Of a DNA stretch of 64,000 nt, positions 1-64,000 are shown in pieces (the first letter of the stretch is position 1; every line of letters begins with the position of its first letter). The notes under the pieces were generated by a model. That model was not told the origin of the DNA and searched no databases. It saw nothing but the letters and a program-made list of their open reading frames with translations. The translations under genes and the position numbers were made by a program. Source of the stretch: Mediterraneibacter butyricigenes. GTDB taxonomy: Bacteria; Bacillota; Clostridia; Lachnospirales; Lachnospiraceae. The stretch covers positions 1,054,001 to 1,118,000 of the forward strand of contig NZ_BHGK01000001.1 in NCBI RefSeq assembly GCF_003574295.1. Reading direction: 5' to 3'.

Positions 1-278
1 TCTGTCTGATCTCCATTGGTCACAATCGTTTTATTTCCCAGCACACGAACCGGCGCATAAATGATCAGCGACGGATCTGTCAGTTTGGACGGATCAAATG
101 CCTGAGTGCGAATTCCTTCTCCCTCTTCCACAAAAATTCGATTTCTGCTGTTTTCGCTTCGTCCCATAATGAAATAAGCCGTCACCGCTTTAGTTCCATC
201 CTCGCTTTTTCCGATAATGATTCCGCGTCCCGGATATGCATTACCTTTTAACTCCTGTTCAATGGATAACATCGTCAT
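1..278 (-). CDS. IMP cyclohydrolase (PurO-like), N-terminal part
   Basis: The reading frame is open from an ATG at 278 to the window edge, about 92 codons, so the 3' end is missing. The start is set by AGGAG eight bases upstream; the nearer ATG at 283 runs into a stop after two codons. The protein begins MTMLSIEQELKGN, then YPGRGIIIGKSEDG and YFIMGRSENSRNR, which I recognise as the PurO-type IMP cyclohydrolase family (PF07826). This family closes the purine ring in the last step of IMP synthesis, in the cytoplasm. It is a housekeeping gene and marks the left flank as chromosome. The assignment rests on recalled N-terminal motifs only. Confidence 0.6.
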   Translation of the reverse strand, partial: MTMLSIEQELKGNAYPGRGIIIGKSEDGTKAVTAYFIMGRSENSRNRIFVEEGEGIRTQAFDPSKLTDPSLIIYAPVRVLGNKTIVTNGDQT

Positions 279-385
279 AACATGATCTCCTTTACTATCT
301 GAACCTGTCGAATGTCGTTTCTCTTTCCAGATTTATTATATCCGGAAAGAAACAGAAGCGCAATCCTTCCGCATATTCGTTATTC

Positions 386-1045
386 TTAAGCGTTTTTAGA
401 AATCTGGCTTCTAAAAAGAAGCCGATCCCTCTTTTCGCCAAACCACTGATTTACGACGCCAAGTACGGCACCCACCAGAACAGACGTGATGATGGTTCCC
501 ACTCCGACAGATCCCAGTTCTCGCAAAACCAGCAGACAGGCTGCCAGAGAAACCACGACCATAGATACGTCAAATCCAATCTTCACTTTGTTAAATACCA
601 CCTCTGTGGTGTCAGAAATTGCCTGCATGGCACCTTCTCCCGCAAGCGGAATAATATCTGCCGGAAGATAGAAGAAAATGCCAACCGCGATCAGTACCGC
701 ACTGCCAAACATCATAAGGAAACGCACAATCAGCACTTCCGGTGTCGGTAAAAAGGAAAACAGGTAATTGGAAAATGTGGTAAAATATCCGAAAATCACG
801 CCCACTACCACCTGCAGCAGATTTTTTTTACGGAATGCTTTTCTTAAAATTAAAATCTGCAACGCCACAAGAAATACGTGGAATACTATGGTTGCCTTTC
901 CCATTTCCAGTCCTGTAATACAGGTGATGGTATATGGAATTGAGCTGACCGGTGATACTCCCAGATTTGATTTCACTGACATGGAAACGCCCAGTGTCAT
1001 TAAAAATAATCCAAAATAGTTTGGATGCAAACTGTTTGTCAGCAT
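386..1045 (-). CDS. YczE/YyaS-like membrane protein
   Basis: An integral membrane protein of about 219 residues with five or so hydrophobic segments. An early motif SMSVKSNLGVSPVSSIPYT resembles the 'KANLGTSPWD' signature of the YczE/YyaS/YitT-type family. Members of this family are poorly characterised; in Bacillus, YczE is linked to surfactin production. An upstream in-frame ATG at 1069 exists, but GGGAG lies six bases before the ATG at 1045, so the shorter start is preferred. The gene stands alone between an IMP cyclohydrolase and an esterase, all on the same strand, and looks like stable chromosome. Function is not predictable beyond membrane location. Confidence 0.75.
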   Translation of the reverse strand: MLTNSLHPNYFGLFLMTLGVSMSVKSNLGVSPVSSIPYTITCITGLEMGKATIVFHVFLVALQILILRKAFRKKNLLQVVVGVIFGYFTTFSNYLFSFLPTPEVLIVRFLMMFGSAVLIAVGIFFYLPADIIPLAGEGAMQAISDTTEVVFNKVKIGFDVSMVVVSLAACLLVLRELGSVGVGTIITSVLVGAVLGVVNQWFGEKRDRLLFRSQISKNA

Positions 1046-1082
1046 AGCGCACTCCCATTTATCTGACAAGAAAAATCAACAA

Positions 1083-1130
1083 AAAAAGAATGGATCGAAG
1101 AAAATATCTTCAACTTCATCCATTCTTTTT
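1083..1130 (-). terminator. bidirectional terminator after the esterase gene
   Basis: The arms AAAAAGAATGGAT and ATCCATTCTTTTT pair, with CGAAG and CTTC inside. There are T runs on both strands, so it can stop transcription either way. It separates the esterase gene from the YczE-like gene. Confidence 0.75.
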
Positions 1131-1182
1131 CCAATTTTTTATACGTTTAAAGTTTACTGCACTTTCTTTTGCCCCACATCTC

Positions 1183-1835
1183 TCAGCCCAGGATTTCTTC
1201 GATCTTCTCCTTCATCGCCTGTGCCAGCTTCTGATGGCCTTCCGGTGATAGATGTAGTTGATCCGCCTCGCTGCCAGTCACCAGTTCCGTTGCATTTAAA
1301 AATTCACATTCAAACTGCTGTGCCACCAGTTCATACCAATCCGGCAATACTTTTGCCTGCTTTATTGCTTCTTCCGCATCAAAAAAGGTGCAAAAGCCGA
1401 ATGTTCCAGATCTTCCCCCAACGCCGGAGGGGATACTATCAGAATCTTCAAATCCGGACATCCAAGCTGATAAGTCGCATATCCTTTGATCTTCATCAGC
1501 ATGTTCTGAAGACTTCCTGCGATATCCGGTGCCGGAAGAGAAAATTTCTTTTTCAGATCATTACTGCCCAACATAATGATCAGCAGATCAAAGGGATTGT
1601 GTGTTTCAATCATCGGCAACGCATAGTCCAAGCCACACTTCGTTCCCCATTCCCAGGGATCCGGATTTGCAATGGTTCGACCATTCTGCCCTTCCTCGAT
1701 GAGCTGGTATTCCTCGCCCAAAAGGCTTTGCAGAACCATCGTCCAACGAGTGGATTCATCATAACGGGTATGATTCACCGGATCATACCCCCAGGTATTG
1801 GAATCTCCGAAACATACAATACGTTTTTTCCTCAT
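1183..1835 (-). pseudogene. SGNH/GDSL esterase, split by a one-base frameshift
   Basis: Two overlapping frames together encode one SGNH hydrolase of about 217 residues. The first (from 1835) has the nucleophile block CFGDSNTWGYDP and the GSND block. The second (ending 1183) has the catalytic DQLHLSPEGH. The layout matches the aryl-esterase/acyltransferase AcT subfamily, which cleaves small acyl esters. The frames meet at an A6 run (1381-1386 on the plus strand). Seven A instead of six would restore ...AFAPFFDAEEA. As written, the product stops without its Asp-His dyad and would be inactive. The cause may be a sequencing error, a real mutation or slippage. The start ATG at 1835 gives MRKKRIVCFGDSN. 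Confidence 0.8.
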
Positions 1836-2070
1836 AATCTCGCTCCTTCAATTCGTTGCTTTCTCTTCACTTGCTCGCTTTTCTCTGTTTCATTTTGCTA
1901 CTTTTCCTCATTCATCTCCCCATTATAGCAATCCAGGATACTACCGGCAAGCACATTTCCAGAGTTCCTCCTTTTTCTCAATTTTCAATTGCCAAGAAAT
2001 CCGTAAAGTTCTCGGAAAGCATCTGTCGCTTAGCATCTTTCAGATTAGAACTCTCCACGCTGCATTGATA

Positions 2071-2409
2071 TCAGAAATCATCCAGCGCAGCATCTATCTC
2101 TTCCAGCCGATCAATCCAGCCTAGGTCAGACTTCTTCTTGGCTGCTGACCTTTTCTTATCACCACCAACCACTTCAAACCGTTTTTCTTCCGTCCCCAAC
2201 AGACCTTTCACCTGAATTCTAAAATCCGGCTTGTTGTTAGTCAGTCCTTGCATGATCTGCACATTCTTGTATCTGGGCAGGAGGATTTGACAGATAGCCT
2301 GAATGTCTTGCTCCTTAATACACGGTGCCGTCATGAACTTTTTCGTTATATAAGGCTTTATATCTACCAGCACCTGTGACATAGAGGCTTTCTTTCGAGT
2401 ATCAGCCAT
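2071..2409 (-). CDS. small protein of unknown function, last gene of the defence operon
   Basis: About 112 residues. I do not recognise a family. The N-terminus (MADTRKKASMSQVLVD) is followed by an alpha/beta-looking middle (PHE-rich PDFRIQVKG, KRFEVVGGDKK) and a basic, then acidic tail (KRSAAKKKSD...EEIDAALDDF). No membrane segment or signal peptide is present. A longer frame opens at 2463, but the ATG at 2409 has AGGAT just upstream and begins a more normal N-terminus. It follows drmC on the same strand with a gap of about 95 bases, so it is probably co-transcribed. Position suggests an accessory part of the defence locus or the last gene before the island's left edge. This is inference from position only. 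Confidence 0.5.
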   Translation of the reverse strand: MADTRKKASMSQVLVDIKPYITKKFMTAPCIKEQDIQAICQILLPRYKNVQIMQGLTNNKPDFRIQVKGLLGTEEKRFEVVGGDKKRSAAKKKSDLGWIDRLEEIDAALDDF

Positions 2410-2504
2410 AATAATCCTATCTATTAAAAATTCACTACAGATATTAAACAGTGGATTCATCAAATGCTGTTTTTATGTTATTCCGATATATCTGCATTAT
2501 CGCA

Positions 2505-3164
2505 TTAGATTTCCTGCACTATTTTATTGAAAATAAGATGTGTGAAAACATCGTCAACTTGTCTAGCAATTTTCTTTGAATCTACCAGTGTACCAAGCTC
2601 AATATTTCCTTCTTGTCCGTGATAGGATAAATTTGCAGATGTAATCAGTGTTTGTTGCTCATCAACTGAAATTACCTTTGCGTGTAAAGCAGCCATAGAA
2701 TCCTTACTTCCTGCAAAATTGTATATGTGCAAAAATCTTCCTTTATACCGACAAAGTTTGTCAAATCCTTTTTGGTTCTCAATATTATTCACAAAAAATT
2801 TTACATAAACACCCTTTTGGCTTTTCTCAATAAGAACATCAATAAGATCCGCAAAGTATCCAGACAATGAATATCCTGTAATCAAAACATATCGTTTTGC
2901 CCCTCGGATCATCCCTTCAACAGTATTCTTAGTGGATTTTGCTCTAACAGAAAAAGACGGAGGTACTGTAGCTACTAATGTAGCGGTTATCGCTTTTTCT
3001 TCGGCAGAAGCCGCCGTAACTAATTGATAAATCTCTTCTGCCTGTTCCTGTGACAACGAAGGGTATCGGTTCATTATTTGTGCGATGGATTGTTTTGTAT
3101 TCCCGATTCTATCCGCTTCAATTTGTCCAAGTAAAATATCTAAATTCACATTTCCAGTTGACAT
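2505..3164 (-). CDS. drmC: DISARM protein DrmC (phospholipase D-like)
   Basis: About 219 residues with a C-terminal PLD-type catalytic block: LHAKVISVDE (the HxK pair), then TSANLSYHGQEGNIELG. That is one HKD motif, as in PLD nuclease-family proteins that act as dimers. The N-terminal part is helical and may bind partners. The ATG at 3164 (MSTGNVNLD) overlaps the end of drmB by 19 bases, which suggests translational coupling. A longer frame from 3209 has no better ribosome site. DrmC is one of the three core DISARM genes. In published Bacillus DISARM it is reported to be less essential than DrmA and DrmB. Its nuclease role here is inferred from the motif. Confidence 0.85.
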   Translation of the reverse strand: MSTGNVNLDILLGQIEADRIGNTKQSIAQIMNRYPSLSQEQAEEIYQLVTAASAEEKAITATLVATVPPSFSVRAKSTKNTVEGMIRGAKRYVLITGYSLSGYFADLIDVLIEKSQKGVYVKFFVNNIENQKGFDKLCRYKGRFLHIYNFAGSKDSMAALHAKVISVDEQQTLITSANLSYHGQEGNIELGTLVDSKKIARQVDDVFTHLIFNKIVQEI

Positions 3165-4903
3165 AACTCGCACACCAACTCTCTGAAATACGACTCTCGT
3201 TCGCGACATACAATAGGGACTACCAAGCCACGATCAAGCATACGGTTTCCATTTTCACAAGCTGTTTCGGATATCATACAACAGGAATGGCAGGCTGCTC
3301 CGTTAAGGTTATTTCCAGCCGGAGCGTTGCTCATACATTCCGGATCATTGGTACAGAGAAGCGCCTCTTGGAATGCATCTTTCATCAAAGGAACCAATTT
3401 ACCAATGTTACCAAGTTCCACCAAACCTCCCAATGACCCTTCCTTGTCTGCACTACCTGTATACAGGAGAATGCCGGTCATTTTTTCACTAAAGTAAATT
3501 CTTTCTCGTATTGCCGAAGATGAATATCCAGATGTCATCGACATTTGCTTAATTAACAAATGTGCGAAAGTGTGCATTAAAACATAGGTTGCATTTCTCT
3601 TTACATTTAATGTCCAGCCTTTGGCATTGCAGAACTCCTCATAGCACTCTTCGTATCTCCGTGAAAGTACCTTTACTGACGAAATAGCAAGCCACTTCTC
3701 TAATGTTTTCTTATTAAACTCGATGAAAACACCTTCGCCATTGACCTCAGCCGCCGGCAACCATTTTTCACTCTTTCCTTTATTAAGATAAACAACATTA
3801 GCCTGGACATCTGCATCCGGATCAGGTGCATCTACGCGAGTAAAGCCAAGCAATACTTTCACTTCACGAAGGCGAGTTATTCTGATAACCCTACTAAAAT
3901 AAGGCTTCAGATATGCTGGCAAGCTGTCCTCCTCCGCTTTGAAGTGTTTTTTATTAGAAGCATAAGCAGGATCATTATAATGAGTGATAGCATCATATTC
4001 CATCTGCTTAATTTCTTTGAACTCTGTAATATTACTCAATCTACGAGTTAAGGCTTCATCAAACTCCGTGCGCGTATAATTGTCAGCAAAATACTTGTTA
4101 TATGCAGCAGTTACGCCATCATCTCCCATTACATCTTTCAAAAGTTCAATATCATGAAGATGTTCATCGATTAAATTGTATAAAGGATTAACCCACGGCG
4201 GAATAGAAATAGCACTCCTACTTACAGAAAAATAGACATTAGATGCACCTCTCTGTGATGGAATAACCTTTTTATCGCATCTTTCATTTCTTGACCTCGG
4301 ACGGAAAGGATGATGCCCTGAACAGCGCAATTCGCTAAAGTTATCTTCTTGCGTAGCTCCATTCATACTTCTTTTAGCACCACACAGTTCACACTCAATC
4401 CACATATCCGCAAGCGTTGAAGTATTTCCTGTCGAGTACATTTTTAGCTTTCCCTTGCAGTTGGTCATACCACGATGAACCCACCAACTCCATGGGAAAT
4501 CATCCATGTGTCCATTTTCGCATATAGTAATAAATCGAGACGGGTATGCAGGTTTGTGGCACTCCGGGCAAGTAACGCCGAATCTCAAATACCTTTCTAG
4601 GTCAAAATTATCCCGTGCATCGAAAAGACGACCACACTTCAAATTTGAACACACATGAATGGTAGGAAAAGAAATCACCGGCACATCTCCAGAATATGAA
4701 GTACGAGGCATATAAAAGCAATCAACGCCAAGATAGGAAGCCAACCTTCCGTCAATAATTTTCTTGCCCTTTTCTTTCCAATAGTTAATATCAAGTACCG
4801 TTACCGAATCCTTGACAGCATCAACAATCGCACCTGGGCCGAATGTTGTAATAATTTGGTTAGGGCGCAGTTCGCCCAATTTATTGTTATCGTATCCTGC
4901 CAT
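3146..4903 (-). CDS. drmB: DISARM protein DrmB (DUF1998)
   Basis: About 585 residues. The N-terminus carries LRPNQIITTFGPGAIVDA, typical of DrmB. Cysteine pairs follow (CSNLKCGRLFD, CPECHKPAYP, CELCGAKRS), likely zinc sites. The C-terminal DUF1998 region contains HTFAHLLIKQMSMTSGYS and a cysteine cluster (CTNDPEC...ACHSCC). The ATG at 4903 has GGAGGAG seven bases upstream and lies one base after the drmA stop, so the two are coupled; in-frame starts further upstream lie inside drmA. In DISARM, DrmA and DrmB form the core complex that acts on incoming phage DNA. The length and ends match the family, so the gene looks intact. Confidence 0.93.
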   Translation of the reverse strand: MAGYDNNKLGELRPNQIITTFGPGAIVDAVKDSVTVLDINYWKEKGKKIIDGRLASYLGVDCFYMPRTSYSGDVPVISFPTIHVCSNLKCGRLFDARDNFDLERYLRFGVTCPECHKPAYPSRFITICENGHMDDFPWSWWVHRGMTNCKGKLKMYSTGNTSTLADMWIECELCGAKRSMNGATQEDNFSELRCSGHHPFRPRSRNERCDKKVIPSQRGASNVYFSVSRSAISIPPWVNPLYNLIDEHLHDIELLKDVMGDDGVTAAYNKYFADNYTRTEFDEALTRRLSNITEFKEIKQMEYDAITHYNDPAYASNKKHFKAEEDSLPAYLKPYFSRVIRITRLREVKVLLGFTRVDAPDPDADVQANVVYLNKGKSEKWLPAAEVNGEGVFIEFNKKTLEKWLAISSVKVLSRRYEECYEEFCNAKGWTLNVKRNATYVLMHTFAHLLIKQMSMTSGYSSSAIRERIYFSEKMTGILLYTGSADKEGSLGGLVELGNIGKLVPLMKDAFQEALLCTNDPECMSNAPAGNNLNGAACHSCCMISETACENGNRMLDRGLVVPIVCRERESYFRELVCELCQLEM

Positions 4904-4904
4904 C

Positions 4905-7900
4905 TTACTCCTCCGTGTAATAGAACATATTTGCCGCGTTTTCCACTTCACGCATAGAGCTTAGTGTAGCCTTCTCAGTATCCTTACATGACTGTCCATA
5001 ATAATTCATAAGGCGGTTATATTTATCAGTTCCATAAACATAGTACCGTAAAGGCTTGCCTTGTGCGGCCAGCATCTTCCACCAATCAATAAACTGGTCA
5101 ATTTCATTCTCCGCATCCAGTCTTACTTCTGGTTTAACTATATTAATCCGGTCAAGGATTAAAGCCTTTATCTCGGACATTTGTATATCAGAAAGAGCTG
5201 CAATATCAGCTGCTCTTTCATTAGATGCCATTTCCGGATATTTTAACCGAATCGCAGAAATTATAAGAGCGTGCATTACACGGTCTCTTGCTCGCGCAGA
5301 GAACGGAGTTGCTGTTGTACCTTCAACAAACCTATATAGCTGCGAATGATAACCCGTAAAATTCTCATAATGTGATAAGTCGCGTGGACGATATGGGTTA
5401 TAAAGCGTAAAAACAAGTCCTGGGAAAGCACGACCAATTCGGCTTGTTGCTTGAATATATTCAGAATTTTGCTTTGGCTGTCCGGTTACAACCATTAGCC
5501 CAAGGCGGTCAACATCCATACCGACCGCTATCATATTGGTTGCAACGGCTGTATCGAGACAATCCTTTGAATCACAAGTAGCCTCCAACTGTCTTAATTT
5601 ATTCGGAATCTCGTAAGAAGACATTCTGGAAGTAATCTCCACCTTCTTGTTTAGATAACGAACCTTATCCATATTGTATTTCGTTTTAATTCGATAGATT
5701 CGTTTCGGAATGTCGTCTTGTAACAAGCGTACTGCACCGCCAAGTTCTCGAATACTGTTGTAATATCCCACCAAAGAATAATACGGGTCAATCACATTCT
5801 TGTATTCATCCCGCTGAGCAAGTTGATAAGAAGTCTGAAGAATGATTGCATACATTCTTAACAGTGTCGTCTTTACGGATTGACCTGGTGCGCAGACTCC
5901 AACATACTTTCGGAAAGGATCATCTTTAGTGGATATTTCATTGATGAAGAAACTGTCACCAATTTCAAACCCGTTAGGAGGAAACTGTGCAGTTGATTGT
6001 CGTGCATAAAGGCATCTTGTCTGCTCCGATGCGTTTTTAATGGTGGCAGTTGAAACCACATACTTCGGCTTAATCCTCTTATCGCCATAAGTACACATAT
6101 CCTCAATAATGGTTTCGTATGCACCATAAACCGTTCCAAGAGGCCCCGTAATCAAATGAAGCTCATCTTGAATGATTAGCTCAGGTGGAAGAAACGGTCG
6201 AATCGGAGTTAATGTTGAAGCGGGAAGCTCTTGCGTCCTGTTGTGTCGTTTATGCTCTTCACCAATGGCAACATACCCATCACGGCTGCAAACCCTATCA
6301 ACTCTTCCAAACAACGCATTTGTCTTAACATCCCAAGGAAGGCGGGCAAATTTATCAACAGTAGACAAAATAATTGTCGGACATTTCGCATAAATTTCCT
6401 CATCAACAAGATACACTGGAATCCGAATACGATCCTGTTTGTACTTATAAAACATACAATTTCTATCTGCGCAATAAATAGCAACAGATTTTCTATCAGG
6501 ATCAATATAAAACTCATCTTCCGTAAGAGGTTTTCCGCAAAATGGGCAAGTCAACAGCTGCTTGTAAAGCAGATTTCGTTTTCTTCTTGCTTCGCCCGGC
6601 TTATCAGCTTTTTCTACTAATTCATCAAATTTGTTAGGTGTGACACCTCCACCTACCCAGAAACCAATACTAATAGGTTCCTTTCCATACTTAGGATATG
6701 TTTTTTGACGAATAAGTTCAGCAGCAACAACCATTTTCGTTATTCGATCTCTCTGCTGTGTTGTCAAAAGGCGTAACGTATAACGGAGCATTGCGGTAAC
6801 TCCACCATCAGCGTTGTACTCAGATGCATCAGAAGCACGCAATCTTCGATTAGCAATCACAAACGCCATCAAACCCAAATATGCCTCAGTTTTACCGCCG
6901 CCAGTCGGGAAATACAGCAAATCGACTACATCCCGGTCCTTATGCTCTGGATTAACAATTCCACTCAAATTCATCAGTATGAAAGCAATCTGGAATGGTC
7001 TCCATCCAAAATCTGTATCAGGCTTTCTTGGGTCTACAAAATCTCTAAAGTTGCACTCTATGCCAGCGCCATGCTTTTTAGAATAGCTCATGATATTTCG
7101 CTGAAGTAACATGGAGCGGTTCATAAAGCAAAATGCATCAAAAGCGACTTCATCATTTGCAATCAATTCGATGCCTTCACGGATTCTATTCAACGCTTCG
7201 CTACAATGGGAAATTACCTTATCGCCAATTTTTTCTTTAAAATCAGCATTGGACATTTTATCATCCGAAATTAGTTTTTCATGAATCCATTTTCCATAAG
7301 AATCAGCCAAGACATTTAATCGCTCAAAGATACCCGCCTTGTTTTTGGTATTGGACATGAACCGCATTGAGAAAAAGAACTTATCAAACCCCTTCAAAGC
7401 AGCACTTACGCCAGGAAACTCATATTCTGGGATAAAATCCGATTTTACCCAAAAGGTTCTGCCTTCTACCGCATCATCCCATGTCGCAGCACAATTCCTG
7501 CCACGGCCTAAAATGGGACGCTGTTCAAAATAGAACTCATCTTCTGCAAGTACATCACGGCAAATATTCTCTGCAAAGAATACTCTATCTTCATTTTCCG
7601 AGTATGCCTTAAGTTCAACTTGGAACATCATTGATTCAACTTCGTTTTCGGAGTTTTTCCGTCTATTCATAACATAAGCTGTTACCAAGGAATATCCCGT
7701 TTTCAAAGGAATTCTGGAAATATGGACGATGACATTTGAATCTTCCTGAAGGCGTAATTCGGTATTTTTTTCAAACGAATCGAAATCGACAACGATTGTG
7801 GATGACATTGGCTGTCGGGTATAACTGGCATGGTTATACTCTTTGCCATCTTTTCCAACTCGCTTCTCAACCGAACGAACATAGTCGCCCCATTTTACAT

Positions 7901-8234
7901 CAATATTGATTGTTTTCGTAGAGGAAGCAATATAGAAGCTTATGCCGATTGAAGTTGGCAACTTGAAGCTGGTGGTCATTATGGGTTCATTATCATCATC
8001 CTCGCCGGCGGTATAATCCTCAGAATCCCCATATGCGATATCAGAATCCACCTCTTGCTCTCCAGCAGTGGAAGCTTCTTTTTCTTCGGTCTGAGAAGCA
8101 AGCATTCCGATGATATATGAGCTTTTGGGGTTTTCGTCCAATATTTCATTCTCGGATTGCGGCCCCATCAAATCAGTTCTGAGTGCATTGATAATCTTTT
8201 GCCGCACTTCTGAATACTTAAATCTATCAGGCAT
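4905..8234 (-). CDS. drmA: DISARM helicase DrmA
   Basis: A superfamily 2 helicase of 1109 residues. Walker A is FPTGGGKTEAYLG near residue 445. Motif II is IIQDELHLITG near 690, a DELH variant of DEAH. Motif III is VSTATI. Motifs V and VI are GMDVDRLGLMVV and ATSRIGRAFPG near 920-935. A zinc-finger-like insert (CPFCGKPL...CADRNC) lies between motifs I and II. The N-terminal 400 residues are a long non-helicase domain. The ATG at 8234 lies four bases after the preceding stop, with GGAGG before it. DrmA is a DNA translocase/helicase and the DISARM core. All helicase motifs are present, so it should be active. Confidence 0.93.
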   Translation of the reverse strand: MPDRFKYSEVRQKIINALRTDLMGPQSENEILDENPKSSYIIGMLASQTEEKEASTAGEQEVDSDIAYGDSEDYTAGEDDDNEPIMTTSFKLPTSIGISFYIASSTKTINIDVKWGDYVRSVEKRVGKDGKEYNHASYTRQPMSSTIVVDFDSFEKNTELRLQEDSNVIVHISRIPLKTGYSLVTAYVMNRRKNSENEVESMMFQVELKAYSENEDRVFFAENICRDVLAEDEFYFEQRPILGRGRNCAATWDDAVEGRTFWVKSDFIPEYEFPGVSAALKGFDKFFFSMRFMSNTKNKAGIFERLNVLADSYGKWIHEKLISDDKMSNADFKEKIGDKVISHCSEALNRIREGIELIANDEVAFDAFCFMNRSMLLQRNIMSYSKKHGAGIECNFRDFVDPRKPDTDFGWRPFQIAFILMNLSGIVNPEHKDRDVVDLLYFPTGGGKTEAYLGLMAFVIANRRLRASDASEYNADGGVTAMLRYTLRLLTTQQRDRITKMVVAAELIRQKTYPKYGKEPISIGFWVGGGVTPNKFDELVEKADKPGEARRKRNLLYKQLLTCPFCGKPLTEDEFYIDPDRKSVAIYCADRNCMFYKYKQDRIRIPVYLVDEEIYAKCPTIILSTVDKFARLPWDVKTNALFGRVDRVCSRDGYVAIGEEHKRHNRTQELPASTLTPIRPFLPPELIIQDELHLITGPLGTVYGAYETIIEDMCTYGDKRIKPKYVVSTATIKNASEQTRCLYARQSTAQFPPNGFEIGDSFFINEISTKDDPFRKYVGVCAPGQSVKTTLLRMYAIILQTSYQLAQRDEYKNVIDPYYSLVGYYNSIRELGGAVRLLQDDIPKRIYRIKTKYNMDKVRYLNKKVEITSRMSSYEIPNKLRQLEATCDSKDCLDTAVATNMIAVGMDVDRLGLMVVTGQPKQNSEYIQATSRIGRAFPGLVFTLYNPYRPRDLSHYENFTGYHSQLYRFVEGTTATPFSARARDRVMHALIISAIRLKYPEMASNERAADIAALSDIQMSEIKALILDRINIVKPEVRLDAENEIDQFIDWWKMLAAQGKPLRYYVYGTDKYNRLMNYYGQSCKDTEKATLSSMREVENAANMFYYTEE

Positions 8235-8237
8235 TTT

Positions 8238-10895
8238 TTATCCCTCCTCGACCCTATGAGCTGTACCCAAAGTGTACTTGCAGGTGTTACCAAGTTTAAT
8301 GTTGTCATCAGAAATCAAACGATACTCCCACACTTTGTGGTCCGGATCAGCCGTAGACGCAAAATGGCACCATTTGATTCCTTCGCGAGCTTTCGCAACC
8401 ACATCATCTGCCGTCACTTCGTTAGAAGCCTTTACCTCTACCATAAATTTACCGCTCGTTGTTTCTACTAAGAAGTCAGGATTGTACTGTTGACCAGCTT
8501 GCCAGAAAAGTCCCAACTGATTCAACGGCGGTTTAATCCAGCGGATTACATCTGGATCTTCTTCAAGAATGATAGAAAACAAGCGTTCAGTATCACTGTC
8601 AAAAGCATTTTCTGTGTAGTAGGCTTTTTTGTACCCTGTGAACAAATATTTCTTGATGTTCGACTTATCGGTAAACGGCTTGTCAAAACGAACACGACCA
8701 TCCTTTTTAACATTCTTGACAAACTTGCGGAACAGAATCAAGTCCTTCTGAACAATATGGATGTCCTCCGTCTTCCGTTCTGTGTGTTCAAAAATCTGTT
8801 TTCTAATATCCGATACAATCAAAGAGGCATAACGACGAACGATTTTCCGTTTATCCTCTTCATCGCCTTCAATTTGAGCAAGATACTGCTCTACCACATC
8901 AATGATAAAATCCGCATCTTCATAGGACAGTTCGCTAATAGAGTCAAGAAGCATACAAGCCAGTGTATTCAGAGCATCATCAACTTCCAGAATCTGCGCA
9001 TCAACAGCAGTCAGAAGTTGCTGATTTATAGCATCAAATCTTTCGATTTTTGCCATAGCAACCTCAAAATCCGGTATTGTTCTCTTGACTACAAACCGCT
9101 TGAATTTCACTTCAGATGTCGTCTGAACCAAGATTTTCGGAACAGAGATTGCTTTACCAGAGTACTCTTTAATTTTCTGAACAAACTCATCCTTTGAAAG
9201 GGGCTTCTTTCCTTTGCTGATAGTTGAGGTTGTTTCCAGTGTCTCCGATGTTTCGTCATTCTTTTTATCAGGTTCACCAGTCTCCACATCGAAAAGCTGA
9301 TCCAATGTCATCTGTTCATTTCCGTAAGAATCTGATTCTTTCTTCTTTGTAGCTCCAAATGCCTTCAGATAAGCCGCATACAGTTCCTTCTGTGTTTGAG
9401 TGTTGGTGTTGATTTCTGCGAAGGATTTTACACCTGCATCGGTTACAGCAAAATCGAAAATACTCAGCTGACCATCATCAACAGGACTGTTAATATCTAC
9501 GGTATCCGAAGGCTCGACCACTGTTTTATCCAAGTCACGATATTTAAAAATGTCACTGTTTTTAATTTCATCAACCAACTCTCGGTAATGATCATGAGCA
9601 ACAATGTCAAGGGTATCTATATCCTCATTACCCGTAGCACGCCCAAATGGCAGACGAAGTCCTCTTCCGATAGTTTGCATCGCTAAGATGTCACTCTTTG
9701 CTGCATTTAAAGGAATAATGGTAAAAAGGTTGTTAACGTCCCAACCTTCTTTCAACTTATAGACATGCAGGACAATCTCAACAGGATTTTGTGCGTTTTC
9801 AATCGAAAGCAGCAGTCGAATATTTTCCTCTGATTCATCACCCTTCATATTGGAATGAATCTCAATAACTTTCCCTTTATATTTACCGCCCAAGAAGCTA
9901 TCACTATCAATCAATGCCCTAACTTCTTTAGCATGGTTTGTGTCACGGCAAGCAATCAAAACGATGGGTTTTACATACGGTAGTGCATTATCACCGCAGA
10001 ACTGTCGAATGACACCTTTACGATGTTCATGAAGCGTCAAACCATCACGAATTTTCATCTCCTCGATGTCCTCGGAACTATAACCCGCCATGTTGGATCT
10101 TCCCATCACAACAGGCGTTTTCAGATAACCCTCTACTGCGCCTCTGGCAAGATCATAAGCATAGATTACATTATTGGCTGACTTTGGTGTTGCAGTAAAT
10201 TCCAAGCCAAGCACCGGCTTTAAAAAGTTTATTGCCTTCATGGAAGCGGGCGCATAGTAACGATGTGCTTCATCCATACAGATTACCAAGTCATCAAAGC
10301 TGGACAGTACTTCAGCAAAGGACATCCCAAGGGTTTCCTTGAATTTATGGAAATTAAACTGGGAGTCCGTTTTACTATTAAATATCTTCCCGATATTAAA
10401 GATGAACAGCTCAATCTCAGAGCTTTTTTCAAACTGAAGACTCATCTGCTCATATCTAACTGGATATGAATCATAATTCTCGCCGTCATAAACCTTGGGT
10501 CTCCCCATTTCTGCCTCTAATCCCTTGAAAATATACTTAGGGTGATTGGGGTTCGACTCTTTCCTCAGTTTTTCATAGATCGTATTTCCGGGTGCCAAAA
10601 TAAAGAAATGACGATACCCCTTGGTCTTATAGAGGTAATACATGCACGCACCCATCAGACGAGTCTTTCCAATACCCGTTGCCATGGCATAGCAGAACGA
10701 TGGGAAATCAAATTTATCATCACCCCTTATTTTTCGATGCTTCTCACAATATTCCGTTGCTACAGCTTCAATCGCTGTCTTGCTGTCCTTCTTATAATCG
10801 CAGTGAGTACTGATTGCATCAAGATAGGAAAGCGCTTCCTGCTGGGGTTTACGCAGACTCATGGCGTATCCTATTTTTGTTACAATATCAGCCAT
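8238..10895 (-). CDS. type III restriction Res-like helicase-nuclease
   Basis: 885 residues. The N-terminal half is an SF2 helicase: AMATGIGKTRLMG (Walker A), CMDEAHRYYAP (DEAH), FTATPKSAN, and IGRGLRLPFG (motif VI) after LKEGWDVNNLF, which is characteristic of type III Res subunits. The C-terminus carries a PD-(D/E)xK nuclease: YNPDFLVETTSGKFMVEVKAS. Res subunits cleave DNA only together with Mod, and a Mod-like gene lies immediately upstream (stop and start are adjacent, TAAATG). It is not a standard DISARM gene. Its place between the methylase and drmA suggests either that a complete type III system shares this operon or that the protein supplies the missing nuclease. Both readings are inference. 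Confidence 0.9.
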   Translation of the reverse strand: MADIVTKIGYAMSLRKPQQEALSYLDAISTHCDYKKDSKTAIEAVATEYCEKHRKIRGDDKFDFPSFCYAMATGIGKTRLMGACMYYLYKTKGYRHFFILAPGNTIYEKLRKESNPNHPKYIFKGLEAEMGRPKVYDGENYDSYPVRYEQMSLQFEKSSEIELFIFNIGKIFNSKTDSQFNFHKFKETLGMSFAEVLSSFDDLVICMDEAHRYYAPASMKAINFLKPVLGLEFTATPKSANNVIYAYDLARGAVEGYLKTPVVMGRSNMAGYSSEDIEEMKIRDGLTLHEHRKGVIRQFCGDNALPYVKPIVLIACRDTNHAKEVRALIDSDSFLGGKYKGKVIEIHSNMKGDESEENIRLLLSIENAQNPVEIVLHVYKLKEGWDVNNLFTIIPLNAAKSDILAMQTIGRGLRLPFGRATGNEDIDTLDIVAHDHYRELVDEIKNSDIFKYRDLDKTVVEPSDTVDINSPVDDGQLSIFDFAVTDAGVKSFAEINTNTQTQKELYAAYLKAFGATKKKESDSYGNEQMTLDQLFDVETGEPDKKNDETSETLETTSTISKGKKPLSKDEFVQKIKEYSGKAISVPKILVQTTSEVKFKRFVVKRTIPDFEVAMAKIERFDAINQQLLTAVDAQILEVDDALNTLACMLLDSISELSYEDADFIIDVVEQYLAQIEGDEEDKRKIVRRYASLIVSDIRKQIFEHTERKTEDIHIVQKDLILFRKFVKNVKKDGRVRFDKPFTDKSNIKKYLFTGYKKAYYTENAFDSDTERLFSIILEEDPDVIRWIKPPLNQLGLFWQAGQQYNPDFLVETTSGKFMVEVKASNEVTADDVVAKAREGIKWCHFASTADPDHKVWEYRLISDDNIKLGNTCKYTLGTAHRVEEG

Positions 10896-12509
10896 TTATC
10901 GCACCTCACTTTCAAATGTACACTTGTCCAGTAAATCTTTCGGAATACGCCTTACTTCAATATTATCCGGCAACCTCAAATCAGACTGCACCTTTGTACT
11001 ATATATCAACAGCGATTGATTCTCTCCGAGGGTCGTTGCAATAGAGCGAATATACTCACCGTTCACAAATTCTTTCGTAATATGGATGAACCGGTTTTCA
11101 GACGAATGTCCGTGATACACACCATCTGGTTTGTATTTGAATCCCTCAATCTTGCAAATAGCTTCACAAAGCATATCAAAGGTGTACTCTGGGTTAATCT
11201 GATAAATCGGCAAGCGCTTATTTTTTACTAACAAGCTTGGGGCAAGTTCATAAAAATGGTAACCACCACCACCTTGCCAATTCACATTTTTTGAAATCCC
11301 AGTCTTATCACCGTTGATTACATTGTCCATTCTTGTTTTGCATAGCGTATAAGCGTGTTCACCAAGTTCCACTCCAATCCACTTGCGGTTCATTTTATGT
11401 GCAGTAGCAATTGTCGAACCACTTCCTAAGAACGAATCTAATATCCAATCTCCTTCGTTAGAAAAATACCTTATAATCATTTCAATAAGTGCCTCTGGTT
11501 TCTTGCCTCCGCGAAATTCGACTCCTCCCTCATGTCTACAGTTACCAAAATTGCCGGCCATGTCATAGAATCCGTTTATCGGCTTCTTTCTTTTGACTTC
11601 TTCGCTTTCGAGTTTCTCCATAGGAACGCCTTGATAATACTTACCCTTAGTTGCTCCTGCTTTTTTAGGACCTGTAAAATAGCGATAATCATATCGGTCA
11701 TCGCCTATCCCATAGATTTTATACATGACACCATAACCATCCGTATTATAGCGTCCGGTAAGGTAATCTCTAAAGAAGCGTCCGGAAGAATTACCATCTA
11801 AGATTGTCCCAGTTGCCCATATTTCCTTTAATCCATACTCATCACCCACGGTCTTTTTCACAATTTTGTACTCGTCTGAAGTGAATATAATGGCCTTTTT
11901 CCCGCCGATCTCTTCTTCATGTCCTTTCCCAATTTCTTTGACTTCATAAATAAACTTTTCAAATCCGACATCGTCATAATCAAAATTGGGAACAGCCCCG
12001 TAGTACTTTCTATAGACAAGAATCTGTTCAATTTCCTTATGAAAATCCATATCGGATTTCAATGTTTTATCAGGATAGCGCACACGAACATAAAGCGTAG
12101 TCAAATAATTATTGCGTCCAAAAATCTCATCAAGCAAAACCTTGATGTAATGGCTCTCCGAATCATCAATCTGGCAACACAAAAAACCGTCATCTGACAA
12201 CAATTCCCTTAAAAGAATCAACCTTTGTCTCATCAGTGAAAGCCAGATACTATGCTCCAAATTATCATCATAATGTTCAAACGCACTTCCTGTATTATAG
12301 GGAGGATCTATATAAATGCACTTTATCCTCCCTGCAAAATCCTGCTGAAGTGCTTGCAGTGCAATTAGATTATCTCCATGGATCAGCATATTTTCGCTTC
12401 GAGGGTCTCCATATGATTTCTCTCGATCCTCCATCAAAATACGAGGCTCGATTACTTTATCATCATATTTTCCGACCCAGGTAAGTTCCAGTTTTCCCTT
12501 ATGTTCCAT
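10896..12509 (-). CDS. type III Mod-like N6-adenine DNA methyltransferase
   Basis: 537 residues. DPPYNTGSAFEHYDD (motif IV) comes before DSFLGSGSTIATAHKMNRK (motif I), the order of beta-class adenine methyltransferases such as type III Mod. The C-terminus is a shorter, probably target-reading region. The start at 12509 is preceded by AGGAG. It lies 19 bases after the SNF2 helicase gene and abuts the Res-like gene. In class 1 DISARM a methylase (DrmMI) sits at this place, but DrmMI is described as a different and larger family, so this looks like a substitution by a type III Mod. It would mark host DNA at adenines, while the cytosine methylase of the operon marks other sites. Confidence 0.92.
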   Translation of the reverse strand: MEHKGKLELTWVGKYDDKVIEPRILMEDREKSYGDPRSENMLIHGDNLIALQALQQDFAGRIKCIYIDPPYNTGSAFEHYDDNLEHSIWLSLMRQRLILLRELLSDDGFLCCQIDDSESHYIKVLLDEIFGRNNYLTTLYVRVRYPDKTLKSDMDFHKEIEQILVYRKYYGAVPNFDYDDVGFEKFIYEVKEIGKGHEEEIGGKKAIIFTSDEYKIVKKTVGDEYGLKEIWATGTILDGNSSGRFFRDYLTGRYNTDGYGVMYKIYGIGDDRYDYRYFTGPKKAGATKGKYYQGVPMEKLESEEVKRKKPINGFYDMAGNFGNCRHEGGVEFRGGKKPEALIEMIIRYFSNEGDWILDSFLGSGSTIATAHKMNRKWIGVELGEHAYTLCKTRMDNVINGDKTGISKNVNWQGGGGYHFYELAPSLLVKNKRLPIYQINPEYTFDMLCEAICKIEGFKYKPDGVYHGHSSENRFIHITKEFVNGEYIRSIATTLGENQSLLIYSTKVQSDLRLPDNIEVRRIPKDLLDKCTFESEVR

Positions 12510-12528
12510 TCCTGTGTCTCCTTATCTG

Positions 12529-15150
12529 TTAGAACTTTAGCACGACATTGACAAGCAAAATCGGCTGTATGTCAAATTGCTGGTTAAACTCAGCAATTTC
12601 TCTTTCGGCCTCCTCTTGGATGGAAGAGACTTTCTGATGGAATGATGTTTGAACCTTCTGAAGTTGTTTTTTCTTTTCATCAACTTTTTTGCGAATATCA
12701 ACCTTCTCCAAAAAATCCTTTCCGGCAGTTGCCTCAGCAGACAGCTCATCAATTTCTGCATTCATCTCCGCGATCTGGATGTTCAACTGTTCTCTTTGAA
12801 TATCAGCCCAGTTTTCCACCTTGCGTTTGTTATAGTCCATCACCGGCTTAGATGATGCCTGATACTTAGATAACATTTCTTGAACCAGTGTGTCATAAAT
12901 ATTCCTGTATGAAGCCAACTCTTCATCAGTAGGTTTGAAATATCTGACATCATCATCATTCACATTTTCAAGTGCCTGAACAATATCGTTTTCCGTAAAA
13001 TCAATATACCGACCTTGTTCATCACAGAGAAGAAGAACAGGGAAAAGCATCTCATTGTTAGAATTACAAAATGCACCAACAAACAATGTCCCGTGTGAAC
13101 CGAAGGTTCTTTCACCCCAGTTATCGATTTTCCAGTAGTTCAGATTACCTTCGACATCCGGTTCTGCTACTTGAGTCCAAAAATCGACTTGTTGCAGATA
13201 CTGATCAATATCGTTTTTTGTCTTTTCCAAAGCGGCACCCTTCGCTGCATCGCTTTCTGTCATTAAAATAGAACGGAGTTGAACAGCTTTTTTGTTGCGT
13301 TTTGCGTCAATCTGTCTATCCAATCTGTCAAATGCTTTTTTGAATTCTGCCCTTGTTCCACAATTCTGATAAATTTCAAGAATTGTTTTTTCAAAACTTG
13401 TTCCCGATTCCAATGCACCAAGAGCAATATCGGAAGCTCCAAATACGCCATCAAATAGTTCAAACTTCTTGGATAGAATTTCGTAAACCCGGCGATCTGC
13501 TTCGTTGCCTGTGTTTAAAAGGTTGATAGCAACAACATCATATTTCTGCCCGTAACGATGGCAACGGCCAATCCTCTGCTCAATTTTCTGCGGGTTCCAG
13601 GGGAGATCGTAGTTAATAACAGTATTACAAAACTGTAAGTTCAAACCTTCCGAACCGGCATCTGTTACGATGAGAATTTTGGAGTGTTCCTTGAAGTAAT
13701 CGACAATGGCATGCTTATATTCAACACTACGGCCATAGTTTGTCTTGCCAAAATTCTTAACCTGCCATGCACGGTATATTTCTTTTGTCATAGCATCATT
13801 AAAGTCGCCATTAAACAACAGAATATCATCTTCCTCGAATCCGTCTTTACGCAATTCAGAGGCAATGTATTTTTGAGTTCGCTTTGATTCCGTAAATACA
13901 ACAACCTTTTGCGGAATATTCTGCTTTTCTTGATATTCAAAAGCCGTATGAATTGCAGTTTTTAAAGCTTTAACCTTTGCGTTGCTTTGAATACGGCTTG
14001 CTGTCTCGATGATTGCATCAACCTCGTCTATTTCCGCCTGGATCTGTTGTTTCTGGAAGAGAGTATCCTCGTCATCTATTTCCTCAAAACCGGATTCATC
14101 AATTTCGTCCTCAACAAAATTCCAGAATAGATCGAACCCATCTTGGGCGTTGGCTGACTTTGTACCCTCATATAACTTTTGAAGTCTATTCTTCAATACC
14201 TCAAAAGTTTCAATCAGAGCATAGCTCGATGATGCAAGTAACTTGCGGATAACCAATACAATAAGACCCTTATTCGCATTAGGGATTGAGTACAGTACAT
14301 CTTTTTTTAGAAAGTTATTTACCCTCATATACAGTTCAACTTCGTCGGGCGAAAGAACGAAGTCAATCGTTCTACATTCCCTCTTTTTGAAATCCATATA
14401 TTTTCCAACATCCCGTCGAAGTGTTCGATATAGAACCGGTATCAGTTCTCTTTTTAATTCTGTATAATCTTGTCCCTCAATAAATCTTTTGTTAAAGACC
14501 TTCTCGCTTCCAAAAATCCGAGGATCAATAAAGGAAATCAGCCCATGAAGATCCGAAAGAGAATTTTGCAACGGCGTAGCTGTAAGCAATATTTTGGGAA
14601 TGCCTTTAGAAAGCTCATACAGTCGTTTTGCTCGTTTCGTTCCGTGAAATACATTGCGTAGGTTATGAGCCTCATCCATGATAATAAAATCCCACTTAAC
14701 CTTAGGAAATCTCTGCATCAGTTTTGAAGAATAGTCATAGGAAGTAATAACAATTCTAACCTCATCTCTATTTTCCAAACAAGCCTTCCAAAAACTCAAA
14801 TTACTCTCCACGGTAAGACGATCTAAGATTGATGCCTGGAGATTGAATTTCTCTTCGAGTTCAACTTCCCACTGTTTACGAAGGGTTGCTGGAAGTGCAA
14901 TCAAAACATGTTTTGCTCCTGAATCCAAAACATACTTAAGTGTAAGACCCGCTTCTATGGTTTTTCCGAGGCCAACTTCATCAGCAAGGACAATACCTCC
15001 TGTTTTTAAAGCTTGAATTGCAGCGCAAAATGCATTGATCTGGTGAGGGTTGATCTCAATGTTCGCGTTCAACAAACATCGAAACGGAGACTCCTCCAAT
15101 TCTGCTTTTTTGAATCTTCCGTATTGTTCTAAAAGCAAATTTCCTCCCAT
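12529..15150 (-). CDS. drmD: SNF2/RapA-like helicase, DrmD-like
   Basis: About 873 residues. Motifs in order: LADEVGLGKTIEAGLTL (Walker A, residues 50-70), IIMDEAHNLRN (DEAH), LTATPLQNSLSDLHGL, and the C-lobe NYDLPWNPQKIEQRIGRCHR. The C-terminal 200 residues are helical and coiled-coil rich (KKVDEKKKQLQKVQTS). The family is the SNF2 translocase group that includes DrmD of class 1 DISARM and helicases found beside type III-like methylases. ATG 15150 has AGGGG eight bases upstream; an in-frame GTG at 15159 overlaps the previous stop and is the alternative. It probably uses ATP to move on or remodel foreign DNA. The exact DrmD subfamily is a motif-level call. Confidence 0.87.
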   Translation of the reverse strand: MGGNLLLEQYGRFKKAELEESPFRCLLNANIEINPHQINAFCAAIQALKTGGIVLADEVGLGKTIEAGLTLKYVLDSGAKHVLIALPATLRKQWEVELEEKFNLQASILDRLTVESNLSFWKACLENRDEVRIVITSYDYSSKLMQRFPKVKWDFIIMDEAHNLRNVFHGTKRAKRLYELSKGIPKILLTATPLQNSLSDLHGLISFIDPRIFGSEKVFNKRFIEGQDYTELKRELIPVLYRTLRRDVGKYMDFKKRECRTIDFVLSPDEVELYMRVNNFLKKDVLYSIPNANKGLIVLVIRKLLASSSYALIETFEVLKNRLQKLYEGTKSANAQDGFDLFWNFVEDEIDESGFEEIDDEDTLFQKQQIQAEIDEVDAIIETASRIQSNAKVKALKTAIHTAFEYQEKQNIPQKVVVFTESKRTQKYIASELRKDGFEEDDILLFNGDFNDAMTKEIYRAWQVKNFGKTNYGRSVEYKHAIVDYFKEHSKILIVTDAGSEGLNLQFCNTVINYDLPWNPQKIEQRIGRCHRYGQKYDVVAINLLNTGNEADRRVYEILSKKFELFDGVFGASDIALGALESGTSFEKTILEIYQNCGTRAEFKKAFDRLDRQIDAKRNKKAVQLRSILMTESDAAKGAALEKTKNDIDQYLQQVDFWTQVAEPDVEGNLNYWKIDNWGERTFGSHGTLFVGAFCNSNNEMLFPVLLLCDEQGRYIDFTENDIVQALENVNDDDVRYFKPTDEELASYRNIYDTLVQEMLSKYQASSKPVMDYNKRKVENWADIQREQLNIQIAEMNAEIDELSAEATAGKDFLEKVDIRKKVDEKKKQLQKVQTSFHQKVSSIQEEAEREIAEFNQQFDIQPILLVNVVLKF

Positions 15151-15155
15151 CGCAA

Positions 15156-16436
15156 TCACCCCTGTCTGTGTTCTAATTGTTCAGCTATACCCAACGCTAT
15201 TCCTTTTGCCATAAGAGGAGGCACAGCATTACCAACTTGAACAAATTGTGCTGTTCTTGGTCCTTCAAAATAATAGCTATCAGGGAACGACTGAATACGA
15301 GCTGCTTCACGCACAGTAATGGAACGGTGCTGTTCTATATCGGGATGAATAAAATAGTGTCCATCCTTTGAAAGGTGTGCAAGTACCGTATGACAGCAAG
15401 ACTCATCTCCCTCAACTACCTTAAAGCGATCCACAAAAGAATGTCTATTTTTGTGCGTTTTCAATTCCTCAGGTAAGTCGTTATAATTAAGGCGCTTGTG
15501 TCCATTATTCCATAGCTCTATTGCTCGTTTGTATATTTCAATATCCCGTTCTTTATTAGGACGACTCTTATGAAGCGTGAGGACATCATCCACTGTTCTA
15601 ACTTCTGTCTCAGATACACACTTGCTCCATGTTTTAGTTCTGTATTCGGATGACCCAAGACCTGGCTTTAATTTAGGAAGGTCGGACAGCAAATCATTCA
15701 CAGTAAATGGGCTTTCCTTTTTCAAAAACTCCGGATATGCCATCCCGCTGTTTTTTAACCAGCCAACAATTATCATTCTTCGGCGATTCTGCAAAACTCC
15801 AAAGCTCTTAGAATTTTGCTCATGCCACTCTATCTCATAACCAACTCTCCGAAGATATTTTTTCAAATTTTTAAAGGTTGTCCCCTCATTTGCAGATGAA
15901 ATACCCATCACATTTTCAAAAACAAACATTCGAGGCTGATAGCGTTTCAAAACTCTCGCATATAATTTATAAAGCTCATTTCTTGGATCTTCAGACATTG
16001 GATGATCCATGTGACTACTCTGGGCACGTCCAACAAGTGAGTATGCTTGACAAGGTGGTCCTCCTATTACTACATCTACGCTTTGCATATTGCGAAGTTT
16101 CATAATCCCATCTATTGTCTTAAAAATTCCAGGAAGCGTATCATTCGACATTGTTTCACAGATTACTGTTTTTGTTATTCGATTAGGTATCTTTTCCAAA
16201 AAAGCGTCGCGTGTTATTTCCCCACGTAAATACTGATAATAAATATCTAACTGTTTAACTTGCTTCAAATAATAATAAGCACTTCTTGTAACTAATGTTT
16301 GCGCTGCGAACGAATTCATTTCTACATGAGCAATAGGATTAAACCCTGCTTGAATAAAGCCTTCAGAAAGCCCACCGGCTCCCGCAAACAAATCTATAAA
16401 ATTATACTTGCCCTCGGCGGGGATTCTATTCGGCAT
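15156..16436 (-). CDS. drmMII: C5-cytosine DNA methyltransferase, DrmMII-like
   Basis: 426 residues with the full C5-methyltransferase set: DLFAGAGGLSEGF (motif I), VVIGGPPCQAYSLVGRAQ (motif IV, catalytic Cys), FVFENVMGI (VI), QNRRRMIIVGW (VIII), then REAARIQSFPD and QVGNAVPPLMAKGIA (X). The region between VIII and X is the target-recognition domain. The start at 16436 has GGAG close upstream and lies 20 bases after the XRE gene. In class 2 DISARM this enzyme marks host DNA so that the system attacks only unmarked phage DNA. Finding it in the same operon as a DrmD-like helicase is unusual. Confidence 0.93.
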   Translation of the reverse strand: MPNRIPAEGKYNFIDLFAGAGGLSEGFIQAGFNPIAHVEMNSFAAQTLVTRSAYYYLKQVKQLDIYYQYLRGEITRDAFLEKIPNRITKTVICETMSNDTLPGIFKTIDGIMKLRNMQSVDVVIGGPPCQAYSLVGRAQSSHMDHPMSEDPRNELYKLYARVLKRYQPRMFVFENVMGISSANEGTTFKNLKKYLRRVGYEIEWHEQNSKSFGVLQNRRRMIIVGWLKNSGMAYPEFLKKESPFTVNDLLSDLPKLKPGLGSSEYRTKTWSKCVSETEVRTVDDVLTLHKSRPNKERDIEIYKRAIELWNNGHKRLNYNDLPEELKTHKNRHSFVDRFKVVEGDESCCHTVLAHLSKDGHYFIHPDIEQHRSITVREAARIQSFPDSYYFEGPRTAQFVQVGNAVPPLMAKGIALGIAEQLEHRQG

Positions 16437-16456
16437 AATGATTCTCCTACTCCATT

Positions 16457-16684
16457 TTATTTTTCTTGTTCAAAGGTAAGCCAACTACTTTCAATCGGTT
16501 CATAGTCGACATTATGCATTTCACAAAATTCCTTTATTTGTCGCATTGTAGAGATGTTAGGTTTGCTTCTTCCGGTTTCCCATCGACTCACGGTTGTTAA
16601 ATTGACACTAAGTTCTTTCGCAAATGCCTCTTGTGAAAAAAACAGGCGTTGCCTTGTTCGCTTTATAGTCTCTGCAAATGTCAT
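16457..16684 (-). CDS. XRE-family regulator of the defence operon
   Basis: 75 residues, essentially one Cro/C1 helix-turn-helix: FFSQEAFAKELSVNLTTVSRWETGRSKPNISTM, quoted here as two parts, the helix FSQEAFAKELSV and the recognition turn TTVSRWETGRSKP. The short tail ends TFEQEK. The ATG has AAGGAG nine bases upstream. It is the first gene of the operon, so it probably senses or represses its own promoter and sets the level of the methylases before the effectors. Small XRE proteins in this position are common in restriction-modification operons (C proteins); whether this one acts as such is inference. Confidence 0.85.
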   Translation of the reverse strand: MTFAETIKRTRQRLFFSQEAFAKELSVNLTTVSRWETGRSKPNISTMRQIKEFCEMHNVDYEPIESSWLTFEQEK

Positions 16685-16726
16685 ATTGGTCGTCTCCTTG
16701 TATCTAAATGCACATATCTACCGCAT

Positions 16727-16756
16727 TATTTTAGCATCAATTAGGCGTTTGGTCAA
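16727..16756 (-). promoter_or_regulatory. sigma-A promoter of the defence operon
   Basis: TTGACC (16756-16751) and TAAAAT (16732-16727) are separated by 18 bases, about 45 bases upstream of the XRE start. GTTTGACTCA just upstream could be part of an XRE operator. Confidence 0.6.
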
Positions 16757-16774
16757 TGAGTCAAACTCTTCTGC

Positions 16775-16900
16775 AAGCAGGGCTTTCGTGACACGAAAGC
16801 GATTTTCTGCTTGTTGGGGAAATTCCCCAATCCCCATAAAACGCTGCCTGCGGCATCGGGCTGCGCATCCGTTTCGAATGCTTTAACGGCAGTTCCTGCC
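16775..16900. other. structured region downstream of relaxase 1, candidate oriT
   Basis: No gene is seen between the XRE promoter and the relaxase. The stretch holds a hairpin GCTTTCG/CGAAAGC, the string CTGCTTGTTGG, the near-perfect palindrome TTGGGGAAATTCCCCAA and then GGCTGCGCATCC. The same order (hairpin, CTTGTTG, G-rich palindrome, CCCC, GGCTGCGC) recurs downstream of relaxase 2 at 41463-41590. The recurrence beside both relaxases suggests a transfer origin or another conserved mobilization site. Confidence 0.35.
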
Positions 16901-16903
16901 AAA

Positions 16904-16953
16904 GAAAAAAGCCCGGTGCAGCATGAGCATTACACCCACACTGCACCGGACTT
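16904..16953 (-). terminator. terminator after relaxase 1
   Basis: The arms CCGGTGCAG and CTGCACCGG are followed on the minus strand by GCTTTTTTCTTT. It closes the mobilization operon before the defence promoter. Confidence 0.8.
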
Positions 16954-16957
16954 TCCA

Positions 16958-18424
16958 TCATCGACTACTCTGTCTATTTTCTTCTTCCTGCCGCACTTCC
17001 TGCTCATGCAGCTGCTCTTTTTTCTGCTCGTCCTCTTTCAGGATTTCCTGCACAATCTTCTGCGCCACAAGCCAATCCTGCATTTCCGCTTTGGTCTTGC
17101 GGTACTCTGCATAGGAGCTTTTCTTTCGTTCCAGAAGCATTGAATACTCTGTGTTCAGCTCGCTGATGCGCGGGAGCTTTTTGTCAGAACCGTTCTCTTT
17201 CTTATAGGCATCAAATGCCTTTTTCGCTGCGCTGCGTAAGACCAGCGAATCCCGATGAGCTTCATAGAACTCCCGATTGTAACCGGATGCCTTATACGCA
17301 GCAAAAACATCTTTTGTCTTGGCATAATTGATTAGATGCTTCCGCAGCACCGACACTTCCGACATCCGTGCCTCATCTGCTTTTACAGATTCCAGCAGCG
17401 CATCGCATTTTTCAGAAATTCCATCTGCCTTTTCCTTCAGCTCTGCATAACTCTTGATTCCATGCTCTTCCATGAACATCATCGCTTTCGCCATCTGCTT
17501 CAGGTTAAAGACTTTTGCCCAGCGCGCATATCCCGCGCCTTTGCCTGCCTGCATTTTGGCACAGATATCAATAAGGAACGACAACTCCTCCTTCTGATGC
17601 ACCTGCGCCGACCGTGCGCTTGTGCGGGTTTTCTTTGCAGATTTGCTTTTATGGACCGCATTCCCGGCAATCACTTCACAGAGTTCTTCAACCGAATATC
17701 CTTTGCCAAGAGAGCGAAAACGAGCAAATCTGGCGTGGCCTTTTCCCCGCAGTGCAGGCTGTTTTCCATCTTTATATTCGTATCCTGCTTCCCGCAAAAT
17801 TCCAATCAGTTCCAGGAAGTCTTTCGGTTTTCTTGCCAATGCTGCATCAATGAACTCGCAGATTTCATCCCGCTGCGATTTTTTCTCCGGGTATTCCGTT
17901 CTCTTCTGTCGCTCCCCATAGGGCTTCCGGATAATGACCGACAACCGGTGTTCCAGACAGACGATATCACTGAGCCTTGCCAGTGCAAGACCGGACAGTC
18001 GAAAATCTCGGAATTTCCTGGCGCAGTCTAATGTAGTGGAATTAAAAATAATATGGTTATGAATGTGCACACGATCAACATGGGTAGCCACGATAAATGC
18101 GTGTTTTCCCTTGGTGAATCGCATGGCTGTCTCATACCCGACCTTGTTCGCCTCCTCCGGCGTGATTTCTCCGGGCTTAAAGGATTGCCGAATCTGATAT
18201 GCAATCACATCATGCGCCTGGGTTCTACCGGTGATATGCTCATACTGCCGTTTAGAAAGCAGAAATTCTTCATCACAGGTCTTTGCGTCACAGGCATACG
18301 CGCTGATATATTTTCCATCTTCCGTCTTTGCTGCATTCTCAGAATAATCAGTACGGTCAGCCAGACACTGCGCTACCGTCTTTCCTTTATTGATATGCAA
18401 CGCAATTAGTCTTGTAGCCGCCAT
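16958..18424 (-). CDS. relaxase / mobilization nuclease (MOBP type)
   Basis: 488 residues. The N-terminal relaxase domain has the HUH metal site HVDRVHIHNHIIFNST and the repeat-side motif FKPGEITPEEANKVGYE. The C-terminal third is helical with coiled coil (RKTKAEMQDWLVAQKIV). This family (PF03432) nicks oriT through a tyrosine and leads the strand into the recipient. It is clearly paralogous to the relaxase at 41593-43005 but diverged. Start: GGAGG lies about 11 bases before ATG 18424. It has its own mobC upstream and an integrase further on, so it belongs to a second mobile unit beside the ICE. It is probably cytoplasmic and docks to a coupling protein in trans. Confidence 0.9.
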   Translation of the reverse strand: MAATRLIALHINKGKTVAQCLADRTDYSENAAKTEDGKYISAYACDAKTCDEEFLLSKRQYEHITGRTQAHDVIAYQIRQSFKPGEITPEEANKVGYETAMRFTKGKHAFIVATHVDRVHIHNHIIFNSTTLDCARKFRDFRLSGLALARLSDIVCLEHRLSVIIRKPYGERQKRTEYPEKKSQRDEICEFIDAALARKPKDFLELIGILREAGYEYKDGKQPALRGKGHARFARFRSLGKGYSVEELCEVIAGNAVHKSKSAKKTRTSARSAQVHQKEELSFLIDICAKMQAGKGAGYARWAKVFNLKQMAKAMMFMEEHGIKSYAELKEKADGISEKCDALLESVKADEARMSEVSVLRKHLINYAKTKDVFAAYKASGYNREFYEAHRDSLVLRSAAKKAFDAYKKENGSDKKLPRISELNTEYSMLLERKKSSYAEYRKTKAEMQDWLVAQKIVQEILKEDEQKKEQLHEQEVRQEEENRQSSR

Positions 18425-18443
18425 TTTTCATATTCCTCCATCT

Positions 18444-18470
18444 AAAAAGAGCTACCCGAAGGCAGCTCTT
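18444..18470 (-). terminator. UUCG-loop terminator between small gene and relaxase
   Basis: On the minus strand, AAGAGCTGCC-TTCG-GGTAGCTCTT is followed by TTT. It lies between the 90-residue unknown gene and the relaxase, so relaxase expression needs read-through or a promoter of its own. Confidence 0.7.
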
Positions 18471-18485
18471 ACCAATTCACTATTC

Positions 18486-18755
18486 TCATTTTAACATCCG
18501 TTCCCGATCATAAGCTCCCTGCAAATAAACGGCCTGCTTGATGATTTCTTCCATGTCAAAATAGATGCACATGATGCTTTCGTATAGCTTCCACACATTA
18601 GATTCGCTGCCGCCCACCATTTCCATCAGCTGGTCTTCCATCTTCGATTGCTCAGACTGTTTTTCCTGATAAGCAGTCTCATCCACAAAATGATTCTCTC
18701 CATCTGTTTCCTCGTATCGTAAATCATAATAATCTTTCATAAACTGAATATCCAT
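18486..18755 (-). CDS. small acidic protein of a mobilization region, unknown
   Basis: 89 residues, rich in Glu, Asp, Met and Tyr (DYYDLRYEETDGENHF, KMEDQLMEMVGG), no membrane segment, probably helical. ATG 18755 has AGGAGGG five bases upstream; a TTG just before it is in frame but not needed. It sits between mobC and the relaxase gene, with a terminator after it. I do not recognise a family; genes of this size are common between mobC and the relaxase in Clostridia elements. A role in relaxosome assembly would be a guess. Confidence 0.55.
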   Translation of the reverse strand: MDIQFMKDYYDLRYEETDGENHFVDETAYQEKQSEQSKMEDQLMEMVGGSESNVWKLYESIMCIYFDMEEIIKQAVYLQGAYDRERMLK

Positions 18756-18855
18756 CAAATCCCTCCTGAACTCAAATTGTCAAAACATCCTCTACACGCT
18801 CACACAGCCGTTTCATCTGTGCCGTGTGCTGTAGAAATCCCGCACATTTGCGCCG

Positions 18856-19188
18856 TCAGCGAATACCAGAAAGCCTCTTCAGGATCAGCTTCTGCATCTC
18901 CCAGAGTTCACCCAGTCGCTTCTGCAAATCCCGGATATCCTCCGCATAGATGCTTCCGGATTCATTGGCTCGTTTTGCGTACTGGTTCAGGTTGTTGCTG
19001 CATCGGCGAAGAAGAGTGGATACCTGCGCCACATCTGACAAATCAAGATTTACGCAGTACCCGTCCATCGCCATTTTTCTCATATAGGCACCGGTATTGC
19101 AAATCCCTAATTCCTTCTGCTTTTCACGAATCCTCCCCAGCTCTTCCGGGTTTACCCGGACATTGATCCAGTGTTCCCGAACACTCAT
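18856..19188 (-). CDS. mobC: relaxosome accessory protein MobC
   Basis: 110 residues. The N-terminal ribbon-helix-helix-like part (HWINVRVNPEELGRIREK) and GAYMRKMAMDGY are followed by LLRRCSNNLNQYAKRANESG, the hallmark of MobC (PF05713). MobC binds oriT and helps the relaxase open the DNA. ATG 19188 overlaps the preceding stop (ATGA), so translation is coupled. The paralogue at 45356 has the same layout (YLRKMALDGY, RRSSNNLNQLTRKVHETG). Each relaxase in the window thus has its own MobC. Confidence 0.9.
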   Translation of the reverse strand: MSVREHWINVRVNPEELGRIREKQKELGICNTGAYMRKMAMDGYCVNLDLSDVAQVSTLLRRCSNNLNQYAKRANESGSIYAEDIRDLQKRLGELWEMQKLILKRLSGIR

Positions 19189-19385
19189 AGTGCCACCTCC
19201 TCATCATCTCGATGTGTCATCGGCGGAATGCGACCTGCACGGTCACGCAGCTCTGCCAGTTCTGCCTCCTGTAACAAACGGATCGAACCAAACTCCTGGT
19301 TATCAAACACCTCCATCATTTGCCTCGACTGTCCGCCATGACTGCCCACATCGGTGTCATGGGTCTTCTGATTGAAATCCATCAT
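19185..19385 (-). CDS. short protein, possible antirepressor remnant
   Basis: 66 residues. The middle, MMEVFDNQEFGSIRL, resembles the first strand of phage antirepressor/BRO-N domains, but nothing of the rest of that domain follows. The tail ends IPPMTHRDDEEVAL and overlaps mobC by four bases. GGAGG lies upstream of ATG 19385, so it is probably translated. It may be a remnant kept as the leader of the mobC operon. The antirepressor link is a weak recognition from one motif. Confidence 0.4.
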   Translation of the reverse strand: MMDFNQKTHDTDVGSHGGQSRQMMEVFDNQEFGSIRLLQEAELAELRDRAGRIPPMTHRDDEEVAL

Positions 19386-19436
19386 ACCTGTTACCTCCTA
19401 CTCAAATTTGTCTCGCCGGATTTCGGGCGAAAAAAA

Positions 19437-19483
19437 TAGAGCCTCGACCCATTCTCGTTTCCAAAGAATGAGCCAAGGCTCTA
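19437..19483. other. long imperfect hairpin upstream of the mob operon
   Basis: TAGAGCC and GGCTCTA form the outer stem, CATTCT and AGAATG the inner, with a short loop. It lies in the 420-base gap (19386-19808) between integrase 2 and mobC. The rest of the gap holds the terminator at 19636-19672 and no convincing gene; an 84-codon frame there runs out of the integrase 3' end. It could be an integrase arm site, an oriT element or the end of the mobile unit. Confidence 0.45.
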
Positions 19484-19635
19484 TGTAAATCAGTCAAGTA
19501 TGTGTTCGTCCGTCGATGGCAAAATTGGACTTCATTTGCTCCTATTGTCCACCAGTAATTTGACCACTATAAACCCATAAATTTCCGTTCAAATTCCATC
19601 AAAACCGAACAGTCCAGACAGAATTTTTGGCATAG

Positions 19636-19672
19636 AAAAAGCCCGGAAAATGACGTATTTCCGGGCTTTTTT
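19636..19672 (-). terminator. terminator downstream of integrase 2
   Basis: AAAAAGCCCGGAAA and TTTCCGGGCTTTTT form a strong GC stem with A/T runs on both sides, so it works in both directions. Confidence 0.85.
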
Positions 19673-19808
19673 AGCATTTTTAAGTTGCAAATTATCGCTT
19701 GCTGAACTGCGGAGCTCTACGAGCTGCTTTGAGACCGTATTAAACATCTCTATGGTGCGTTTTTCCTTGATATTACGGGCTTTTTCGCATTTTCTGTTGT
19801 CAGTTGTC

Positions 19809-21050
19809 CTATTCCTTAACCATAGAAATCGGTGATTTTTCATCGAAATTCTCCTGGTTCAAAGCATCATTCACTACCTCGAAAAGTTCCTCTGGTTTAT
19901 TATACTTGACCCTCGCGTAAATGTCCATAGTTGTCTTACTATTCTCATGCCCTGCCAGGTACTGAACTGTCTTAGGGTCAACGCCCGCATAGAGCAGATT
20001 CGTGATGTAGGTATGCCGCAACAAGTGCGGTGTTACATCGAAATTCAGGGTATAGCGAATCTTGGGATTGTTCCTCTGCGTTGTTCCTAATGTCGGCTTG
20101 ACGGTATATTTGATGCTCTGTCCATTCACATATTTATAGTAAGTTCTCTCTTTCGCAGAACGAACAACTACATACTGCCAAACTCTCGTAAACTGAGAAT
20201 AGGAAAGCGGCTGTCCCTCACTGTCCGCAATCACATACTCCGATATGGAATTGGCTTTTGCTTCCCGCAGGCAGTCCACCAGGCACTTCGGAATGGGAAT
20301 GTCCCTTTTAGCTGCTTTTGTCTTTAGAACGGTAGAAATCACCGGCCTGTTATGCTCCGCGCGCCATGCACGTCTCACGGAAATGTATGGTGTGGATTCA
20401 TCCAGGAATACACAATCCCATTGCAATGCAAGAATTTCTTCCCGACGCAAGCCGGAATACAAACCAATCATAATAAAAAGATATGGCGGAAGCTCTTTCA
20501 CCGTATCCAACAGAACCGCAACCTGTTGATCTGTTAAGGCATCTTTCTTTTTCGATGCTTTTCCGCCCTTTGCTGAAATTCCCACACATGGATTATCGGT
20601 TATCAGCTGACTGCGCTCTGCCGAATAAAACACACACTTAATCAGCATATTTACCGTATCATACAGTCCTTTCGATTTTTGAGACAGCGGAACAAGCGTC
20701 AGACGAATATCATCCGCAGTCACTTCCTCCATATACATATCTCCCAGAGAGCTAATGACATAATTCTTCATATTCTGTCTGTATCCTTTTATAGTAGCCG
20801 TAGACACCTTTGCTGACTGCATCAGCAGCCATTTCTCACAATACTCGGCAACCGTTGGATGCTTTCGGTGAAAGATGATCTCATCCACCTGTCTCCGGGC
20901 CTCCAACTGCTTTTCATATAATTCTTCACAGGTGGTCGCATATAAGCTGACCTGCTTTCCATCGGCATCTGTAATTCTGGTTCTGTAATACAGTGTTCCT
21001 TTTCTTGTAACCGTTCCGTACTCTGGAACGCTTTGTTTTTTCTTAGCCAT
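19809..21050 (-). CDS. int: Tn916-type tyrosine integrase (integrase 2)
   Basis: 413 residues, the usual length of Tn916-family integrases. Arm-binding N-terminus (MAKKKQSVPEYGTVTRKG), SAM-like core domain, then the catalytic domain: GLRREEILALQWD (Arg), KTKAAKRDIPIP (Lys), TPHLLRHTYITNLL (HxxR), LAGHENSKTTMDIY (His and nucleophile Tyr). All catalytic residues are present. It lies head to tail with a close paralogue at 21202 but has no xis of its own next to it. It probably belongs to the mobilizable unit with mobC and relaxase 1 rather than to the ICE. An alternative is a tandem duplication inside one element. Confidence 0.93.
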   Translation of the reverse strand: MAKKKQSVPEYGTVTRKGTLYYRTRITDADGKQVSLYATTCEELYEKQLEARRQVDEIIFHRKHPTVAEYCEKWLLMQSAKVSTATIKGYRQNMKNYVISSLGDMYMEEVTADDIRLTLVPLSQKSKGLYDTVNMLIKCVFYSAERSQLITDNPCVGISAKGGKASKKKDALTDQQVAVLLDTVKELPPYLFIMIGLYSGLRREEILALQWDCVFLDESTPYISVRRAWRAEHNRPVISTVLKTKAAKRDIPIPKCLVDCLREAKANSISEYVIADSEGQPLSYSQFTRVWQYVVVRSAKERTYYKYVNGQSIKYTVKPTLGTTQRNNPKIRYTLNFDVTPHLLRHTYITNLLYAGVDPKTVQYLAGHENSKTTMDIYARVKYNKPEELFEVVNDALNQENFDEKSPISMVKE

Positions 21051-21142
21051 ACAAATCTTCCTTTCCTGATAATGAGTGTTCTTAAATTCACACCTTCTTT
21101 TTATCAGAAAGCACCCACTTAATCAAAGATACGGATTATGTA

Positions 21143-21184
21143 AAACAAAGAGCGAGACATCCTTGCCTCGCTCCAGCTTTGTTT
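21143..21184 (-). terminator. hairpin after integrase 1, near the ICE end
   Basis: AAACAAAG with CTTTGTTT and AGCGAG with CTCGCT form a two-part stem. It follows the integrase 1 stop. In Tn916-family elements the terminus lies shortly beyond int, so the ICE end is expected about here. Confidence 0.6.
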
Positions 21185-21201
21185 CCTACTCTTTATAATT
21201 G

Positions 21202-22422
21202 TTATGCCTGTGCTGCATCCCACTGGGCAAATGCACCACCCATTGTTCTTACCAGCTCATCCGGTCTGTTGTATTTAACCTTTGCGTAAATATCCATCGT
21301 AATTTTACTACTCTCATGCCCCGCCAGGTATTGAACCGTTTTCGGGTCCACGGACGAATGAATCAGATTCGTAATGTATGTATGCCGCAGCTGATGCGGT
21401 GTCACTTCAAAATCCAAACTGTAAATCACTTTGCCGTTATGCGCTGCCTTTTCACCGAGGACTGGCGTAACCGTGTGCTTTACACGCTTTCCATCCTCGT
21501 AGCGATAATAGAAACGCTCCTTGACTGTTCGGGTTACAATGTACTGCCAGAGCCGCTTGAACTGTGTATAGGACAACGGATCACCATCCCGGTTCGGCAC
21601 CACATATTCTGACTGTGAATTAGCTTTTGTCTCTTTCAGACAGTCCGCCAGGCAAACCGGCAACGGAATATTTCGATGCGCGGCTTTCGTTTTCAGCTCA
21701 TCCAGAATCACCGGTCTGTTATTTTCCGTGTGCCATGCCCTGCGTACCGTTAAATAAGGGCAATCCACATCCAGATATACAGAATCCCATTTTAGGGCAA
21801 GAATTTCTTCTCGCCGCAATCCTGCATACAGCCCTAACATGACAAATACATACGGCGGAAGTCCCTGAATGGCATCCAGCAGTCTGGCGGCCTGTTCATC
21901 TGTCAATACAGCTTTGTCCTTTTGCGGAATGCCTCCGCCTTTGGCCGTAAGGTAAATCGTTGGGTTGTTATCAATAATCTTACTTTCCTTTGCTGCCCGG
22001 AAAATAGATTTATACAGGATAACCACTGACTTATATACCGAAGCGGACTTCTCAGAAACAGGAACAAGTGCAAGCTGAATGTCATCCAGTGTCACATCTG
22101 CCATCCGCATCTGCCCCAGTTCTTTTATAATGTGCCGTCTGACCTTTGATGTATAATCTATCAGCGTGGTTGCCCTCACATGAACCGACTGCATCAAAAG
22201 CCATTTTTCACAGTAGTCTGCAACCGTCGGGGATTTCCGGCAGAATGTATCGTTGTCGATCTGCTCTAATGCACCCAACTCTTTATCATATAATTCTTCC
22301 GGTGTTCTCGCATAAAGGGCCACCAGTTTTCCATCTGCGTTCTGAACCCGCGTTCTATAATAATCTATGCCGTTAAGCGTAACTGTACCGTATTGTGGAA
22401 TTGCTCTTTTTCTTTTTGCCAA
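21202..22422 (-). CDS. int: Tn916-type tyrosine integrase (integrase 1, ICE end)
   Basis: 406 residues. The catalytic set is complete: GLRREEILALKWD, KTKAAHRNIPLP, TPHQLRHTYITNLI, LAGHESSKITMDIY. The start is a TTG at 22422 with AGGAGG eight bases before it. It gives MAKRKRAIPQYGTV, which lines up with MAKKKQSVPEYGTV of integrase 2; the GTG at 22431 overlaps the ribosome site. It follows an Xis-like gene and an Orf7-like sigma factor, the order seen at the int end of Tn916/Tn1549. It catalyses excision and integration of the ICE. Confidence 0.93.
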   Translation of the reverse strand: MAKRKRAIPQYGTVTLNGIDYYRTRVQNADGKLVALYARTPEELYDKELGALEQIDNDTFCRKSPTVADYCEKWLLMQSVHVRATTLIDYTSKVRRHIIKELGQMRMADVTLDDIQLALVPVSEKSASVYKSVVILYKSIFRAAKESKIIDNNPTIYLTAKGGGIPQKDKAVLTDEQAARLLDAIQGLPPYVFVMLGLYAGLRREEILALKWDSVYLDVDCPYLTVRRAWHTENNRPVILDELKTKAAHRNIPLPVCLADCLKETKANSQSEYVVPNRDGDPLSYTQFKRLWQYIVTRTVKERFYYRYEDGKRVKHTVTPVLGEKAAHNGKVIYSLDFEVTPHQLRHTYITNLIHSSVDPKTVQYLAGHESSKITMDIYAKVKYNRPDELVRTMGGAFAQWDAAQA

Positions 22423-22506
22423 TTCCGCCACCTCCTAAGAATATACTCCAGCGCTGTATCTATGTTTTATCAAACCATTCCGATTCCGGCAAGGATACGG
22501 ACCGGC

Positions 22507-22737
22507 TCACACTCCAGCTCTGCGAGGTTTACGATAAGTTGCGTTCTTTTCTGCTGGCTTTGCTCTGTGGGTGCATTTTGCGATATACTCCTGAAGGCCA
22601 GCTGAAGTAAAGTACACACAGCCATTCTGCACATATTGCACATAAGAAATAAGACCATTGTTACGGGCCGCGTCCAGCGTTGCAATGCTGATACCTAAAA
22701 TTTCTGCTGCTTCTTTTCGTGTAATAAGTTTTTCCAT
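22507..22737 (-). CDS. xis: excisionase-like HTH protein (Xis)
   Basis: 76 residues, winged-HTH/MerR-like: TRKEAAEILGISIATLDAARNNGL, here given as its helix parts RKEAAEILGIS and TLDAARNNGL. Then a wing with VQNGCVYFTSAG and a basic tail (KPRRAGV). The ATG at 22737 has GGAGG 11 bases upstream. It lies directly before integrase 1, as xis does in Tn916. Xis proteins bend the ends so that Int excises the element. An upstream frame extension to 22854 has no ribosome site. Confidence 0.8.
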   Translation of the reverse strand: MEKLITRKEAAEILGISIATLDAARNNGLISYVQYVQNGCVYFTSAGLQEYIAKCTHRAKPAEKNATYRKPRRAGV

Positions 22738-22798
22738 AAAGCATATTTCCTCCAATCTGTCAAGTTTGTCATCGTATTTGTTCAAAGCCACATGAATA

Positions 22799-22822
22799 CG
22801 CTGGCAGCCGAAACTGCCAGCG
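22799..22822. repeat. perfect 9-bp hairpin upstream of xis
   Basis: CGCTGGCAG-CCGAAA-CTGCCAGCG. It lies between the sigma gene and xis and may be a transcript-processing, terminator or protein-binding site; no T run follows on the minus strand. Confidence 0.5.
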
Positions 22823-23274
22823 CATGGTATCTGATTTTGAACAGGAAGCTGCAAACGCTTCCTATTTATATAACTCAGCTTTCATCACATTTGCCACGCC
22901 CCCTGACGATGGGAACACAACAGGTCTCCGCTGGCGCGGCTGTCATAACTCCGCAGCATCGTTCGTATCGTGTGCCGCAGGGTTCCCCCCAAGTCTTTGG
23001 CGGGCCGTGAGGAAGTATCTTTAAGCCCCCATGCAGTCATCGCGCCGAATCTGCCACAATCCGTTTTATGAAATCGTAGATCGCTCCGAAGAAGTCTTTT
23101 CATCACCTCCCTAACTGCTCCATCTTCGCGGCGTTTCATATTCGCTCGTACATGGGTTATGTACCTGTTGTGCTGTCTATTCGATTGTCAATGTACTGAT
23201 GAAGGAGGAAAACTTGTCCTTCTTATTAACACTGACAAAAAAGGCAAAAAACAGGCGCATCAAATGAAATTTTA
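22823..23274. other. gap between sigma 1 and xis; no convincing gene
   Basis: A minus-strand frame ends at 22885 (start about 23103 or 23139; MKRLLRSDLRFHKTDCG ... HRQGAWQM). Its ribosome site is poorly spaced and it resembles no family I know. Base composition changes to GC-rich within it (22900-23060). It is recorded as unexplained sequence. Confidence 0.3.
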
Positions 23275-23688
23275 TCAAAAATATTTTACAAGCTGCTTTA
23301 ATCCACGGCGGATACTGTCTCGGACACGGCTTGGGTCTACACCTTCTACTTCGGCAATTTCATTTACCGTCATTCCCAGATAGTATCGGGCATAAATTCG
23401 CTTTGCCTGTTTCTCCGGCAGCTTCATCACAGCGGCATAAACCTGCTCCTGAAACTGTTTTTCCTCCAGAAGCATCTCCGGCGCCTGGGGCTTCAGCAGG
23501 ATCGCATTTTCAATGCCGTTGTCGCAGTCCAAAGAGTAGTGCGCCTTATAGCGATACATCCTCCGGTCATAAGCAGCTTCTGCACGCTCAGCAGAACGAA
23601 TCGTCTCCAGCACATCTTCTGTTACTTCTACAAAGTGATCGGTTTTATAAACATCGGGATACAATTCCCGGAGATTGACTTTCTTCAT
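23275..23688 (-). CDS. Tn916 Orf7-like sigma factor (module 1)
   Basis: 137 residues. An N-terminal part conserved between both copies (MKKVNLRELYPDVYKTDHF, then RMYRYKAHYSLDCDNG) leads to a sigma-70 region 4: LPEKQAKRIYARYYLGMTV, then EIAEVEGVDPSRVRDSIRRGL. Such short sigma factors sit near xis-int in Tn916-family elements (Orf7). ATG 23688 has GGAGG seven bases upstream, but that site is next to a 13-bp hairpin (23699-23737). The frame stays open to 23802 upstream without a start signal. It probably directs RNA polymerase to element promoters; its targets are not visible here. Confidence 0.85.
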   Translation of the reverse strand: MKKVNLRELYPDVYKTDHFVEVTEDVLETIRSAERAEAAYDRRMYRYKAHYSLDCDNGIENAILLKPQAPEMLLEEKQFQEQVYAAVMKLPEKQAKRIYARYYLGMTVNEIAEVEGVDPSRVRDSIRRGLKQLVKYF

Positions 23689-23698
23689 TATGTACCTC

Positions 23699-23737
23699 CA
23701 TTTCGATTCACGGGCGGTTGACGAGTGAATCGAAATG
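23699..23737 (-). promoter_or_regulatory. hairpin abutting the sigma 1 Shine-Dalgarno
   Basis: A perfect 13-bp inverted repeat: CATTTCGATTCAC / GTGAATCGAAATG. Its 3' arm runs into the GGAGG of the sigma gene. The outer CCTC upstream can partly pair with GAGG. Module 2 has the equivalent structure. Confidence 0.7.
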
Positions 23738-23790
23738 AGGCGGGGATCGACAGCGACATACTTCGCACGCCTTCCCGAAAAATCGACAGC

Positions 23791-23826
23791 AAAAAACGCC
23801 AACTCCCCATAACGGGAAATCGGCGC
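23791..23826 (-). terminator. terminator between the 35-codon ORF and sigma 1
   Basis: On the minus strand, GCCGATTTCCC-gttat-GGGGAGTTGGC is followed by GTTTTTTG. It would stop transcripts from the upstream regulated promoter before the sigma gene, suggesting attenuation. The copy in module 2 keeps the structure with different bases. Confidence 0.7.
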
Positions 23827-23853
23827 AACAAAAATACCTACTATTCTGCTGAT

Positions 23854-23961
23854 TTAGATGGAACGATAATACTGATAGATAGTCATACTCCCCCGGAGGA
23901 GGGGCAAGACTTTTTTTAGCTGGTGTAACTCATGGCTATTGTGAATGACAAAAATTGACAC
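23854..23961 (-). CDS. conserved 35-residue small protein (module 1)
   Basis: GTG start at 23961, stop TAA at 23854. It begins MSIFVIHNSHELHQLKK and ends TIYQYYRSI. The module 2 copy (30438-30545) has exactly the same length. About two thirds of the residues are identical, with conservative changes elsewhere, while the flanking sequence has diverged. That pattern indicates selection on the protein. AGGAGG lies in the loop of the hairpin just before it, about eight to ten bases from the GTG. It may be a regulatory leader peptide or a small functional protein; I know no family. Confidence 0.6.
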   Translation of the reverse strand: MSIFVIHNSHELHQLKKVLPLLRGSMTIYQYYRSI

Positions 23962-24134
23962 GGCGGCATCCTCCTATGTGCCGCCGTACCAGATTACAGG
24001 GTGTAGGGTCGTCGTTCATTTTAGATAGACGAAAGGAAACGGCGGCTCTGATTTTTTCAAAGCCACCGTTGCAAAGTGCATAACAATATAGTCGCTGTGC
24101 GATGGCTTTTTTTCTTTTGCCATCGTGCGGCAAC
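23961..24134 (-). ncRNA. structured leader RNA of the sigma module (module 1)
   Basis: Three consecutive stem-loops: 24134-24091 (loop aaaagaaaaaaa on the minus strand), 24070-24038 (five-base loop) and 23986-23961 (AGGAGG in the loop). Module 2 has the same three at the same spacing with different paired bases and the same first loop. It lies between a regulated promoter (24152) and the 35-codon ORF. A 68-codon frame overlaps it, but its protein sequence is not conserved in module 2. Confidence 0.6.
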
Positions 24135-24151
24135 TTTTTCACTTTTCTTTT

Positions 24152-24242
24152 ATCTTAACAGGCAATCCTCACAGAAATGTCACGGACATACTCCATTTCG
24201 ACAAAATAACAAGCTGAAATCTCACCAATCTGTGAGATTTCA
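24152..24242 (-). promoter_or_regulatory. regulated promoter P1 (sigma module 1)
   Basis: -10 TAAGAT (24157-24152), six bases, then direct repeat GACATTTCTGT/GAGGATT (24182-24164). A distal palindrome GAAATCTCAC-N6-GTGAGATTTC lies at 24215-24242. Same layout as P2 and P3, so probably controlled by the response regulator at 28812. Confidence 0.7.
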
Positions 24243-24254
24243 AATTTTTTGAGG

Positions 24255-24286
24255 AAAGCCGAGAGGAAATGCCTCCTCCCGGCTTT
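24255..24286 (-). terminator. hairpin after ABC permease 1
   Basis: AAAGCCGGGAGGAGG pairs with CCTCTCGGCTTT around a short loop. The trailing T run is weak (TTTCCTC), so efficiency is uncertain. Confidence 0.5.
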
Positions 24287-24325
24287 CAATAGGTTTATGA
24301 TTATCTATTGTAGCAATCTCTGTCG

Positions 24326-26959
24326 TTACTCCGAAGTCCTCAGCCGCTCCACCACAGTTCCCTTGTTAAAGAAGTGGAGAACGATCAGCGGAATAACCGC
24401 AGCCAGCAGCAGATAAAGCACACCAATGACCAGAACCGGAACCAATGTAATATTCAGAGTAAAGAACCACATGGAAGGGCCATTCAATGCGCTCTTTAGC
24501 ACTGTGACTGCCAGGATCGCTGCGACTGCTCCGCCGATAATGTCCGCACCTACGGCATAGTAGATGCCCTCATAGACCGTCAAGCGGCGAAGCTGCTTGC
24601 CGGTCATACCGATGCTCTGCATGGTAGCAAACTCATGGCGGCGGGTGATGATGTTGGTAATAATCATGTTGGCAAAGTTAATCAGTCCTGCAAAGGCCAT
24701 GATGCAACCAATCAGACCGCCGATAACCAGGATCATGCTGCGGACCGAATCAAGCTGCTCTTTCAACAGCTTGGTGGAAGTATAGGCAACCGAAGTATTT
24801 TCACTCACATAGCTGCTCAAAAATTCTTCCATCTGCGGCTGCAAGGCTTCATCCACATTGAATCCATAAGTCAGCAGCGTGGGAGCGTCATAGATTTCCT
24901 TAAATACAGTGTCCGGCAGATACACAAAAGGAGCATCAGCGGCGATGTGCGCCTGGGCGGTGGTGCCTGTCGGCGTTTCGGTTTCCGTTCCCACGAGGAT
25001 CGCTTTTGCAAGGATAGTGCTGGTTTTGACCAGTTCCCCATCCTTGTAGAAGGAAATGCTCTCTCCAACCTGTAACTGATCGGTCAGCGGAGTGTTCCTT
25101 GGTTCCTCTGTCAGTTTGTCCATGGGGCAGCCAATAATGACATATTCTCCGGTAGCCATTTTCTGCGTTAAGGTTTCGGCATCTTTTTCGCCTTCAAAAA
25201 TACGCATATCAGCCCAGAAATTTTCGGAGGCCCCCATCACATTGCCAAAATAGCGCCTTTCGGTATCAGAACTTGTGTACAGGCTATATCCCTGATAGCT
25301 TTGATTTACGACGCCTTCTTCCTCATGAAACAGCTCTATGCCGCTTAAATCTTCAAACCCATAGTCAACCAATACATTTCTATCGTCTTTTGTATTTCGG
25401 TAGAGATAGCGTTCATCCTCAACTCCGGGCTGTCCGGCAATCAGATCCACCGCCTGTTGTGAGAGCGTATCTTTATGGTGCTGAACGCTTTCCATTACAT
25501 TAAATGCGGCTGAGTTATAGACATTAAAATCTGTTCTGGTGACACGGTTTACCCACTTTTCTTCATCAAGGCTTTGCGTCACAATGATGATAGAGTTAAA
25601 CAGGACGATGCACAGAAGCAGGGAAATAATGATGAACGCTGAACGCCGACGATTGCGGCCCAGGTTGGAAAAGGCCATACGGGACAGCTTTACCCCATTG
25701 GTTCGCTTGGCACTTCTCTTTTTATAGGCGTTCTGCTCGGTGTAGCGAATCGCCTCCAGAGGAGAAATCTTTGCCGCCTTTTTTGCAGGCTTCCTGGTGC
25801 TGATAAACACGGTCAGGATTGTAAAGAGAGCGGCGATAACAAAAATTAGCGGCGAGGTCGATACGGATGTACCCACCATAGAGTATTCAAGGTTAATGAT
25901 CTCTGTCACGATAGGAAGCAGCACCCAACCGGCAAAGAAACCGGCGATCAGACCAATAGGCAGTCCGATCAGCGTGAGCCAGACCGCCTGACGGTTCACA
26001 ATGCCCTTGATCTGCCGTGTGGAAGTGCCAATCGTCCGCAGCAGGCCGTATTGACGAACATCCTGCATCACAGAAATATCAAAGATATTGTAGATCAGTA
26101 GGTATCCGCACACGACAAACATCAGGATAAATACAACAGCAAACACGATGGACTCTGATGAAGTCAATCCCTGGGACATTTGATTTTCAGAGGCGAGAAT
26201 GAAATTGTCTGCGCCCATATCCTCTGGATTGCCGCCAATGGAGTAAACGAACTCATTCAACTGCTGCTGAACATTTTCTTTATTCTTCAGCACGACATCG
26301 GAAAAAGTAACGCCGGACATTTCATGGTCTACCGCATAAGTGTTCTGGACCACATCGGGGTTTTCCTTTATAAACTGCTCTGAAACAGTCGCAACGCTCA
26401 CAGAGTCATTGCTTGCTTCCCACCAGCCGGAAAGCACCATATCATAATGATAAGTTTTCCCCCGCAGTTCAAATTCCAGCGGAACCGCTGCGCCAATCTT
26501 TGGTTCTACACCCAGCGCCTTCAGCGCCAAATCCGTGGTGGCGATCTCATTCGCTTTCTCCGGTGCAGCTCCGTGAGTAGGCACACAGAAGGTCAGCTCC
26601 TGCTGCACACTGTCCGCATAATTAATCTCAATGGAATGGCTGGAAGTATTGCTTGCATAGCCAATGATGCGCCGGTGACCTGCCTGCTCCACAAAATCGC
26701 TGTTTACAAGCTGCTCGTACTGTTCCTCCGTCATATATCCTAAAGTGCCATCCGCCTTGCTGCCTTTCTGCATTTGCAGAGAGAGCTGGATGGAGGACGC
26801 CATATTGAACGCCAGGGAAGTGATAGAGGTAAATAGGAAAGCAGTCAGGATAATTGCCAGCAGTGCAGCCAGATTGCGTACCTTATTCTTTTTGAAATAG
26901 CGTTTGGATAGCTTGGTAATTACTTCGGAATTATTGTTGCCAAATAAAATGTCATTCAT
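24326..26959 (-). CDS. FtsX/MacB-type ABC permease 1 (large extracellular loops)
   Basis: 877 residues. One membrane helix near residues 30-50 (NLAALLAIILTAFLFTSIT), a large extracellular domain to about 265, then three helices with the cytoplasmic motif QYGLLRTIGTSTRQIKGIV. A second half repeats the plan: helix at about 430, a loop of about 270 residues, then EFATMQSIGMTGKQLRRL and two last helices. This two-half FtsX layout belongs to permeases that pump or sense antimicrobial peptides. It ends ERLRTSE. It pairs with the ATPase 14 bases upstream. The nearby two-component system suggests drug- or peptide-induced expression; the substrate is unknown. Confidence 0.88.
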   Translation of the reverse strand: MNDILFGNNNSEVITKLSKRYFKKNKVRNLAALLAIILTAFLFTSITSLAFNMASSIQLSLQMQKGSKADGTLGYMTEEQYEQLVNSDFVEQAGHRRIIGYASNTSSHSIEINYADSVQQELTFCVPTHGAAPEKANEIATTDLALKALGVEPKIGAAVPLEFELRGKTYHYDMVLSGWWEASNDSVSVATVSEQFIKENPDVVQNTYAVDHEMSGVTFSDVVLKNKENVQQQLNEFVYSIGGNPEDMGADNFILASENQMSQGLTSSESIVFAVVFILMFVVCGYLLIYNIFDISVMQDVRQYGLLRTIGTSTRQIKGIVNRQAVWLTLIGLPIGLIAGFFAGWVLLPIVTEIINLEYSMVGTSVSTSPLIFVIAALFTILTVFISTRKPAKKAAKISPLEAIRYTEQNAYKKRSAKRTNGVKLSRMAFSNLGRNRRRSAFIIISLLLCIVLFNSIIIVTQSLDEEKWVNRVTRTDFNVYNSAAFNVMESVQHHKDTLSQQAVDLIAGQPGVEDERYLYRNTKDDRNVLVDYGFEDLSGIELFHEEEGVVNQSYQGYSLYTSSDTERRYFGNVMGASENFWADMRIFEGEKDAETLTQKMATGEYVIIGCPMDKLTEEPRNTPLTDQLQVGESISFYKDGELVKTSTILAKAILVGTETETPTGTTAQAHIAADAPFVYLPDTVFKEIYDAPTLLTYGFNVDEALQPQMEEFLSSYVSENTSVAYTSTKLLKEQLDSVRSMILVIGGLIGCIMAFAGLINFANMIITNIITRRHEFATMQSIGMTGKQLRRLTVYEGIYYAVGADIIGGAVAAILAVTVLKSALNGPSMWFFTLNITLVPVLVIGVLYLLLAAVIPLIVLHFFNKGTVVERLRTSE

Positions 26960-26973
26960 AGTCCCGCCCCCCT

Positions 26974-27639
26974 TTACTGCACGATCTTACCATCCTCGAT
27001 CCGAATGATGCGGTCGGCAAGCTGGGCGATCTCACTGTTATGGGTAATCATCACGAGGGTCTGATGGAATTTCTGGCTTGTGGTTTTCAGAAGCCCCAGC
27101 ACATCGGCGCTGGTCTTGCTGTCCAGATTGCCAGTCGGTTCATCAGCCAGGACGATTGCAGGCTTTGACACCAAAGCGCGGGCAATGGCTACGCGCTGCT
27201 GCTGGCCGCCGGAAAGGTTATTGGGCATATTGTTCAGCTTATCCTCCAGCCCCAGCATCTGAACGACTTCTTTCATAAACTTCTTGTCTACCTTGTTTCC
27301 GTCCAGCTCCACAGGCAGCACGATATTTTCGTAGACATTCAGCACCGGAACCAGATTGTAATTCTGGAAGATGAAGCCAATCTTTCTCCTACGGAAGATG
27401 GTAAGCTGCTCATCTTTCAATGTTGAGAGTTCACGTCCATCCACAATAACCTTGCCAGAGGTCGGCACATCCAACCCACCAATCATATTCAGCAGTGTAG
27501 ATTTACCGCTGCCGGAGGTTCCTACGATGGCAACAAATTCGCCCTTTTCAATGGAGAGGGTCACACCATCCAAGGCTCTGGTAATGTTCGGTTTTGCGCC
27601 ATAATATTTTTTTAGTTCAGTCGTTTGCAAAATGCTCAT
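26974..27639 (-). CDS. ABC transporter ATP-binding protein 1
   Basis: 221 residues. Walker [18 protein letters not shown]-loop [16 protein letters not shown], signature [16 protein letters not shown], Walker [13 protein letters not shown]-loop MITHNSE. It belongs to the MacB/LolD family that drives FtsX permeases. The start is ATG 27639 ([14 protein letters not shown]), with AAAGGA before it; the ATG at 27651 lies against the ribosome site. It is about 75% identical by eye to the two module 2 ATPases. It is the first gene of an operon from promoter P2. Confidence 0.93.
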
Positions 27640-27671
27640 AAAGAACACCATCCTTTCTTTTTGATAAACCC

Positions 27672-27760
27672 ATTGTAACGACCAAACCTCACAGAAATGT
27701 CATGAGCCACAAAAAATTTCTGCTAAATTCGGCCCCAAATGTCACGAACCTGTGACATTT
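27672..27760 (-). promoter_or_regulatory. regulated promoter P2 (ATPase 1-permease 1)
   Basis: -10 TACAAT (27677-27672), six bases, direct repeat GACATTTCTGT/GAGGTTT (27702-27684). Distal palindrome AAATGTCAC-N6-GTGACATTT at 27737-27760, about 54 bases from the proximal site. Confidence 0.75.
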
Positions 27761-27783
27761 CATTTTTTCGGGGCGTGCCTGCT

Positions 27784-28815
27784 CTACTTTCGGAGCAGGA
27801 AAACAGAAAAGGTTGAGCCTTTCCCAACTTCCGATACCACCCAGATATAACCGCCCTGCAAGGTCACAATCTCACGAGCCAGATACAGGCCAATCCCAAT
27901 ACCGTCCACATCATGCACCGCATCTTCCCGGTAAAACCGCTTGAAAATCGTTCCCTGGTGCTGCTCTGAAATGCCAATGCCGGTGTCGGCAATGTCGATC
28001 TTCACATACATTTCCCAGCCTTCCACCGACACATGGATCTGCCCGCCTGCCGGGGTGTACTTCACTGCGTTATCCAGAATGTTAAACAGGGCTTCGCTTG
28101 TCCATTTTCTATCATGGCGTGCATCCAAATGCTCCGGGCATTCCACCTGCACATCTATTTGTTTCTTTTCGGCATTGAGCAAAATCCCGCCCAGGGCAGC
28201 AGCAAGGGTATCATAAACCGGCTGCTGTTTTTGCTCCAGTGAAATGACTCCTGTTTCCAGGCGGGAGGTTTTAATCATGGCTTGCATGAGGAAGTCCAGC
28301 TTATCAAGCTGGCTGGCCTGGGCTGTCAGAAATTCCTTTTGCTTCTGCGGGGGAACCTCGTTTTCAAGCAGCGTGTTGTTGATCATCTTCAAGTTGGCAA
28401 TCGGGGTCTTGACCTGATGGGAGATGTCAGAAATCAGCTCTTGCAGGTCAGCCCGTTCCTTTGCGATGCTGTTTTTATTTTCCTGCATGACCTCGTACAG
28501 TCGCCCCAGCCGGTAGTTGATTTTATAGAACAGGTTTTCTTCTTCAACCGTCTGCTTGGGCTGCATATTTTCGGAGAGCATATCATCCATCTGACCACAA
28601 AAGGCATCGGAGAACCGGACCAGCTTCCGACGAATCAGCGCCACAAAGCAGATGACGCAGAGCAGCACAAAAAGACTGAACAGGAACACACACCGGACAG
28701 CGGTTATATTCTGGGTCAGCAGATGAACAGCGGTGCAGACTGCACCAACCGCCAGCAGCAAAAGCGTTCCCAAAAGGACGCAGGCTTTGTTGATGGAGAG
28801 TTTTCGCATATTCAT
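27784..28815 (-). CDS. sensor histidine kinase 1
   Basis: 343 residues. Two N-terminal membrane helices (residues 12-32 and 40-60) with a very short outside loop, so it may sense within the membrane or through the ABC permease. Then a coiled linker, H-box DISHQVKTPIANLKM, N-box NILDNAVKYTPAGG, G-boxes DTGIGIS and GIGIGLYLAREIV. ATG 28815 overlaps the response regulator stop (ATGA) and has GGAGGGG before it. The layout resembles BceS-like kinases but with the full N, G1 and G2 boxes. The paralogue is at 39055. Confidence 0.92.
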   Translation of the reverse strand: MNMRKLSINKACVLLGTLLLLAVGAVCTAVHLLTQNITAVRCVFLFSLFVLLCVICFVALIRRKLVRFSDAFCGQMDDMLSENMQPKQTVEEENLFYKINYRLGRLYEVMQENKNSIAKERADLQELISDISHQVKTPIANLKMINNTLLENEVPPQKQKEFLTAQASQLDKLDFLMQAMIKTSRLETGVISLEQKQQPVYDTLAAALGGILLNAEKKQIDVQVECPEHLDARHDRKWTSEALFNILDNAVKYTPAGGQIHVSVEGWEMYVKIDIADTGIGISEQHQGTIFKRFYREDAVHDVDGIGIGLYLAREIVTLQGGYIWVVSEVGKGSTFSVFLLRK

Positions 28816-29498
28816 TTCGATGCCCCTCCGATCCACATATAGCCCATACCGTACACCGTCTTGATGTACTGGCGTCCATCCGTTTCAATTTTATTCCGCA
28901 CCCGGCTGATGGCCGCAGTCAGGGCGTGTTCATCCACAAAGTTCCCATCGGCATCCCACAGCTTTTCAAGCAGCACCTGCCTGGTCAAAACATTCTGCGG
29001 ATTTTTGGTCAGGATTTTCAACAGCCGGTATTCCAACGGAGTGAACACCAGCGCCTTACCGGACAGAGAAGCAGTCATCTCCGAGAAATTGATGGATAGT
29101 GCGCTATCCTCATAACAATCCCCGCCGCCAGATTGTTTTGCCAGCCGCCCCAGCACCACGGACAGCTTTTTTTGAAAGACGCTCATAGGAAATGGCTTGG
29201 TCACATAGTCCTCTGCGCCCAACTCATATCCTTTGAGCATATCGCTCTCCATATCATTTGCGGTCAGGAAGATCACCGCCGTATCCGGCCGGCGCTCTTT
29301 TACCTCCCGGCAGAAATCAAAGCCATTCCCATCTGGCAGGTTTACATCCAGCACGATCAGGTCATAATCCTGCTTAGTCAGAAAGTTGCTAGCTGCTGAT
29401 TTTGTCAATACAGAGTCCACGACATAGCCCGCAGTATACAGGTTATAGCACAAAGTATTATTCAAAAGCCGGTCATCCTCGACTACTAAAATTCGCAA
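28812..29498 (-). CDS. OmpR-family response regulator 1
   Basis: About 228 residues. Receiver with VVEDD, phospho-acceptor DVNLPDGNG, and KPF switch; C-terminal winged helix ending KTVYGMGYMWIGG. GTG 29507 and TTG 29498 are both in frame; TTG is better spaced from AAGGAG (10 bases), while the GTG overlaps it. OmpR-type regulators bind direct repeats with 10-11-bp period next to the promoter, exactly what P1, P2 and P3 show (half-sites GACATTT and GAGATTT). It probably activates its own gene, the ABC genes and the sigma module. Confidence 0.92.
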   Translation of the reverse strand: MRILVVEDDRLLNNTLCYNLYTAGYVVDSVLTKSAASNFLTKQDYDLIVLDVNLPDGNGFDFCREVKERRPDTAVIFLTANDMESDMLKGYELGAEDYVTKPFPMSVFQKKLSVVLGRLAKQSGGGDCYEDSALSINFSEMTASLSGKALVFTPLEYRLLKILTKNPQNVLTRQVLLEKLWDADGNFVDEHALTAAISRVRNKIETDGRQYIKTVYGMGYMWIGGASK

Positions 29499-29521
29499 TT
29501 GTATCACACTCCTTCATTCTT

Positions 29522-29552
29522 AGTGTAGCATCCAAATGTCACAGAAATCTCA
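29522..29552 (-). promoter_or_regulatory. regulated promoter P3 (two-component system 1)
   Basis: -10 TACACT (29527-29522), six bases, direct repeat GAGATTTCTGT/GACATTT (29552-29534). There is no distal palindrome, since the next gene ends at 29561. Confidence 0.75.
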
Positions 29553-29560
29553 CGAGAGGA

Positions 29561-29737
29561 TTATTTTTTTGTATTTTTGAAACGACGGTCTGCCGGTTTC
29601 TCCGCATCCTTGGGAATCAGCCAAATGGTAGCCATCTTCACAGCACCGGGGATACGCCCACCGGCACACAGATAATTGATCTGCCTTGGGGTAACACCCC
29701 ATTTTTCACTTGCTTCTTTCAGCGTCATATAATCCAT
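29561..29737 (-). CDS. small HTH DNA-binding protein
   Basis: 58 residues: MDYMTLKEASEKWGVTPRQ, INYLCAGGRIPGAVKM, then IWLIPKDAEKPADRR. This is the helix-turn-helix 'excisionase/AlpA-like' fold. ATG 29737 has GGAGGG eight bases upstream. It follows the module 2 sigma factor as xis follows sigma in module 1, but no integrase comes after it. It may be a stranded Xis or an Orf8-like regulator. The fold is clear, the role is not. Confidence 0.7.
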   Translation of the reverse strand: MDYMTLKEASEKWGVTPRQINYLCAGGRIPGAVKMATIWLIPKDAEKPADRRFKNTKK

Positions 29738-29799
29738 ATAGTTTCCCTCCAATATGGTTTATTATATTTCCTTTGCTCGAAGAATACAAGCTTGCAAAT

Positions 29800-29848
29800 A
29801 GGGCGCAAAGCCCTGTGCCAGAAGCACTATGTGGCCTTGCGCCCTTTG
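29800..29848 (-). terminator. hairpin after sigma 2
   Basis: AGGGCGCAAGGCC pairs with GGGCTTTGCGCCCT on the minus strand, directly after the sigma stop. The T run is weak. Confidence 0.55.
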
Positions 29849-29858
29849 TTATTCTATC

Positions 29859-30272
29859 CTAAAAATACTTTGCCAGCTGCTTCAGACCGCGCCGGATGCT
29901 GTCACGGACACGGCTTGGGGCTACACCCTCCGCTGCGGCGATCTCACTCACACGCATACCCAGGTAATACCGGGCATAGATCCTCTTGGCCTGCTTCTCT
30001 GGCAGAGCCATCACAGCGGCATAGAGCTGCTCCCGCAGCTGCTTTTCCTCCAGAAGCATCTCCGGTGTTTGCGGCTTCAACAGCACCGCATTTTCAATGC
30101 CATTCTCGCAATCCAGAGAATACTGTGCTTTATAACGATACATCTTTCGCTCATACGCAGCCTCCGCACGTTCAGCTGCTCGAATAGTCTCCATTACTTT
30201 CTCTGTCACATCTACAAAAAAGTCTGTTGTATAAACATCAGGATAAAGTTCCCGAAGGTTAATTTTCTTCAT
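29859..30272 (-). CDS. Tn916 Orf7-like sigma factor (module 2)
   Basis: 137 residues, the same length as the module 1 copy and highly similar: MKKINLRELYPDVYTTDFF, RMYRYKAQYSLDCENG-like middle, region 4 with LPEKQAKRIYARYYLGMRV and SRVRDSIRRGLKQLAKYF. ATG 30272 has GGAGG seven bases upstream inside the hairpin 30279-30324. Keeping two such sigma factors in one element is unusual and suggests fusion of two Tn916-like ends or cargo duplication with its control unit. Confidence 0.85.
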   Translation of the reverse strand: MKKINLRELYPDVYTTDFFVDVTEKVMETIRAAERAEAAYERKMYRYKAQYSLDCENGIENAVLLKPQTPEMLLEEKQLREQLYAAVMALPEKQAKRIYARYYLGMRVSEIAAAEGVAPSRVRDSIRRGLKQLAKYF

Positions 30273-30278
30273 TATGTA

Positions 30279-30324
30279 CCTCCATTTCGATTCACGGGTG
30301 ATTGACGGGTGAATCGAATGGAGG
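30279..30324 (-). promoter_or_regulatory. hairpin sequestering the sigma 2 Shine-Dalgarno
   Basis: On the minus strand CCTCCATTCGATTCAC pairs with GTGAATCGAAATGGAGG (one bulged A). The GGAGG ribosome site is fully inside the stem, so translation should need the stem to open. Confidence 0.72.
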
Positions 30325-30374
30325 TGGGGAACGGCAGCGACGTACTTCGGGAACTTTCCCGAAAAATCGACAGC

Positions 30375-30410
30375 AAAAAGCGCCAGCTCCACACAATGGG
30401 AAACTGGCGC
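30375..30410 (-). terminator. terminator between the 35-codon ORF and sigma 2
   Basis: GCGCCAG and CTGGCGC with TTTCC/GGA inside, followed by TTTTTG on the minus strand. It is the counterpart of the one at 23791. Confidence 0.75.
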
Positions 30411-30437
30411 AACAAAAATAACCATAATTCTTCTGTT

Positions 30438-30545
30438 TTAATTGGAATGATAATGCCGATAGATAATCATATCTCCCCAGAGGAGGGGCAAGGCTTTTTT
30501 TAATTGGTGCAGCTCATGGGTGATATGAATGACAAAAATTGACAT
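30438..30545 (-). CDS. conserved 35-residue small protein (module 2)
   Basis: ATG 30545, stop TAA 30438. It begins MSIFVIHITHELHQLKK and ends IIYRHYHSN. Length is identical to the module 1 copy and most changes are substitutions with no gaps. AGGAGG lies in the preceding hairpin loop, about eight bases from the ATG. The next signal is a terminator, then the sigma gene. It is too short for routine gene calling and probably often missed. Confidence 0.62.
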   Translation of the reverse strand: MSIFVIHITHELHQLKKALPLLWGDMIIYRHYHSN

Positions 30546-30715
30546 GGCGGTATCCTCCTATATACCGCCCTCTTGATTGCATGAGCATCGTTGGAAAAGC
30601 AAAAAGAAACAGCGGCCTTGATCTACTCAAAACCGCCGTATCAGCTATGTGGCTTTGCATGGGAAATGATCTGCCCGTCAGCGGTTTTTTTCTTTTCCCC
30701 GCTGTGGAGGCAGAT
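30546..30715 (-). ncRNA. structured leader RNA of the sigma module (module 2)
   Basis: Three stem-loops: 30715-30669 (ATCTGCC/GGCAGAT and CAGCGG/CCGCTG, loop as in module 1), 30639-30609, and 30569-30546 (GGCGGTAT/ATACCGCC with AGGAGG in the loop). Paired bases differ from module 1 in a compensating way. Confidence 0.62.
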
Positions 30716-30736
30716 GTTTCTTATTGATTTACCACA

Positions 30737-30826
30737 AGCATAAACTACAAATGTTACACAAATGTCCGAGGTGCCTTTGATTTCGACAAAAAAACAGGCT
30801 GAATTGTTACAAAGCTCGGACATTTC
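30737..30826 (-). promoter_or_regulatory. regulated promoter P4 (sigma module 2)
   Basis: -10 TATGCT (30742-30737), six bases, direct repeat GACATTTGTGT/AACATTT (30767-30749). Distal imperfect palindrome GAATTGTTAC...CGGACATTTC at 30801-30826. Confidence 0.65.
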
Positions 30827-30848
30827 AAAAATTTTTTGAGAAATGGCG

Positions 30849-30878
30849 AAAAAAGCGGGGCAGCACACGCCGCCCCGC
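30849..30878 (-). terminator. terminator after permease 2
   Basis: GCGGGGC and GCCCCGC followed by TTTTTT on the minus strand; a near copy lies at 34106. Confidence 0.88.
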
Positions 30879-30891
30879 CGATCCCATACGG

Positions 30892-33270
30892 TTATTCCAT
30901 CGCCCGCATTTGTTCAATCAGGGATTGCTTTTTCTGTCTGCGGATTGTCCATACAGACAAGATCAGTTCCATTCCGAACAATACCAGAATGAACAGTCCC
31001 ATTTCCAAAACCGGGAATTTGTAAGGCACTACATTTCCGGCAAAAGCTCCTATACTCATTTTTCTGCAAGCAAAGATGGAAGCCGGAAGCCCAACGATCA
31101 GCGTCGCCAATGTTGCAAAGAGCGCATAGCACAGCCCCTCACAGATGTTCATTTTACATAGCTGTTTTTGTGTTAGGCCGATAGAACGCAGAATACTGTT
31201 TTCCTGCTTTCGGGCTATCTGGTTAGAGAGTGTCGTATTGATAAGGTTGATAACGCCAAAGAGAAATACCAACCATGAAAGTATCTCCATACTGCCAAAC
31301 GCAAAAGAATTTGTCATTTCTTCATATTCAATCACTGTATTGATTTCATCTAAGGCAATATTACTATGGCTGGCAACAATATTTTTCAATTCAGCTCCCA
31401 CATAGTCCGTTTTTTTAGCGTCATTTACAATGCTCCATGAATAGTCAAAAGAGGTGATTTCCGGGTGCAGTTCGTGGAACAACGCTTCTGGTGCAAAAAG
31501 AGTTGCCCCATCTAAGTGCATCCTGCCATGTCCTGAATATACCTTTGCAGGAGCGTATAACCCCGATATGGTAACAGAAACGGATGGCTGTTCTTCTCCC
31601 AAAGAAATCTCAACCGTTGAACCAACACCCATATCCTCATTCTGCTTTAGCACATTATAGTCAATTACAATACTACGGGAATCTGTTGGCATGGTTCCCT
31701 CTGTCAGAGCCGCTTCAACTGCCGCATAATTCTGGTCGGTCAGCATATCGCACATACCACCAGCTTGATGAATCTCTGTTTTATAAGTTGCATGGAGAGA
31801 TTGCCTGCTTGGAATTATATCTGTAACGCCATCAATAGATAAGATTTTCTGCTTTAATTCCTCATTCAATGGATTTCCCGCTGCCATAACTTTTTCGCTT
31901 GCCACTTCGGAATGCAAATAAATTTTATAGTCGCCGTCCGGGAAAAACTGTCTTGCAAGCGCCTCTGGAGAACGCAGCAAAACAATGGAGGATACCACAA
32001 GCAGAATAATTCCGCCCAAACTCAATGAGGCTACAATAGCAACGGTCTTTTTTCGGTCACGCTTAAAATTCGCAATTCCCATTGAAACAGGATTGAGCTT
32101 GATATTCTTTTTCCGGCTGCGGATATTCTTTTGCGCTGGGGTAAAACGGACGGCTTCAATCGGGGAAATCCCTGCCGCAATTTTTACCGGCTTACGGATG
32201 GAAACAGATACCATGATCCAACTGCTTATGAGTGTCAAAATAACCGTTGCCACATAGGAAACAGCGTTAAAGCCCTTAGAAAACAGGAGAAAACCGCCAC
32301 ATATGCCCAACACTGTACCAATCACAATCCCGATACTGCCGAGTTTGCGTCCCTCCCGCTTTACAATCCGCTTGATTTGCTTTGGCGTTGCACCAATCGT
32401 CCGAAGCTGCCCGTAGCTCTGGATTTTGTCATTGATGGAGATACGGAAGATACTCTGGATCACAATATAGCCGCCGATCAGAACAACGGCAATCACGCCA
32501 GCCATTAGTGCAAAATCAAAGGATTTAGAGGCATAAGCAAAATACTTGCTGTTCATTTTTGGCATGGAAAGCTGATATTCCTCTGCAATCTCCCTGCAAT
32601 AAGAGGTCATCAGTTCTTCGTCCAACTTGACGCTGTTTTTGAAATGAGCATAGGCGCGATAGCCAGCCGGGTCAAATCCTTTCCATTCTGTCAGGGCAGC
32701 GTTGGAAAGAATGATAGCGCAGGTATTCGCTTCTTTTTCATTTACGCTGTCCATAATGCCGGTAACGACATAATCACCATGAAAGCTCTCGGTGTCTAAG
32801 GTCACAGTGTCCCCAATCTTGGCATTGTTTCCATAGGTGGAAAGAAAGTATTCGCTTACGACAACTTCATTTGCTTTTTCAGGAACCCGGCCCTCTAACA
32901 GATTCATTTGCGCCTTGGCAATCTCCATCATTTGCGCGTCGCAATACACATAGGACGCATGATAGCCCTGTTCCGAAAGTTCCTCACCCAGCATATAGTA
33001 GCCGCCCACGCGCTCAAACTCCGGCACTCCTTTCAGGGTTTCAATGTCGTTTTCCTCTACGCCCATCCAAACCGCCTCATAAGTATCGACAACCTGATTG
33101 CGCTGCATTTGTGTCAGGGAAGTAGACACAATTCCCGTAAAGCAGATCAGAAACGCCGCCAGCGCAACAGCGATCACCACCATCAGATTCCGGCGCTTCT
33201 CGCTTTGCAAACTTTTCTTTGCCAGCTTCTTTGTAATAGCGCTGGTATCATTTTCAAAAGGCCATGTCAT
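30892..33270 (-). CDS. FtsX/MacB-type ABC permease 2 (large extracellular loops)
   Basis: 792 residues. The N-terminus MTWPFENDTSAITKK is shared with permeases 3 and 4. Helix near 28-50, extracellular loop to about 245, then QSYGQLRTIGATPKQIKRI after the next helix. The second half has a loop of about 200 residues and NSILRSIGLTQKQLCK. It ends SLIEQMRAME. ATG 33270 has AGGAGG nine bases upstream and lies 14 bases after its ATPase. As in permease 1, both large outside domains are present, so it is a full-size member. Substrate unknown; peptide antibiotic export or resistance is likely from the family and the linked two-component system. Confidence 0.88.
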   Translation of the reverse strand: MTWPFENDTSAITKKLAKKSLQSEKRRNLMVVIAVALAAFLICFTGIVSTSLTQMQRNQVVDTYEAVWMGVEENDIETLKGVPEFERVGGYYMLGEELSEQGYHASYVYCDAQMMEIAKAQMNLLEGRVPEKANEVVVSEYFLSTYGNNAKIGDTVTLDTESFHGDYVVTGIMDSVNEKEANTCAIILSNAALTEWKGFDPAGYRAYAHFKNSVKLDEELMTSYCREIAEEYQLSMPKMNSKYFAYASKSFDFALMAGVIAVVLIGGYIVIQSIFRISINDKIQSYGQLRTIGATPKQIKRIVKREGRKLGSIGIVIGTVLGICGGFLLFSKGFNAVSYVATVILTLISSWIMVSVSIRKPVKIAAGISPIEAVRFTPAQKNIRSRKKNIKLNPVSMGIANFKRDRKKTVAIVASLSLGGIILLVVSSIVLLRSPEALARQFFPDGDYKIYLHSEVASEKVMAAGNPLNEELKQKILSIDGVTDIIPSRQSLHATYKTEIHQAGGMCDMLTDQNYAAVEAALTEGTMPTDSRSIVIDYNVLKQNEDMGVGSTVEISLGEEQPSVSVTISGLYAPAKVYSGHGRMHLDGATLFAPEALFHELHPEITSFDYSWSIVNDAKKTDYVGAELKNIVASHSNIALDEINTVIEYEEMTNSFAFGSMEILSWLVFLFGVINLINTTLSNQIARKQENSILRSIGLTQKQLCKMNICEGLCYALFATLATLIVGLPASIFACRKMSIGAFAGNVVPYKFPVLEMGLFILVLFGMELILSVWTIRRQKKQSLIEQMRAME

Positions 33271-33284
33271 AGCCTGCCACCTCC

Positions 33285-33950
33285 TTATTCCACAATCTTT
33301 CCGTCCTCAATGCGGACAATCCGATCTGCAAGGCGGGCAATATCGTTGTTGTGGGTAATCATCACGACAGTTTGCCGGAACTCCGCACTGGTACGCTTGA
33401 TAAGCCCCAGCACCTCGGCGCTGGTCTTACTGTCAAGGTTGCCGGTCGGCTCGTCGGCCAGCACAATAGCCGGTTTGGTAATCAAGGCGCGGGCAATCGC
33501 CACACGCTGCTGCTGGCCGCCGGAAAGATTATTCGGCATATTTTTCAGTTTATCTTCCAGCCCCAGCAGGTGAACAATCTCGTCCAAAAACTTCTGATCC
33601 ACCGTGTCCCCGTCCAGCTCCACCGGCAGGACGATGTTCTCATACACATTCAGGATAGGAACAAGGTTATAGTTCTGGAAGATAAAGCCGATGTTGCGGC
33701 GGCGGAAGATGGTAAGCTGTTCGTCGTTCATTTTCGACAGTTCTTTGTCCCGGACAATCACATTGCCGGAAGTAGGGGTGTCCAGCCCGCCCATCATGTG
33801 AAGCAGGGTGGACTTGCCGCTGCCGGAGGTTCCCACAACGGCCACAAATTCGCCGTCATTTACAGAGAAGTTCACGCCGTCAAGGGCGCGGGTGATATTC
33901 GGCTTTGTGCCGTAATACTTTTTCAGATCAATCGTCTGCAAAACGCTCAT
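33285..33950 (-). CDS. ABC transporter ATP-binding protein 2
   Basis: 221 residues: [69 protein letters not shown] 33950 has AAAGGAG eight bases upstream; the frame stays open through the operator region to 34079, which is not coding. It is nearly identical to ATPase 3 (36049-36714) over its whole length, with changes clustered around residues 75-90, a sign of recent duplication or gene conversion. It drives permease 2. Confidence 0.93.
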   Translation of the reverse strand: MSVLQTIDLKKYYGTKPNITRALDGVNFSVNDGEFVAVVGTSGSGKSTLLHMMGGLDTPTSGNVIVRDKELSKMNDEQLTIFRRRNIGFIFQNYNLVPILNVYENIVLPVELDGDTVDQKFLDEIVHLLGLEDKLKNMPNNLSGGQQQRVAIARALITKPAIVLADEPTGNLDSKTSAEVLGLIKRTSAEFRQTVVMITHNNDIARLADRIVRIEDGKIVE

Positions 33951-33992
33951 ACTCAAAACTCCTTTCAAGGCTTTCTGCCTGTTGATAAGGTC

Positions 33993-34082
33993 ATTGTAAA
34001 ACCCAAATGTCCGCGAAATGTTACAGCGGCCCAAAAATTTCATTGAAAATCGGAGTGAAATGTTACAGCGCTCGGACATTTC
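33993..34082 (-). promoter_or_regulatory. regulated promoter P5 (ATPase 2-permease 2)
   Basis: -10 TACAAT (33998-33993), six bases, direct repeat AACATTTCGCG/GACATTT (34023-34005). Distal palindrome GAAATGT...ACATTTC at 34057-34082. Confidence 0.78.
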
Positions 34083-34105
34083 AAAAATTTTTTTGAGAAA
34101 TGGCG

Positions 34106-34135
34106 AAAAAAGCGGGGCAGCACTCGCCGCCCCGC
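34106..34135 (-). terminator. terminator upstream of P5
   Basis: GCGGGGC/GCCCCGC plus TTTTTT, nearly identical to 30849. It ends transcripts from permease 3. Confidence 0.88.
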
Positions 34136-34148
34136 CGATTCCATACGA

Positions 34149-34193
34149 TTATACTGTCACTTTGATTTGTTCAACAAGAGATTTCATTTTAAC
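34149..34193 (-). pseudogene. leftover C-terminal tail of an older permease
   Basis: The minus strand reads VKMKSLVEQIKVTV and stop, matching the end of permease 2 (KKQSLIEQMRAME). The stop is followed by the same GTATGG and terminator as in permease 2. It lies just beyond the stop of permease 3, which has its own tail (SVVERIKAIE). An ancestral permease was probably replaced, leaving this end. Confidence 0.6.
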
Positions 34194-34213
34194 GAAACTT
34201 TAGTTACATTGAT

Positions 34214-36034
34214 TCACTCAATCGCTTTAATACGCTCTACTACAGACTGCTTCGCTAAAATGTGTCTTTGATACACTGTTACTACTATATGAACCACAAA
34301 AACAAGCACGAAATACAGGAGTAGAAACGGCCACGGGAAGCGATAGGAAATATAGGATAATCCGGGTATTTCTGCGATCTTGTTGCATAAAAGGAACCCC
34401 AGCGGTATGCCTACCACACAACTCCCTATTAAACTACCAAAAAAATAAATCCTGTTTTCTGCACTCTGTGTTTGATAAATTTGTACTTTCGTCATACCAG
34501 CGGCCTCTAACAGCGCATAGTCATGGCGGCGTATAACGGTGTTTGTAATGCAAGTATTAAGCAAATTGACAAAAGCAAACAAACATATCAACACTATCAC
34601 TGCTGTAACAACAATTTTGGCGTTATAAAAATACGCCTGATATTCAGATAAATCATCCGCAAATATGGAAGTATTTATACGGTTATCCGAAGCCACCAGT
34701 GCCTTAATTTCCTCAACAGCCTGTTTCGTTTGCATATCTTCAGTACAAATGTACCATGCCAGATCACAATTTATTTCTGCTAAAAAGTCCAGATATTCAG
34801 GGGTCGTATAGAATACGCTACCTTTGTCCTTATTTTCGATGAAACCACATACTGAAAAATCAATTTCTTTTGTAGACATTCCCGTATTTACTGATGCGGA
34901 AAAATGATCTCCCAAACTCAGGGAAAGACCTGTTTTTTCATAGTAAGGAGAGGCACGATTTATCACAATCGGAATAGTGCTGTTTGTATTTGGAGAATAA
35001 GGCATATCACCCTCAACCAGTTGGGTTTCAAAACTGGTTGTGCCGACAATACTATTGATGGATAGTTCATATCTATTCTCAGGTTGACCGGGAACGACGA
35101 TCTCACAATCTAATTTTTTGGATGGATAAATTTCTGTTACACCAGAGATATTTTCAATCTGCGCTTTCAATTCCTCCGTAAAAGGACTATCTTTCATCAG
35201 TTCAAGAGTAGCGTTTTCGGCAGCTGTTGAGTTCAGTTTAAGATAAATGCTGCTGTTTTCATAATACGGTTGCCGGACAAGCTCTTTTATATCAATAGCC
35301 GAAACTACCGAAAAGACTACAAATACAAGGACTCCGCTCAACACAAGGGATAGCAGCGTATAAAATGCCTTTTTACGGTTACTGAAAAAGTATTTTTTTG
35401 CCAAACCATTAGGATTGATACGACTGCTTTTTTTGAAAATTTTAGCTGATTTTATTTCCTCTGTCCTCAATGCCGCCATAGGGGATAAAGACGCAGCCAG
35501 TTTTGCCGGTGTACGGAATGACCAAAAAACAATGAACCATACAAAAGCACCGGAAAGCAATGTGCAGGCCACACTGGGCACCAAATATAATTTCAAGGGT
35601 AATACACAATTAAAAAGAAAACCCAATAGCAAACCGCCTAAAATATACTTCCAAGATAACTGTTTTCGCTCGTTATGAATGACTGCTTTGATCTGTCGGT
35701 AGGTCGCTCCCACAGTCCTCAACTGTGCAAATTCTCGTGTGCGCTGTAATATGGAAATATACATGATATTTTTAATAGCGATTCCTGCTGTGAGTAGCAG
35801 AACAATAGCAATCCCCAAAATTACACTAAGTATTTCCTGTGTGTTATCGACACGAGAGATTATCTGTGTATCTATTGTGGCATTACAAAGTAAGATAGTC
35901 GAAAATGCTAACAATAGAGAGGCAATAAACATGATAATCCCTGCGAGGAAATTTCGTTGTTTATTTGCGGATAGACTTTGCGTCGCTAATTTTTTCTCCA
36001 CTTTGTGAGTATCATTCTCAAAAGGCCATGTCAT
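34214..36034 (-). CDS. FtsX-type ABC permease 3 (first outside domain missing)
   Basis: 606 residues. It starts MTWPFENDTHKVEKK. After the first helix (residues 28-50) only about 15 residues separate it from the next helix, so the first extracellular domain found in permeases 1 and 2 is absent. Then FAQLRTVGATYRQIKAVI. The second half keeps a loop of about 200 residues and DYALLEAAGMTKVQIYQT. It shares the ribosome site and first codons with permease 2 but is otherwise diverged. It pairs with ATPase 3. It may be a shortened sensor-type permease rather than a pump. Confidence 0.85.
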   Translation of the reverse strand: MTWPFENDTHKVEKKLATQSLSANKQRNFLAGIIMFIASLLLAFSTILLCNATIDTQIISRVDNTQEILSVILGIAIVLLLTAGIAIKNIMYISILQRTREFAQLRTVGATYRQIKAVIHNERKQLSWKYILGGLLLGFLFNCVLPLKLYLVPSVACTLLSGAFVWFIVFWSFRTPAKLAASLSPMAALRTEEIKSAKIFKKSSRINPNGLAKKYFFSNRKKAFYTLLSLVLSGVLVFVVFSVVSAIDIKELVRQPYYENSSIYLKLNSTAAENATLELMKDSPFTEELKAQIENISGVTEIYPSKKLDCEIVVPGQPENRYELSINSIVGTTSFETQLVEGDMPYSPNTNSTIPIVINRASPYYEKTGLSLSLGDHFSASVNTGMSTKEIDFSVCGFIENKDKGSVFYTTPEYLDFLAEINCDLAWYICTEDMQTKQAVEEIKALVASDNRINTSIFADDLSEYQAYFYNAKIVVTAVIVLICLFAFVNLLNTCITNTVIRRHDYALLEAAGMTKVQIYQTQSAENRIYFFGSLIGSCVVGIPLGFLLCNKIAEIPGLSYISYRFPWPFLLLYFVLVFVVHIVVTVYQRHILAKQSVVERIKAIE

Positions 36035-36048
36035 AGCCTGCCACCTCC

Positions 36049-36714
36049 TTACTCCACAATCTTGCCGTCCTCAATGCGGACAATCCGATCTGCAAGACGG
36101 GCAATGTCGTCATTGTGCGTAATCATCACAACAGTTTGCCGGAACTCTGCACTGGTGCGCTTGATAAGCCCCAGCACCTCGGCGCTGGTCTTGCTGTCAA
36201 GGTTGCCGGTCGGCTCGTCGGCCAGCACAATAGCCGGTTTGGTAATCAGAGCGCGTGCGATAGCCACACGCTGCTGCTGTCCGCCGGAAAGATTGTTCGG
36301 CATGTTTTTCAGTTTATCTTCCAGCCCCAGCAGATGAACGATCTCGTCCAAAAACTTCTGATCCACCGTGTCCCCGTCCAGCTCCACCGGCAGGACGATG
36401 TTCTCATACACATTCAGAATAGGAACAAGGTTATAGTTCTGGAAGATAAAGCCGATGTTGCGGCGGCGAAAGATGGTAAGCTGTTCATCGTTCTTCTTTG
36501 CCAGTTCTTCGCCCCGGACGATCACGGTTCCGCTGGTGGGAGTGTCCAGCCCGCCCATCATGTGAAGCAGGGTGGACTTGCCGCTGCCGGATGTTCCCAC
36601 AACGGCCACAAACTCGCCGTCCTCCACGGAGAAGTTCACACCGTCAAGGGCGCGGGTAATGTTCGGCTCTGTGCCGTAATACTTTTTCAGATCAATCGCC
36701 TGTAAAACGCTCAT
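36049..36714 (-). CDS. ABC transporter ATP-binding protein 3
   Basis: 221 residues with all motifs: [53 protein letters not shown] 36714 with AAAGGAG. It differs from ATPase 2 at few positions (for example TEPNI for TKPNI, GEELAKKND for DKELSKMND). It is encoded from promoter P6 and followed 14 bases later by permease 3. It could also serve permease 4, which has no ATPase in its own transcription unit. Confidence 0.93.
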   Translation of the reverse strand: MSVLQAIDLKKYYGTEPNITRALDGVNFSVEDGEFVAVVGTSGSGKSTLLHMMGGLDTPTSGTVIVRGEELAKKNDEQLTIFRRRNIGFIFQNYNLVPILNVYENIVLPVELDGDTVDQKFLDEIVHLLGLEDKLKNMPNNLSGGQQQRVAIARALITKPAIVLADEPTGNLDSKTSAEVLGLIKRTSAEFRQTVVMITHNDDIARLADRIVRIEDGKIVE

Positions 36715-36756
36715 ACTCAAAACTCCTTTCAAGGCTTTCTGCCTGTTGATAAGGCT

Positions 36757-36847
36757 ATTGTAAAACCCAAATGTCCGCGAAATGTTACAGCGGCCAAAAA
36801 ATTTCATTGAAAATCGGGGGTGAAATGCTACAACGCTCGGACATTTC
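36757..36847 (-). promoter_or_regulatory. regulated promoter P6 (ATPase 3-permease 3)
   Basis: -10 TACAAT (36762-36757), six bases, direct repeat AACATTTCGCG/GACATTT (36787-36769). Distal palindrome at 36822-36847. Confidence 0.78.
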
Positions 36848-36854
36848 AAAATTA

Positions 36855-38888
36855 TTATTCAACTACCCTTAATCGAGCTACAATACTTGTTTTTCTAAAA
36901 TAGCGAAACGAAACATGAGGAACTATAATCGCCACAACGCAAATAACAATTCCCTCTAATATCAACGGGAAAATCGTAGGCTGTATTGTAAACAGCCATA
37001 AGTCAGGTTGATTAAAGAAAGTAGGAAGAATTGTATTTGCAACAATAAGAGAGAGAGGTAAACCCATTACACAAATCAGAAATGCGTAAAACAATCCCTC
37101 CAATACGGTCAATTTGTTAATTTGTTTTTTCGTCATTCCGATGCTCTCTAATGTAGCAAATTCCCGTTGCCGGTTTATAATGCCCGTTATAATGATGTTG
37201 GAAAAATTCACAAGCCCGATACTTCCTAATAGAAACCCAATAAGGCCACCTATGATAAAAATAGTTTGTTTTAATCCATTCATAGTTTGTGCCAATGTTT
37301 CAGACGATGCGTATTCAACGGTAGGCAAAGAATTGATGTACTCGGTCGCTGGCAAAAAGTGTTCTTTTTCCACATCAAACACATAACTCATTATGGCTGG
37401 ATTGTTATACAATTCCACAAACATCTCATTACTCATATAAAAAATAGGACAATCGCCGCCAACATCAGTGTAGCCAACATTCTTACCCGGAGATTCTACC
37501 AATGAAAAATCAACCACTGCACGCGCAATTACCGAAACCGTTTTATAAGGCAATCCATCTTTGTAAATGGTAACTTCCTGATTGAGCGGACAAAGAAATT
37601 CAGGAGATTCATTTGGGTTGATCGCTGAAATTTCTATAACATAGTTTCCACTTTCCAAATATGAGGTTAGTTGCTGTATATCTGTTTCTCCCTCAATGAA
37701 ATTCAATTTAGGAAGTATTGATTTTTCTACCCCGTAAATATTGCAAAGAGGTCGATAATCAACACCGAGTTTTACTGGATAAGTTCTGCCATCAACCATA
37801 CCACTTCGTATAAGGTGATTATCTTCTGTGTATTCGTCTAATACTTCCGTGACCAAACTACCATAATCATAAGTAACACTGACATCATCCAAAGTGTTTT
37901 TATAAATTCGACTTCCGTTCAGCACAGGAATATTATTTTCAATATCAGATATGATTTCATTACTAACAGAATCATCTTTAAATCGAAAACCTTGCACATT
38001 AGAAAATGTGTTTGGGCTTGCCACAACAAAATCAAATGAGGTAACAGAAGATACATATTTTTTAACATCAACACTATTTCCGATTGCGATTGCACTGTTT
38101 AGGAGAATAATGCAGAGTATCATGGATAAGACGATAAATATGGTACGCTTTGAATTTCTTCTTAAATTTCTCCATGCCATTTCTGTTATTCTATTCTTAA
38201 ACGAAAGACGATTCTTGTTGGCACTATGATAATTGTCTTTTTCATAGTATCTAGTTGCCTCAATGGGCGAAATCGTAGCTGCAATTTTGAATGGTTTCTT
38301 TATACTCACCCAAACAGTAATCGCACTAAATATCCCGGCAACGACAAAAATAATAGGATTAAAACTCAAGTTCACAGAAAGATTGTGATACTCGCCTTTC
38401 ATAAAATTAAGAATCCACGGAAGCATAAGTATTCCTACTATATATCCTAAAATCAACCCAATAGATATAGCAATTATAGACAGCCAAAATGCTTGCTTAT
38501 AAACAATTCGCTTGATTTGCTTCTCCGTTGTTCCGATTGTTCTTAATAAGCCATATTTCTTTATTTCTTGAACAACAGAAATCTCAAAAATATTGCGAAT
38601 GAGCAAATAGCCCGTTATTACAAAAATCATAATAAAAAACAGGGCTGCTATTATGGCAATCCAATTTACAGATGTACCAGTGGACGGGCTGGTTCCCCTA
38701 ATTTGCAAAATAGTTGTCTGTATAGACTGGATCGCTCCAACACATAAAGTCGTTACAGAAGTAAAAAGCATTGATGTTAAAACGATTGCTATTACAGCAA
38801 CAATATTTCGTAATTTGTTGGCTTTGAAGCTTCTTTGCGCCAGCTTCTTTGTAATGGCGCTGGTGTCATTTTCAAAAGGCCATGTCAT
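36855..38888 (-). CDS. FtsX-type ABC permease 4 (first outside domain missing)
   Basis: 677 residues. It starts MTWPFENDTSAITKK, almost as permease 2. A helix at 28-48 is followed by a loop of only about 35 residues (QTTILQIRGTSPSTGTS) and the next helix, so the first outside domain is lost. Then KKYGLLRTIGTTEKQIKRI. The second half resembles permease 1 (QREFATLESIGMTKKQ; FFNQPDLWLFTIQP). ATG 38888 has GGAGGTG before it; the frame upstream runs through the operator. It is expressed from its own promoter P7 without an adjacent ATPase in the same unit, so it probably borrows one. Confidence 0.85.
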   Translation of the reverse strand: MTWPFENDTSAITKKLAQRSFKANKLRNIVAVIAIVLTSMLFTSVTTLCVGAIQSIQTTILQIRGTSPSTGTSVNWIAIIAALFFIMIFVITGYLLIRNIFEISVVQEIKKYGLLRTIGTTEKQIKRIVYKQAFWLSIIAISIGLILGYIVGILMLPWILNFMKGEYHNLSVNLSFNPIIFVVAGIFSAITVWVSIKKPFKIAATISPIEATRYYEKDNYHSANKNRLSFKNRITEMAWRNLRRNSKRTIFIVLSMILCIILLNSAIAIGNSVDVKKYVSSVTSFDFVVASPNTFSNVQGFRFKDDSVSNEIISDIENNIPVLNGSRIYKNTLDDVSVTYDYGSLVTEVLDEYTEDNHLIRSGMVDGRTYPVKLGVDYRPLCNIYGVEKSILPKLNFIEGETDIQQLTSYLESGNYVIEISAINPNESPEFLCPLNQEVTIYKDGLPYKTVSVIARAVVDFSLVESPGKNVGYTDVGGDCPIFYMSNEMFVELYNNPAIMSYVFDVEKEHFLPATEYINSLPTVEYASSETLAQTMNGLKQTIFIIGGLIGFLLGSIGLVNFSNIIITGIINRQREFATLESIGMTKKQINKLTVLEGLFYAFLICVMGLPLSLIVANTILPTFFNQPDLWLFTIQPTIFPLILEGIVICVVAIIVPHVSFRYFRKTSIVARLRVVE

Positions 38889-38918
38889 AGTTGTATCACC
38901 TCCATATTTGATAAGGGT

Positions 38919-39008
38919 ATTGTAAAACCTAAATGTCCGCGAAATGTTACAGCGGCCCAAAAATTTCATTGAAAATCGGGGTGAAATGTTACAACGCTCG
39001 GACATTTC
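38919..39008 (-). promoter_or_regulatory. regulated promoter P7 (permease 4)
   Basis: -10 TACAAT (38924-38919), six bases, direct repeat AACATTTCGCG/GACATTT (38949-38931). Distal palindrome at 38983-39008. Confidence 0.78.
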
Positions 39009-39009
39009 A

Positions 39010-39052
39010 AAAAAAATTTACGGCGGGCAGCCGGAAATGGCCGTCCGCCGCA
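39010..39052 (-). terminator. terminator after kinase 2
   Basis: GGCGGACGGCC pairs with GGCTGCCCGCC around a short loop, followed by an A/T run ending in eight T on the minus strand. Confidence 0.85.
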
Positions 39053-39054
39053 TT

Positions 39055-40086
39055 CTATTTTGTCGGCAGCATAATGGAAAATTCCGAGCCCTTGCCCGGC
39101 TCTGAAACCACTTTGATATAGCCGCCTTGCCGCGTTACGATCTCGCGGGCCAGATACAGTCCAATGCCCACGCCCTGCTGTTCGTGTACTTCTTCCTCAC
39201 GATAAAAGCGCCGGAAGATAGCAGCCTGATTACTTTCGGAAATGCCCTTGCCGGTATCGGCTACTTTGATCTCCACATACATTTCCCACGGTATCACCGA
39301 CACCGTAATTTTTCCACCTGCCGGAGTATACTTCACCGCATTGTCCAACAGGTTAAAGAGGGCTTCGGATGTCCACTTGCTGTCATGGGAAAAGGTCAAA
39401 TTCTCCGGGCAGTCCACAGATACAGCGATTTTCTTTTTTTCCGCTGCATACACGATCCCACTCATGGCTTGCGCCACGGTATCAAAGAGGCAGACCGGTT
39501 TCTTATTCAACTGGATTACGCCCGTTTCCAACCGTGAGGTTTTCACAAGAGCCTGAAAGAGAAAGTCCAGTTTATCTGTCTGGGTGCGGATTCCACGGAT
39601 AAAATCGGTACGCTCCGCCTCGGTCATAGGCTTTTCCAGCAGGGTGTCCGTCGCCATTTTCAGATTGCTTACCGGCGTTTTTACCTGATGGGAAATATCC
39701 GATACAAGGGTTTGTAACTCCTGCCGTTCCTCGTCCACCCGGCGACGGTTCTCCTGCATGATTTGGTAAAGTCTCGCCAGCCGGTGCCCGATTCTGGCGA
39801 GCTGGGTTTCGCTGTCCTCTGGCCGCTGGGGTGCTTCATTTCCGGCGATCATGTGGTCTAAGGTCTGGCACAGGTCAGTGGTAAACTGCGACAGTCGCTT
39901 TCCAAACGCCTGCGTCAGTACAAAAATCCCTACAATGGCGCACAGCAGCAGCGCCCCGCCTGTCAGCAGCACCGCAATCTGTTTTGTCACAAGAAAAAGA
40001 GCTATGGTGATCCCGGACATGGAGAGGACAAGCTCCATTGCCACCCGGCCAAACAGCCGCTTTACCGAGAGGTTTTGAAACTTCAT
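39055..40086 (-). CDS. sensor histidine kinase 2
   Basis: 343 residues, the same length and plan as kinase 1. Two membrane helices (about 17-37 and 40-62), DISHQVKTPVSNLKM, NLLDNAVKYTPAGG, DTGKGIS, GVGIGLYLAREIV. ATG 40086 overlaps the regulator stop (ATGA). There is almost no outside loop, so direct ligand binding outside the cell is unlikely; sensing in the membrane or through one of the permeases fits. It partners response regulator 2. Confidence 0.92.
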   Translation of the reverse strand: MKFQNLSVKRLFGRVAMELVLSMSGITIALFLVTKQIAVLLTGGALLLCAIVGIFVLTQAFGKRLSQFTTDLCQTLDHMIAGNEAPQRPEDSETQLARIGHRLARLYQIMQENRRRVDEERQELQTLVSDISHQVKTPVSNLKMATDTLLEKPMTEAERTDFIRGIRTQTDKLDFLFQALVKTSRLETGVIQLNKKPVCLFDTVAQAMSGIVYAAEKKKIAVSVDCPENLTFSHDSKWTSEALFNLLDNAVKYTPAGGKITVSVIPWEMYVEIKVADTGKGISESNQAAIFRRFYREEEVHEQQGVGIGLYLAREIVTRQGGYIKVVSEPGKGSEFSIMLPTK

Positions 40087-40775
40087 TTTGCCTCGCCTCC
40101 CGTCCATTGATACCCCATGCCGTAAACGGTCTTGATGTAGGGTGCGCCGCCGTCGGCTTCAATCTTGCTGCGAATACGGCTGATGGAGGTTGTCAGGGTG
40201 TGTTCGTCCACAAACCGCTCGTCTATATCCCACAGCTTTTCCAAAAGCTGCCCACGGGTCAGCACTTGCCGGGGATTTTTACGAAACAGGTTCAGCATTT
40301 TGTACTCCATCGGGGATAGAGTCAGGGGCTTGCCGTTTAAGGAAGCCGTCTGCTCCGAGAAGTCCAGAAACAACCGCCCGTCGTCGTAAATGTCCTTGGC
40401 CGGTTTGTGGTGTTCCAGCATGGCGAACATGGCTTTGATTTTCCGCTGCAAGGCCCCAATCACAAAGGGCTTTGTGATGTAGTCCACCGCGCCCACCTCA
40501 TAACCCCGTATCTGGTCGCTCTCCTGATCGTTGGCGGTCAGGAATATTACGATGGTGTCCGGGTGCTGAGGCTTTATTAGCTTGCACAGCTCAAAGCCGT
40601 TCCCGTCCGGCAGGTTGATGTCCAGCAGCACTAAATCAAATTCCCGCTGGCGGATGGCGTCGGCTGCGGTTCTGGCATTTAGGGCAGAAGTCACGCCATA
40701 GCCGTCTGCGGTCAGGTTATAGGCCACCATCTTATTCAAAAAACTGTCGTCCTCGACAATTAAAATCTGCTTCAT
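40083..40775 (-). CDS. OmpR-family response regulator 2
   Basis: 230 residues: IVEDD, phospho-site DINLPDGNG, KPF switch, winged helix with RQVLTRGQLLEKLWD and KTVYGMGYQWTGG. ATG 40775 has GGAAGTGAGG before it. Its likely sites are the AACATTTCGCG/GACATTT repeats at P5-P8, including its own promoter. P4 has a variant. The inner bases differ from those of module 1, so the two systems should not cross-talk strongly. Confidence 0.93.
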   Translation of the reverse strand: MKQILIVEDDSFLNKMVAYNLTADGYGVTSALNARTAADAIRQREFDLVLLDINLPDGNGFELCKLIKPQHPDTIVIFLTANDQESDQIRGYEVGAVDYITKPFVIGALQRKIKAMFAMLEHHKPAKDIYDDGRLFLDFSEQTASLNGKPLTLSPMEYKMLNLFRKNPRQVLTRGQLLEKLWDIDERFVDEHTLTTSISRIRSKIEADGGAPYIKTVYGMGYQWTGGEAK

Positions 40776-40803
40776 ATCCTCACTTCCTTTGCTTTTTGCA
40801 GAT

Positions 40804-40834
40804 AGTATAACAGGCAAATGTCCGCGAAATGTTA
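40804..40834 (-). promoter_or_regulatory. regulated promoter P8 (two-component system 2)
   Basis: -10 TATACT (40809-40804), six bases, direct repeat AACATTTCGCG/GACATTT (40834-40816). The upstream ACATTT sits exactly 17 bases from the -10, at the place of the -35 box, so the promoter should depend on the activator. Confidence 0.8.
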
Positions 40835-40923
40835 CAGCGGACGGATTTCTTCAAAAAAATTTCCATCTATATTATAAGTTGATCCAGTTAGTGATACAAG
40901 GATGGTATTCAAGTCTTTATTAA

Positions 40924-41022
40924 AAATCGGCATAATCAAACCTATCAACCGGTATAATAAGGTTATTCCTTTGTGCAAATCGGCACGATAGAATATACTT
41001 GAGGTGGATGATTATGCCGATT
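40924..41022. promoter_or_regulatory. inverted and direct repeats around the xre promoter
   Basis: AATCGGCATAATCA (40924-40937) is the exact reverse complement of TGATTATGCCGATT (41009-41022), which covers the xre start codon. AAATCGGCA also recurs at 40976-40984, between the -35 and -10. This suggests three XRE half-sites and self-control. Confidence 0.55.
40970..40999 (+). promoter_or_regulatory. xre promoter
   Basis: TTGTGC (40970-40975), 18 bases, TATACT (40994-40999), about 15 bases before the xre start. Confidence 0.5.
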
Positions 41023-41370
41023 GATGATTTGACTGCTTTTGGGCAAAAAATGCGAGAAGCCCGAAAGAAAAAAGACCTGACACAGCAGGAACTTGCGGAT
41101 CTGAGCCATGTTTCTGTAAAGCAAATCGCCAATATCGAAAAGGGGAAAATGAATCCTTCTTATTTGATTTTAAGAGCATTGGCAAAGGTCCTGCACATCT
41201 CTTTAGATACGCTTATAAATCCAGATATTTCTCTGGAAGATGAAGGTGTCAATCAGATGAAAATGCTTTATTCCAGCTGTCCGCCAGAAATGCGTGGCAC
41301 CCTGTTACATCACACCCAGGAAACGGTGAAAGAACTGACAGAGTTGTCCGAAAAATTTGAAATGAATTGA
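41014..41370 (+). CDS. XRE-family transcriptional regulator
   Basis: 118 residues. N-terminal Cro/C1 helix-turn-helix: DLTQQELADLSHVSVKQI, then IEKGKMNPSY. A C-terminal helical part has SSCPPEMRGTLLHHTQETV. ATG 41014 is nine bases after GAGG; ATG 41008 is too close. It is one of only two plus-strand genes and lies divergent to the two-component system, at the border between cargo and conjugation region. Tn1549-like elements often carry such a regulator near the relaxase. It probably represses transfer or its own gene. Confidence 0.85.
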   Translation: MPIDDLTAFGQKMREARKKKDLTQQELADLSHVSVKQIANIEKGKMNPSYLILRALAKVLHISLDTLINPDISLEDEGVNQMKMLYSSCPPEMRGTLLHHTQETVKELTELSEKFEMN

Positions 41371-41371
41371 G

Positions 41372-41412
41372 CCAGTGAGTGAAATTTAACGATTCTCTCA
41401 CTGGTTCTTTTC
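41372..41412 (+). terminator. xre terminator
   Basis: CCAGTGAG and CTCACTGG with a 17-base loop, then TTCTTTT. Confidence 0.7.
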
Positions 41413-41462
41413 AATTCCTGAGAAAAGAGGCAAGCAATGCCTGTGTTAATACACACAGACCC

Positions 41463-41590
41463 GCAGAGAAGAAAATCCATCCGTGATTTTCCTCTCCGCT
41501 TGCTTGTTGAGGGCAGCGCCCCCAAGCCCCTTTGAACACAGAATTTCATTCTGTGGCTGCGCGTTCTGCGAACGCTTTTGACCAGGACCA
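41463..41590. other. structured region downstream of relaxase 2, candidate oriT
   Basis: In order: hairpin GCAGAGAAGAAAATC/GATTTTCCTCTCCGC, string CGCTTGCTTGTTG, G/C palindrome GGGCAGCGCCC, CCCC, hairpin CACAGAAT/ATTCTGTG, GGCTGCGCG, TGCGAACGCTTTT. The same order is seen at 16775-16900 after relaxase 1. No gene is present. It could be the ICE transfer origin. Confidence 0.4.
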
Positions 41591-41592
41591 GC

Positions 41593-43005
41593 TTACCGCT
41601 GGCCGTGGTCTTTTTCTTTTTCAACATCCTGTTCTACCTCCATTTTCAGCACTCGATCTACATTTGCCTTTGCCGTTAAAAGCTCCCGCATTTCCTCACG
41701 GGAGCGCCGATACTCGGAATAAGTCTTTTTCTTTTCTTCCAGCAATTTTGCGTACTCTGTCTGTAACTCTTTGACCTTTGGCAGCTTCTTGACGCCCATC
41801 TCATCAAAGGCATTCTTAGCAGCCTGGTGGAGCAGAATTTCTTCCTCATGTTCCCCCCGGAATTTCTTAGAGTAACCCGCCTTGCGGTATGCCACATAGA
41901 CCTCACGGGTTTTAGCATAGTTTACGATGTGAGTACGCAGAACAGCAATCTCTGCCATGCGCTTTTCAGCCGCTTTAATCTGCGCCGAAAGTTCATTGTG
42001 ATGTGCCGTGGCAGCCGCAGCCTTTTCTTCCAAAACCGCATACTCCAGCAGGTTATTCTCTGACAGGTAATTCATGGTCTGCGCCATTTGCTTCAGATTG
42101 AAAACTTTAGCCCATCGCGTATAGCCAGCACCTTTTCCAGCCTGCAATTTTGCCTGAATGTCCACCAGCAGATTGATCTTTGGCGGCTCTGCCCGTGTGA
42201 CTGTTTTCTTTCGCGGGGTATGTGCTTTCTTCCCTAAGAGAACTGCCCGCAAATCTTCCAATCCATATCCTTCGCCCAGACTGTCCATGCGGGCGGCTTT
42301 CTCCCAACCAGAGAGCTTCAGTCGATACGATTTTCCGCGCTTTGAGACTTCACAACCATACTCTTGCAACAGTTTCAGCAGTTCTTCAAAGTCAGCAGGA
42401 CTTTGTGATAATGCGTTGTCAATCGCCACACGAAGCAACTCCCGGTGAGAGGGTTTTGCCTGATCTCCCAGCCATTTGTTATAGCTCTTTCCATGAGGGT
42501 TCGGATTCTCTACAATGGACAGTCCGTTTTCAATGCAGATGGTATCACTTAACCTGCGAACCGCCTTGGTACTGCCCCAAAAGTTTCGGAATTTTCGGTC
42601 ATATTCTAAGCTGACCGATGACCAGATAATGTGATTATGAATGTGCGACTTGTCTATGTGAGTGCAGACCACAAAGGCATGATTGCCCTTGGTAAACCGC
42701 TTGGCAAATTCTACACCCAGACGGTTGGCTTCTTCCGGCGTGATTTCACCGGGTTTGAATGACTGGCGCACATGGTAAGCGATCACATCGTCCGCCCCGC
42801 GCACCCGCCCGGTGGCGGCGATATACTGCCGCTTCGCCAGAAGGAACTCTGCATCCGCAGTTCGGCTGTCACACGCATAGCCGGTAATGAGCTTGCCGTT
42901 ATCTGTTTTCTGTGGATTTGCTACATAGTCGATGATGTCACTGATCGCCCGACTCTCTGTGCGGCCTTTGCCGACATGAAGCGGCATGATTCTTGTAGTT
43001 GCCAT
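41593..43005 (-). CDS. relaxase of the ICE (MOBP type)
   Basis: 470 residues. HUH site HIDKSHIHNHIIWSSVSL, FKPGEITPEEANRLGVE, and a helical C-terminus ending KEKDHGQR. ATG 43005 has AGAGGAGGG upstream. It is paralogous to relaxase 1 over the full length (both share GKGAGYxRWAKVFNLKQMA near the middle). It has its own MobC at 45356. In Tn1549 the relaxase lies at the same place, between cargo and the small CD1845-like genes. It nicks oriT and pilots the strand through the conjugation channel. Confidence 0.92.
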   Translation of the reverse strand: MATTRIMPLHVGKGRTESRAISDIIDYVANPQKTDNGKLITGYACDSRTADAEFLLAKRQYIAATGRVRGADDVIAYHVRQSFKPGEITPEEANRLGVEFAKRFTKGNHAFVVCTHIDKSHIHNHIIWSSVSLEYDRKFRNFWGSTKAVRRLSDTICIENGLSIVENPNPHGKSYNKWLGDQAKPSHRELLRVAIDNALSQSPADFEELLKLLQEYGCEVSKRGKSYRLKLSGWEKAARMDSLGEGYGLEDLRAVLLGKKAHTPRKKTVTRAEPPKINLLVDIQAKLQAGKGAGYTRWAKVFNLKQMAQTMNYLSENNLLEYAVLEEKAAAATAHHNELSAQIKAAEKRMAEIAVLRTHIVNYAKTREVYVAYRKAGYSKKFRGEHEEEILLHQAAKNAFDEMGVKKLPKVKELQTEYAKLLEEKKKTYSEYRRSREEMRELLTAKANVDRVLKMEVEQDVEKEKDHGQR

Positions 43006-43054
43006 AAAAAACCCTCCTCTCAAAATATTTTCTCTGAACTCTTTGTGCCTATCG

Positions 43055-43083
43055 TTGAAATAAACTCTCCTTATGGGTATAAT
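43055..43083 (+). promoter_or_regulatory. promoter of the AlbA-domain gene
   Basis: TTGAAA (43055-43060), 17 bases, TATAAT (43078-43083), 37 bases before the start. Close to the sigma-A consensus, so expression should be constitutive and strong. Confidence 0.78.
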
Positions 43084-43119
43084 ATAAAGAAACTACCAAT
43101 ACCTCAAAGGAGGGATTTT

Positions 43120-44532
43120 ATGATAGAACAGCTCATTGCCGAAGCAACGGAATGTGATTTCAAGGTTGCTCTCGAAATAAAAAAGCCAAAAAGCTGGTTA
43201 AAAAGTGTCAGTGCCTTTTCCAATGGAATTGGCGGCACTCTGTTTTTCGGAGTCTCCGATGACCGGGAGCCTATCGGCTTGTCCGATGTTCAAAAGGATG
43301 CTGAAGCGATCAGCCGCTTAATCAAAGAACGTATCACACCATTACCGCAATTTATCTTAAAGCCATTGCAGGAAGATGGTAAAAACCTGTTGGCTCTGGA
43401 GGTTTCTCCTGGCCGCAGCACCCCATACTATTACAAGGCAGACGGAGTAATGGAAGCATACATCCGTGTTGGAAATGAAAGCGTAATTGCACCGGATTAC
43501 ATTGTGAATGAACTGATCTTAAAGGGAACCAATCAGTCCTTTGATACCCTAACAACAGATGCGGTAAAAAAGGATTACAGCTTTACACTTCTGGAAGCAA
43601 CCTATCTGGAACGGACTGGACTCCGCTTTGAGCCATCCGATTATGTCTCCTTCGGTTTGGCTGACAAAAATGGGTTCTTGACCAATGCCGGAAAGCTCAT
43701 GACCGATCAGCACACAGTTTATAACTCCCGTATGTTCTGTACCCGGTGGAATGGCTTGGAAAAAGGCTCTATCTTTGATGATGCGCTGGACGATAAAGAA
43801 TACGAAGGGAATCTGATTTATCTACTGAAAAGCGGCAGTGAATTTATTCGCAATAATTCCAAAGTCCGTTTTGTCAAAGAGGCACAGTATCGTGTAGACA
43901 AGCCGGATTATGCTGAACGAGCTGTGACAGAGGCTCTTGTCAATGCGCTTATCCATCGTGATTATATTGTGCTTGGCAGCGAAATCCATATTGATATGTT
44001 TGATGATCGGGTGGAAATCACATCTCCTGGCGGTATGTTTGGCGGCGGCTCAATTCAGGAATACGATATTTACAGTATCCGTTCCATGCGGCGAAACCCT
44101 GTGATTGCTGACCTGTTCCACCGCATGAAGTACATGGAACGCCGTGGAAGTGGCCTACGCAAAATCGTCAGTGAAACCGAAAAGCTACCTGGATATACAG
44201 CGGCATATAAGCCTGAATTTTCCTCAACAGCAACAGATTTCAGGGTCATCTTGAAAAATGTAAACTACAACTTAGAGGATGACACCCACCAAGTTATCCA
44301 CCAAGTTACCCACCAAGATATTGAACTATCAACGGTGTCCAAACAGATTTTGGCTTTTTGCACAACACCAAAATCCAAGAAAGAGCTTGCAGTATTTTGC
44401 GGCTTCAAAGATTTAAGAAACTTCACTTTGAAGCATATCAATCCGCTTTTAGAATCCGGGCAATTAGAAATGACTATTCCCGATAAACCTAAAAGTCGCA
44501 ATCAAAAATATATTACAGTTCGTTCCGAATAA
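43120..44532 (+). CDS. AlbA_2/Schlafen-domain ATP-binding protein
   Basis: 470 residues. N-terminal AlbA_2 (Schlafen-like) domain: SVSAFSNGIGGTLFFGVSDD, split here as SAFSNGIGGT and FFGVSDD. Then YIRVGNESV. A C-terminal HATPase_c_4 region has VTEALVNALIHRDY and RRGSGLRKIV. A last winged-helix part is preceded by THQVIHQVTHQ from three 12-bp repeats (CACCAAGTTAYC). ATG 43120 has AAAGGAGGG upstream. It is transcribed against all neighbours, between relaxase 2 and the CD1845-like gene. The family is usually annotated as a putative regulator; some Schlafen-like proteins act in phage defence. Role not certain. Confidence 0.85.
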   Translation: MIEQLIAEATECDFKVALEIKKPKSWLKSVSAFSNGIGGTLFFGVSDDREPIGLSDVQKDAEAISRLIKERITPLPQFILKPLQEDGKNLLALEVSPGRSTPYYYKADGVMEAYIRVGNESVIAPDYIVNELILKGTNQSFDTLTTDAVKKDYSFTLLEATYLERTGLRFEPSDYVSFGLADKNGFLTNAGKLMTDQHTVYNSRMFCTRWNGLEKGSIFDDALDDKEYEGNLIYLLKSGSEFIRNNSKVRFVKEAQYRVDKPDYAERAVTEALVNALIHRDYIVLGSEIHIDMFDDRVEITSPGGMFGGGSIQEYDIYSIRSMRRNPVIADLFHRMKYMERRGSGLRKIVSETEKLPGYTAAYKPEFSSTATDFRVILKNVNYNLEDDTHQVIHQVTHQDIELSTVSKQILAFCTTPKSKKELAVFCGFKDLRNFTLKHINPLLESGQLEMTIPDKPKSRNQKYITVRSE

Positions 44533-44537
44533 ACAGA

Positions 44538-44582
44538 GAAGCAGGGCAGTGGGTCTCATCTCCCATTGTCCTGCTTCTTTTC
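44538..44582 (+). terminator. terminator of the AlbA-domain gene
   Basis: GAAGCAGGGCAGTGGG pairs with CCCATTGTCCTGCTTC, followed by TTTTC. Confidence 0.9.
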
Positions 44583-44605
44583 ATTCCAAATTATATTCAC
44601 ATCAT

Positions 44606-44905
44606 TTACCCATACACCCAATCCTGGATCGCAAATTTCAAACTCTGCACCTTGCTCAGCAGCCAGATCGCAGCCAGCGGCAGCCCCATCGGGCTAATCA
44701 AAAATGCCATAACCAGCAAAATCACACCATTCTGCGGGGAATAAGTAATCAGCACAGCCACGCCAAGCAGAGCAATTACCGTGCTTAGTAGACCAAGCAC
44801 CAGACCGGATATGTAGATCAGCCCCGTGCAGAGCCAGACAAAAAGCGTCAACACCAAAATGACCGGTGCAGTTACGATCATCAGCAGACATTTCAAAATC
44901 TTCAT
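44606..44905 (-). CDS. CD1845-like small membrane protein
   Basis: 99 residues, nearly all hydrophobic: about three membrane helices (VTAPVILVLTLFVWL, LVLGLLSTVIALLGVAVL, GVILLVMAFLISPMG). It matches the CD1845-type proteins of Clostridia ICEs, found between relaxase and mobC. ATG 44905 overlaps the previous stop (ATGA) and has GGAGGA before it. A longer frame from 44944 lies inside the upstream gene. A role in transfer or its control is assumed from position. Confidence 0.75.
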   Translation of the reverse strand: MKILKCLLMIVTAPVILVLTLFVWLCTGLIYISGLVLGLLSTVIALLGVAVLITYSPQNGVILLVMAFLISPMGLPLAAIWLLSKVQSLKFAIQDWVYG

Positions 44906-45204
44906 TTCTGTTCCTCCTTCCAACGCTCCATATACTGTTTGCATAGGGCATCCGCTTCTCTCTCATCATCTTCCGTCACTTCCCGTTTTCCTTTGGTCAG
45001 TTCAATCTCCAGATAAGTCCGGTAATCATCGGCTAAGAGGTTGAACAGTTCCTTGGGAGTATGGCACACCTCGCCAGAGCAATAGTGAAAATCTTGGTCA
45101 AATTCAACTCTTACACATCCATGGCGGCTGATATAAACTTCTATGGTCTCGTCTGCGGTTAGGTAATCCGCAAAAATCTCCAGCACCTTTTCAAAGGTCA
45201 GCAT
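44902..45204 (-). CDS. conserved ICE protein of unknown function
   Basis: 100 residues, acidic and soluble: TFEKVLEIFADYLTAD, then VEFDQDFHYCSGEVCHTPKE (cut here as FDQDFHYCSGEVC) and LTKGKREVTEDDEREADALC. It lies between mobC and the CD1845-like gene and is translationally coupled to the latter. I know no functional family. Its constant place in Tn1549-like elements would support a transfer role. Confidence 0.65.
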   Translation of the reverse strand: MLTFEKVLEIFADYLTADETIEVYISRHGCVRVEFDQDFHYCSGEVCHTPKELFNLLADDYRTYLEIELTKGKREVTEDDEREADALCKQYMERWKEEQK

Positions 45205-45282
45205 CTGTTTTCACTCCTTTGCTATGCTTCTTATTCTACTCATATTATCCGGTACGGACAGGCAAAAGACAAGGATACAGAC

Positions 45283-45335
45283 AAAAAGAAAAAGCGGAGG
45301 AAGGTGCGGCGAAGAAACGCCGTTCCCCCCTCCGC
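45283..45335 (-). terminator. terminator at the end of the conjugation operon
   Basis: GCGGAGG/CCTCCGC outside and GCGGCG/CGCCG inside, followed by TTTTTCTTTTT on the minus strand, 20 bases after mobC. Confidence 0.82.
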
Positions 45336-45355
45336 AAATGGAGTATCTATCCCCG

Positions 45356-45694
45356 TTATGAAAGTTTGGAGAGTTGGGTAAGGATTTCCTTCACACCCTC
45401 CCACAGTTGTTCCTGCCGCTGGGATATATCCTCCAAGTCAGCATCATAAACCCGCCCTGTCTCATGCACTTTGCGGGTCAGCTGATTCAAGTTGTTGCTG
45501 CTTCGGCGCATCAGGGAAACCAACTCCTTCAGCTCCGGCAGATCCAGTTTGACCACATAACCATCCAGCGCCATTTTCCGCAGATAAGCGCTCAAATTCT
45601 CTGTCCCGTATTGCTGCATCTTTTGATGGATCAGTTCCAGTTCTTCTGCGGACACCCAAAACAAAACCGGCACATCCCGCTTGCGCTTTGCCAT
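45356..45694 (-). CDS. mobC: relaxosome accessory protein MobC of the ICE
   Basis: 112 residues: VSAEELELIHQKMQQYG, YLRKMALDGYVVKLDLPE, LMRRSSNNLNQLTRKVHETG. The last block defines MobC. It lies three bases after the DUF3849 gene in the main transfer operon. Together with the relaxase at 41593 it should form the ICE relaxosome. It is clearly related to the MobC at 18856 but not close enough to be interchangeable by inspection. Confidence 0.9.
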   Translation of the reverse strand: MAKRKRDVPVLFWVSAEELELIHQKMQQYGTENLSAYLRKMALDGYVVKLDLPELKELVSLMRRSSNNLNQLTRKVHETGRVYDADLEDISQRQEQLWEGVKEILTQLSKLS

Positions 45695-45696
45695 GG

Positions 45697-46503
45697 TTAT
45701 CGCTCCGGCTCCCGTTTTTTCGGGGCAGCAGACTTATGGGCGGGCAACTCCTGTTTGAGCTTTTGCAGGACAGAACTTTTCTGCTGTTCTTGAGCGACTT
45801 TTCGGAACTGTCTGGTGAACAGGTCGGTCAAACCGGGATTGACCTGATCTACCACCAGATAGGCACAGTGGCGGGAAGCGCCGCTGTCCTCCAGCGTAGG
45901 AATGTTTTTTGCCCATGCTTTATTGTCCTGAGAGATACGCCCGTCATAGTTCTTGCGCTGGATGGTGTTGGCAAGAATAAACTGTACCCGTTCCGTCCCG
46001 AACTTTTCCAGCACATCTTTGACCGCCGCCTCCGTATCCAGCCGATTCTCTGCATAGTGGGCGCTGATGGTCTGCTCAATGGCTTCTTTGCAGGCGCTGT
46101 TCGCCTGATATGAGAGGTTGTACTGTGCCATTTCCCCATGCTCGGACGCATAGGCAGCAGAATGTGGATAGACCGGTGTTGTTCGCAGTTCCTCTTTGGC
46201 TCTGCACACATCGTCGGCACGGCTTTCAATGCTGTCCCGGATCACATCCATATAGCCGGTCTCCAGCTTTTCAAAATAGCGGTACACATCCGCCAGCGGA
46301 GAGGGAGATTCCAAAAGTGCCTGAGCCTGGGTGTCGGTCAACTCCAGTTCCTCCATTGCCATCACGATGTCCTCGCGGATGGTGTACTCATAGGCATGGT
46401 TTAAGACTTCTTCCGGGGGCTGGCTTTTCAGCCAGTCCCGGAACTTGTCCTGTTCGGCAGCCATCTTTTCATAAAGGGCTGTATTCAGATCGTTAGTATT
46501 CAT
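45697..46503 (-). CDS. DUF3849 family protein
   Basis: 268 residues. Mostly helical: YEKMAAEQDKFRDWLKSQ, YEYTIREDIVMAMEELEL, then NLSYQANSACKEAIEQTI and RVQFILANTIQRKNYDGR. This matches DUF3849, a family of Tn1549-like ICEs. The C-terminus is basic and low in complexity (KSAAPKKREPER). ATG 46503 has GGAGGTG before it and lies one base after the giant gene's stop, so it is coupled to it. Function unknown. Confidence 0.8.
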   Translation of the reverse strand: MNTNDLNTALYEKMAAEQDKFRDWLKSQPPEEVLNHAYEYTIREDIVMAMEELELTDTQAQALLESPSPLADVYRYFEKLETGYMDVIRDSIESRADDVCRAKEELRTTPVYPHSAAYASEHGEMAQYNLSYQANSACKEAIEQTISAHYAENRLDTEAAVKDVLEKFGTERVQFILANTIQRKNYDGRISQDNKAWAKNIPTLEDSGASRHCAYLVVDQVNPGLTDLFTRQFRKVAQEQQKSSVLQKLKQELPAHKSAAPKKREPER

Positions 46504-46504
46504 G

Positions 46505-49500
46505 TTATCGCACCTCCTCATGCTGTTTTGGTTTCTTGTCTGTACTACGGGGTTGCACCGGGCGTTTTAGGGTATCCAGCACCGAAGGCCGTGTGCTTTT
46601 GGCAACAACAGACTCGGTGTGTGCCTGCCCCTTTCCGTCGATGTTGAGCAGGGTATCCAACTCCACCAGACGGGCGTTTTTGCTTCTCAGTTCTTCTTCA
46701 TAAAGGAATGGCTTTCCGACTTCCTCCTTTGCGGCAGCCTGCTGCTGATAGAGGTTATCCAGCTGGGCCTTTGCCGCCTCCAGACGCTGGGGCATCTGGG
46801 CGAGGGCATTGTCGATACGGGTAAGATTTCCGCGAGGGTCTGTACCAAGGGTTGCCCGGTGGGTCATCTGTCCTTTCAGCAGGAGCGTATATTCCTGTTT
46901 CCAGGCGGAAAATTCCACGGACATGGCATAACCCCGGTAGCTGCCGATCTGCACCGGATCGGAGGTTTTGACCTCCTTGCAGGCATCCAAAAGAGCTGCA
47001 CCAGCGTTCTCCTTATCGGTCAGCAGGTCTCCACGAATCTCCATACCGGCAAAGCCGTCCTCCGGGTGCGGGTGAGCTGCCAAAACCTCCAGATCGGATT
47101 CAAAGCCCTTGATAAAACCTTTGTGCTTTTCAATCTCCTCCGGGAAGTATTTGAGCAGCTGGTCCTCCAGACGATATTGCTTGCTCTGGTGGTCGGCTTT
47201 CATCAGCTTCAGGCGGGATACCTCCACATCCAAATCCATACGCTCCTTGATACGGGGATCTCCGGCACACAGAGCCTTGATCTCGGCAAAGGAAAGTGCT
47301 GTTTCGTCCACATCATCGCAGGAGCGCACCGGCGATTTAGAAGTCATGATCTGACTGATGAATTTTTGCTTATTCTCCACCGTCTGCCAGAGGTATGCGT
47401 CAAAGGTTCCTTCGGTCACATAGCGGTACACATGGACAAGAGGATTCTGGTTACCCTGGCGCTCGATACGGCCCTTGCGCTGGGCAAGGTCTCCCGGTCT
47501 CCACGGACAGTCCAGGTCATGAAGTGCCACCAGACGGTCCTGCACATTGGTGCCTGCGCCCATCTTGGCGGTGCTGCCCAAAAGGACACGCACCTGACCG
47601 GTACGGACTTTAGAGAACAACTCCTTTTTCCGCACTTCGGTGTTGGCTTCATGGATAAAAGCAATCTGGTCGGCAGGCATTCCCTGAGCAATGAGTTTCT
47701 GACGAATATCGTCATATACCGTAAAGACCGGTTCCTGCTCCGGCAGAGGCACAGCGCCTTCCAATGCGTGAAGCAGTGGATTATCCAGCGTTTTCGCCGC
47801 CTTGCTTGCAGGAGCTTTTGCCTGCGGTGTAGAAATGTCGCAGAACACCAGCTGGGTCAGCTTGTCAGCTTTGCCATCCCGCCAGATCTGCATGATGTTG
47901 TCCACGCACTGATTGACCTTTGTGCCAGGTTCATCCGGCAGCATCTGGTTGACGATTCTCTGGTCCAGGCCCAGCTTACGGCCATCCGAGGTAATCTTGA
48001 GCATATTGTCCTGGGATGGGTCAACGGTTCCGCTGTGTACCAGCGATGCCCGTTCCGAAAGAGCCTTGACCATTTCCTGCTGATGTTCGGTAGGCTGCGC
48101 CACGATGTTGTGGTATTCCACCTCCGGGGTGGGCAGGTTCAGTTGGTCGGCAGTCTTGATGTCCGCCACTTCTTTGAACAGGTTCATCAGCTCTGGCAGG
48201 TTAAAGAACTTGGAAAACCTTGTTCTTGCCCGGTAGCCGGTTCCCTCCGGTGCCAGCTCCAATGCTGTGACGGTCTCCCCGAATCGGGAAGCCCAGCAGT
48301 CGAAGTGGGTCATGTTCAGTTCTTGCAGGCGTTCATACTGAAGGTAACGCTGCATGGTGTAAAGCTCGGTCATGGAGTTGCTGACCGGTGTGCCGGTGGC
48401 AAAAATCACGCCACGGTTTCCGGTGATCTCATCCATATAGCGGCATTTGGCAAACATATCGGAGGATTTCTGTGCGTCCGATGTGGAAAGGCCAGCCACA
48501 TTCCGCATTTTTGTATATAAAAACAGGTTCTTATAGTTGTGAGCCTCGTCTACGAACAATCGGTCTACACCCAGCTGCTCAAAGGTTACCACATCGTCTT
48601 TTCGCCCCTCGGCTTGCAGCTTTTCCAGTCTGGCTTCCAGAGATTTTCGGGTACGCTCCAGCTGCTTGACGGTAAAACGCTCGCCGCCGCTGGCCTGCAC
48701 CTCTGCGATGCCCTCAGTGATCTCGTCGATCTGCTCATAGAGAAGCCTTTCCTGGCGCTCCCGGCTGATGGGGATACGCTCAAACTGGCTGTGTCCCATG
48801 ATAATGGCATCATAATCACCCGTCGCAATACGAGCGCAGAACTTCTTTCGGTTATGGGTCTCAAAGTCCTTTTTGGTGGTGACCAAGATATTGGCGGAAG
48901 GATAGAGGCGCAGAAACTCCGACGCCCACTGCTCGGTCAGGTGGTTTGGAACCACAAAAAGAGATTTCTGGCACAGTCCCAGGCGTTTGGCTTCCATCGC
49001 AGCGGCCACCATCTCAAAGGTTTTACCTGCGCCTACTTCGTGTGCCAACAGGGTATTTCCTCCATACAGCACATGGGCGATGGCGCTTTTCTGGTGTTCC
49101 CGCAGGGTAATGGCCGGGTTCATCCCTCCAAAAGTGATATGACTGCCATCATATTCACGGGGACGGGTAGAGTTCATTTCTTCGTTGTACTGGCGCACCA
49201 AAGTCTGGCGGCGTTCCGGGTCTCTCCAGATCCAGTCCCTAAAGGCTTCCCGGATAGCTTGCTGTTTTTGGGCAGCCAGGGTGGTCTCCTTGGCGTTCAG
49301 CACGCGGCGCTCTTTTCCGTCTGCGTCCTCTATGGTGTCATAGATACGGACATCTCGCAGGTTCAGGCTGTCCTCCAAAATCTTGTAGGCATTGGCACGG
49401 CTGGTTCCGTAGGTGGTGTAGGCTGCCACATCGTTGTAGGATACGGAAGATTTCCCCTTGATCTGCCATTCAGCGGTAAAGGACGAATAGTTGACCTCGA

Positions 49501-52500
49501 TACTGCGTTGGAGATAAAACGGGGTATTAAAGGTCTCATACATAAACTGCTGGATATATTCCTTGTCAATCCAGGTAGCGCCCAGACGCACCTCGATCTC
49601 CGACGCATCCAGGTCTTTGGGCTGGGCGGCGGTAAGAGCTTCCACATTGACTGCATAAACCGGGTCCTGCTGTGCGGCCCGCTGCGCCTGACGCAGTTTG
49701 CGGCGTACATTGCCGGAGAGGTATTCATCAGCAGTCACATAATGAGGCGTTCCGTCCTGCTCCAACTGTCCCGGTACACGGAAGATCACGCCTTGCAGTT
49801 CTCCAGCCAGTGCTTCTTTTGTTTTTCCGGTAAGCTGGCTCATATAGTCCATATCCACGCAGGCTTTTTCCGAGATGGACACCGCCAGTGCTTCACTTGC
49901 CGTATCCACCACAGCCACCGCCTGATGGGGCTTGATGGTCCGCTTGGTGAACATATCTGCCTTACGTTCCAGTTTCCCGTCCTCGTCGATGACTTCCAGC
50001 GCACAGAGCAGGTAATAGGAAGAATCATCTGCATAGGCCAGTCGGTTTGCACGGTCATTGATGAGACCGTATTTGGCAGAAAAGCCGTCATAGAGCTGGT
50101 TCAGTTCCGACTGCTTCTCCCGAATGGTGCTGTCCGGAACCGCTGCATCCATCTGAAGGTCGATCAGTTCCTGCACACAATCACGCAGTCCCACAAGACC
50201 TTTTACACGGGCTTCTGCGGTGGCGTTGAGGTCAGGACGCACCATACAGCTGTTTTCCCGGTAGTACACCTGCCCGTCTACAATGGCATAGGAATAGTTC
50301 TTCACATTGGGGTCGGCAGGAATGGAGGTGTCAATAGCTTCGCCTTCGCCCAGCTCCGGCAGCTCTGCCTCCTGATAAGTGCCATGAATATACTTCACCG
50401 CATCATGCAGCTGGTCGGAAAGCTCCAGTCCCTCGATAGGGTTTACGGTGTAGTCCATACCATGAGCAGTGCTTACCGGCTCCTGTCTGCCCAGCACCAT
50501 TTCCGGGTGGTCGATAAAATACCGGTTGATGGCAAATCCGTCCTCCGTCTGTCCGGTTTGAGTCCATTCCGGCACGATGTCCAGCGGGCGGTCCCGCTTT
50601 TGGAGGAAGATGATGTCTGATACCACCTCGGCACCGGCATTCTTTTTGAACGCGTCATTCGGCAGACGGATAGCCCCCAGCAGCTCGGCACGCTGGGCAA
50701 GATAGCGGCGCACGGTGGAATCCTTGGCGTCCATAGTATAGCGGGAGGTTACAAAAGCCACCACGCCGCCGGGACGCACCTGGTCCAGTGCTTTGGCGAA
50801 AAAGTAGTTGTGAATACTGAAATTCAGCTTGTTGTAGGCTTTGTCATTGACCTGATACTGACCGAAAGGTACATTGCCGATGGCAAGGTCAAAGAAGTCA
50901 CGCCTATCGGTGGTCTCAAAGCCGCCTACTGTGATGTCCGCCTTGGGATAGAGCTGCTTTGCGATGCGCCCGGAAACAGGGTCCAGCTCCACGCCGTACA
51001 GACGGCTGTTTCGCATTTTCTCCGGCAGCATACCAAAGAAATTGCCCACACCCATAGACGGCTCCAGAATATTTCCGGTCTCAAATCCCATACGGTCCAC
51101 CGCTTCATAGATGGCCTGAATGACCGTAGGGCTGGTGTAATGGGCGTTGAGGGTAGAGCTTCTGGCGGCGGCATATTCCTCCGGGGTCAGCAGTTCTTTT
51201 AGCTGGGCATACTCTAAAGCCCATACCGGTTTCTCCGGGTCAAACGCATCAGAGAGACCGCCCCAGCCCACATATCGAGAAAGAACCTCCTGCTGTTCGG
51301 GGCTTGCCTGCTGTCCGGCAGCTTCCAGCTCTTTCAGCAAACGAATCGCATTGACATTTGCCTGGAACTTGGCTTTCGGACCGCCTTCGCCCAAATGCTC
51401 ATCGGTAATGCGGAAGTTTTTTGCATTGCGGCGCAGGTTAGCCTTGTATTCCTCATAAGATGCTTCCTCGGCAGCTTTGGCATTGGGGAAGGTCTGCCAC
51501 TGGCCATTGACCTGAATGGAAACCGGGTGTTCATCCAACACTTCCTCAAAGGTTTTCTCCGGCTCAGTCACAGGGGCTGGTGGCTCCGGCTCCTCGATAT
51601 GCAGTCGTTCCACCACCACATCATAAGGCAGATTGTTCTTATCGCCCGGATAGACGGCCATGGTCTCGGAATGGAAGGTCGGGGATTCGGTAGCCGGTTG
51701 GGGCTGCTCCTGTCCAAAACCGTCCTGCTGACGGGCATACATCCCGCGCAGCAAAGACGCAACCTCATCCCAGCGGAAATACAGCATAGCCAGACGCTTT
51801 TCCTCTGCATCCATGACTTCCAGCTCCATGCCCTGTGCCGTGGTACGGTAATCGGCAATATCGCCGGTCTCCAGATTCAGTGTCTCGATCTCACCGGAAT
51901 AGGCTCTGCTCAGCCAGTAGGCGATCTCGCTGTTGCTCCTGCCGGATTGCAGCAGCGTGGAAATCTGCTTTTTATCCGCTTCATCCATCAGTCCATGAGC
52001 CAATACATCCCGCAAGTCCTGATCTGCCTTGTCCGGGTCAGTAGGAAGAAACTCGGTATAGTAAGCATTGCGGCGGTCTGCCCGAAGCAGCTGCTCGAAC
52101 TGTTCTTTGCGCTCTGCCCGGTAGATGGGATATACCATCCCAGTGGGCAGAAGCTGTACGGTGTCCTCCCGCAGCTCGGTGATCTGATAGGCGTCATCCT
52201 CGATATACACGGTATCGCCCACGGCATAGACCGGGGCGGCTGGGTCATAGGAGGTTCTTTGCGGAATTGGGCGGCGAACTGCGTCATATTCCTCATCGGA
52301 AATGGAAACTTCGGAAGTCTGCTCTGTCTCGGCATCTGACATCACCTGTTGGATAAACGGGGCATTGTCCAGTTTTTCCGGGTCTGCCACCTGGCCGTTG
52401 ACGATCCCTCTTTCCTCCAGAGCTTCCCGGATGGCGATTGGGTCGATGTCGTCAAAACGGTCCTGTTCTTCTTCGGTATAGAACCGATCCTCCTGAATAA

Positions 52501-55276
52501 GCTGGGCAAGCCTGCGCTGTACCTTCGGCCAGGGCAGCTGCGTTTCCTCCGGGCTGCCGGCACGGACAACGAACAGGCTGTTGCTGTTACTGCCGCCGTA
52601 TTCCTGAGCCAGCCATGCAGCGGTATCTTTCTCTCTTGCATGGTCTTTCATATAACGGACGACAGCGTGTTTACTCTCGATATTGCCGTTCCATGCACAA
52701 ATGGCAGTATCAATATCTTCCTGAGAAAGAGGGCGCAGAAGTTCATGGAGCTTTGGATAGGTTTCGTCGATCACTTCCCGGTGCAGTCGCTGTCGGAACT
52801 CCGGCACATCCGAATAGAGGCGGATCAGCTCCATATCCTTAGAACCAAGGACCGCACGGCGCACAGCGGCATTGCCCTCGATGACAGCATTTTCACGGTC
52901 AGAATGCCCGCAGGCATTGCGGTATGCGGTATCCTCGGAAATGGCGGCAGTCACCACAGTCTTATACTGCTCAAACTGCTCCCGAAGGGTAGGCTTTGGC
53001 GTTTCTTTCTCCACCTCCGGCTGCTGGGCTTGGATGGTATCTTCTTCTGCCAATTCCTTTTCAGCCTGGATTTTGTCATACTGCGCCTGTTCCTGTTCGG
53101 TAAGATAGCGGCCTTTCTGGACAAGAGAGGTAATGCGCTTGGCAACCTTTTCCCAGTTCAAGTGAACATCCGGGCAGTCCTGCTTTTTATAGTGCAGTCC
53201 TTTCCCATCGTGATCTTCGCCGCTGTGTGTTGCGCCGGACAGGGCATGAGAGCGTCCGCCAATGCCATACTCGTCTTTGAGGAATCTCACTTTCTCCTTA
53301 TCCGTATGGTTTGCCATGAAGAACGCATAGATACGGCCTTTTCCTCCGGCGAAACTGCTGCCGCCGGTCATAGCGGCGTCGATCTCATCCTCGGTAATGA
53401 AGTGCTGAACTGTTGGCACTTGGGAAAGGTCTGAAGAAAAGGTCCTGCGCGGCAGGTCAAGGTCCTTCAAGTTCTCCCAGATCTCCCTTGGTCTGTGATA
53501 GTGAAAACGCAACAGGTCACGGTCCTGCTGATAGGCAGTCCAGAAGGCGGCGTATTCTTCCTTGAGGGTCTGGCGGAAAGCCGGGTCACTCAGCTGCTCC
53601 GTCAGGCGGCGGGTCTCCTCCGGGAAACCATTGCCTTTGATCTCTGACAGGCAGGACAAATATCCGTCTTTTCTGGCGTCCTCACTGAGATCGTGATACA
53701 GATGCCAGAGCTTTTCCGAGAGGAGGGAGCGTTCATAGCCTGCCGCTTCTGCAAGCTCCACATTGGAGGCAAACTGACCACTTTCCAAAAGCTCCCCGAT
53801 ACGCTCTGCGGCGCTCTCCCAAGAAATGACCTGGGCAGACCTGTCATAACGGACAGACTTCCCATGGGAAAGATGGATACCATCCTCGGCATACCATGCG
53901 CTCACACTGCCAAGGCCATTGCCGCCGTGGTACAGCGTTTTCAGTATCTCGGCAATCTCAGCGGTGGTTTTCTGCTTTTCAAAGGCTGCAACCACACGCT
54001 CCCTTTGACGGTCTGTATTGCCGCCCAAACGCAGCACATGGTCGATGTCATTTTGGGCAAAAGAAAAAGCAGAGGATGTATGCGCTACATTCTCTGCCTC
54101 ATCTATGGATTGGATCTGTTCCGCTTCGGAGAGGAACAGGTTTAGAGTCAGCTGTTGATAAGCTCCGCCATCAGGATCTCCTCTGCCTGGGCTTTGCAGT
54201 TGTTCATCAGCCCCACCCACTTCATGGGATCGCTGGCTTTCAATTCCTCGGTGGCTCCCGCTTCTTTCGCCAGCTGGGGCATCATCTGCTCCAGTCTGCT
54301 CTGGGCGGTCTCGTCGATCTCCAGAAGGTGCTGGTACAACTTCTCGTTCAGCAGCATCTGGTTGTAGAGGATGGGACGGTGTTCCTTCAGGTAGGTTTTC
54401 CTCATCCTGCCGTACTTGCCCAGGGTTTTCTCCGGCTGCTGGCTCAGCTTCAGGTCGGGAATCAGATAGTCTCCGTTCTGGATATAGGTCATGGGATTGT
54501 TCATCTTGTTTGCTCCTTTCTTGGTTGGCTTCGCGCTCTGCATTTCGGACGGTAACGCCGATCTGCCGCAGCACCTGCTGGTTGATCTGGCTGACCGCTG
54601 TTCCCAGCGCCCCGATGGTGGACGGGGTGTTGAAATCAAAGATTGCCATGAAATCTTCGTGGTCGAAGTAGCGTTCCGGCTCCAGTCCACAGCGGGACAT
54701 CAAAGCGTAAGTGATACTGACGGTGGCTGCTGCCTTGAACTGTACTCCGATGTTAAACTCATCATATTCCTCCAAAAAGGAACCGTCAACGATATAGAAG
54801 AAGTCCTGCTGATGCTCCGTCCAGTATTCCTCAGCCAGTTTTCCGGCTACCTCAGTGAGCTGTCCGGCAAGGTCATCACCGGAAACATCATAGGTGCGCT
54901 CAAGCATGGCCTGCACCGAATCCAAATGGCGCTCCTCCAGCTGCCACAGCCAGGGAGTGCGGGAATGTTCACGGGTTCCGGTGTCGGAAATATCAAAAAC
55001 ATAGCGCAGGCGGGGTCTGTCCCCGGAATCGTCCACCAGAGCGATTCCCTTGGAGCCGCGCCTTACATACCGGCCCATCTTTTCATTCCACAAATCGTAC
55101 TCTGCACAGGCGGTGGCGTCCGGACGCTGGGCGTAGATCATCAACTGCTCATGGAACGGGTACTTGTAAAGGCGGGAAGCAGTGGTGAGAAACCCTGCCC
55201 ATTCCTGCCAGCTCCCCGTGAGCTGCGTTGTTACCTTCTCCGCCATCTGTGCATATAGTTCAGCTTTGGTTGGCAT
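46505..55276 (-). CDS. giant N6-methylase / SNF2 helicase of the ICE
   Basis: 2923 residues. N-terminal ICE domain (WQEWAGFLTTASRLYKYPF), a disordered linker at about 255-380, several repeated 'large polyvalent' regions, an adenine methyltransferase near residue 1400 (NILEPSMGVGNFFGMLPEK and IGNVPFGQY in place of NPPY), then a SNF2 helicase: LLAHEVGAGKTFEM near 2080, FVDEAHNYKNLF near 2240, FATGTPVSNSMTELY, and LAQRKGRIERQGNQN near 2600. ATG 55276 has AAAGGAGGA upstream. Such fused proteins are typical of Tn1549-type ICEs and are thought to protect or open entering DNA. A tnpV gene is nested out of frame in the linker. Confidence 0.92.
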   Translation of the reverse strand: MPTKAELYAQMAEKVTTQLTGSWQEWAGFLTTASRLYKYPFHEQLMIYAQRPDATACAEYDLWNEKMGRYVRRGSKGIALVDDSGDRPRLRYVFDISDTGTREHSRTPWLWQLEERHLDSVQAMLERTYDVSGDDLAGQLTEVAGKLAEEYWTEHQQDFFYIVDGSFLEEYDEFNIGVQFKAAATVSITYALMSRCGLEPERYFDHEDFMAIFDFNTPSTIGALGTAVSQINQQVLRQIGVTVRNAEREANQERSKQDEQSHDLYPERRLSDSRPEAEPAAGENPGQVRQDEENLPEGTPSHPLQPDAAEREVVPAPSGDRRDRPEQTGADDAPAGERSGSHRGIESQRSHEVGGADEQLQSPGRGDPDGGAYQQLTLNLFLSEAEQIQSIDEAENVAHTSSAFSFAQNDIDHVLRLGGNTDRQRERVVAAFEKQKTTAEIAEILKTLYHGGNGLGSVSAWYAEDGIHLSHGKSVRYDRSAQVISWESAAERIGELLESGQFASNVELAEAAGYERSLLSEKLWHLYHDLSEDARKDGYLSCLSEIKGNGFPEETRRLTEQLSDPAFRQTLKEEYAAFWTAYQQDRDLLRFHYHRPREIWENLKDLDLPRRTFSSDLSQVPTVQHFITEDEIDAAMTGGSSFAGGKGRIYAFFMANHTDKEKVRFLKDEYGIGGRSHALSGATHSGEDHDGKGLHYKKQDCPDVHLNWEKVAKRITSLVQKGRYLTEQEQAQYDKIQAEKELAEEDTIQAQQPEVEKETPKPTLREQFEQYKTVVTAAISEDTAYRNACGHSDRENAVIEGNAAVRRAVLGSKDMELIRLYSDVPEFRQRLHREVIDETYPKLHELLRPLSQEDIDTAICAWNGNIESKHAVVRYMKDHAREKDTAAWLAQEYGGSNSNSLFVVRAGSPEETQLPWPKVQRRLAQLIQEDRFYTEEEQDRFDDIDPIAIREALEERGIVNGQVADPEKLDNAPFIQQVMSDAETEQTSEVSISDEEYDAVRRPIPQRTSYDPAAPVYAVGDTVYIEDDAYQITELREDTVQLLPTGMVYPIYRAERKEQFEQLLRADRRNAYYTEFLPTDPDKADQDLRDVLAHGLMDEADKKQISTLLQSGRSNSEIAYWLSRAYSGEIETLNLETGDIADYRTTAQGMELEVMDAEEKRLAMLYFRWDEVASLLRGMYARQQDGFGQEQPQPATESPTFHSETMAVYPGDKNNLPYDVVVERLHIEEPEPPAPVTEPEKTFEEVLDEHPVSIQVNGQWQTFPNAKAAEEASYEEYKANLRRNAKNFRITDEHLGEGGPKAKFQANVNAIRLLKELEAAGQQASPEQQEVLSRYVGWGGLSDAFDPEKPVWALEYAQLKELLTPEEYAAARSSTLNAHYTSPTVIQAIYEAVDRMGFETGNILEPSMGVGNFFGMLPEKMRNSRLYGVELDPVSGRIAKQLYPKADITVGGFETTDRRDFFDLAIGNVPFGQYQVNDKAYNKLNFSIHNYFFAKALDQVRPGGVVAFVTSRYTMDAKDSTVRRYLAQRAELLGAIRLPNDAFKKNAGAEVVSDIIFLQKRDRPLDIVPEWTQTGQTEDGFAINRYFIDHPEMVLGRQEPVSTAHGMDYTVNPIEGLELSDQLHDAVKYIHGTYQEAELPELGEGEAIDTSIPADPNVKNYSYAIVDGQVYYRENSCMVRPDLNATAEARVKGLVGLRDCVQELIDLQMDAAVPDSTIREKQSELNQLYDGFSAKYGLINDRANRLAYADDSSYYLLCALEVIDEDGKLERKADMFTKRTIKPHQAVAVVDTASEALAVSISEKACVDMDYMSQLTGKTKEALAGELQGVIFRVPGQLEQDGTPHYVTADEYLSGNVRRKLRQAQRAAQQDPVYAVNVEALTAAQPKDLDASEIEVRLGATWIDKEYIQQFMYETFNTPFYLQRSIEVNYSSFTAEWQIKGKSSVSYNDVAAYTTYGTSRANAYKILEDSLNLRDVRIYDTIEDADGKERRVLNAKETTLAAQKQQAIREAFRDWIWRDPERRQTLVRQYNEEMNSTRPREYDGSHITFGGMNPAITLREHQKSAIAHVLYGGNTLLAHEVGAGKTFEMVAAAMEAKRLGLCQKSLFVVPNHLTEQWASEFLRLYPSANILVTTKKDFETHNRKKFCARIATGDYDAIIMGHSQFERIPISRERQERLLYEQIDEITEGIAEVQASGGERFTVKQLERTRKSLEARLEKLQAEGRKDDVVTFEQLGVDRLFVDEAHNYKNLFLYTKMRNVAGLSTSDAQKSSDMFAKCRYMDEITGNRGVIFATGTPVSNSMTELYTMQRYLQYERLQELNMTHFDCWASRFGETVTALELAPEGTGYRARTRFSKFFNLPELMNLFKEVADIKTADQLNLPTPEVEYHNIVAQPTEHQQEMVKALSERASLVHSGTVDPSQDNMLKITSDGRKLGLDQRIVNQMLPDEPGTKVNQCVDNIMQIWRDGKADKLTQLVFCDISTPQAKAPASKAAKTLDNPLLHALEGAVPLPEQEPVFTVYDDIRQKLIAQGMPADQIAFIHEANTEVRKKELFSKVRTGQVRVLLGSTAKMGAGTNVQDRLVALHDLDCPWRPGDLAQRKGRIERQGNQNPLVHVYRYVTEGTFDAYLWQTVENKQKFISQIMTSKSPVRSCDDVDETALSFAEIKALCAGDPRIKERMDLDVEVSRLKLMKADHQSKQYRLEDQLLKYFPEEIEKHKGFIKGFESDLEVLAAHPHPEDGFAGMEIRGDLLTDKENAGAALLDACKEVKTSDPVQIGSYRGYAMSVEFSAWKQEYTLLLKGQMTHRATLGTDPRGNLTRIDNALAQMPQRLEAAKAQLDNLYQQQAAAKEEVGKPFLYEEELRSKNARLVELDTLLNIDGKGQAHTESVVAKSTRPSVLDTLKRPVQPRSTDKKPKQHEEVR
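54148..54504 (-). CDS. tnpV: TnpV-like protein nested inside the giant gene
   Basis: 118 residues in a frame shifted by one from the giant gene. MTYIQNGDYLIPDLKL, GKYGRMRKTYLKEHRP, then DPMKWVGLMNNCKAQAEEI match TnpV (PF14198). Its ATG 54504 has GAAAGGAG eight bases before it, an ideal ribosome site that also encodes residues of the giant protein. TnpV is a small protein of transposon origin, known from Tn4451-type elements, with a proposed Xis-like role. The same bases encode a disordered linker in the giant protein. Family motifs plus a strong ribosome site support real translation. Confidence 0.78.
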   Translation of the reverse strand: MNNPMTYIQNGDYLIPDLKLSQQPEKTLGKYGRMRKTYLKEHRPILYNQMLLNEKLYQHLLEIDETAQSRLEQMMPQLAKEAGATEELKASDPMKWVGLMNNCKAQAEEILMAELINS

Positions 55277-55354
55277 AGTGTTCTGTCCTCCTTTCAGTTT
55301 TGGGGTAAAAAGGTGGGGTGGCATATTGCCACCCCATCCCTGCGATTATGGTGT

Positions 55355-55570
55355 TTACTGGTCAAAATCCGGATACAACTCCAGCTCGGCAAACTCGGCA
55401 TCACTCATGGCCTGGAGCTTGCCCAGTGCGCTGTCTGTCAACTCCCGCAGCTCGGTTTCCTCCGGGGCCAGCTCGCCGCGCATCTCACGCAGGCTGTCGA
55501 TCAGTCCGGTGCGGCTGCCGGTATTGTAAATGCACATCAGGTTCATTTCCTCAAAAGTAAAGTTTCCCAT
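55355..55570 (-). CDS. transposon-transfer assisting protein (TTRAP)
   Basis: 71 residues: MGNFTFEEMNLMCIYNTG, TGLIDSLREMRGEL, then LRELTDSALGKLQAMSD and an acidic end. It matches the small TTRAP family (PF14203) found in Tn1549-type elements. ATG 55570 has GGGAG upstream; the ATG at 55591 lies inside the preceding gene. It is in the middle of the transfer operon. The biochemical role is unknown. Confidence 0.78.
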   Translation of the reverse strand: MGNFTFEEMNLMCIYNTGSRTGLIDSLREMRGELAPEETELRELTDSALGKLQAMSDAEFAELELYPDFDQ

Positions 55571-55571
55571 A

Positions 55572-58500
55572 TCAAATCTCCCTTTCCGCACTCTTTTTTG
55601 GCGCTATCTTTTTGTGTTCTGCCTTGGGCTGGCTTTTCAGCTGCTCCATGACGGACTTTTTCTTTTCCCGTTCCTCCCGATGGGCAGCGGCAGCCAAATC
55701 CATGAGGGAAATGGGCTGACCGTTGCGGGCCTGCTGTTCCAGCTCTGCCACCGTAGGCTCTTTTGCGCCATTGTTGATGATACCGTCGATCATGCCGTAA
55801 TCGTCCTCCACGGCCATCTCCGCATTTTTCAGCGGATTTTCCGGCAGGAATCCGGGGATCTGGGTAAAACCAACACTGTCACAGTAATGACAGGATACCT
55901 TACCGTCCTGCTTGATCGCAACGATGTCACTGACACTCATAGAAGGACTGTGAAAATCCGCCGGCTTTTGCAGATTAAACTGCTCATATAGTTTTTCCAG
56001 CTGCTCCGGTACCGTGCCAGACTCCCTCAGCGGAGCTGTGTAAATGAGGTCATAATTGCTGCGGTCTATGGAAATGTCATGGGACTTTAACCAATCCAGA
56101 TTCATAAAGCGCACATTCTGCGGATCGTCACGGCTCACCTGATAGATAGCAAAGCAATCTCTGTTCTGGGATAGAAATGCCTGTTCGCGTTCCTGCTGAT
56201 GTTCCTGACGCTCCATGACCTTTTCGTGGAACTGAGGGCTTTTCTCCCATTCCTCACGGTCCATGCCAAAAAGACCGCCATGATCCATGATTTCCTGCGG
56301 GTCAAACACCATGCTCTCCGTATTGTCCTCATGCAGCACATAGACGGTCAAACCGGCGGCATCCAGTTCCAGCGCCCGCTCTCTGGTAACAGGGAACATC
56401 CCATCATAGGAGTAGCCGTATTCCTGCATATCTGGTGTGGAGACCTGCTCATCCGGCATGGGGTATTCATCCAGTGCCTGCTCCTGTGCTTCCGGCAGCT
56501 GGGAAGAAGCAGCCATCTGACTGACCTCTGCCTGCATCTGCTGGTAGGCAGCTTCCTGCAAGGTCTCAATCATGGACAACGGTGCGTATTTTACCGAGTC
56601 TCTGCCCAAATCGTTGTCATCACAAATCTGGAGAACTGCCTTCATGCGGGAAATCTCCGGCATATCCAGCTGACCACCATCCAGCTCTTTCATGGACGCG
56701 GCATCGTAAAGGGTATAGTCCCAGCCGCTGTCACAGGATTGGATATGAAGATAGGTGGCATCGTCAATCAGAAACAAAGCCTCCTGCTGGTTGGCATCCG
56801 CCCCCAGCACTTCCATTTCTGGCATTGCCGTAGCCAGTTCCTTTACCGCTTTTTGCACCAGAGGATTATCACGGTAATAGTCGATTGCCTGGATGGTGTC
56901 CAGGTCAATGGTCTGGCCGGTCAAAATCGGAAAAGGTCCTTCATAGTCGCTTCCGTCTTTCAGCTCAAAACCAATGCCCTTGATCCCGTTCATTCGTTCT
57001 GCCGGAATCTCCTGATAAATGCGGACAGCTTCCTCCAAAGACAGGTTATCGTGGTATTCTCCGAGGTTTGGAAATTCCATGCACTCTGCTACATAGTAGG
57101 TCAGATTGCTGGTTGGCTGTCTATCAGATACCTTAGTGGCATCTTCTGGCTGCTCTATCGGGGCGGGCTCCGGCTCTACCTTTGCATGAGGGTCGATTCC
57201 GCGCTCTTTGCAGATTTCCTTATAGTGGCGCTCAATGTCGGAGATCAAAGTGCCGGAGGTTTTGTTGATGATCTCCAAACTGGCTCTCAACTCTTTCAGT
57301 TCCTTGCCCTGACTCCAACTGACAATATAGCCAAAGCTGTTTTCTCCTGTCTCGATGCCAAAATATTTGCAGACTGCATAGGAGATGCTTTCTGCTTCTA
57401 CTTCTTCCGTGCGGCGGCTCTTTTTCTCTGCTCCTTCTTCATTTTCCTGCTTTTTATGGTCATGCAGCTTGCTGTGAGCAATTTCATGGACCGTTGCTGA
57501 AACCGTCTGAACCTCACTCATGCCCTGACGAATGGCAATTTTCTGATGATCGGCAGAAAAATAGCCGTCCGTATCGGCGGCCATTGCTTCAAAAGTAATC
57601 GGCACCGGTGCGCTGTGGCGCAGGGCCTCCATGAATGCCTCATAATTTGGCACATTTCCGGAAAGGGATGATGCAAGCTCCGGCAAAGGTTTCCCGTCGG
57701 TCTGGCTCACATCAAAGACCTTGACCGGGCGAAACATGGGGATCTCGATTTCTTTTTCCTCTGTGACGATCTTTCCGTCTTTATCAAAAATCGGAGCCTT
57801 GGTATCCGGGTCCAGCTTCTGCTCCTCGATTTTCTTCTTATATGGTGTGGGGGCGATGATGGTAATGCCATGCTCGCCCTTTTTTACATGACGCTCAAAC
57901 TGGTCTTTCCACTTATTGTATCCGGCTACCAAAGTGGCGTCCGGCTTCTGCATATAGATGAGCATGGTGTTGTTTACCGAATAGCGGTGAAATCGGGACA
58001 TGACGGACAGATAACGCATATACTTTTTGCTTTCAAACAGTTCTTTGATGCCCTGCTCGATGCCATCTGTGATTTCCCTTAGCCGTTCTCGATTGGTGGG
58101 TTTATTCTCAGCCATGATTTTCAATCTCCTTTCCAAGTGTGTGATTTCTGCTGTGTGTTCTGCAATCCATGCCTTTTGTTCTTCTTCACTTTCATAAAGA
58201 AAAAGGTCCAGCAGGTACTCTACATAGGCTTTCTTCTGGATTGCTTCCACAAAACGGGGGTGCGGTTCTTCCGCCGGTGTCCTGGGAGAACGGTCGGCTT
58301 CCCATTTTTTCAGCAGATAGTAGTAATCGGACAGTACGCGATAACAGCGCTGTCGATCCTCCCGAAACTTCTGTGCCTCGGTTTTTTGCCGGACATATCT
58401 CCTGCGGGGCGGGGCCTGACTGTCATAGATCAGGCCAAAGTCATGTGCCAGTTTCTCCGCCGCTTCTTTTGGGGAGAGGTTAAAGAGCTTTGCGGTAAAG

Positions 58501-58688
58501 TCGATCACATCCCCATCTGCACCGCAGCCAAAGCAGTGGAACCGCTGGTCTACCTTCATGCTGGGGTTCTTATCATCGTGGAAGGGACAGCAGGCCATGC
58601 CATTTCGTTTGACCTCGATCCCATAAAACTCTGCCGCTTCTCTGGTGCTGACCGACTGCTTGACTGCTTCAAATACATTCTCTGCCAT
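55572..58688 (-). CDS. CHC2 zinc-finger / LtrC fusion protein
   Basis: 1038 residues. A primase-type CHC2 zinc finger at residues 30-60 (CCPFHDDKNPSM, FHCFGCGADGDVIDF), then an LtrC/ArdC-like N-domain (YLSVMSRFHRYSVNNTML), a metallopeptidase-like helix SATVHEIAHSKLHDH, and a long C-terminal DUF4316-like region. At residue 192 there is an internal ATG (58115, MAENKPTNRERL) with AAAGGAG ten bases upstream, the usual start of a separate LtrC. The two parts are in one frame without a stop, so both a fused and a shorter product are likely. LtrC-type proteins act on the transferred strand on entry; the CHC2 part may help prime it. Confidence 0.85.
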   Translation of the reverse strand: MAENVFEAVKQSVSTREAAEFYGIEVKRNGMACCPFHDDKNPSMKVDQRFHCFGCGADGDVIDFTAKLFNLSPKEAAEKLAHDFGLIYDSQAPPRRRYVRQKTEAQKFREDRQRCYRVLSDYYYLLKKWEADRSPRTPAEEPHPRFVEAIQKKAYVEYLLDLFLYESEEEQKAWIAEHTAEITHLERRLKIMAENKPTNRERLREITDGIEQGIKELFESKKYMRYLSVMSRFHRYSVNNTMLIYMQKPDATLVAGYNKWKDQFERHVKKGEHGITIIAPTPYKKKIEEQKLDPDTKAPIFDKDGKIVTEEKEIEIPMFRPVKVFDVSQTDGKPLPELASSLSGNVPNYEAFMEALRHSAPVPITFEAMAADTDGYFSADHQKIAIRQGMSEVQTVSATVHEIAHSKLHDHKKQENEEGAEKKSRRTEEVEAESISYAVCKYFGIETGENSFGYIVSWSQGKELKELRASLEIINKTSGTLISDIERHYKEICKERGIDPHAKVEPEPAPIEQPEDATKVSDRQPTSNLTYYVAECMEFPNLGEYHDNLSLEEAVRIYQEIPAERMNGIKGIGFELKDGSDYEGPFPILTGQTIDLDTIQAIDYYRDNPLVQKAVKELATAMPEMEVLGADANQQEALFLIDDATYLHIQSCDSGWDYTLYDAASMKELDGGQLDMPEISRMKAVLQICDDNDLGRDSVKYAPLSMIETLQEAAYQQMQAEVSQMAASSQLPEAQEQALDEYPMPDEQVSTPDMQEYGYSYDGMFPVTRERALELDAAGLTVYVLHEDNTESMVFDPQEIMDHGGLFGMDREEWEKSPQFHEKVMERQEHQQEREQAFLSQNRDCFAIYQVSRDDPQNVRFMNLDWLKSHDISIDRSNYDLIYTAPLRESGTVPEQLEKLYEQFNLQKPADFHSPSMSVSDIVAIKQDGKVSCHYCDSVGFTQIPGFLPENPLKNAEMAVEDDYGMIDGIINNGAKEPTVAELEQQARNGQPISLMDLAAAAHREEREKKKSVMEQLKSQPKAEHKKIAPKKSAEREI

Positions 58689-58694
58689 GTGCCT

Positions 58695-58973
58695 TTAACT
58701 GCCGGACTTTTTCACAGGGGGCTGGTATCCGGCGGCTTTCGCACGCTCACTGGCAGCTTTGCGGCGCTCGGCGCTGTATGGCTCCCGGACTGATACACAC
58801 CGCTTGGGGACGGTAAAGTTATGGGCGTCCTTTCGGGTGATCTGGTCGGGGTGCTTTTTTGCCAGCAGTTCCAGCTTCTCCATCAGACGGGGATCGTGGG
58901 TGTAGACCTCAGCCATTGGTTCTGCCTGGTTATAGAGGAGAATGGTTTCCCGTTCCACTAAAGAGAGCTTCAT
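58695..58973 (-). CDS. conserved ICE protein of unknown function
   Basis: 92 residues, basic: MKLSLVERETILLYNQAE, ELLAKKHPDQITRKDAHN, FTVPKRCVSVREPYS and a Lys/Ala-rich tail. Seems soluble and may bind nucleic acid by charge. It overlaps the topoisomerase stop by four bases and ends six bases before the CHC2-LtrC gene. The pattern is common in Tn1549-like ICEs (an ORF between topoisomerase and CHC2 genes), but no function is known to me. Confidence 0.65.
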   Translation of the reverse strand: MKLSLVERETILLYNQAEPMAEVYTHDPRLMEKLELLAKKHPDQITRKDAHNFTVPKRCVSVREPYSAERRKAASERAKAAGYQPPVKKSGS

Positions 58974-61069
58974 CGGCTGCCTCCTTTCCGCTGGTCAAAT
59001 TCCAGCTTGAAGTTAGCATACTGTCCATCGTCCTCCAAAACCACAGTGGCATCGTAGGTCTTGCCGGTTTTCTCCGAATATAGCCCCGTCACACGGACAC
59101 GGTCATCGTTCAGCAGCGCAGACACCACAGCCTTGGTCGGCTGTTTTTTCTTGGCAGCCCACCATTTGTTGTTTTTCCAGATTGCAAATCTGCAAGAATC
59201 ATTCTGACAGAAGAAGCCTTTTTGCAGTTCTGCAACTTCACCGCCGCAGCGAGGGCATTTGCCCACCACCTCACGGGGCGGAGTGAACAGGTACTCGGTT
59301 CCCTTGATGACCTGATAAGTCCCCACCAGATCTTTCAGCATGGTGCTGATCCCGTCTAAAAACTCCTCCGGGGCAAGCTGCCCGCGCTCGATCTCGCCCA
59401 GGCGGTACTCCCACTCGGCAGTCAGAAGCGGCGATTGCAGTTGTTCCGGCAGCACTGTGATCAGGGAAACTGCATCGTGGGAAGGGAGAAGCTGCACCGT
59501 TTTCCTGCTCTTTTTTCGTTCCAGAAAACCGGCAGATACCAGCTTTTCCAAAATACCGGCACGGGTGGCCGGTGTCCCCAGACCTTTTCGCTCGGCGTCC
59601 TCCGGCATATTCTCTTTTCCGGCAGTCTCCATTGCGGACAATAGGGTGTCCTCCGTAAAGTGCTGAGGCGGACTGCTTTTGCCTTCTTTGACGATTGCCG
59701 CAGAAACCGAAAGTGTCTGTCCTTCGGTCAGCTCCGGCAGGGCTTTCTCTACGCCCTCTTTTTTCGGCTCTGTATCCTTCATTTTGGCACGATAAGCGTC
59801 CTCCAGTGCTTTCCATCCGGGGTGCTTCACTGTTTTTCCTTTTGTGGTAAACTCCCCACCGGCACACGCTGCAATCACAACGGTTTCCGAATAGATATGG
59901 GGCTGGGCTACGGCGCACATCAGACGCAGGGCCACCAGCTCCAGCACCGCTTTTTCTCCCGCAGGAAGGGCAGAAAGGTCTGCATCCTTGAGATTTCTGG
60001 TAGGGATTACTGCGTGGTGGTCGGTTACTTTCTTATCGTTGATTACCGTCTGCGGATCACAGGTAATGGCGATTCCTTTGCGAAACGGCATAGCACTGGC
60101 AACCAGATTCACCAACACCGGCAGGCTGTCTGCCATATCGCCAGTCAGATAGCGACTGTCAGTACGGGGATAGGTGCAGAGCTTCTTTTCATACAGGCTT
60201 TGCAGATAGTCCAGGGTCTGCTGGGCTGTAAATCCAAGCAGGCGGTTGGCATCTCTTTGCAGAGTAGTCAGGTCATAGAGGGCAGGCGGCTTTTCGGACT
60301 TTTCCTTGCACTCCACCTTTTTGATTGTGACATTTACACCCTGACAGGCTTCTTTCAGCTGCTCAGCAGCGGCCTTATCCGCCATGCGCTCCCCGGATAC
60401 GGTAAGACCGGGCAGCTCCAGCGCCACGGTATAAAAGGGAATCGGCTGAAAGGTGTCGATCTCAGCTTCTCGCTGAACAATAAGCGCCAGCGTCGGGGAC
60501 ATCACGCGCCCGATGTTGAGGGTTCGGTGATACAGCACGGAAAAAAGCCTTGTCGCATTGATCCCCACCAGCCAGTCGGCCTTGGCACGGCAGAGGGCAG
60601 CATCCCGAAGTCCGTCATAATCCGCACCGGGGCGCAGGTTTGCAAAGCCTTCCCTTATGGCAGAGTCCTCCATCGAAGAAATCCAGAGCCTTTTCATAGG
60701 CTTCTTGCAACCTGCCAGCTCATAGACGCTACGGAAGATCATCTCGCCCTCGCGTCCGGCATCGCAGGCATTTACCACTTCCGTCACATCCGGGGCGTTC
60801 ATCAGCTTTTTCAGAATATCAAACTGCTTTTTCTTATCCTTTCCCACTACCATCTGCCAATGTTCCGGCAGGATAGGCAGGTCATCATATCTCCACTTGG
60901 CATACTTGGGGTCATAGCTGTCTGCATCTGCAAGACCGGCCAGATGACCCACGCACCAGCTGACACGCCAGCCGTTACCCTCCAGATACCCGTCCTTACG
61001 GACGGTTGCGCCGATCACCGCCGCCAAACTCTGGGCAACTGATGGCTTTTCAGCAATTACAAGTTTCAT
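58970..61069 (-). CDS. topB: type IA DNA topoisomerase III
   Basis: 699 residues. Toprim domain start MKLVIAEKPSVAQSL, acidic DAGREGEMIFR, active-site CTYPRTDSRYLTGDM (Tyr), IGRVMSPTLAL, and a C-terminal zinc finger KCPRCGGEVAELQKG...CQNDSC. ATG 61069 has GGGAGG nine bases before it and overlaps the previous gene by 20 bases; the long extension to 61225 is that gene in another frame. ICE-encoded TopB relaxes or decatenates single-strand regions during transfer. All catalytic parts are present. Confidence 0.93.
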   Translation of the reverse strand: MKLVIAEKPSVAQSLAAVIGATVRKDGYLEGNGWRVSWCVGHLAGLADADSYDPKYAKWRYDDLPILPEHWQMVVGKDKKKQFDILKKLMNAPDVTEVVNACDAGREGEMIFRSVYELAGCKKPMKRLWISSMEDSAIREGFANLRPGADYDGLRDAALCRAKADWLVGINATRLFSVLYHRTLNIGRVMSPTLALIVQREAEIDTFQPIPFYTVALELPGLTVSGERMADKAAAEQLKEACQGVNVTIKKVECKEKSEKPPALYDLTTLQRDANRLLGFTAQQTLDYLQSLYEKKLCTYPRTDSRYLTGDMADSLPVLVNLVASAMPFRKGIAITCDPQTVINDKKVTDHHAVIPTRNLKDADLSALPAGEKAVLELVALRLMCAVAQPHIYSETVVIAACAGGEFTTKGKTVKHPGWKALEDAYRAKMKDTEPKKEGVEKALPELTEGQTLSVSAAIVKEGKSSPPQHFTEDTLLSAMETAGKENMPEDAERKGLGTPATRAGILEKLVSAGFLERKKSRKTVQLLPSHDAVSLITVLPEQLQSPLLTAEWEYRLGEIERGQLAPEEFLDGISTMLKDLVGTYQVIKGTEYLFTPPREVVGKCPRCGGEVAELQKGFFCQNDSCRFAIWKNNKWWAAKKKQPTKAVVSALLNDDRVRVTGLYSEKTGKTYDATVVLEDDGQYANFKLEFDQRKGGSR

Positions 61070-61742
61070 AATCTTCATCCTCCCATTCTTCTCGCACAGG
61101 CGTGTGCAGCTTTTTCTCAATGCTGTTTTCCTCATCCAAAAGCAGGTTATAGCCAAACCGATAATCATAGCGGTACAGTTTCCCCAGCAGGTCATTGATG
61201 ATGATGCGGCAAGCCAAAATGACACGGGTTTTATCCACCTGCATCAGCTGGTAGCGTTGATAATTGCTGTAATATTCTTCATGACGGTGGGTATTGCTGA
61301 CAGTATCTTCAAACAAAATATCTACTGCATCCTGACAACCATCCTCTTTTTCCCCCTCCATACAGTTCAAAAGTTCCATTACCATAGGGAAGCTCTGTTC
61401 ATCCATAGGAGCTTCTGCTGCAAGAAAACCGATCAGAGCAGATAAGAGCAGACAGGCTGCTGCCTGTTCCTGATCCGTCAAAACATCCATTGTTTTCTCC
61501 ACATTTGGCAGGATCTTTTCTTTCACAAAATCTGCCGCGTCACCGGAATAAAGCTGACGGATAGAATCTATGGACAATGAAACTGTCACGGTATCTAAGG
61601 AGAAATCAAAGGGGTCATCTTGCTTTGGCGTTCTCCGAAGTTTGTTTAACATGGTAGAAAGAATGTCGCCGCCAAAATACACGGCAATCACCAGTAAATC
61701 AAAAACAGAAATCAGTTTAATAAATGTAATCAGAACACTCAT
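61050..61742 (-). CDS. ICE protein with N-terminal membrane anchor, unknown
   Basis: 230 residues. One membrane helix at residues 4-24 (LITFIKLISVFDLLVIAVYF), then a soluble helical region (SIDSIRQLYSGDAADFVKEK, AAACLLLSALIGFLAAEAPM) and a Tyr- and acid-rich end. It is not a known enzyme. It precedes topB with overlap and follows a small Cys-rich protein. Position suggests a membrane-linked transfer protein of the ICE. Confidence 0.6.
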   Translation of the reverse strand: MSVLITFIKLISVFDLLVIAVYFGGDILSTMLNKLRRTPKQDDPFDFSLDTVTVSLSIDSIRQLYSGDAADFVKEKILPNVEKTMDVLTDQEQAAACLLLSALIGFLAAEAPMDEQSFPMVMELLNCMEGEKEDGCQDAVDILFEDTVSNTHRHEEYYSNYQRYQLMQVDKTRVILACRIIINDLLGKLYRYDYRFGYNLLLDEENSIEKKLHTPVREEWEDEDYETCNC

Positions 61743-61933
61743 TTTTTTCGTTTCCTTTCTTTAAGCCAGCGTTCCATCTCACGATGGCAGATACCTACGC
61801 AGGGTCTTCCATAATTCCCGCAACCATAGCAGGGGTGGCTGTGGGGTAAAGAAGGAGGACGGGAAGTTTCCTTCCCGCCCTCCGGCCTGCGTATCATCAT
61901 GCGTTCATAGGGACTGTCTGTGAAACGGGTCAT
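61739..61933 (-). CDS. small cysteine-rich ICE protein
   Basis: 64 residues with CYGCGNYGRPCVGICHRE, four Cys and a His in a zinc-knuckle-like spacing, and a basic tail (WLKERKRKK). It overlaps its neighbours by four bases on each side, so it is translated in a coupled chain. Zinc and nucleic-acid binding are guessed from the motif. Confidence 0.6.
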   Translation of the reverse strand: MTRFTDSPYERMMIRRPEGGKETSRPPSLPHSHPCYGCGNYGRPCVGICHREMERWLKERKRKK

Positions 61934-62694
61934 TTCACACTGTCCTCATCATCTTCTTCTGTGCTGCCCCCGTCAGCATCCGGTTCTTCCGACTCCTCAC
62001 CCTCGGTTTCCCATTCCTCGGAATCTTCCTCGCCATAATCATAATCGTCCAGACTGTCATTGCCCTTGGTCTTAGGCTTGTTCTTAACGAGCTTCAAGTA
62101 GGCAAATACGCCACCGCCTCCCAGCAGAGCCAGCAAAAGGACCAGCGCAGCCGGGTTCAATCCGGCAGGCTTCTCCTTTTCCGGCTCCGATGTTTCTGCC
62201 GGAGGTTCCGGTGCTTTGCCCGTACATTTACTCTTATCAGTTGCGCAGACCGGGCAGGCCGTATTGACCGCCCCTGCTTCACATTTTGTTGAACAGCTGC
62301 ATACCGCAGGCATCTCCTCTTTGGTTTTTCCATCTTCCATCAGCGCCGCAAGGTCTGCATCGTCCACCTGATTCAGAAAGTGAACAGCAGTCTCCTTGTC
62401 CTCATTCGCCCTATCAATCAAGATGTAAAAGTAATTTCCAGCTTTGGTCGTAACAGTAATAAGCTGCTTATTGCCTCCAAAATCATCCACCAATGCCGCA
62501 TTCCCCTCCGGTGTAAGTGCCGGTGCCGGTTCTGTTTCTTCCACAATCACATTGCTGTCATTGGTAGAATCCTCTGCCGGTGCCGCCGGAGCCTGTTCTG
62601 ACCCCTGTGCGAAAGCAGGGATTGTAAAGCCAAATGCCACAACCATTGTCAGGCAAAGGGCGGAAAGTGTTTTGCAAATTCTTTTATTCTTCAT
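61930..62694 (-). CDS. DUF4366 / CD1107-like secreted membrane protein
   Basis: 254 residues. Signal peptide (KTLSALCLTMVVAFGFTIPAFA), an outside domain with ITVTTKAGNYFYILIDRA and a Cys cluster (CSCSTKCEAGAVNTACPVC), one C-terminal membrane helix (AALVLLLALLGGGGVFAYL) and a very acidic cytoplasmic tail. This is the CD1107-type protein of Tn1549 ICEs, presumed part of the mating channel on the outer face of the membrane. ATG 62694 has GGAGG before it. Confidence 0.85.
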   Translation of the reverse strand: MKNKRICKTLSALCLTMVVAFGFTIPAFAQGSEQAPAAPAEDSTNDSNVIVEETEPAPALTPEGNAALVDDFGGNKQLITVTTKAGNYFYILIDRANEDKETAVHFLNQVDDADLAALMEDGKTKEEMPAVCSCSTKCEAGAVNTACPVCATDKSKCTGKAPEPPAETSEPEKEKPAGLNPAALVLLLALLGGGGVFAYLKLVKNKPKTKGNDSLDDYDYGEEDSEEWETEGEESEEPDADGGSTEEDDEDSVK

Positions 62695-62941
62695 AAGCGG
62701 TAGCCTCCTGATTATTTGATTCCGACAGTGCTGTATCTCTGCCGTGGTTCATTTCACCGGAAAGCATAGCGTTCAGCTGTGCTGGAGTCATGCGTAACGC
62801 ACGAACCATCTGAACGATTTCCAGATTCTCTGCCTCCGTTTTCTGTGCTTCCAAGGTCTTGAGCTTTTCCTGATATTCCGCAATCTTCTCACGGGTTTTC
62901 TCAATTTCCTGGTCGATACGTTCAATTTTGTTTTTTGCCAT
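62684..62941 (-). CDS. DUF4315 family protein
   Basis: 85 residues. An N-terminal coiled coil (KIERIDQEIEKTREKIAEYQ, EKLKTLEAQKTEAENLEIV) and a C-terminal MVRALRMTPAQLNAMLSG helix. It matches DUF4315, always next to DUF4366 in these ICEs. The 3' end overlaps the DUF4366 start by 11 bases. It probably forms oligomers; function unknown. Confidence 0.82.
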   Translation of the reverse strand: MAKNKIERIDQEIEKTREKIAEYQEKLKTLEAQKTEAENLEIVQMVRALRMTPAQLNAMLSGEMNHGRDTALSESNNQEATAYEE

Positions 62942-62969
62942 AACCGTTCACTCCTTTCCACAAAGTCTG

Positions 62970-64000
62970 TTACCAGTTCATCAGGCCGTAGCCCTTAATA
63001 CTTTGATAATTCAGGTCATAACTTTTGATCTTGCAGGCATCGCCGGAATTTCCCTCCACGGTATAAACACGGCTGCCATCCGTACCGATCACGATACCCA
63101 CATGGTCTGCTGTCCCATCCAAATCCCAATCAAAGAAAATTGCATCTCCGGGAGCCAGATTGTTATAGCCTCTTGCACCCCATTGTCCATGAGACTGGAA
63201 CCACGGAACGCCCTGCCACTCACAGCCTGCAAAGCGCGGTTCACTTTTTCCAGCCTGGTTATAACACCAGGATACAAAGCAGGCGCACCACTCCACGCGG
63301 CTGTCAAAGCCATACCAGCTCCAATAAGGATAGCCGCCCACATTGCCGACCTGACGCTTGGCCAGCTCCACCAGCTGCGGATTTCCGGGACGGGTTCCAT
63401 TTACGAACTGCACACCGGTCAAGTCCTCGGAATTGCTCATGTCAGGGGAACCACCGCCAAACAACAGCGGCTTATTGCCCATGGTCTGCCGGTAAACCTG
63501 ATACATTTCCATCTGCTCCGGGGTCAGTAACTCCGACGCCACAGCGGAAATGGGCTTGCTGGTGAGTTTCACATTCAAAATGTAATACTCATAGGGGACT
63601 TCTTCTGAGGTGGTCTCGCCGGTCTCCGGGTCGGTGGAGGTCTCCGTGCGGTAGCGAATCTCCACTTCCTCAGTAAGCGTCAGCTGATACTGTGCTGCAA
63701 ACACACGCGCCAGCTCTGCCTGAGCGCTCTGCTGGGTGTAACCTTGCAAGACGGCAGACAGAAATGCTGCCAGCTCATGAGGGTCATGGCCGATCATACC
63801 AAGGTCATAGCGATACTCGTCATACCCTGGGTGGCTGCTTTCAATGTTGTCGATTTCCTCCTGCAACTGGACTTCTCTGGCTGCATAATCTGCCTCCACT
63901 GCCAGCATTTCCGGGTCATCCGACGGATAGGTGGTGCCGGAGAGAACGGAACCGATGCTCTGCGCCATCATGGAGCAGGAGGACATGGTATTCATCAGCA
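62970..64000 (-). CDS. CD1108-like CHAP-domain cell-wall hydrolase, 5' end missing
   Basis: At least 341 residues; the frame is still open at the window edge, so the N-terminus is missing. The C-terminal CHAP/NlpC-like domain has WCACFVSWCYNQAG (Cys), DGTADHVGIVIG (His) and TVEGNSGD (Asn/Asp). Upstream is a helical region (MLAVEADYAAREVQLQEEID) and a segment LLTPEQMEMYQVYRQTMG. It is the peptidoglycan hydrolase that opens the wall for the mating channel, in the usual place before DUF4315. VirB4- and VirD4-like genes are expected beyond the edge. Confidence 0.87.
   Translation of the reverse strand, partial: LMNTMSSCSMMAQSIGSVLSGTTYPSDDPEMLAVEADYAAREVQLQEEIDNIESSHPGYDEYRYDLGMIGHDPHELAAFLSAVLQGYTQQSAQAELARVFAAQYQLTLTEEVEIRYRTETSTDPETGETTSEEVPYEYYILNVKLTSKPISAVASELLTPEQMEMYQVYRQTMGNKPLLFGGGSPDMSNSEDLTGVQFVNGTRPGNPQLVELAKRQVGNVGGYPYWSWYGFDSRVEWCACFVSWCYNQAGKSEPRFAGCEWQGVPWFQSHGQWGARGYNNLAPGDAIFFDWDLDGTADHVGIVIGTDGSRVYTVEGNSGDACKIKSYDLNYQSIKGYGLMNW

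What the first reader, a model, noticed from the sequence alone, without database searches (positions are those of the whole stretch)
23961..24134. Co-varying three-hairpin leader RNA ahead of the sigma modules
Seen: module 1 (24134-23961) and module 2 (30715-30546) share three stem-loops in the same order. The first has the same A-rich loop with different paired bases, and the third exposes AGGAGG in the loop with C-G to T-A swaps in the stem. Compensating changes argue for RNA structure under selection. The overlapping 68-codon frame is not conserved as protein.
Basis: seen in the sequence. Interest (0 to 1): 0.75.

Follow-up and report, generated by a model that had tools for sequence, protein, structure and literature searches.

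The report
Frameshift-gated attenuator of mobile elements
The folded RNA is the front half of a control device, found in many mobile DNA elements of gut bacteria and in a vancomycin-resistance element, in which a regulator gene appears to be switched on only when decoding slips by one base on a run of seven A's.

Summary
The three hairpins are real and keep one order in both modules. H1 and H3 covary across many copies: 18 of 25 H1+H2 pairs change on both sides in 68 copies, 7 of 12 H3 pairs in 46. They are not the whole object. H3's AGGAGG serves a small leader ORF that reaches a slippery YTA AAA AAA G. In frame 0 it stops 1 or 17-18 codons later in 81 of 86 copies, before an intrinsic terminator. 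One frame back (-1) the RNA encodes a conserved ORF (67 codons in the window) that crosses the terminator in 79 of 82 copies and ends near, inside or fused to a sigma-70-region-4 gene. Synonymous changes are in excess in frame 0 before A7 and in frame -1 after it, in no other frame. In 16 of 19 extra copies found by protein A7 persists, often with an unrelated leader peptide. Best explanation: programmed -1 slippage at A7 sends ribosomes through the terminator and the sigma SD hairpin. Slippage and antitermination are inferred, not measured. A copy lies beside the vanB cluster of pMG2200. No Rfam family; nine literature searches listed no such device.

The parts
24091..24133 (-). Module 1 hairpin H1 with A-rich loop
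   Evidence: 5/5 outer and 7/7 inner pairs change on both sides in 68 copies
24030..24070 (-). Module 1 hairpin H2, GC-rich, pyrimidine-rich tail
   Evidence: 98% of cells paired, little covariation
23960..23987 (-). Module 1 hairpin H3 with the leader ORF's SD AGGAGG in its loop
23854..23961 (-). Module 1 leader ORF in frame 0 (GTG start, 35 codons, VSIFVIHNSHELHQLKK-VLPLL...)
23911..23917 (-). Module 1 slippery run A7 (CTA AAA AAA G)
23708..23911 (-). Module 1 -1-frame ORF after the slip (67 codons, SLAPPPGEYDYLS...VNRP), ending 19 nt before the sigma start
23791..23826 (-). Module 1 intrinsic terminator, inside the -1 ORF and after the frame-0 stop
23695..23740 (-). Module 1 hairpin that pairs with the sigma gene's SD (CCTCATTTCGATTCAC...GTGAATCGAAATGGAGG)
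   Evidence: arm-swap test; the bare count of paired SDs is little above shuffles
23275..23688 (-). Module 1 regulated gene: 137-aa sigma-70 region 4 protein
   Evidence: PF08281, PF04545
22507..22740 (-). Downstream small HTH_17 protein, excisionase-like by position
21202..22431 (-). Downstream tyrosine integrase
   Evidence: PF00589
30669..30715 (-). Module 2 hairpin H1
30600..30640 (-). Module 2 hairpin H2
30546..30569 (-). Module 2 hairpin H3 with SD in loop
30438..30545 (-). Module 2 leader ORF in frame 0 (ATG start, 35 codons)
30495..30501 (-). Module 2 slippery run A7
30292..30495 (-). Module 2 -1-frame ORF (67 codons)
30375..30410 (-). Module 2 intrinsic terminator
30279..30324 (-). 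Module 2 hairpin over the sigma gene's SD
29859..30272 (-). Module 2 regulated gene: sigma-70 region 4 protein

Best explanation
This is a transcription (and probably also translation) attenuator whose switch is a programmed -1 slip. Shown by sequence comparison: an SD in H3 and a start codon at its foot; a leader ORF under coding selection in frame 0 up to YTA AAA AAA G; coding selection in the -1 frame after A7; frame 0 ending before the terminator and the -1 frame running through it towards the sigma gene. Inferred: most ribosomes stay in frame 0 and stop early, the terminator forms behind RNA polymerase and the sigma SD hairpin stays closed. A minority slip back one base on A AAA AAA (or read an RNA into which polymerase put an eighth A), translate through the terminator, and end inside the 3' arm of the SD hairpin (modules 1 and 2) or run into the sigma ORF. 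That lets transcription continue and exposes the sigma gene's start. The region-4 sigma-like protein, encoded near xis/int in the copies examined, would then raise expression of mobilisation genes. The slip rate thus sets a low basal activity; whether a signal modulates it is unknown.
For: (1) -1 ORF conserved: in 74 non-redundant pattern copies 71 stay open for 53 or more codons after A7 (exceptions L014 41, L034 32, L039 17); 57 of 74 begin S[VIL]AP, a subgroup SLFP/SLLP. (2) Synonymous excess by frame, transition/transversion-matched: +0..75 nt, 48 pairs, -1 frame 101 of 252 vs 70.7 expected, p 2.6e-5; +120..195 nt, 42 pairs, 104 of 201 vs 62.7, p 1.1e-9; frames 0 and +1 have no excess in either; upstream of the motif, 54 pairs, excess in frame 0 only (37 of 86 vs 25.7, p 0.0065). 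(3) Search by the -1 protein, which does not require A7: 21 of 392 genomes, 28 places. Protein searches over the loci in hand gave 19 sites beyond the pattern: 16 have exactly A7, and in 15 of 15 with a leader start the -1 frame is closed upstream of A7 (pattern sites: 98 of 99); no place was lost for lack of an A-run (0 of 104 with room upstream). Leader peptides there range from HNLHQLKK to MRAGICSSSKK. (4) No start codon in the -1 frame from its closing stop to 10 codons after A7 in 80 of 86; one with an SD-like 4-mer anywhere before the terminator in 1 of 86. (5) Terminator-like hairpin plus T's at +101..118 nt in 82 of 86; -1 frame open past it in 79 of 82, frame 0 in 2, +1 in 3; E<=-15 in 81 of 86 vs 1 of 258 shuffles. 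(6) -1 stop within -19..+10 nt of the sigma start in 45 of 75; in 7 of 75 the -1 frame is fused to the sigma ORF. (7) A magnesium-chelatase cassette with A_AAA_AAA gave 10% frameshifting in E. coli (PMC3711429, section read). (8) Translation through a leader terminator activates S. gallolyticus pil1 (PMC3894217, abstract and model section read).
Against: No frameshift, read-through or expression was measured. Classical stimulators are missing: SD-like 4-mer upstream of A7 in 0 of 86, downstream fold mean z -0.23. The -1 ORF ends before the terminator in 3 of 82 copies with one; in 3 of 75 it stops 147-232 nt short of the sigma start, and in 30 of 75 it ends outside -19..+10. With a lax energy limit (-7) the terminator rule also fires in 79 of 258 shuffles, though only 7 at +101..118. 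The sigma SD is paired in 65 of 75 folds but also in 292 of 375 shuffles, so only the arm-swap test supports that hairpin. Copies are related, so p values are approximate; 68 of the 86 copies were found by the pattern, which fixes A7, or come from the three plasmid/phage records. H1 and H2 have no assigned role.
Confidence: 0.74

Rival explanations
1. The slip is made by RNA polymerase, not the ribosome: an extra A is inserted in some transcripts at A7, giving the same reading frame and the same downstream effect.
For: Both routes give the identical product. No ribosomal stimulators were found.
Against: Seven A's is short for transcriptional slippage (a passage of PMC3711429 lists An with n>7 for it). 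The A7 runs found by protein all lie in the phase xxA AAA AAA, as a tandem ribosomal slip needs, though descent could explain that.
Confidence: 0.25
2. The leader peptide is a ribosome-arrest peptide of the Erm/Msr kind that senses a ribosome-targeting drug; stalling at ...HQLKKA rearranges the RNA.
For: H[DE]LHQLKK is conserved in many copies; SIFVI resembles the ermC leader peptide (recalled). A hairpin over the sigma SD exists.
Against: The peptide is replaced by unrelated sequences in some protein-found copies while A7 and the -1 ORF stay. The conserved -1 coding frame is not explained.
Confidence: 0.08
3. A7 is a phase-variation tract: replication slippage between A7 (off) and a length that joins the frames (on), as with GCAGA repeats of S. 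gallolyticus pil1.
For: Same layout as pil1. One natural copy (L181) has the leader joined in frame to the -1 ORF, with A6.
Against: Among sites found without requiring A7 none has A8: run lengths 7 (16 sites), 9, 6, 5 in 19 sites; 24 of 25 peptide-found sites have A7, one A9 (22 by script; L018 and L022 read one codon off but show A7 in the printed codons; 5 loci are in both sets). A phase-variable tract should be seen in both states.
Confidence: 0.06
4. The trans-frame protein itself is the functional product (small Cys-rich protein, or an N-terminal extension of the sigma-like protein), and the terminator is incidental.
For: Synonymous excess continues after the terminator. Seven of 75 copies, the pMG2200 one included, have the -1 frame fused to the sigma ORF. 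CxxC...C pattern in part of the family.
Against: No family for the trans-frame protein: NCBIfam 0 at E<=0.01 for one version, Pfam only sub-threshold matches (E 0.18 and 0.35) for two. The window's own version lacks the CxxC. The stop position varies. A strong terminator at a fixed place inside the ORF asks for an explanation.
Confidence: 0.15
5. One reading: a structured regulatory RNA (protein- or ligand-binding, or an RNA antiterminator such as canT of Tn916) with no role for frameshifting.
For: H1 and H3 covary. By reading, H1 sits at the 5' edge of conservation; RNA antiterminators exist in related elements (PMC11658703, abstract, passages and one section read).
Against: Does not explain A7, the frame switch of coding selection or the terminator inside the -1 ORF. 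It may still be true of H1-H2 in addition.
Confidence: 0.12

Closest known systems
S. gallolyticus pil1 attenuator (PMC3894217; abstract and model section read)
   Same: Short leader ORF stops before an intrinsic terminator; a longer reading through the terminator turns the operon on.
   Different: There the frame is changed in the DNA by GCAGA repeat number (phase variation); here the DNA is A7 in nearly all copies and the change must occur in decoding. Also a hairpin over the next SD, upstream covarying hairpins, and a mobile-element regulator as target.
Ketolide-induced frameshifting in the ermC leader (PMC5009743, section 28 and passages read; original paper not read)
   Same: Frameshifting in a leader ORF lets ribosomes run on and unfold RNA that blocks the next gene.
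   Different: [quoted passage not shown] Here a slippery run and a -1 ORF are conserved, and a transcription terminator lies in the path.
tet(M)/orf12 transcription attenuation of Tn916 (named in passages of PMC3485107; original recalled, not read)
   Same: Leader-controlled attenuation in an ICE.
   Different: Different leader, target tet(M); no frameshift known to me. Homology not tested.
canT antiterminator of Tn916 (PMC11658703; abstract, passages and the section on structure read)
   Same: Structured RNA, termination/antitermination control in an ICE.
   Different: Processive antiterminator for conjugation genes; no leader translation in what I read. Not compared by sequence with H1-H2.
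A_AAA_AAA frameshift genes such as Mg chelatase (PMC3711429, passages and section 24 read)
   Same: Same heptamer; 10% frameshifting with 7 A's in E. coli.
   Different: There frameshifting makes a long protein; here it would gate a leader.

Membership tests
Translated-leader transcription attenuators (pil1/pyrBI mode) | Leader ORF with its own SD and start ahead of an intrinsic terminator | tested here: met
   114 of 125 sites have an SD-preceded start; terminator-like hairpin in 82 of 86, E<=-15 in 81 of 86 vs 1 of 258 shuffles
Translated-leader transcription attenuators (pil1/pyrBI mode) | One reading stops before, the other reads through, the terminator | tested here: met
   frame 0 open past the T tract in 2 of 82, -1 frame in 79 of 82
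Translated-leader transcription attenuators (pil1/pyrBI mode) | Read-through depends on leader translation | not testable with these tools
   needs reporters or RNA measurements
Programmed -1 frameshift sites | Slippery X_XXY_YYZ-type heptamer in frame | tested here: met
   A_AAA_AAA in 16 of 19 sites found without requiring it and in 24 of 25 peptide-found sites
Programmed -1 frameshift sites | Conserved -1 ORF with coding signature beginning at the site | tested here: met
Programmed -1 frameshift sites | Stimulator (upstream SD or downstream structure); common, not required by every known site (recalled), so not treated as defining | tested here: not met
   0 of 86 SD-like; downstream mean z -0.23
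Programmed -1 frameshift sites | Measured trans-frame product | not testable with these tools
   needs mass spectrometry or reporters
Antibiotic-sensing arrest-peptide leaders (Erm/Msr type) | Conserved arrest peptide | tested here: not met
   leader peptide diverges widely in protein-found copies while A7 persists
Antibiotic-sensing arrest-peptide leaders (Erm/Msr type) | SD of the regulated gene sequestered in a hairpin | tested here: inconclusive
   arm-swap supports pairing but the paired-SD count barely exceeds shuffles
Any Rfam 15 family | Match at gathering score | tested here: not met
   0 in window, 0 in 8 loci; sub-threshold only: 22.7 bits against a gathering score of 100, and 22 against 176

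The most novel reading that the evidence does not exclude
A widespread class of attenuator in which a programmed -1 frameshift, not drug-induced stalling and not DNA phase variation, is the gate for both a transcription terminator and an SD hairpin, controlling the activation regulator of integrative elements in gut Clostridia and in the vanB element of enterococci. Mobile-element activity would then be set, and perhaps signalled, by reading-frame fidelity on AAA AAA.
Probability: 0.55. Interest if true: 0.9.

Novelty: new variant of a known kind. Interest (0 to 1): 0.8.

Why it matters
It gives a concrete, testable answer to how a large family of gut mobile elements, including the one beside vanB on pMG2200, keeps its regulator nearly silent. 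It would be an evolutionarily conserved use of programmed frameshifting as an attenuation switch; the section on leader ORFs of the review I consulted names only a drug-induced and an incidental case (PMC5009743, section 28). It also explains a conserved ORF that annotation misses because it has no start codon.

Tried and rejected
Tree-aware (R-scape-like) covariation test on a MAFFT alignment of 88 leaders and on loop-anchored H1 (64) and H3 (88) arms: no significant structure pair. The alignments mix stem geometries. I then used structure-aware alignment and pair counts, which lean towards the structure.

Counting how often the leader SD lies in the H3 apical loop: 59 of 88, control with swapped 5' parts 237 of 402, not informative.

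SD-like or structural frameshift stimulators: none found. H2 as a second terminator: not called by the terminator scan in module 1. Pairing of H1's A-rich loop with H2's U-rich tail: complementary in module 2, not fully in module 1 (my reading); left as an idea. H2/H3 alternative pairing: possible in the window, not kept in copies with the other H3 type (reading).

Rfam and Pfam/NCBIfam on the trans-frame protein: no family. Literature: nine searches answered; none of the papers listed was, by title and start of abstract, about a frameshift-gated attenuator in an ICE. The library is open-access only.

Rows dropped: L073 and L129 (chance matches of the pattern) from the site sets onwards; L045, L064 and L151 (no leader start found, or too short upstream) also. 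One search looked at 25 of the 28 loci (L171, L173, L174 left out; L179 too close to the locus end to read upstream).

Full report
What was claimed. Two modules in the window share three stem-loops with compensating changes ahead of sigma-like genes. Both modules fold as described, with z -5.19 and -3.86, and align from the upstream region to the sigma start. No Rfam family matches at gathering score (sub-threshold).

What lies downstream of the hairpins. H3's AGGAGG is followed at once by GTG (module 1) or ATG (module 2), opening a 35-codon ORF. A search with this peptide found it in 16 of 397 genomes of the same family; several copies stop with TAG just after ...HDLHQLKKA. The pattern fixes A7, so those copies cannot test A7.

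Frame switch. In 71 of 74 non-redundant pattern copies the frame one base back from A7 is open for 53 or more codons, and 57 of 74 begin S[VIL]AP. A search with that -1 protein, blind to A7, found 28 places in 21 of 392 genomes of the order. Protein searches over all loci in hand added 19 sites to the pattern sites; 16 have exactly A7, the others A9, A6 and A5, and no place was lost for lack of an A-run. In some of these the leader peptide is unrelated to HDLHQL, yet A7 and the -1 protein remain. Counting codons with one change in pairs that use each copy once, synonymous changes exceed expectation only in frame 0 before the motif and only in frame -1 after A7, both before and after the terminator (a first version without transition matching is). 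In 80 of 86 copies the -1 frame has no start codon near A7. When frame 0 stops one codon after A7 the stop is TAG in 46 of 46; a conserved Ala codon GCN in the -1 frame (63 of 86) would favour that. Together this says that ribosomes, or transcripts, change frame at A7.

Position of the terminator. In 82 of 86 non-redundant copies a hairpin followed by T's lies 101-118 nt after the slip; 81 of 86 have E<=-15 kcal/mol against 1 of 258 shuffles, while at the lax limit of -7 shuffles score 79 of 258, 7 of them at that place. Frame 0 stops at 1 codon (46 of 86) or 17-18 codons (35 of 86) after A7, before the hairpin. The -1 frame crosses it in 79 of 82, frame 0 in 2, +1 in 3. In the window it is 23826-23791 and 30410-30375.

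The sigma gene. The next gene encodes a protein of about 140 aa. A start was found in 75 of 86 copies, and the proteins fall into 13 rough clusters. Members of 12 of the 13 match sigma-70 region 4 in Pfam; the thirteenth (L050) is cut off by the end of its locus and matches nothing. Pfam reported no sigma region 2. In modules 1 and 2 the -1 ORF stops 19 nt before the sigma start, inside the 3' arm of a hairpin that takes up the sigma SD. Over 75 copies, 45 stop within -19..+10 nt, 7 are fused in frame with the sigma ORF, 3 stop far short, and the other 20 end further inside the sigma gene in another frame. The arms of the SD hairpin pair better with their own partner than with those of other copies (-18.0 vs -15.3 kcal/mol, n 75, p 5e-11, related copies). 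The bare count of paired SDs is not informative (65 of 75 vs 292 of 375 shuffles).

Hairpins H1-H3. H1 and H3 covary (arm-swap, H1 in 69 of 88 and H3 in 88). H3 holds the leader SD in or near its loop and the start codon at the stem's foot, so it most likely tunes initiation of the leader. H1 marks the 5' edge of conservation (my reading) and H2 is a nearly invariant GC-rich hairpin; I cannot assign them a mechanism. Twelve of 90 leader-bearing sources have no H1-H2 match at E<=0.01. My tree-aware test did not reach significance.

Context. In module 1 the sigma gene is followed by a HTH_17 protein and a tyrosine integrase, and further on by MobC/NikA-like and relaxase genes, so it belongs to an integrative element. 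Recombinases also follow in the four other loci checked, L055, L098, L065 and L152. In pMG2200 the order is vanB cluster, leader, sigma-70 family protein, HTH protein, excisionase, integrase; I call this Tn1549 from recall, the record names the plasmid only. 14 Enterococcus plasmid records match the -1 ORF and list no gene under it, in a gene table that is incomplete.

Mechanism. Slippage to -1 at A7 lets a ribosome continue through the terminator and the SD hairpin. A cassette with A_AAA_AAA gave 10% frameshifting in E. coli (PMC3711429). Translation across a leader terminator activates pil1 (PMC3894217). Frameshifting in the ermC leader under a ketolide opens downstream RNA (PMC5009743 section 28). 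The step from slip to antitermination here is inference. Ribosomal and polymerase slippage cannot be told apart from sequence.

Novelty. Nine answered literature searches listed no such device in an ICE; the open-access library misses much. I rate it a new variant of translated-leader attenuation: the gate, a conserved programmed slip, is what sets it apart.

Noticed in passing
window 24168-24184, 27688-27704, 29538-29554, 26067-26083 (minus strand): A TGTGACATTTCTGTGAG-like repeat occurs 4 times at up to 3 mismatches (0.19 expected, 0 of 100 shuffles with 4): just upstream of leader module 1, upstream of the ABC ATPase gene, upstream of the response regulator gene, and once inside a permease gene. 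The cargo two-component system may also drive the leader promoter.
   Followed up: partly
L160 / L003, own genome C1:1152866-1153051: A third, more distant copy of the leader in the window's own genome, with the -1 product SLLPAAEQCGQQYALYHV.
   Followed up: partly
L183, L184 (E. faecium plasmids): An ISEnfa3 transposase gene is annotated between vanX and the sigma gene, ending close to the -1 ORF, so the upstream leader part is separated in these copies. Described only.
   Followed up: no
L181 around 1485: A natural copy with A6 and one base less in the leader than its relative L180, which joins the leader and the -1 ORF in one frame.
   Followed up: partly
L182 5746-5919 (minus): The hypothetical protein annotated there lies opposite the hairpin region of the leader (R1 match 5798-5920) and is probably spurious.
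   Followed up: no
window 19809-22431: Two long ORFs in tandem behind module 1 that look like tyrosine integrases (only the second was scanned).
   Followed up: no
-1 ORF, residues 4-7: P-P-P-G right after the slip in many copies (P at position 4 in 73 of 86, at 5 in 66, at 6 in 54; G at 7 in 57): a polyproline pause site that may help couple the slipped ribosome to RNA polymerase.
   Followed up: no
L062: A copy in a Bacteroidales MAG contig, possibly a binning error.
   Followed up: no
L063 1550-1675: An H1-H2 model match (59.4 bits) far from this locus's leader motif at 6511, perhaps a second copy or a remnant.
   Followed up: no
window 30669-30715 and 30600-30640: H1's loop AAAAGAAA is complementary to the U-rich tail after H2 in module 2 (UUUCUUUU); a possible loop-tail contact.
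   Followed up: no
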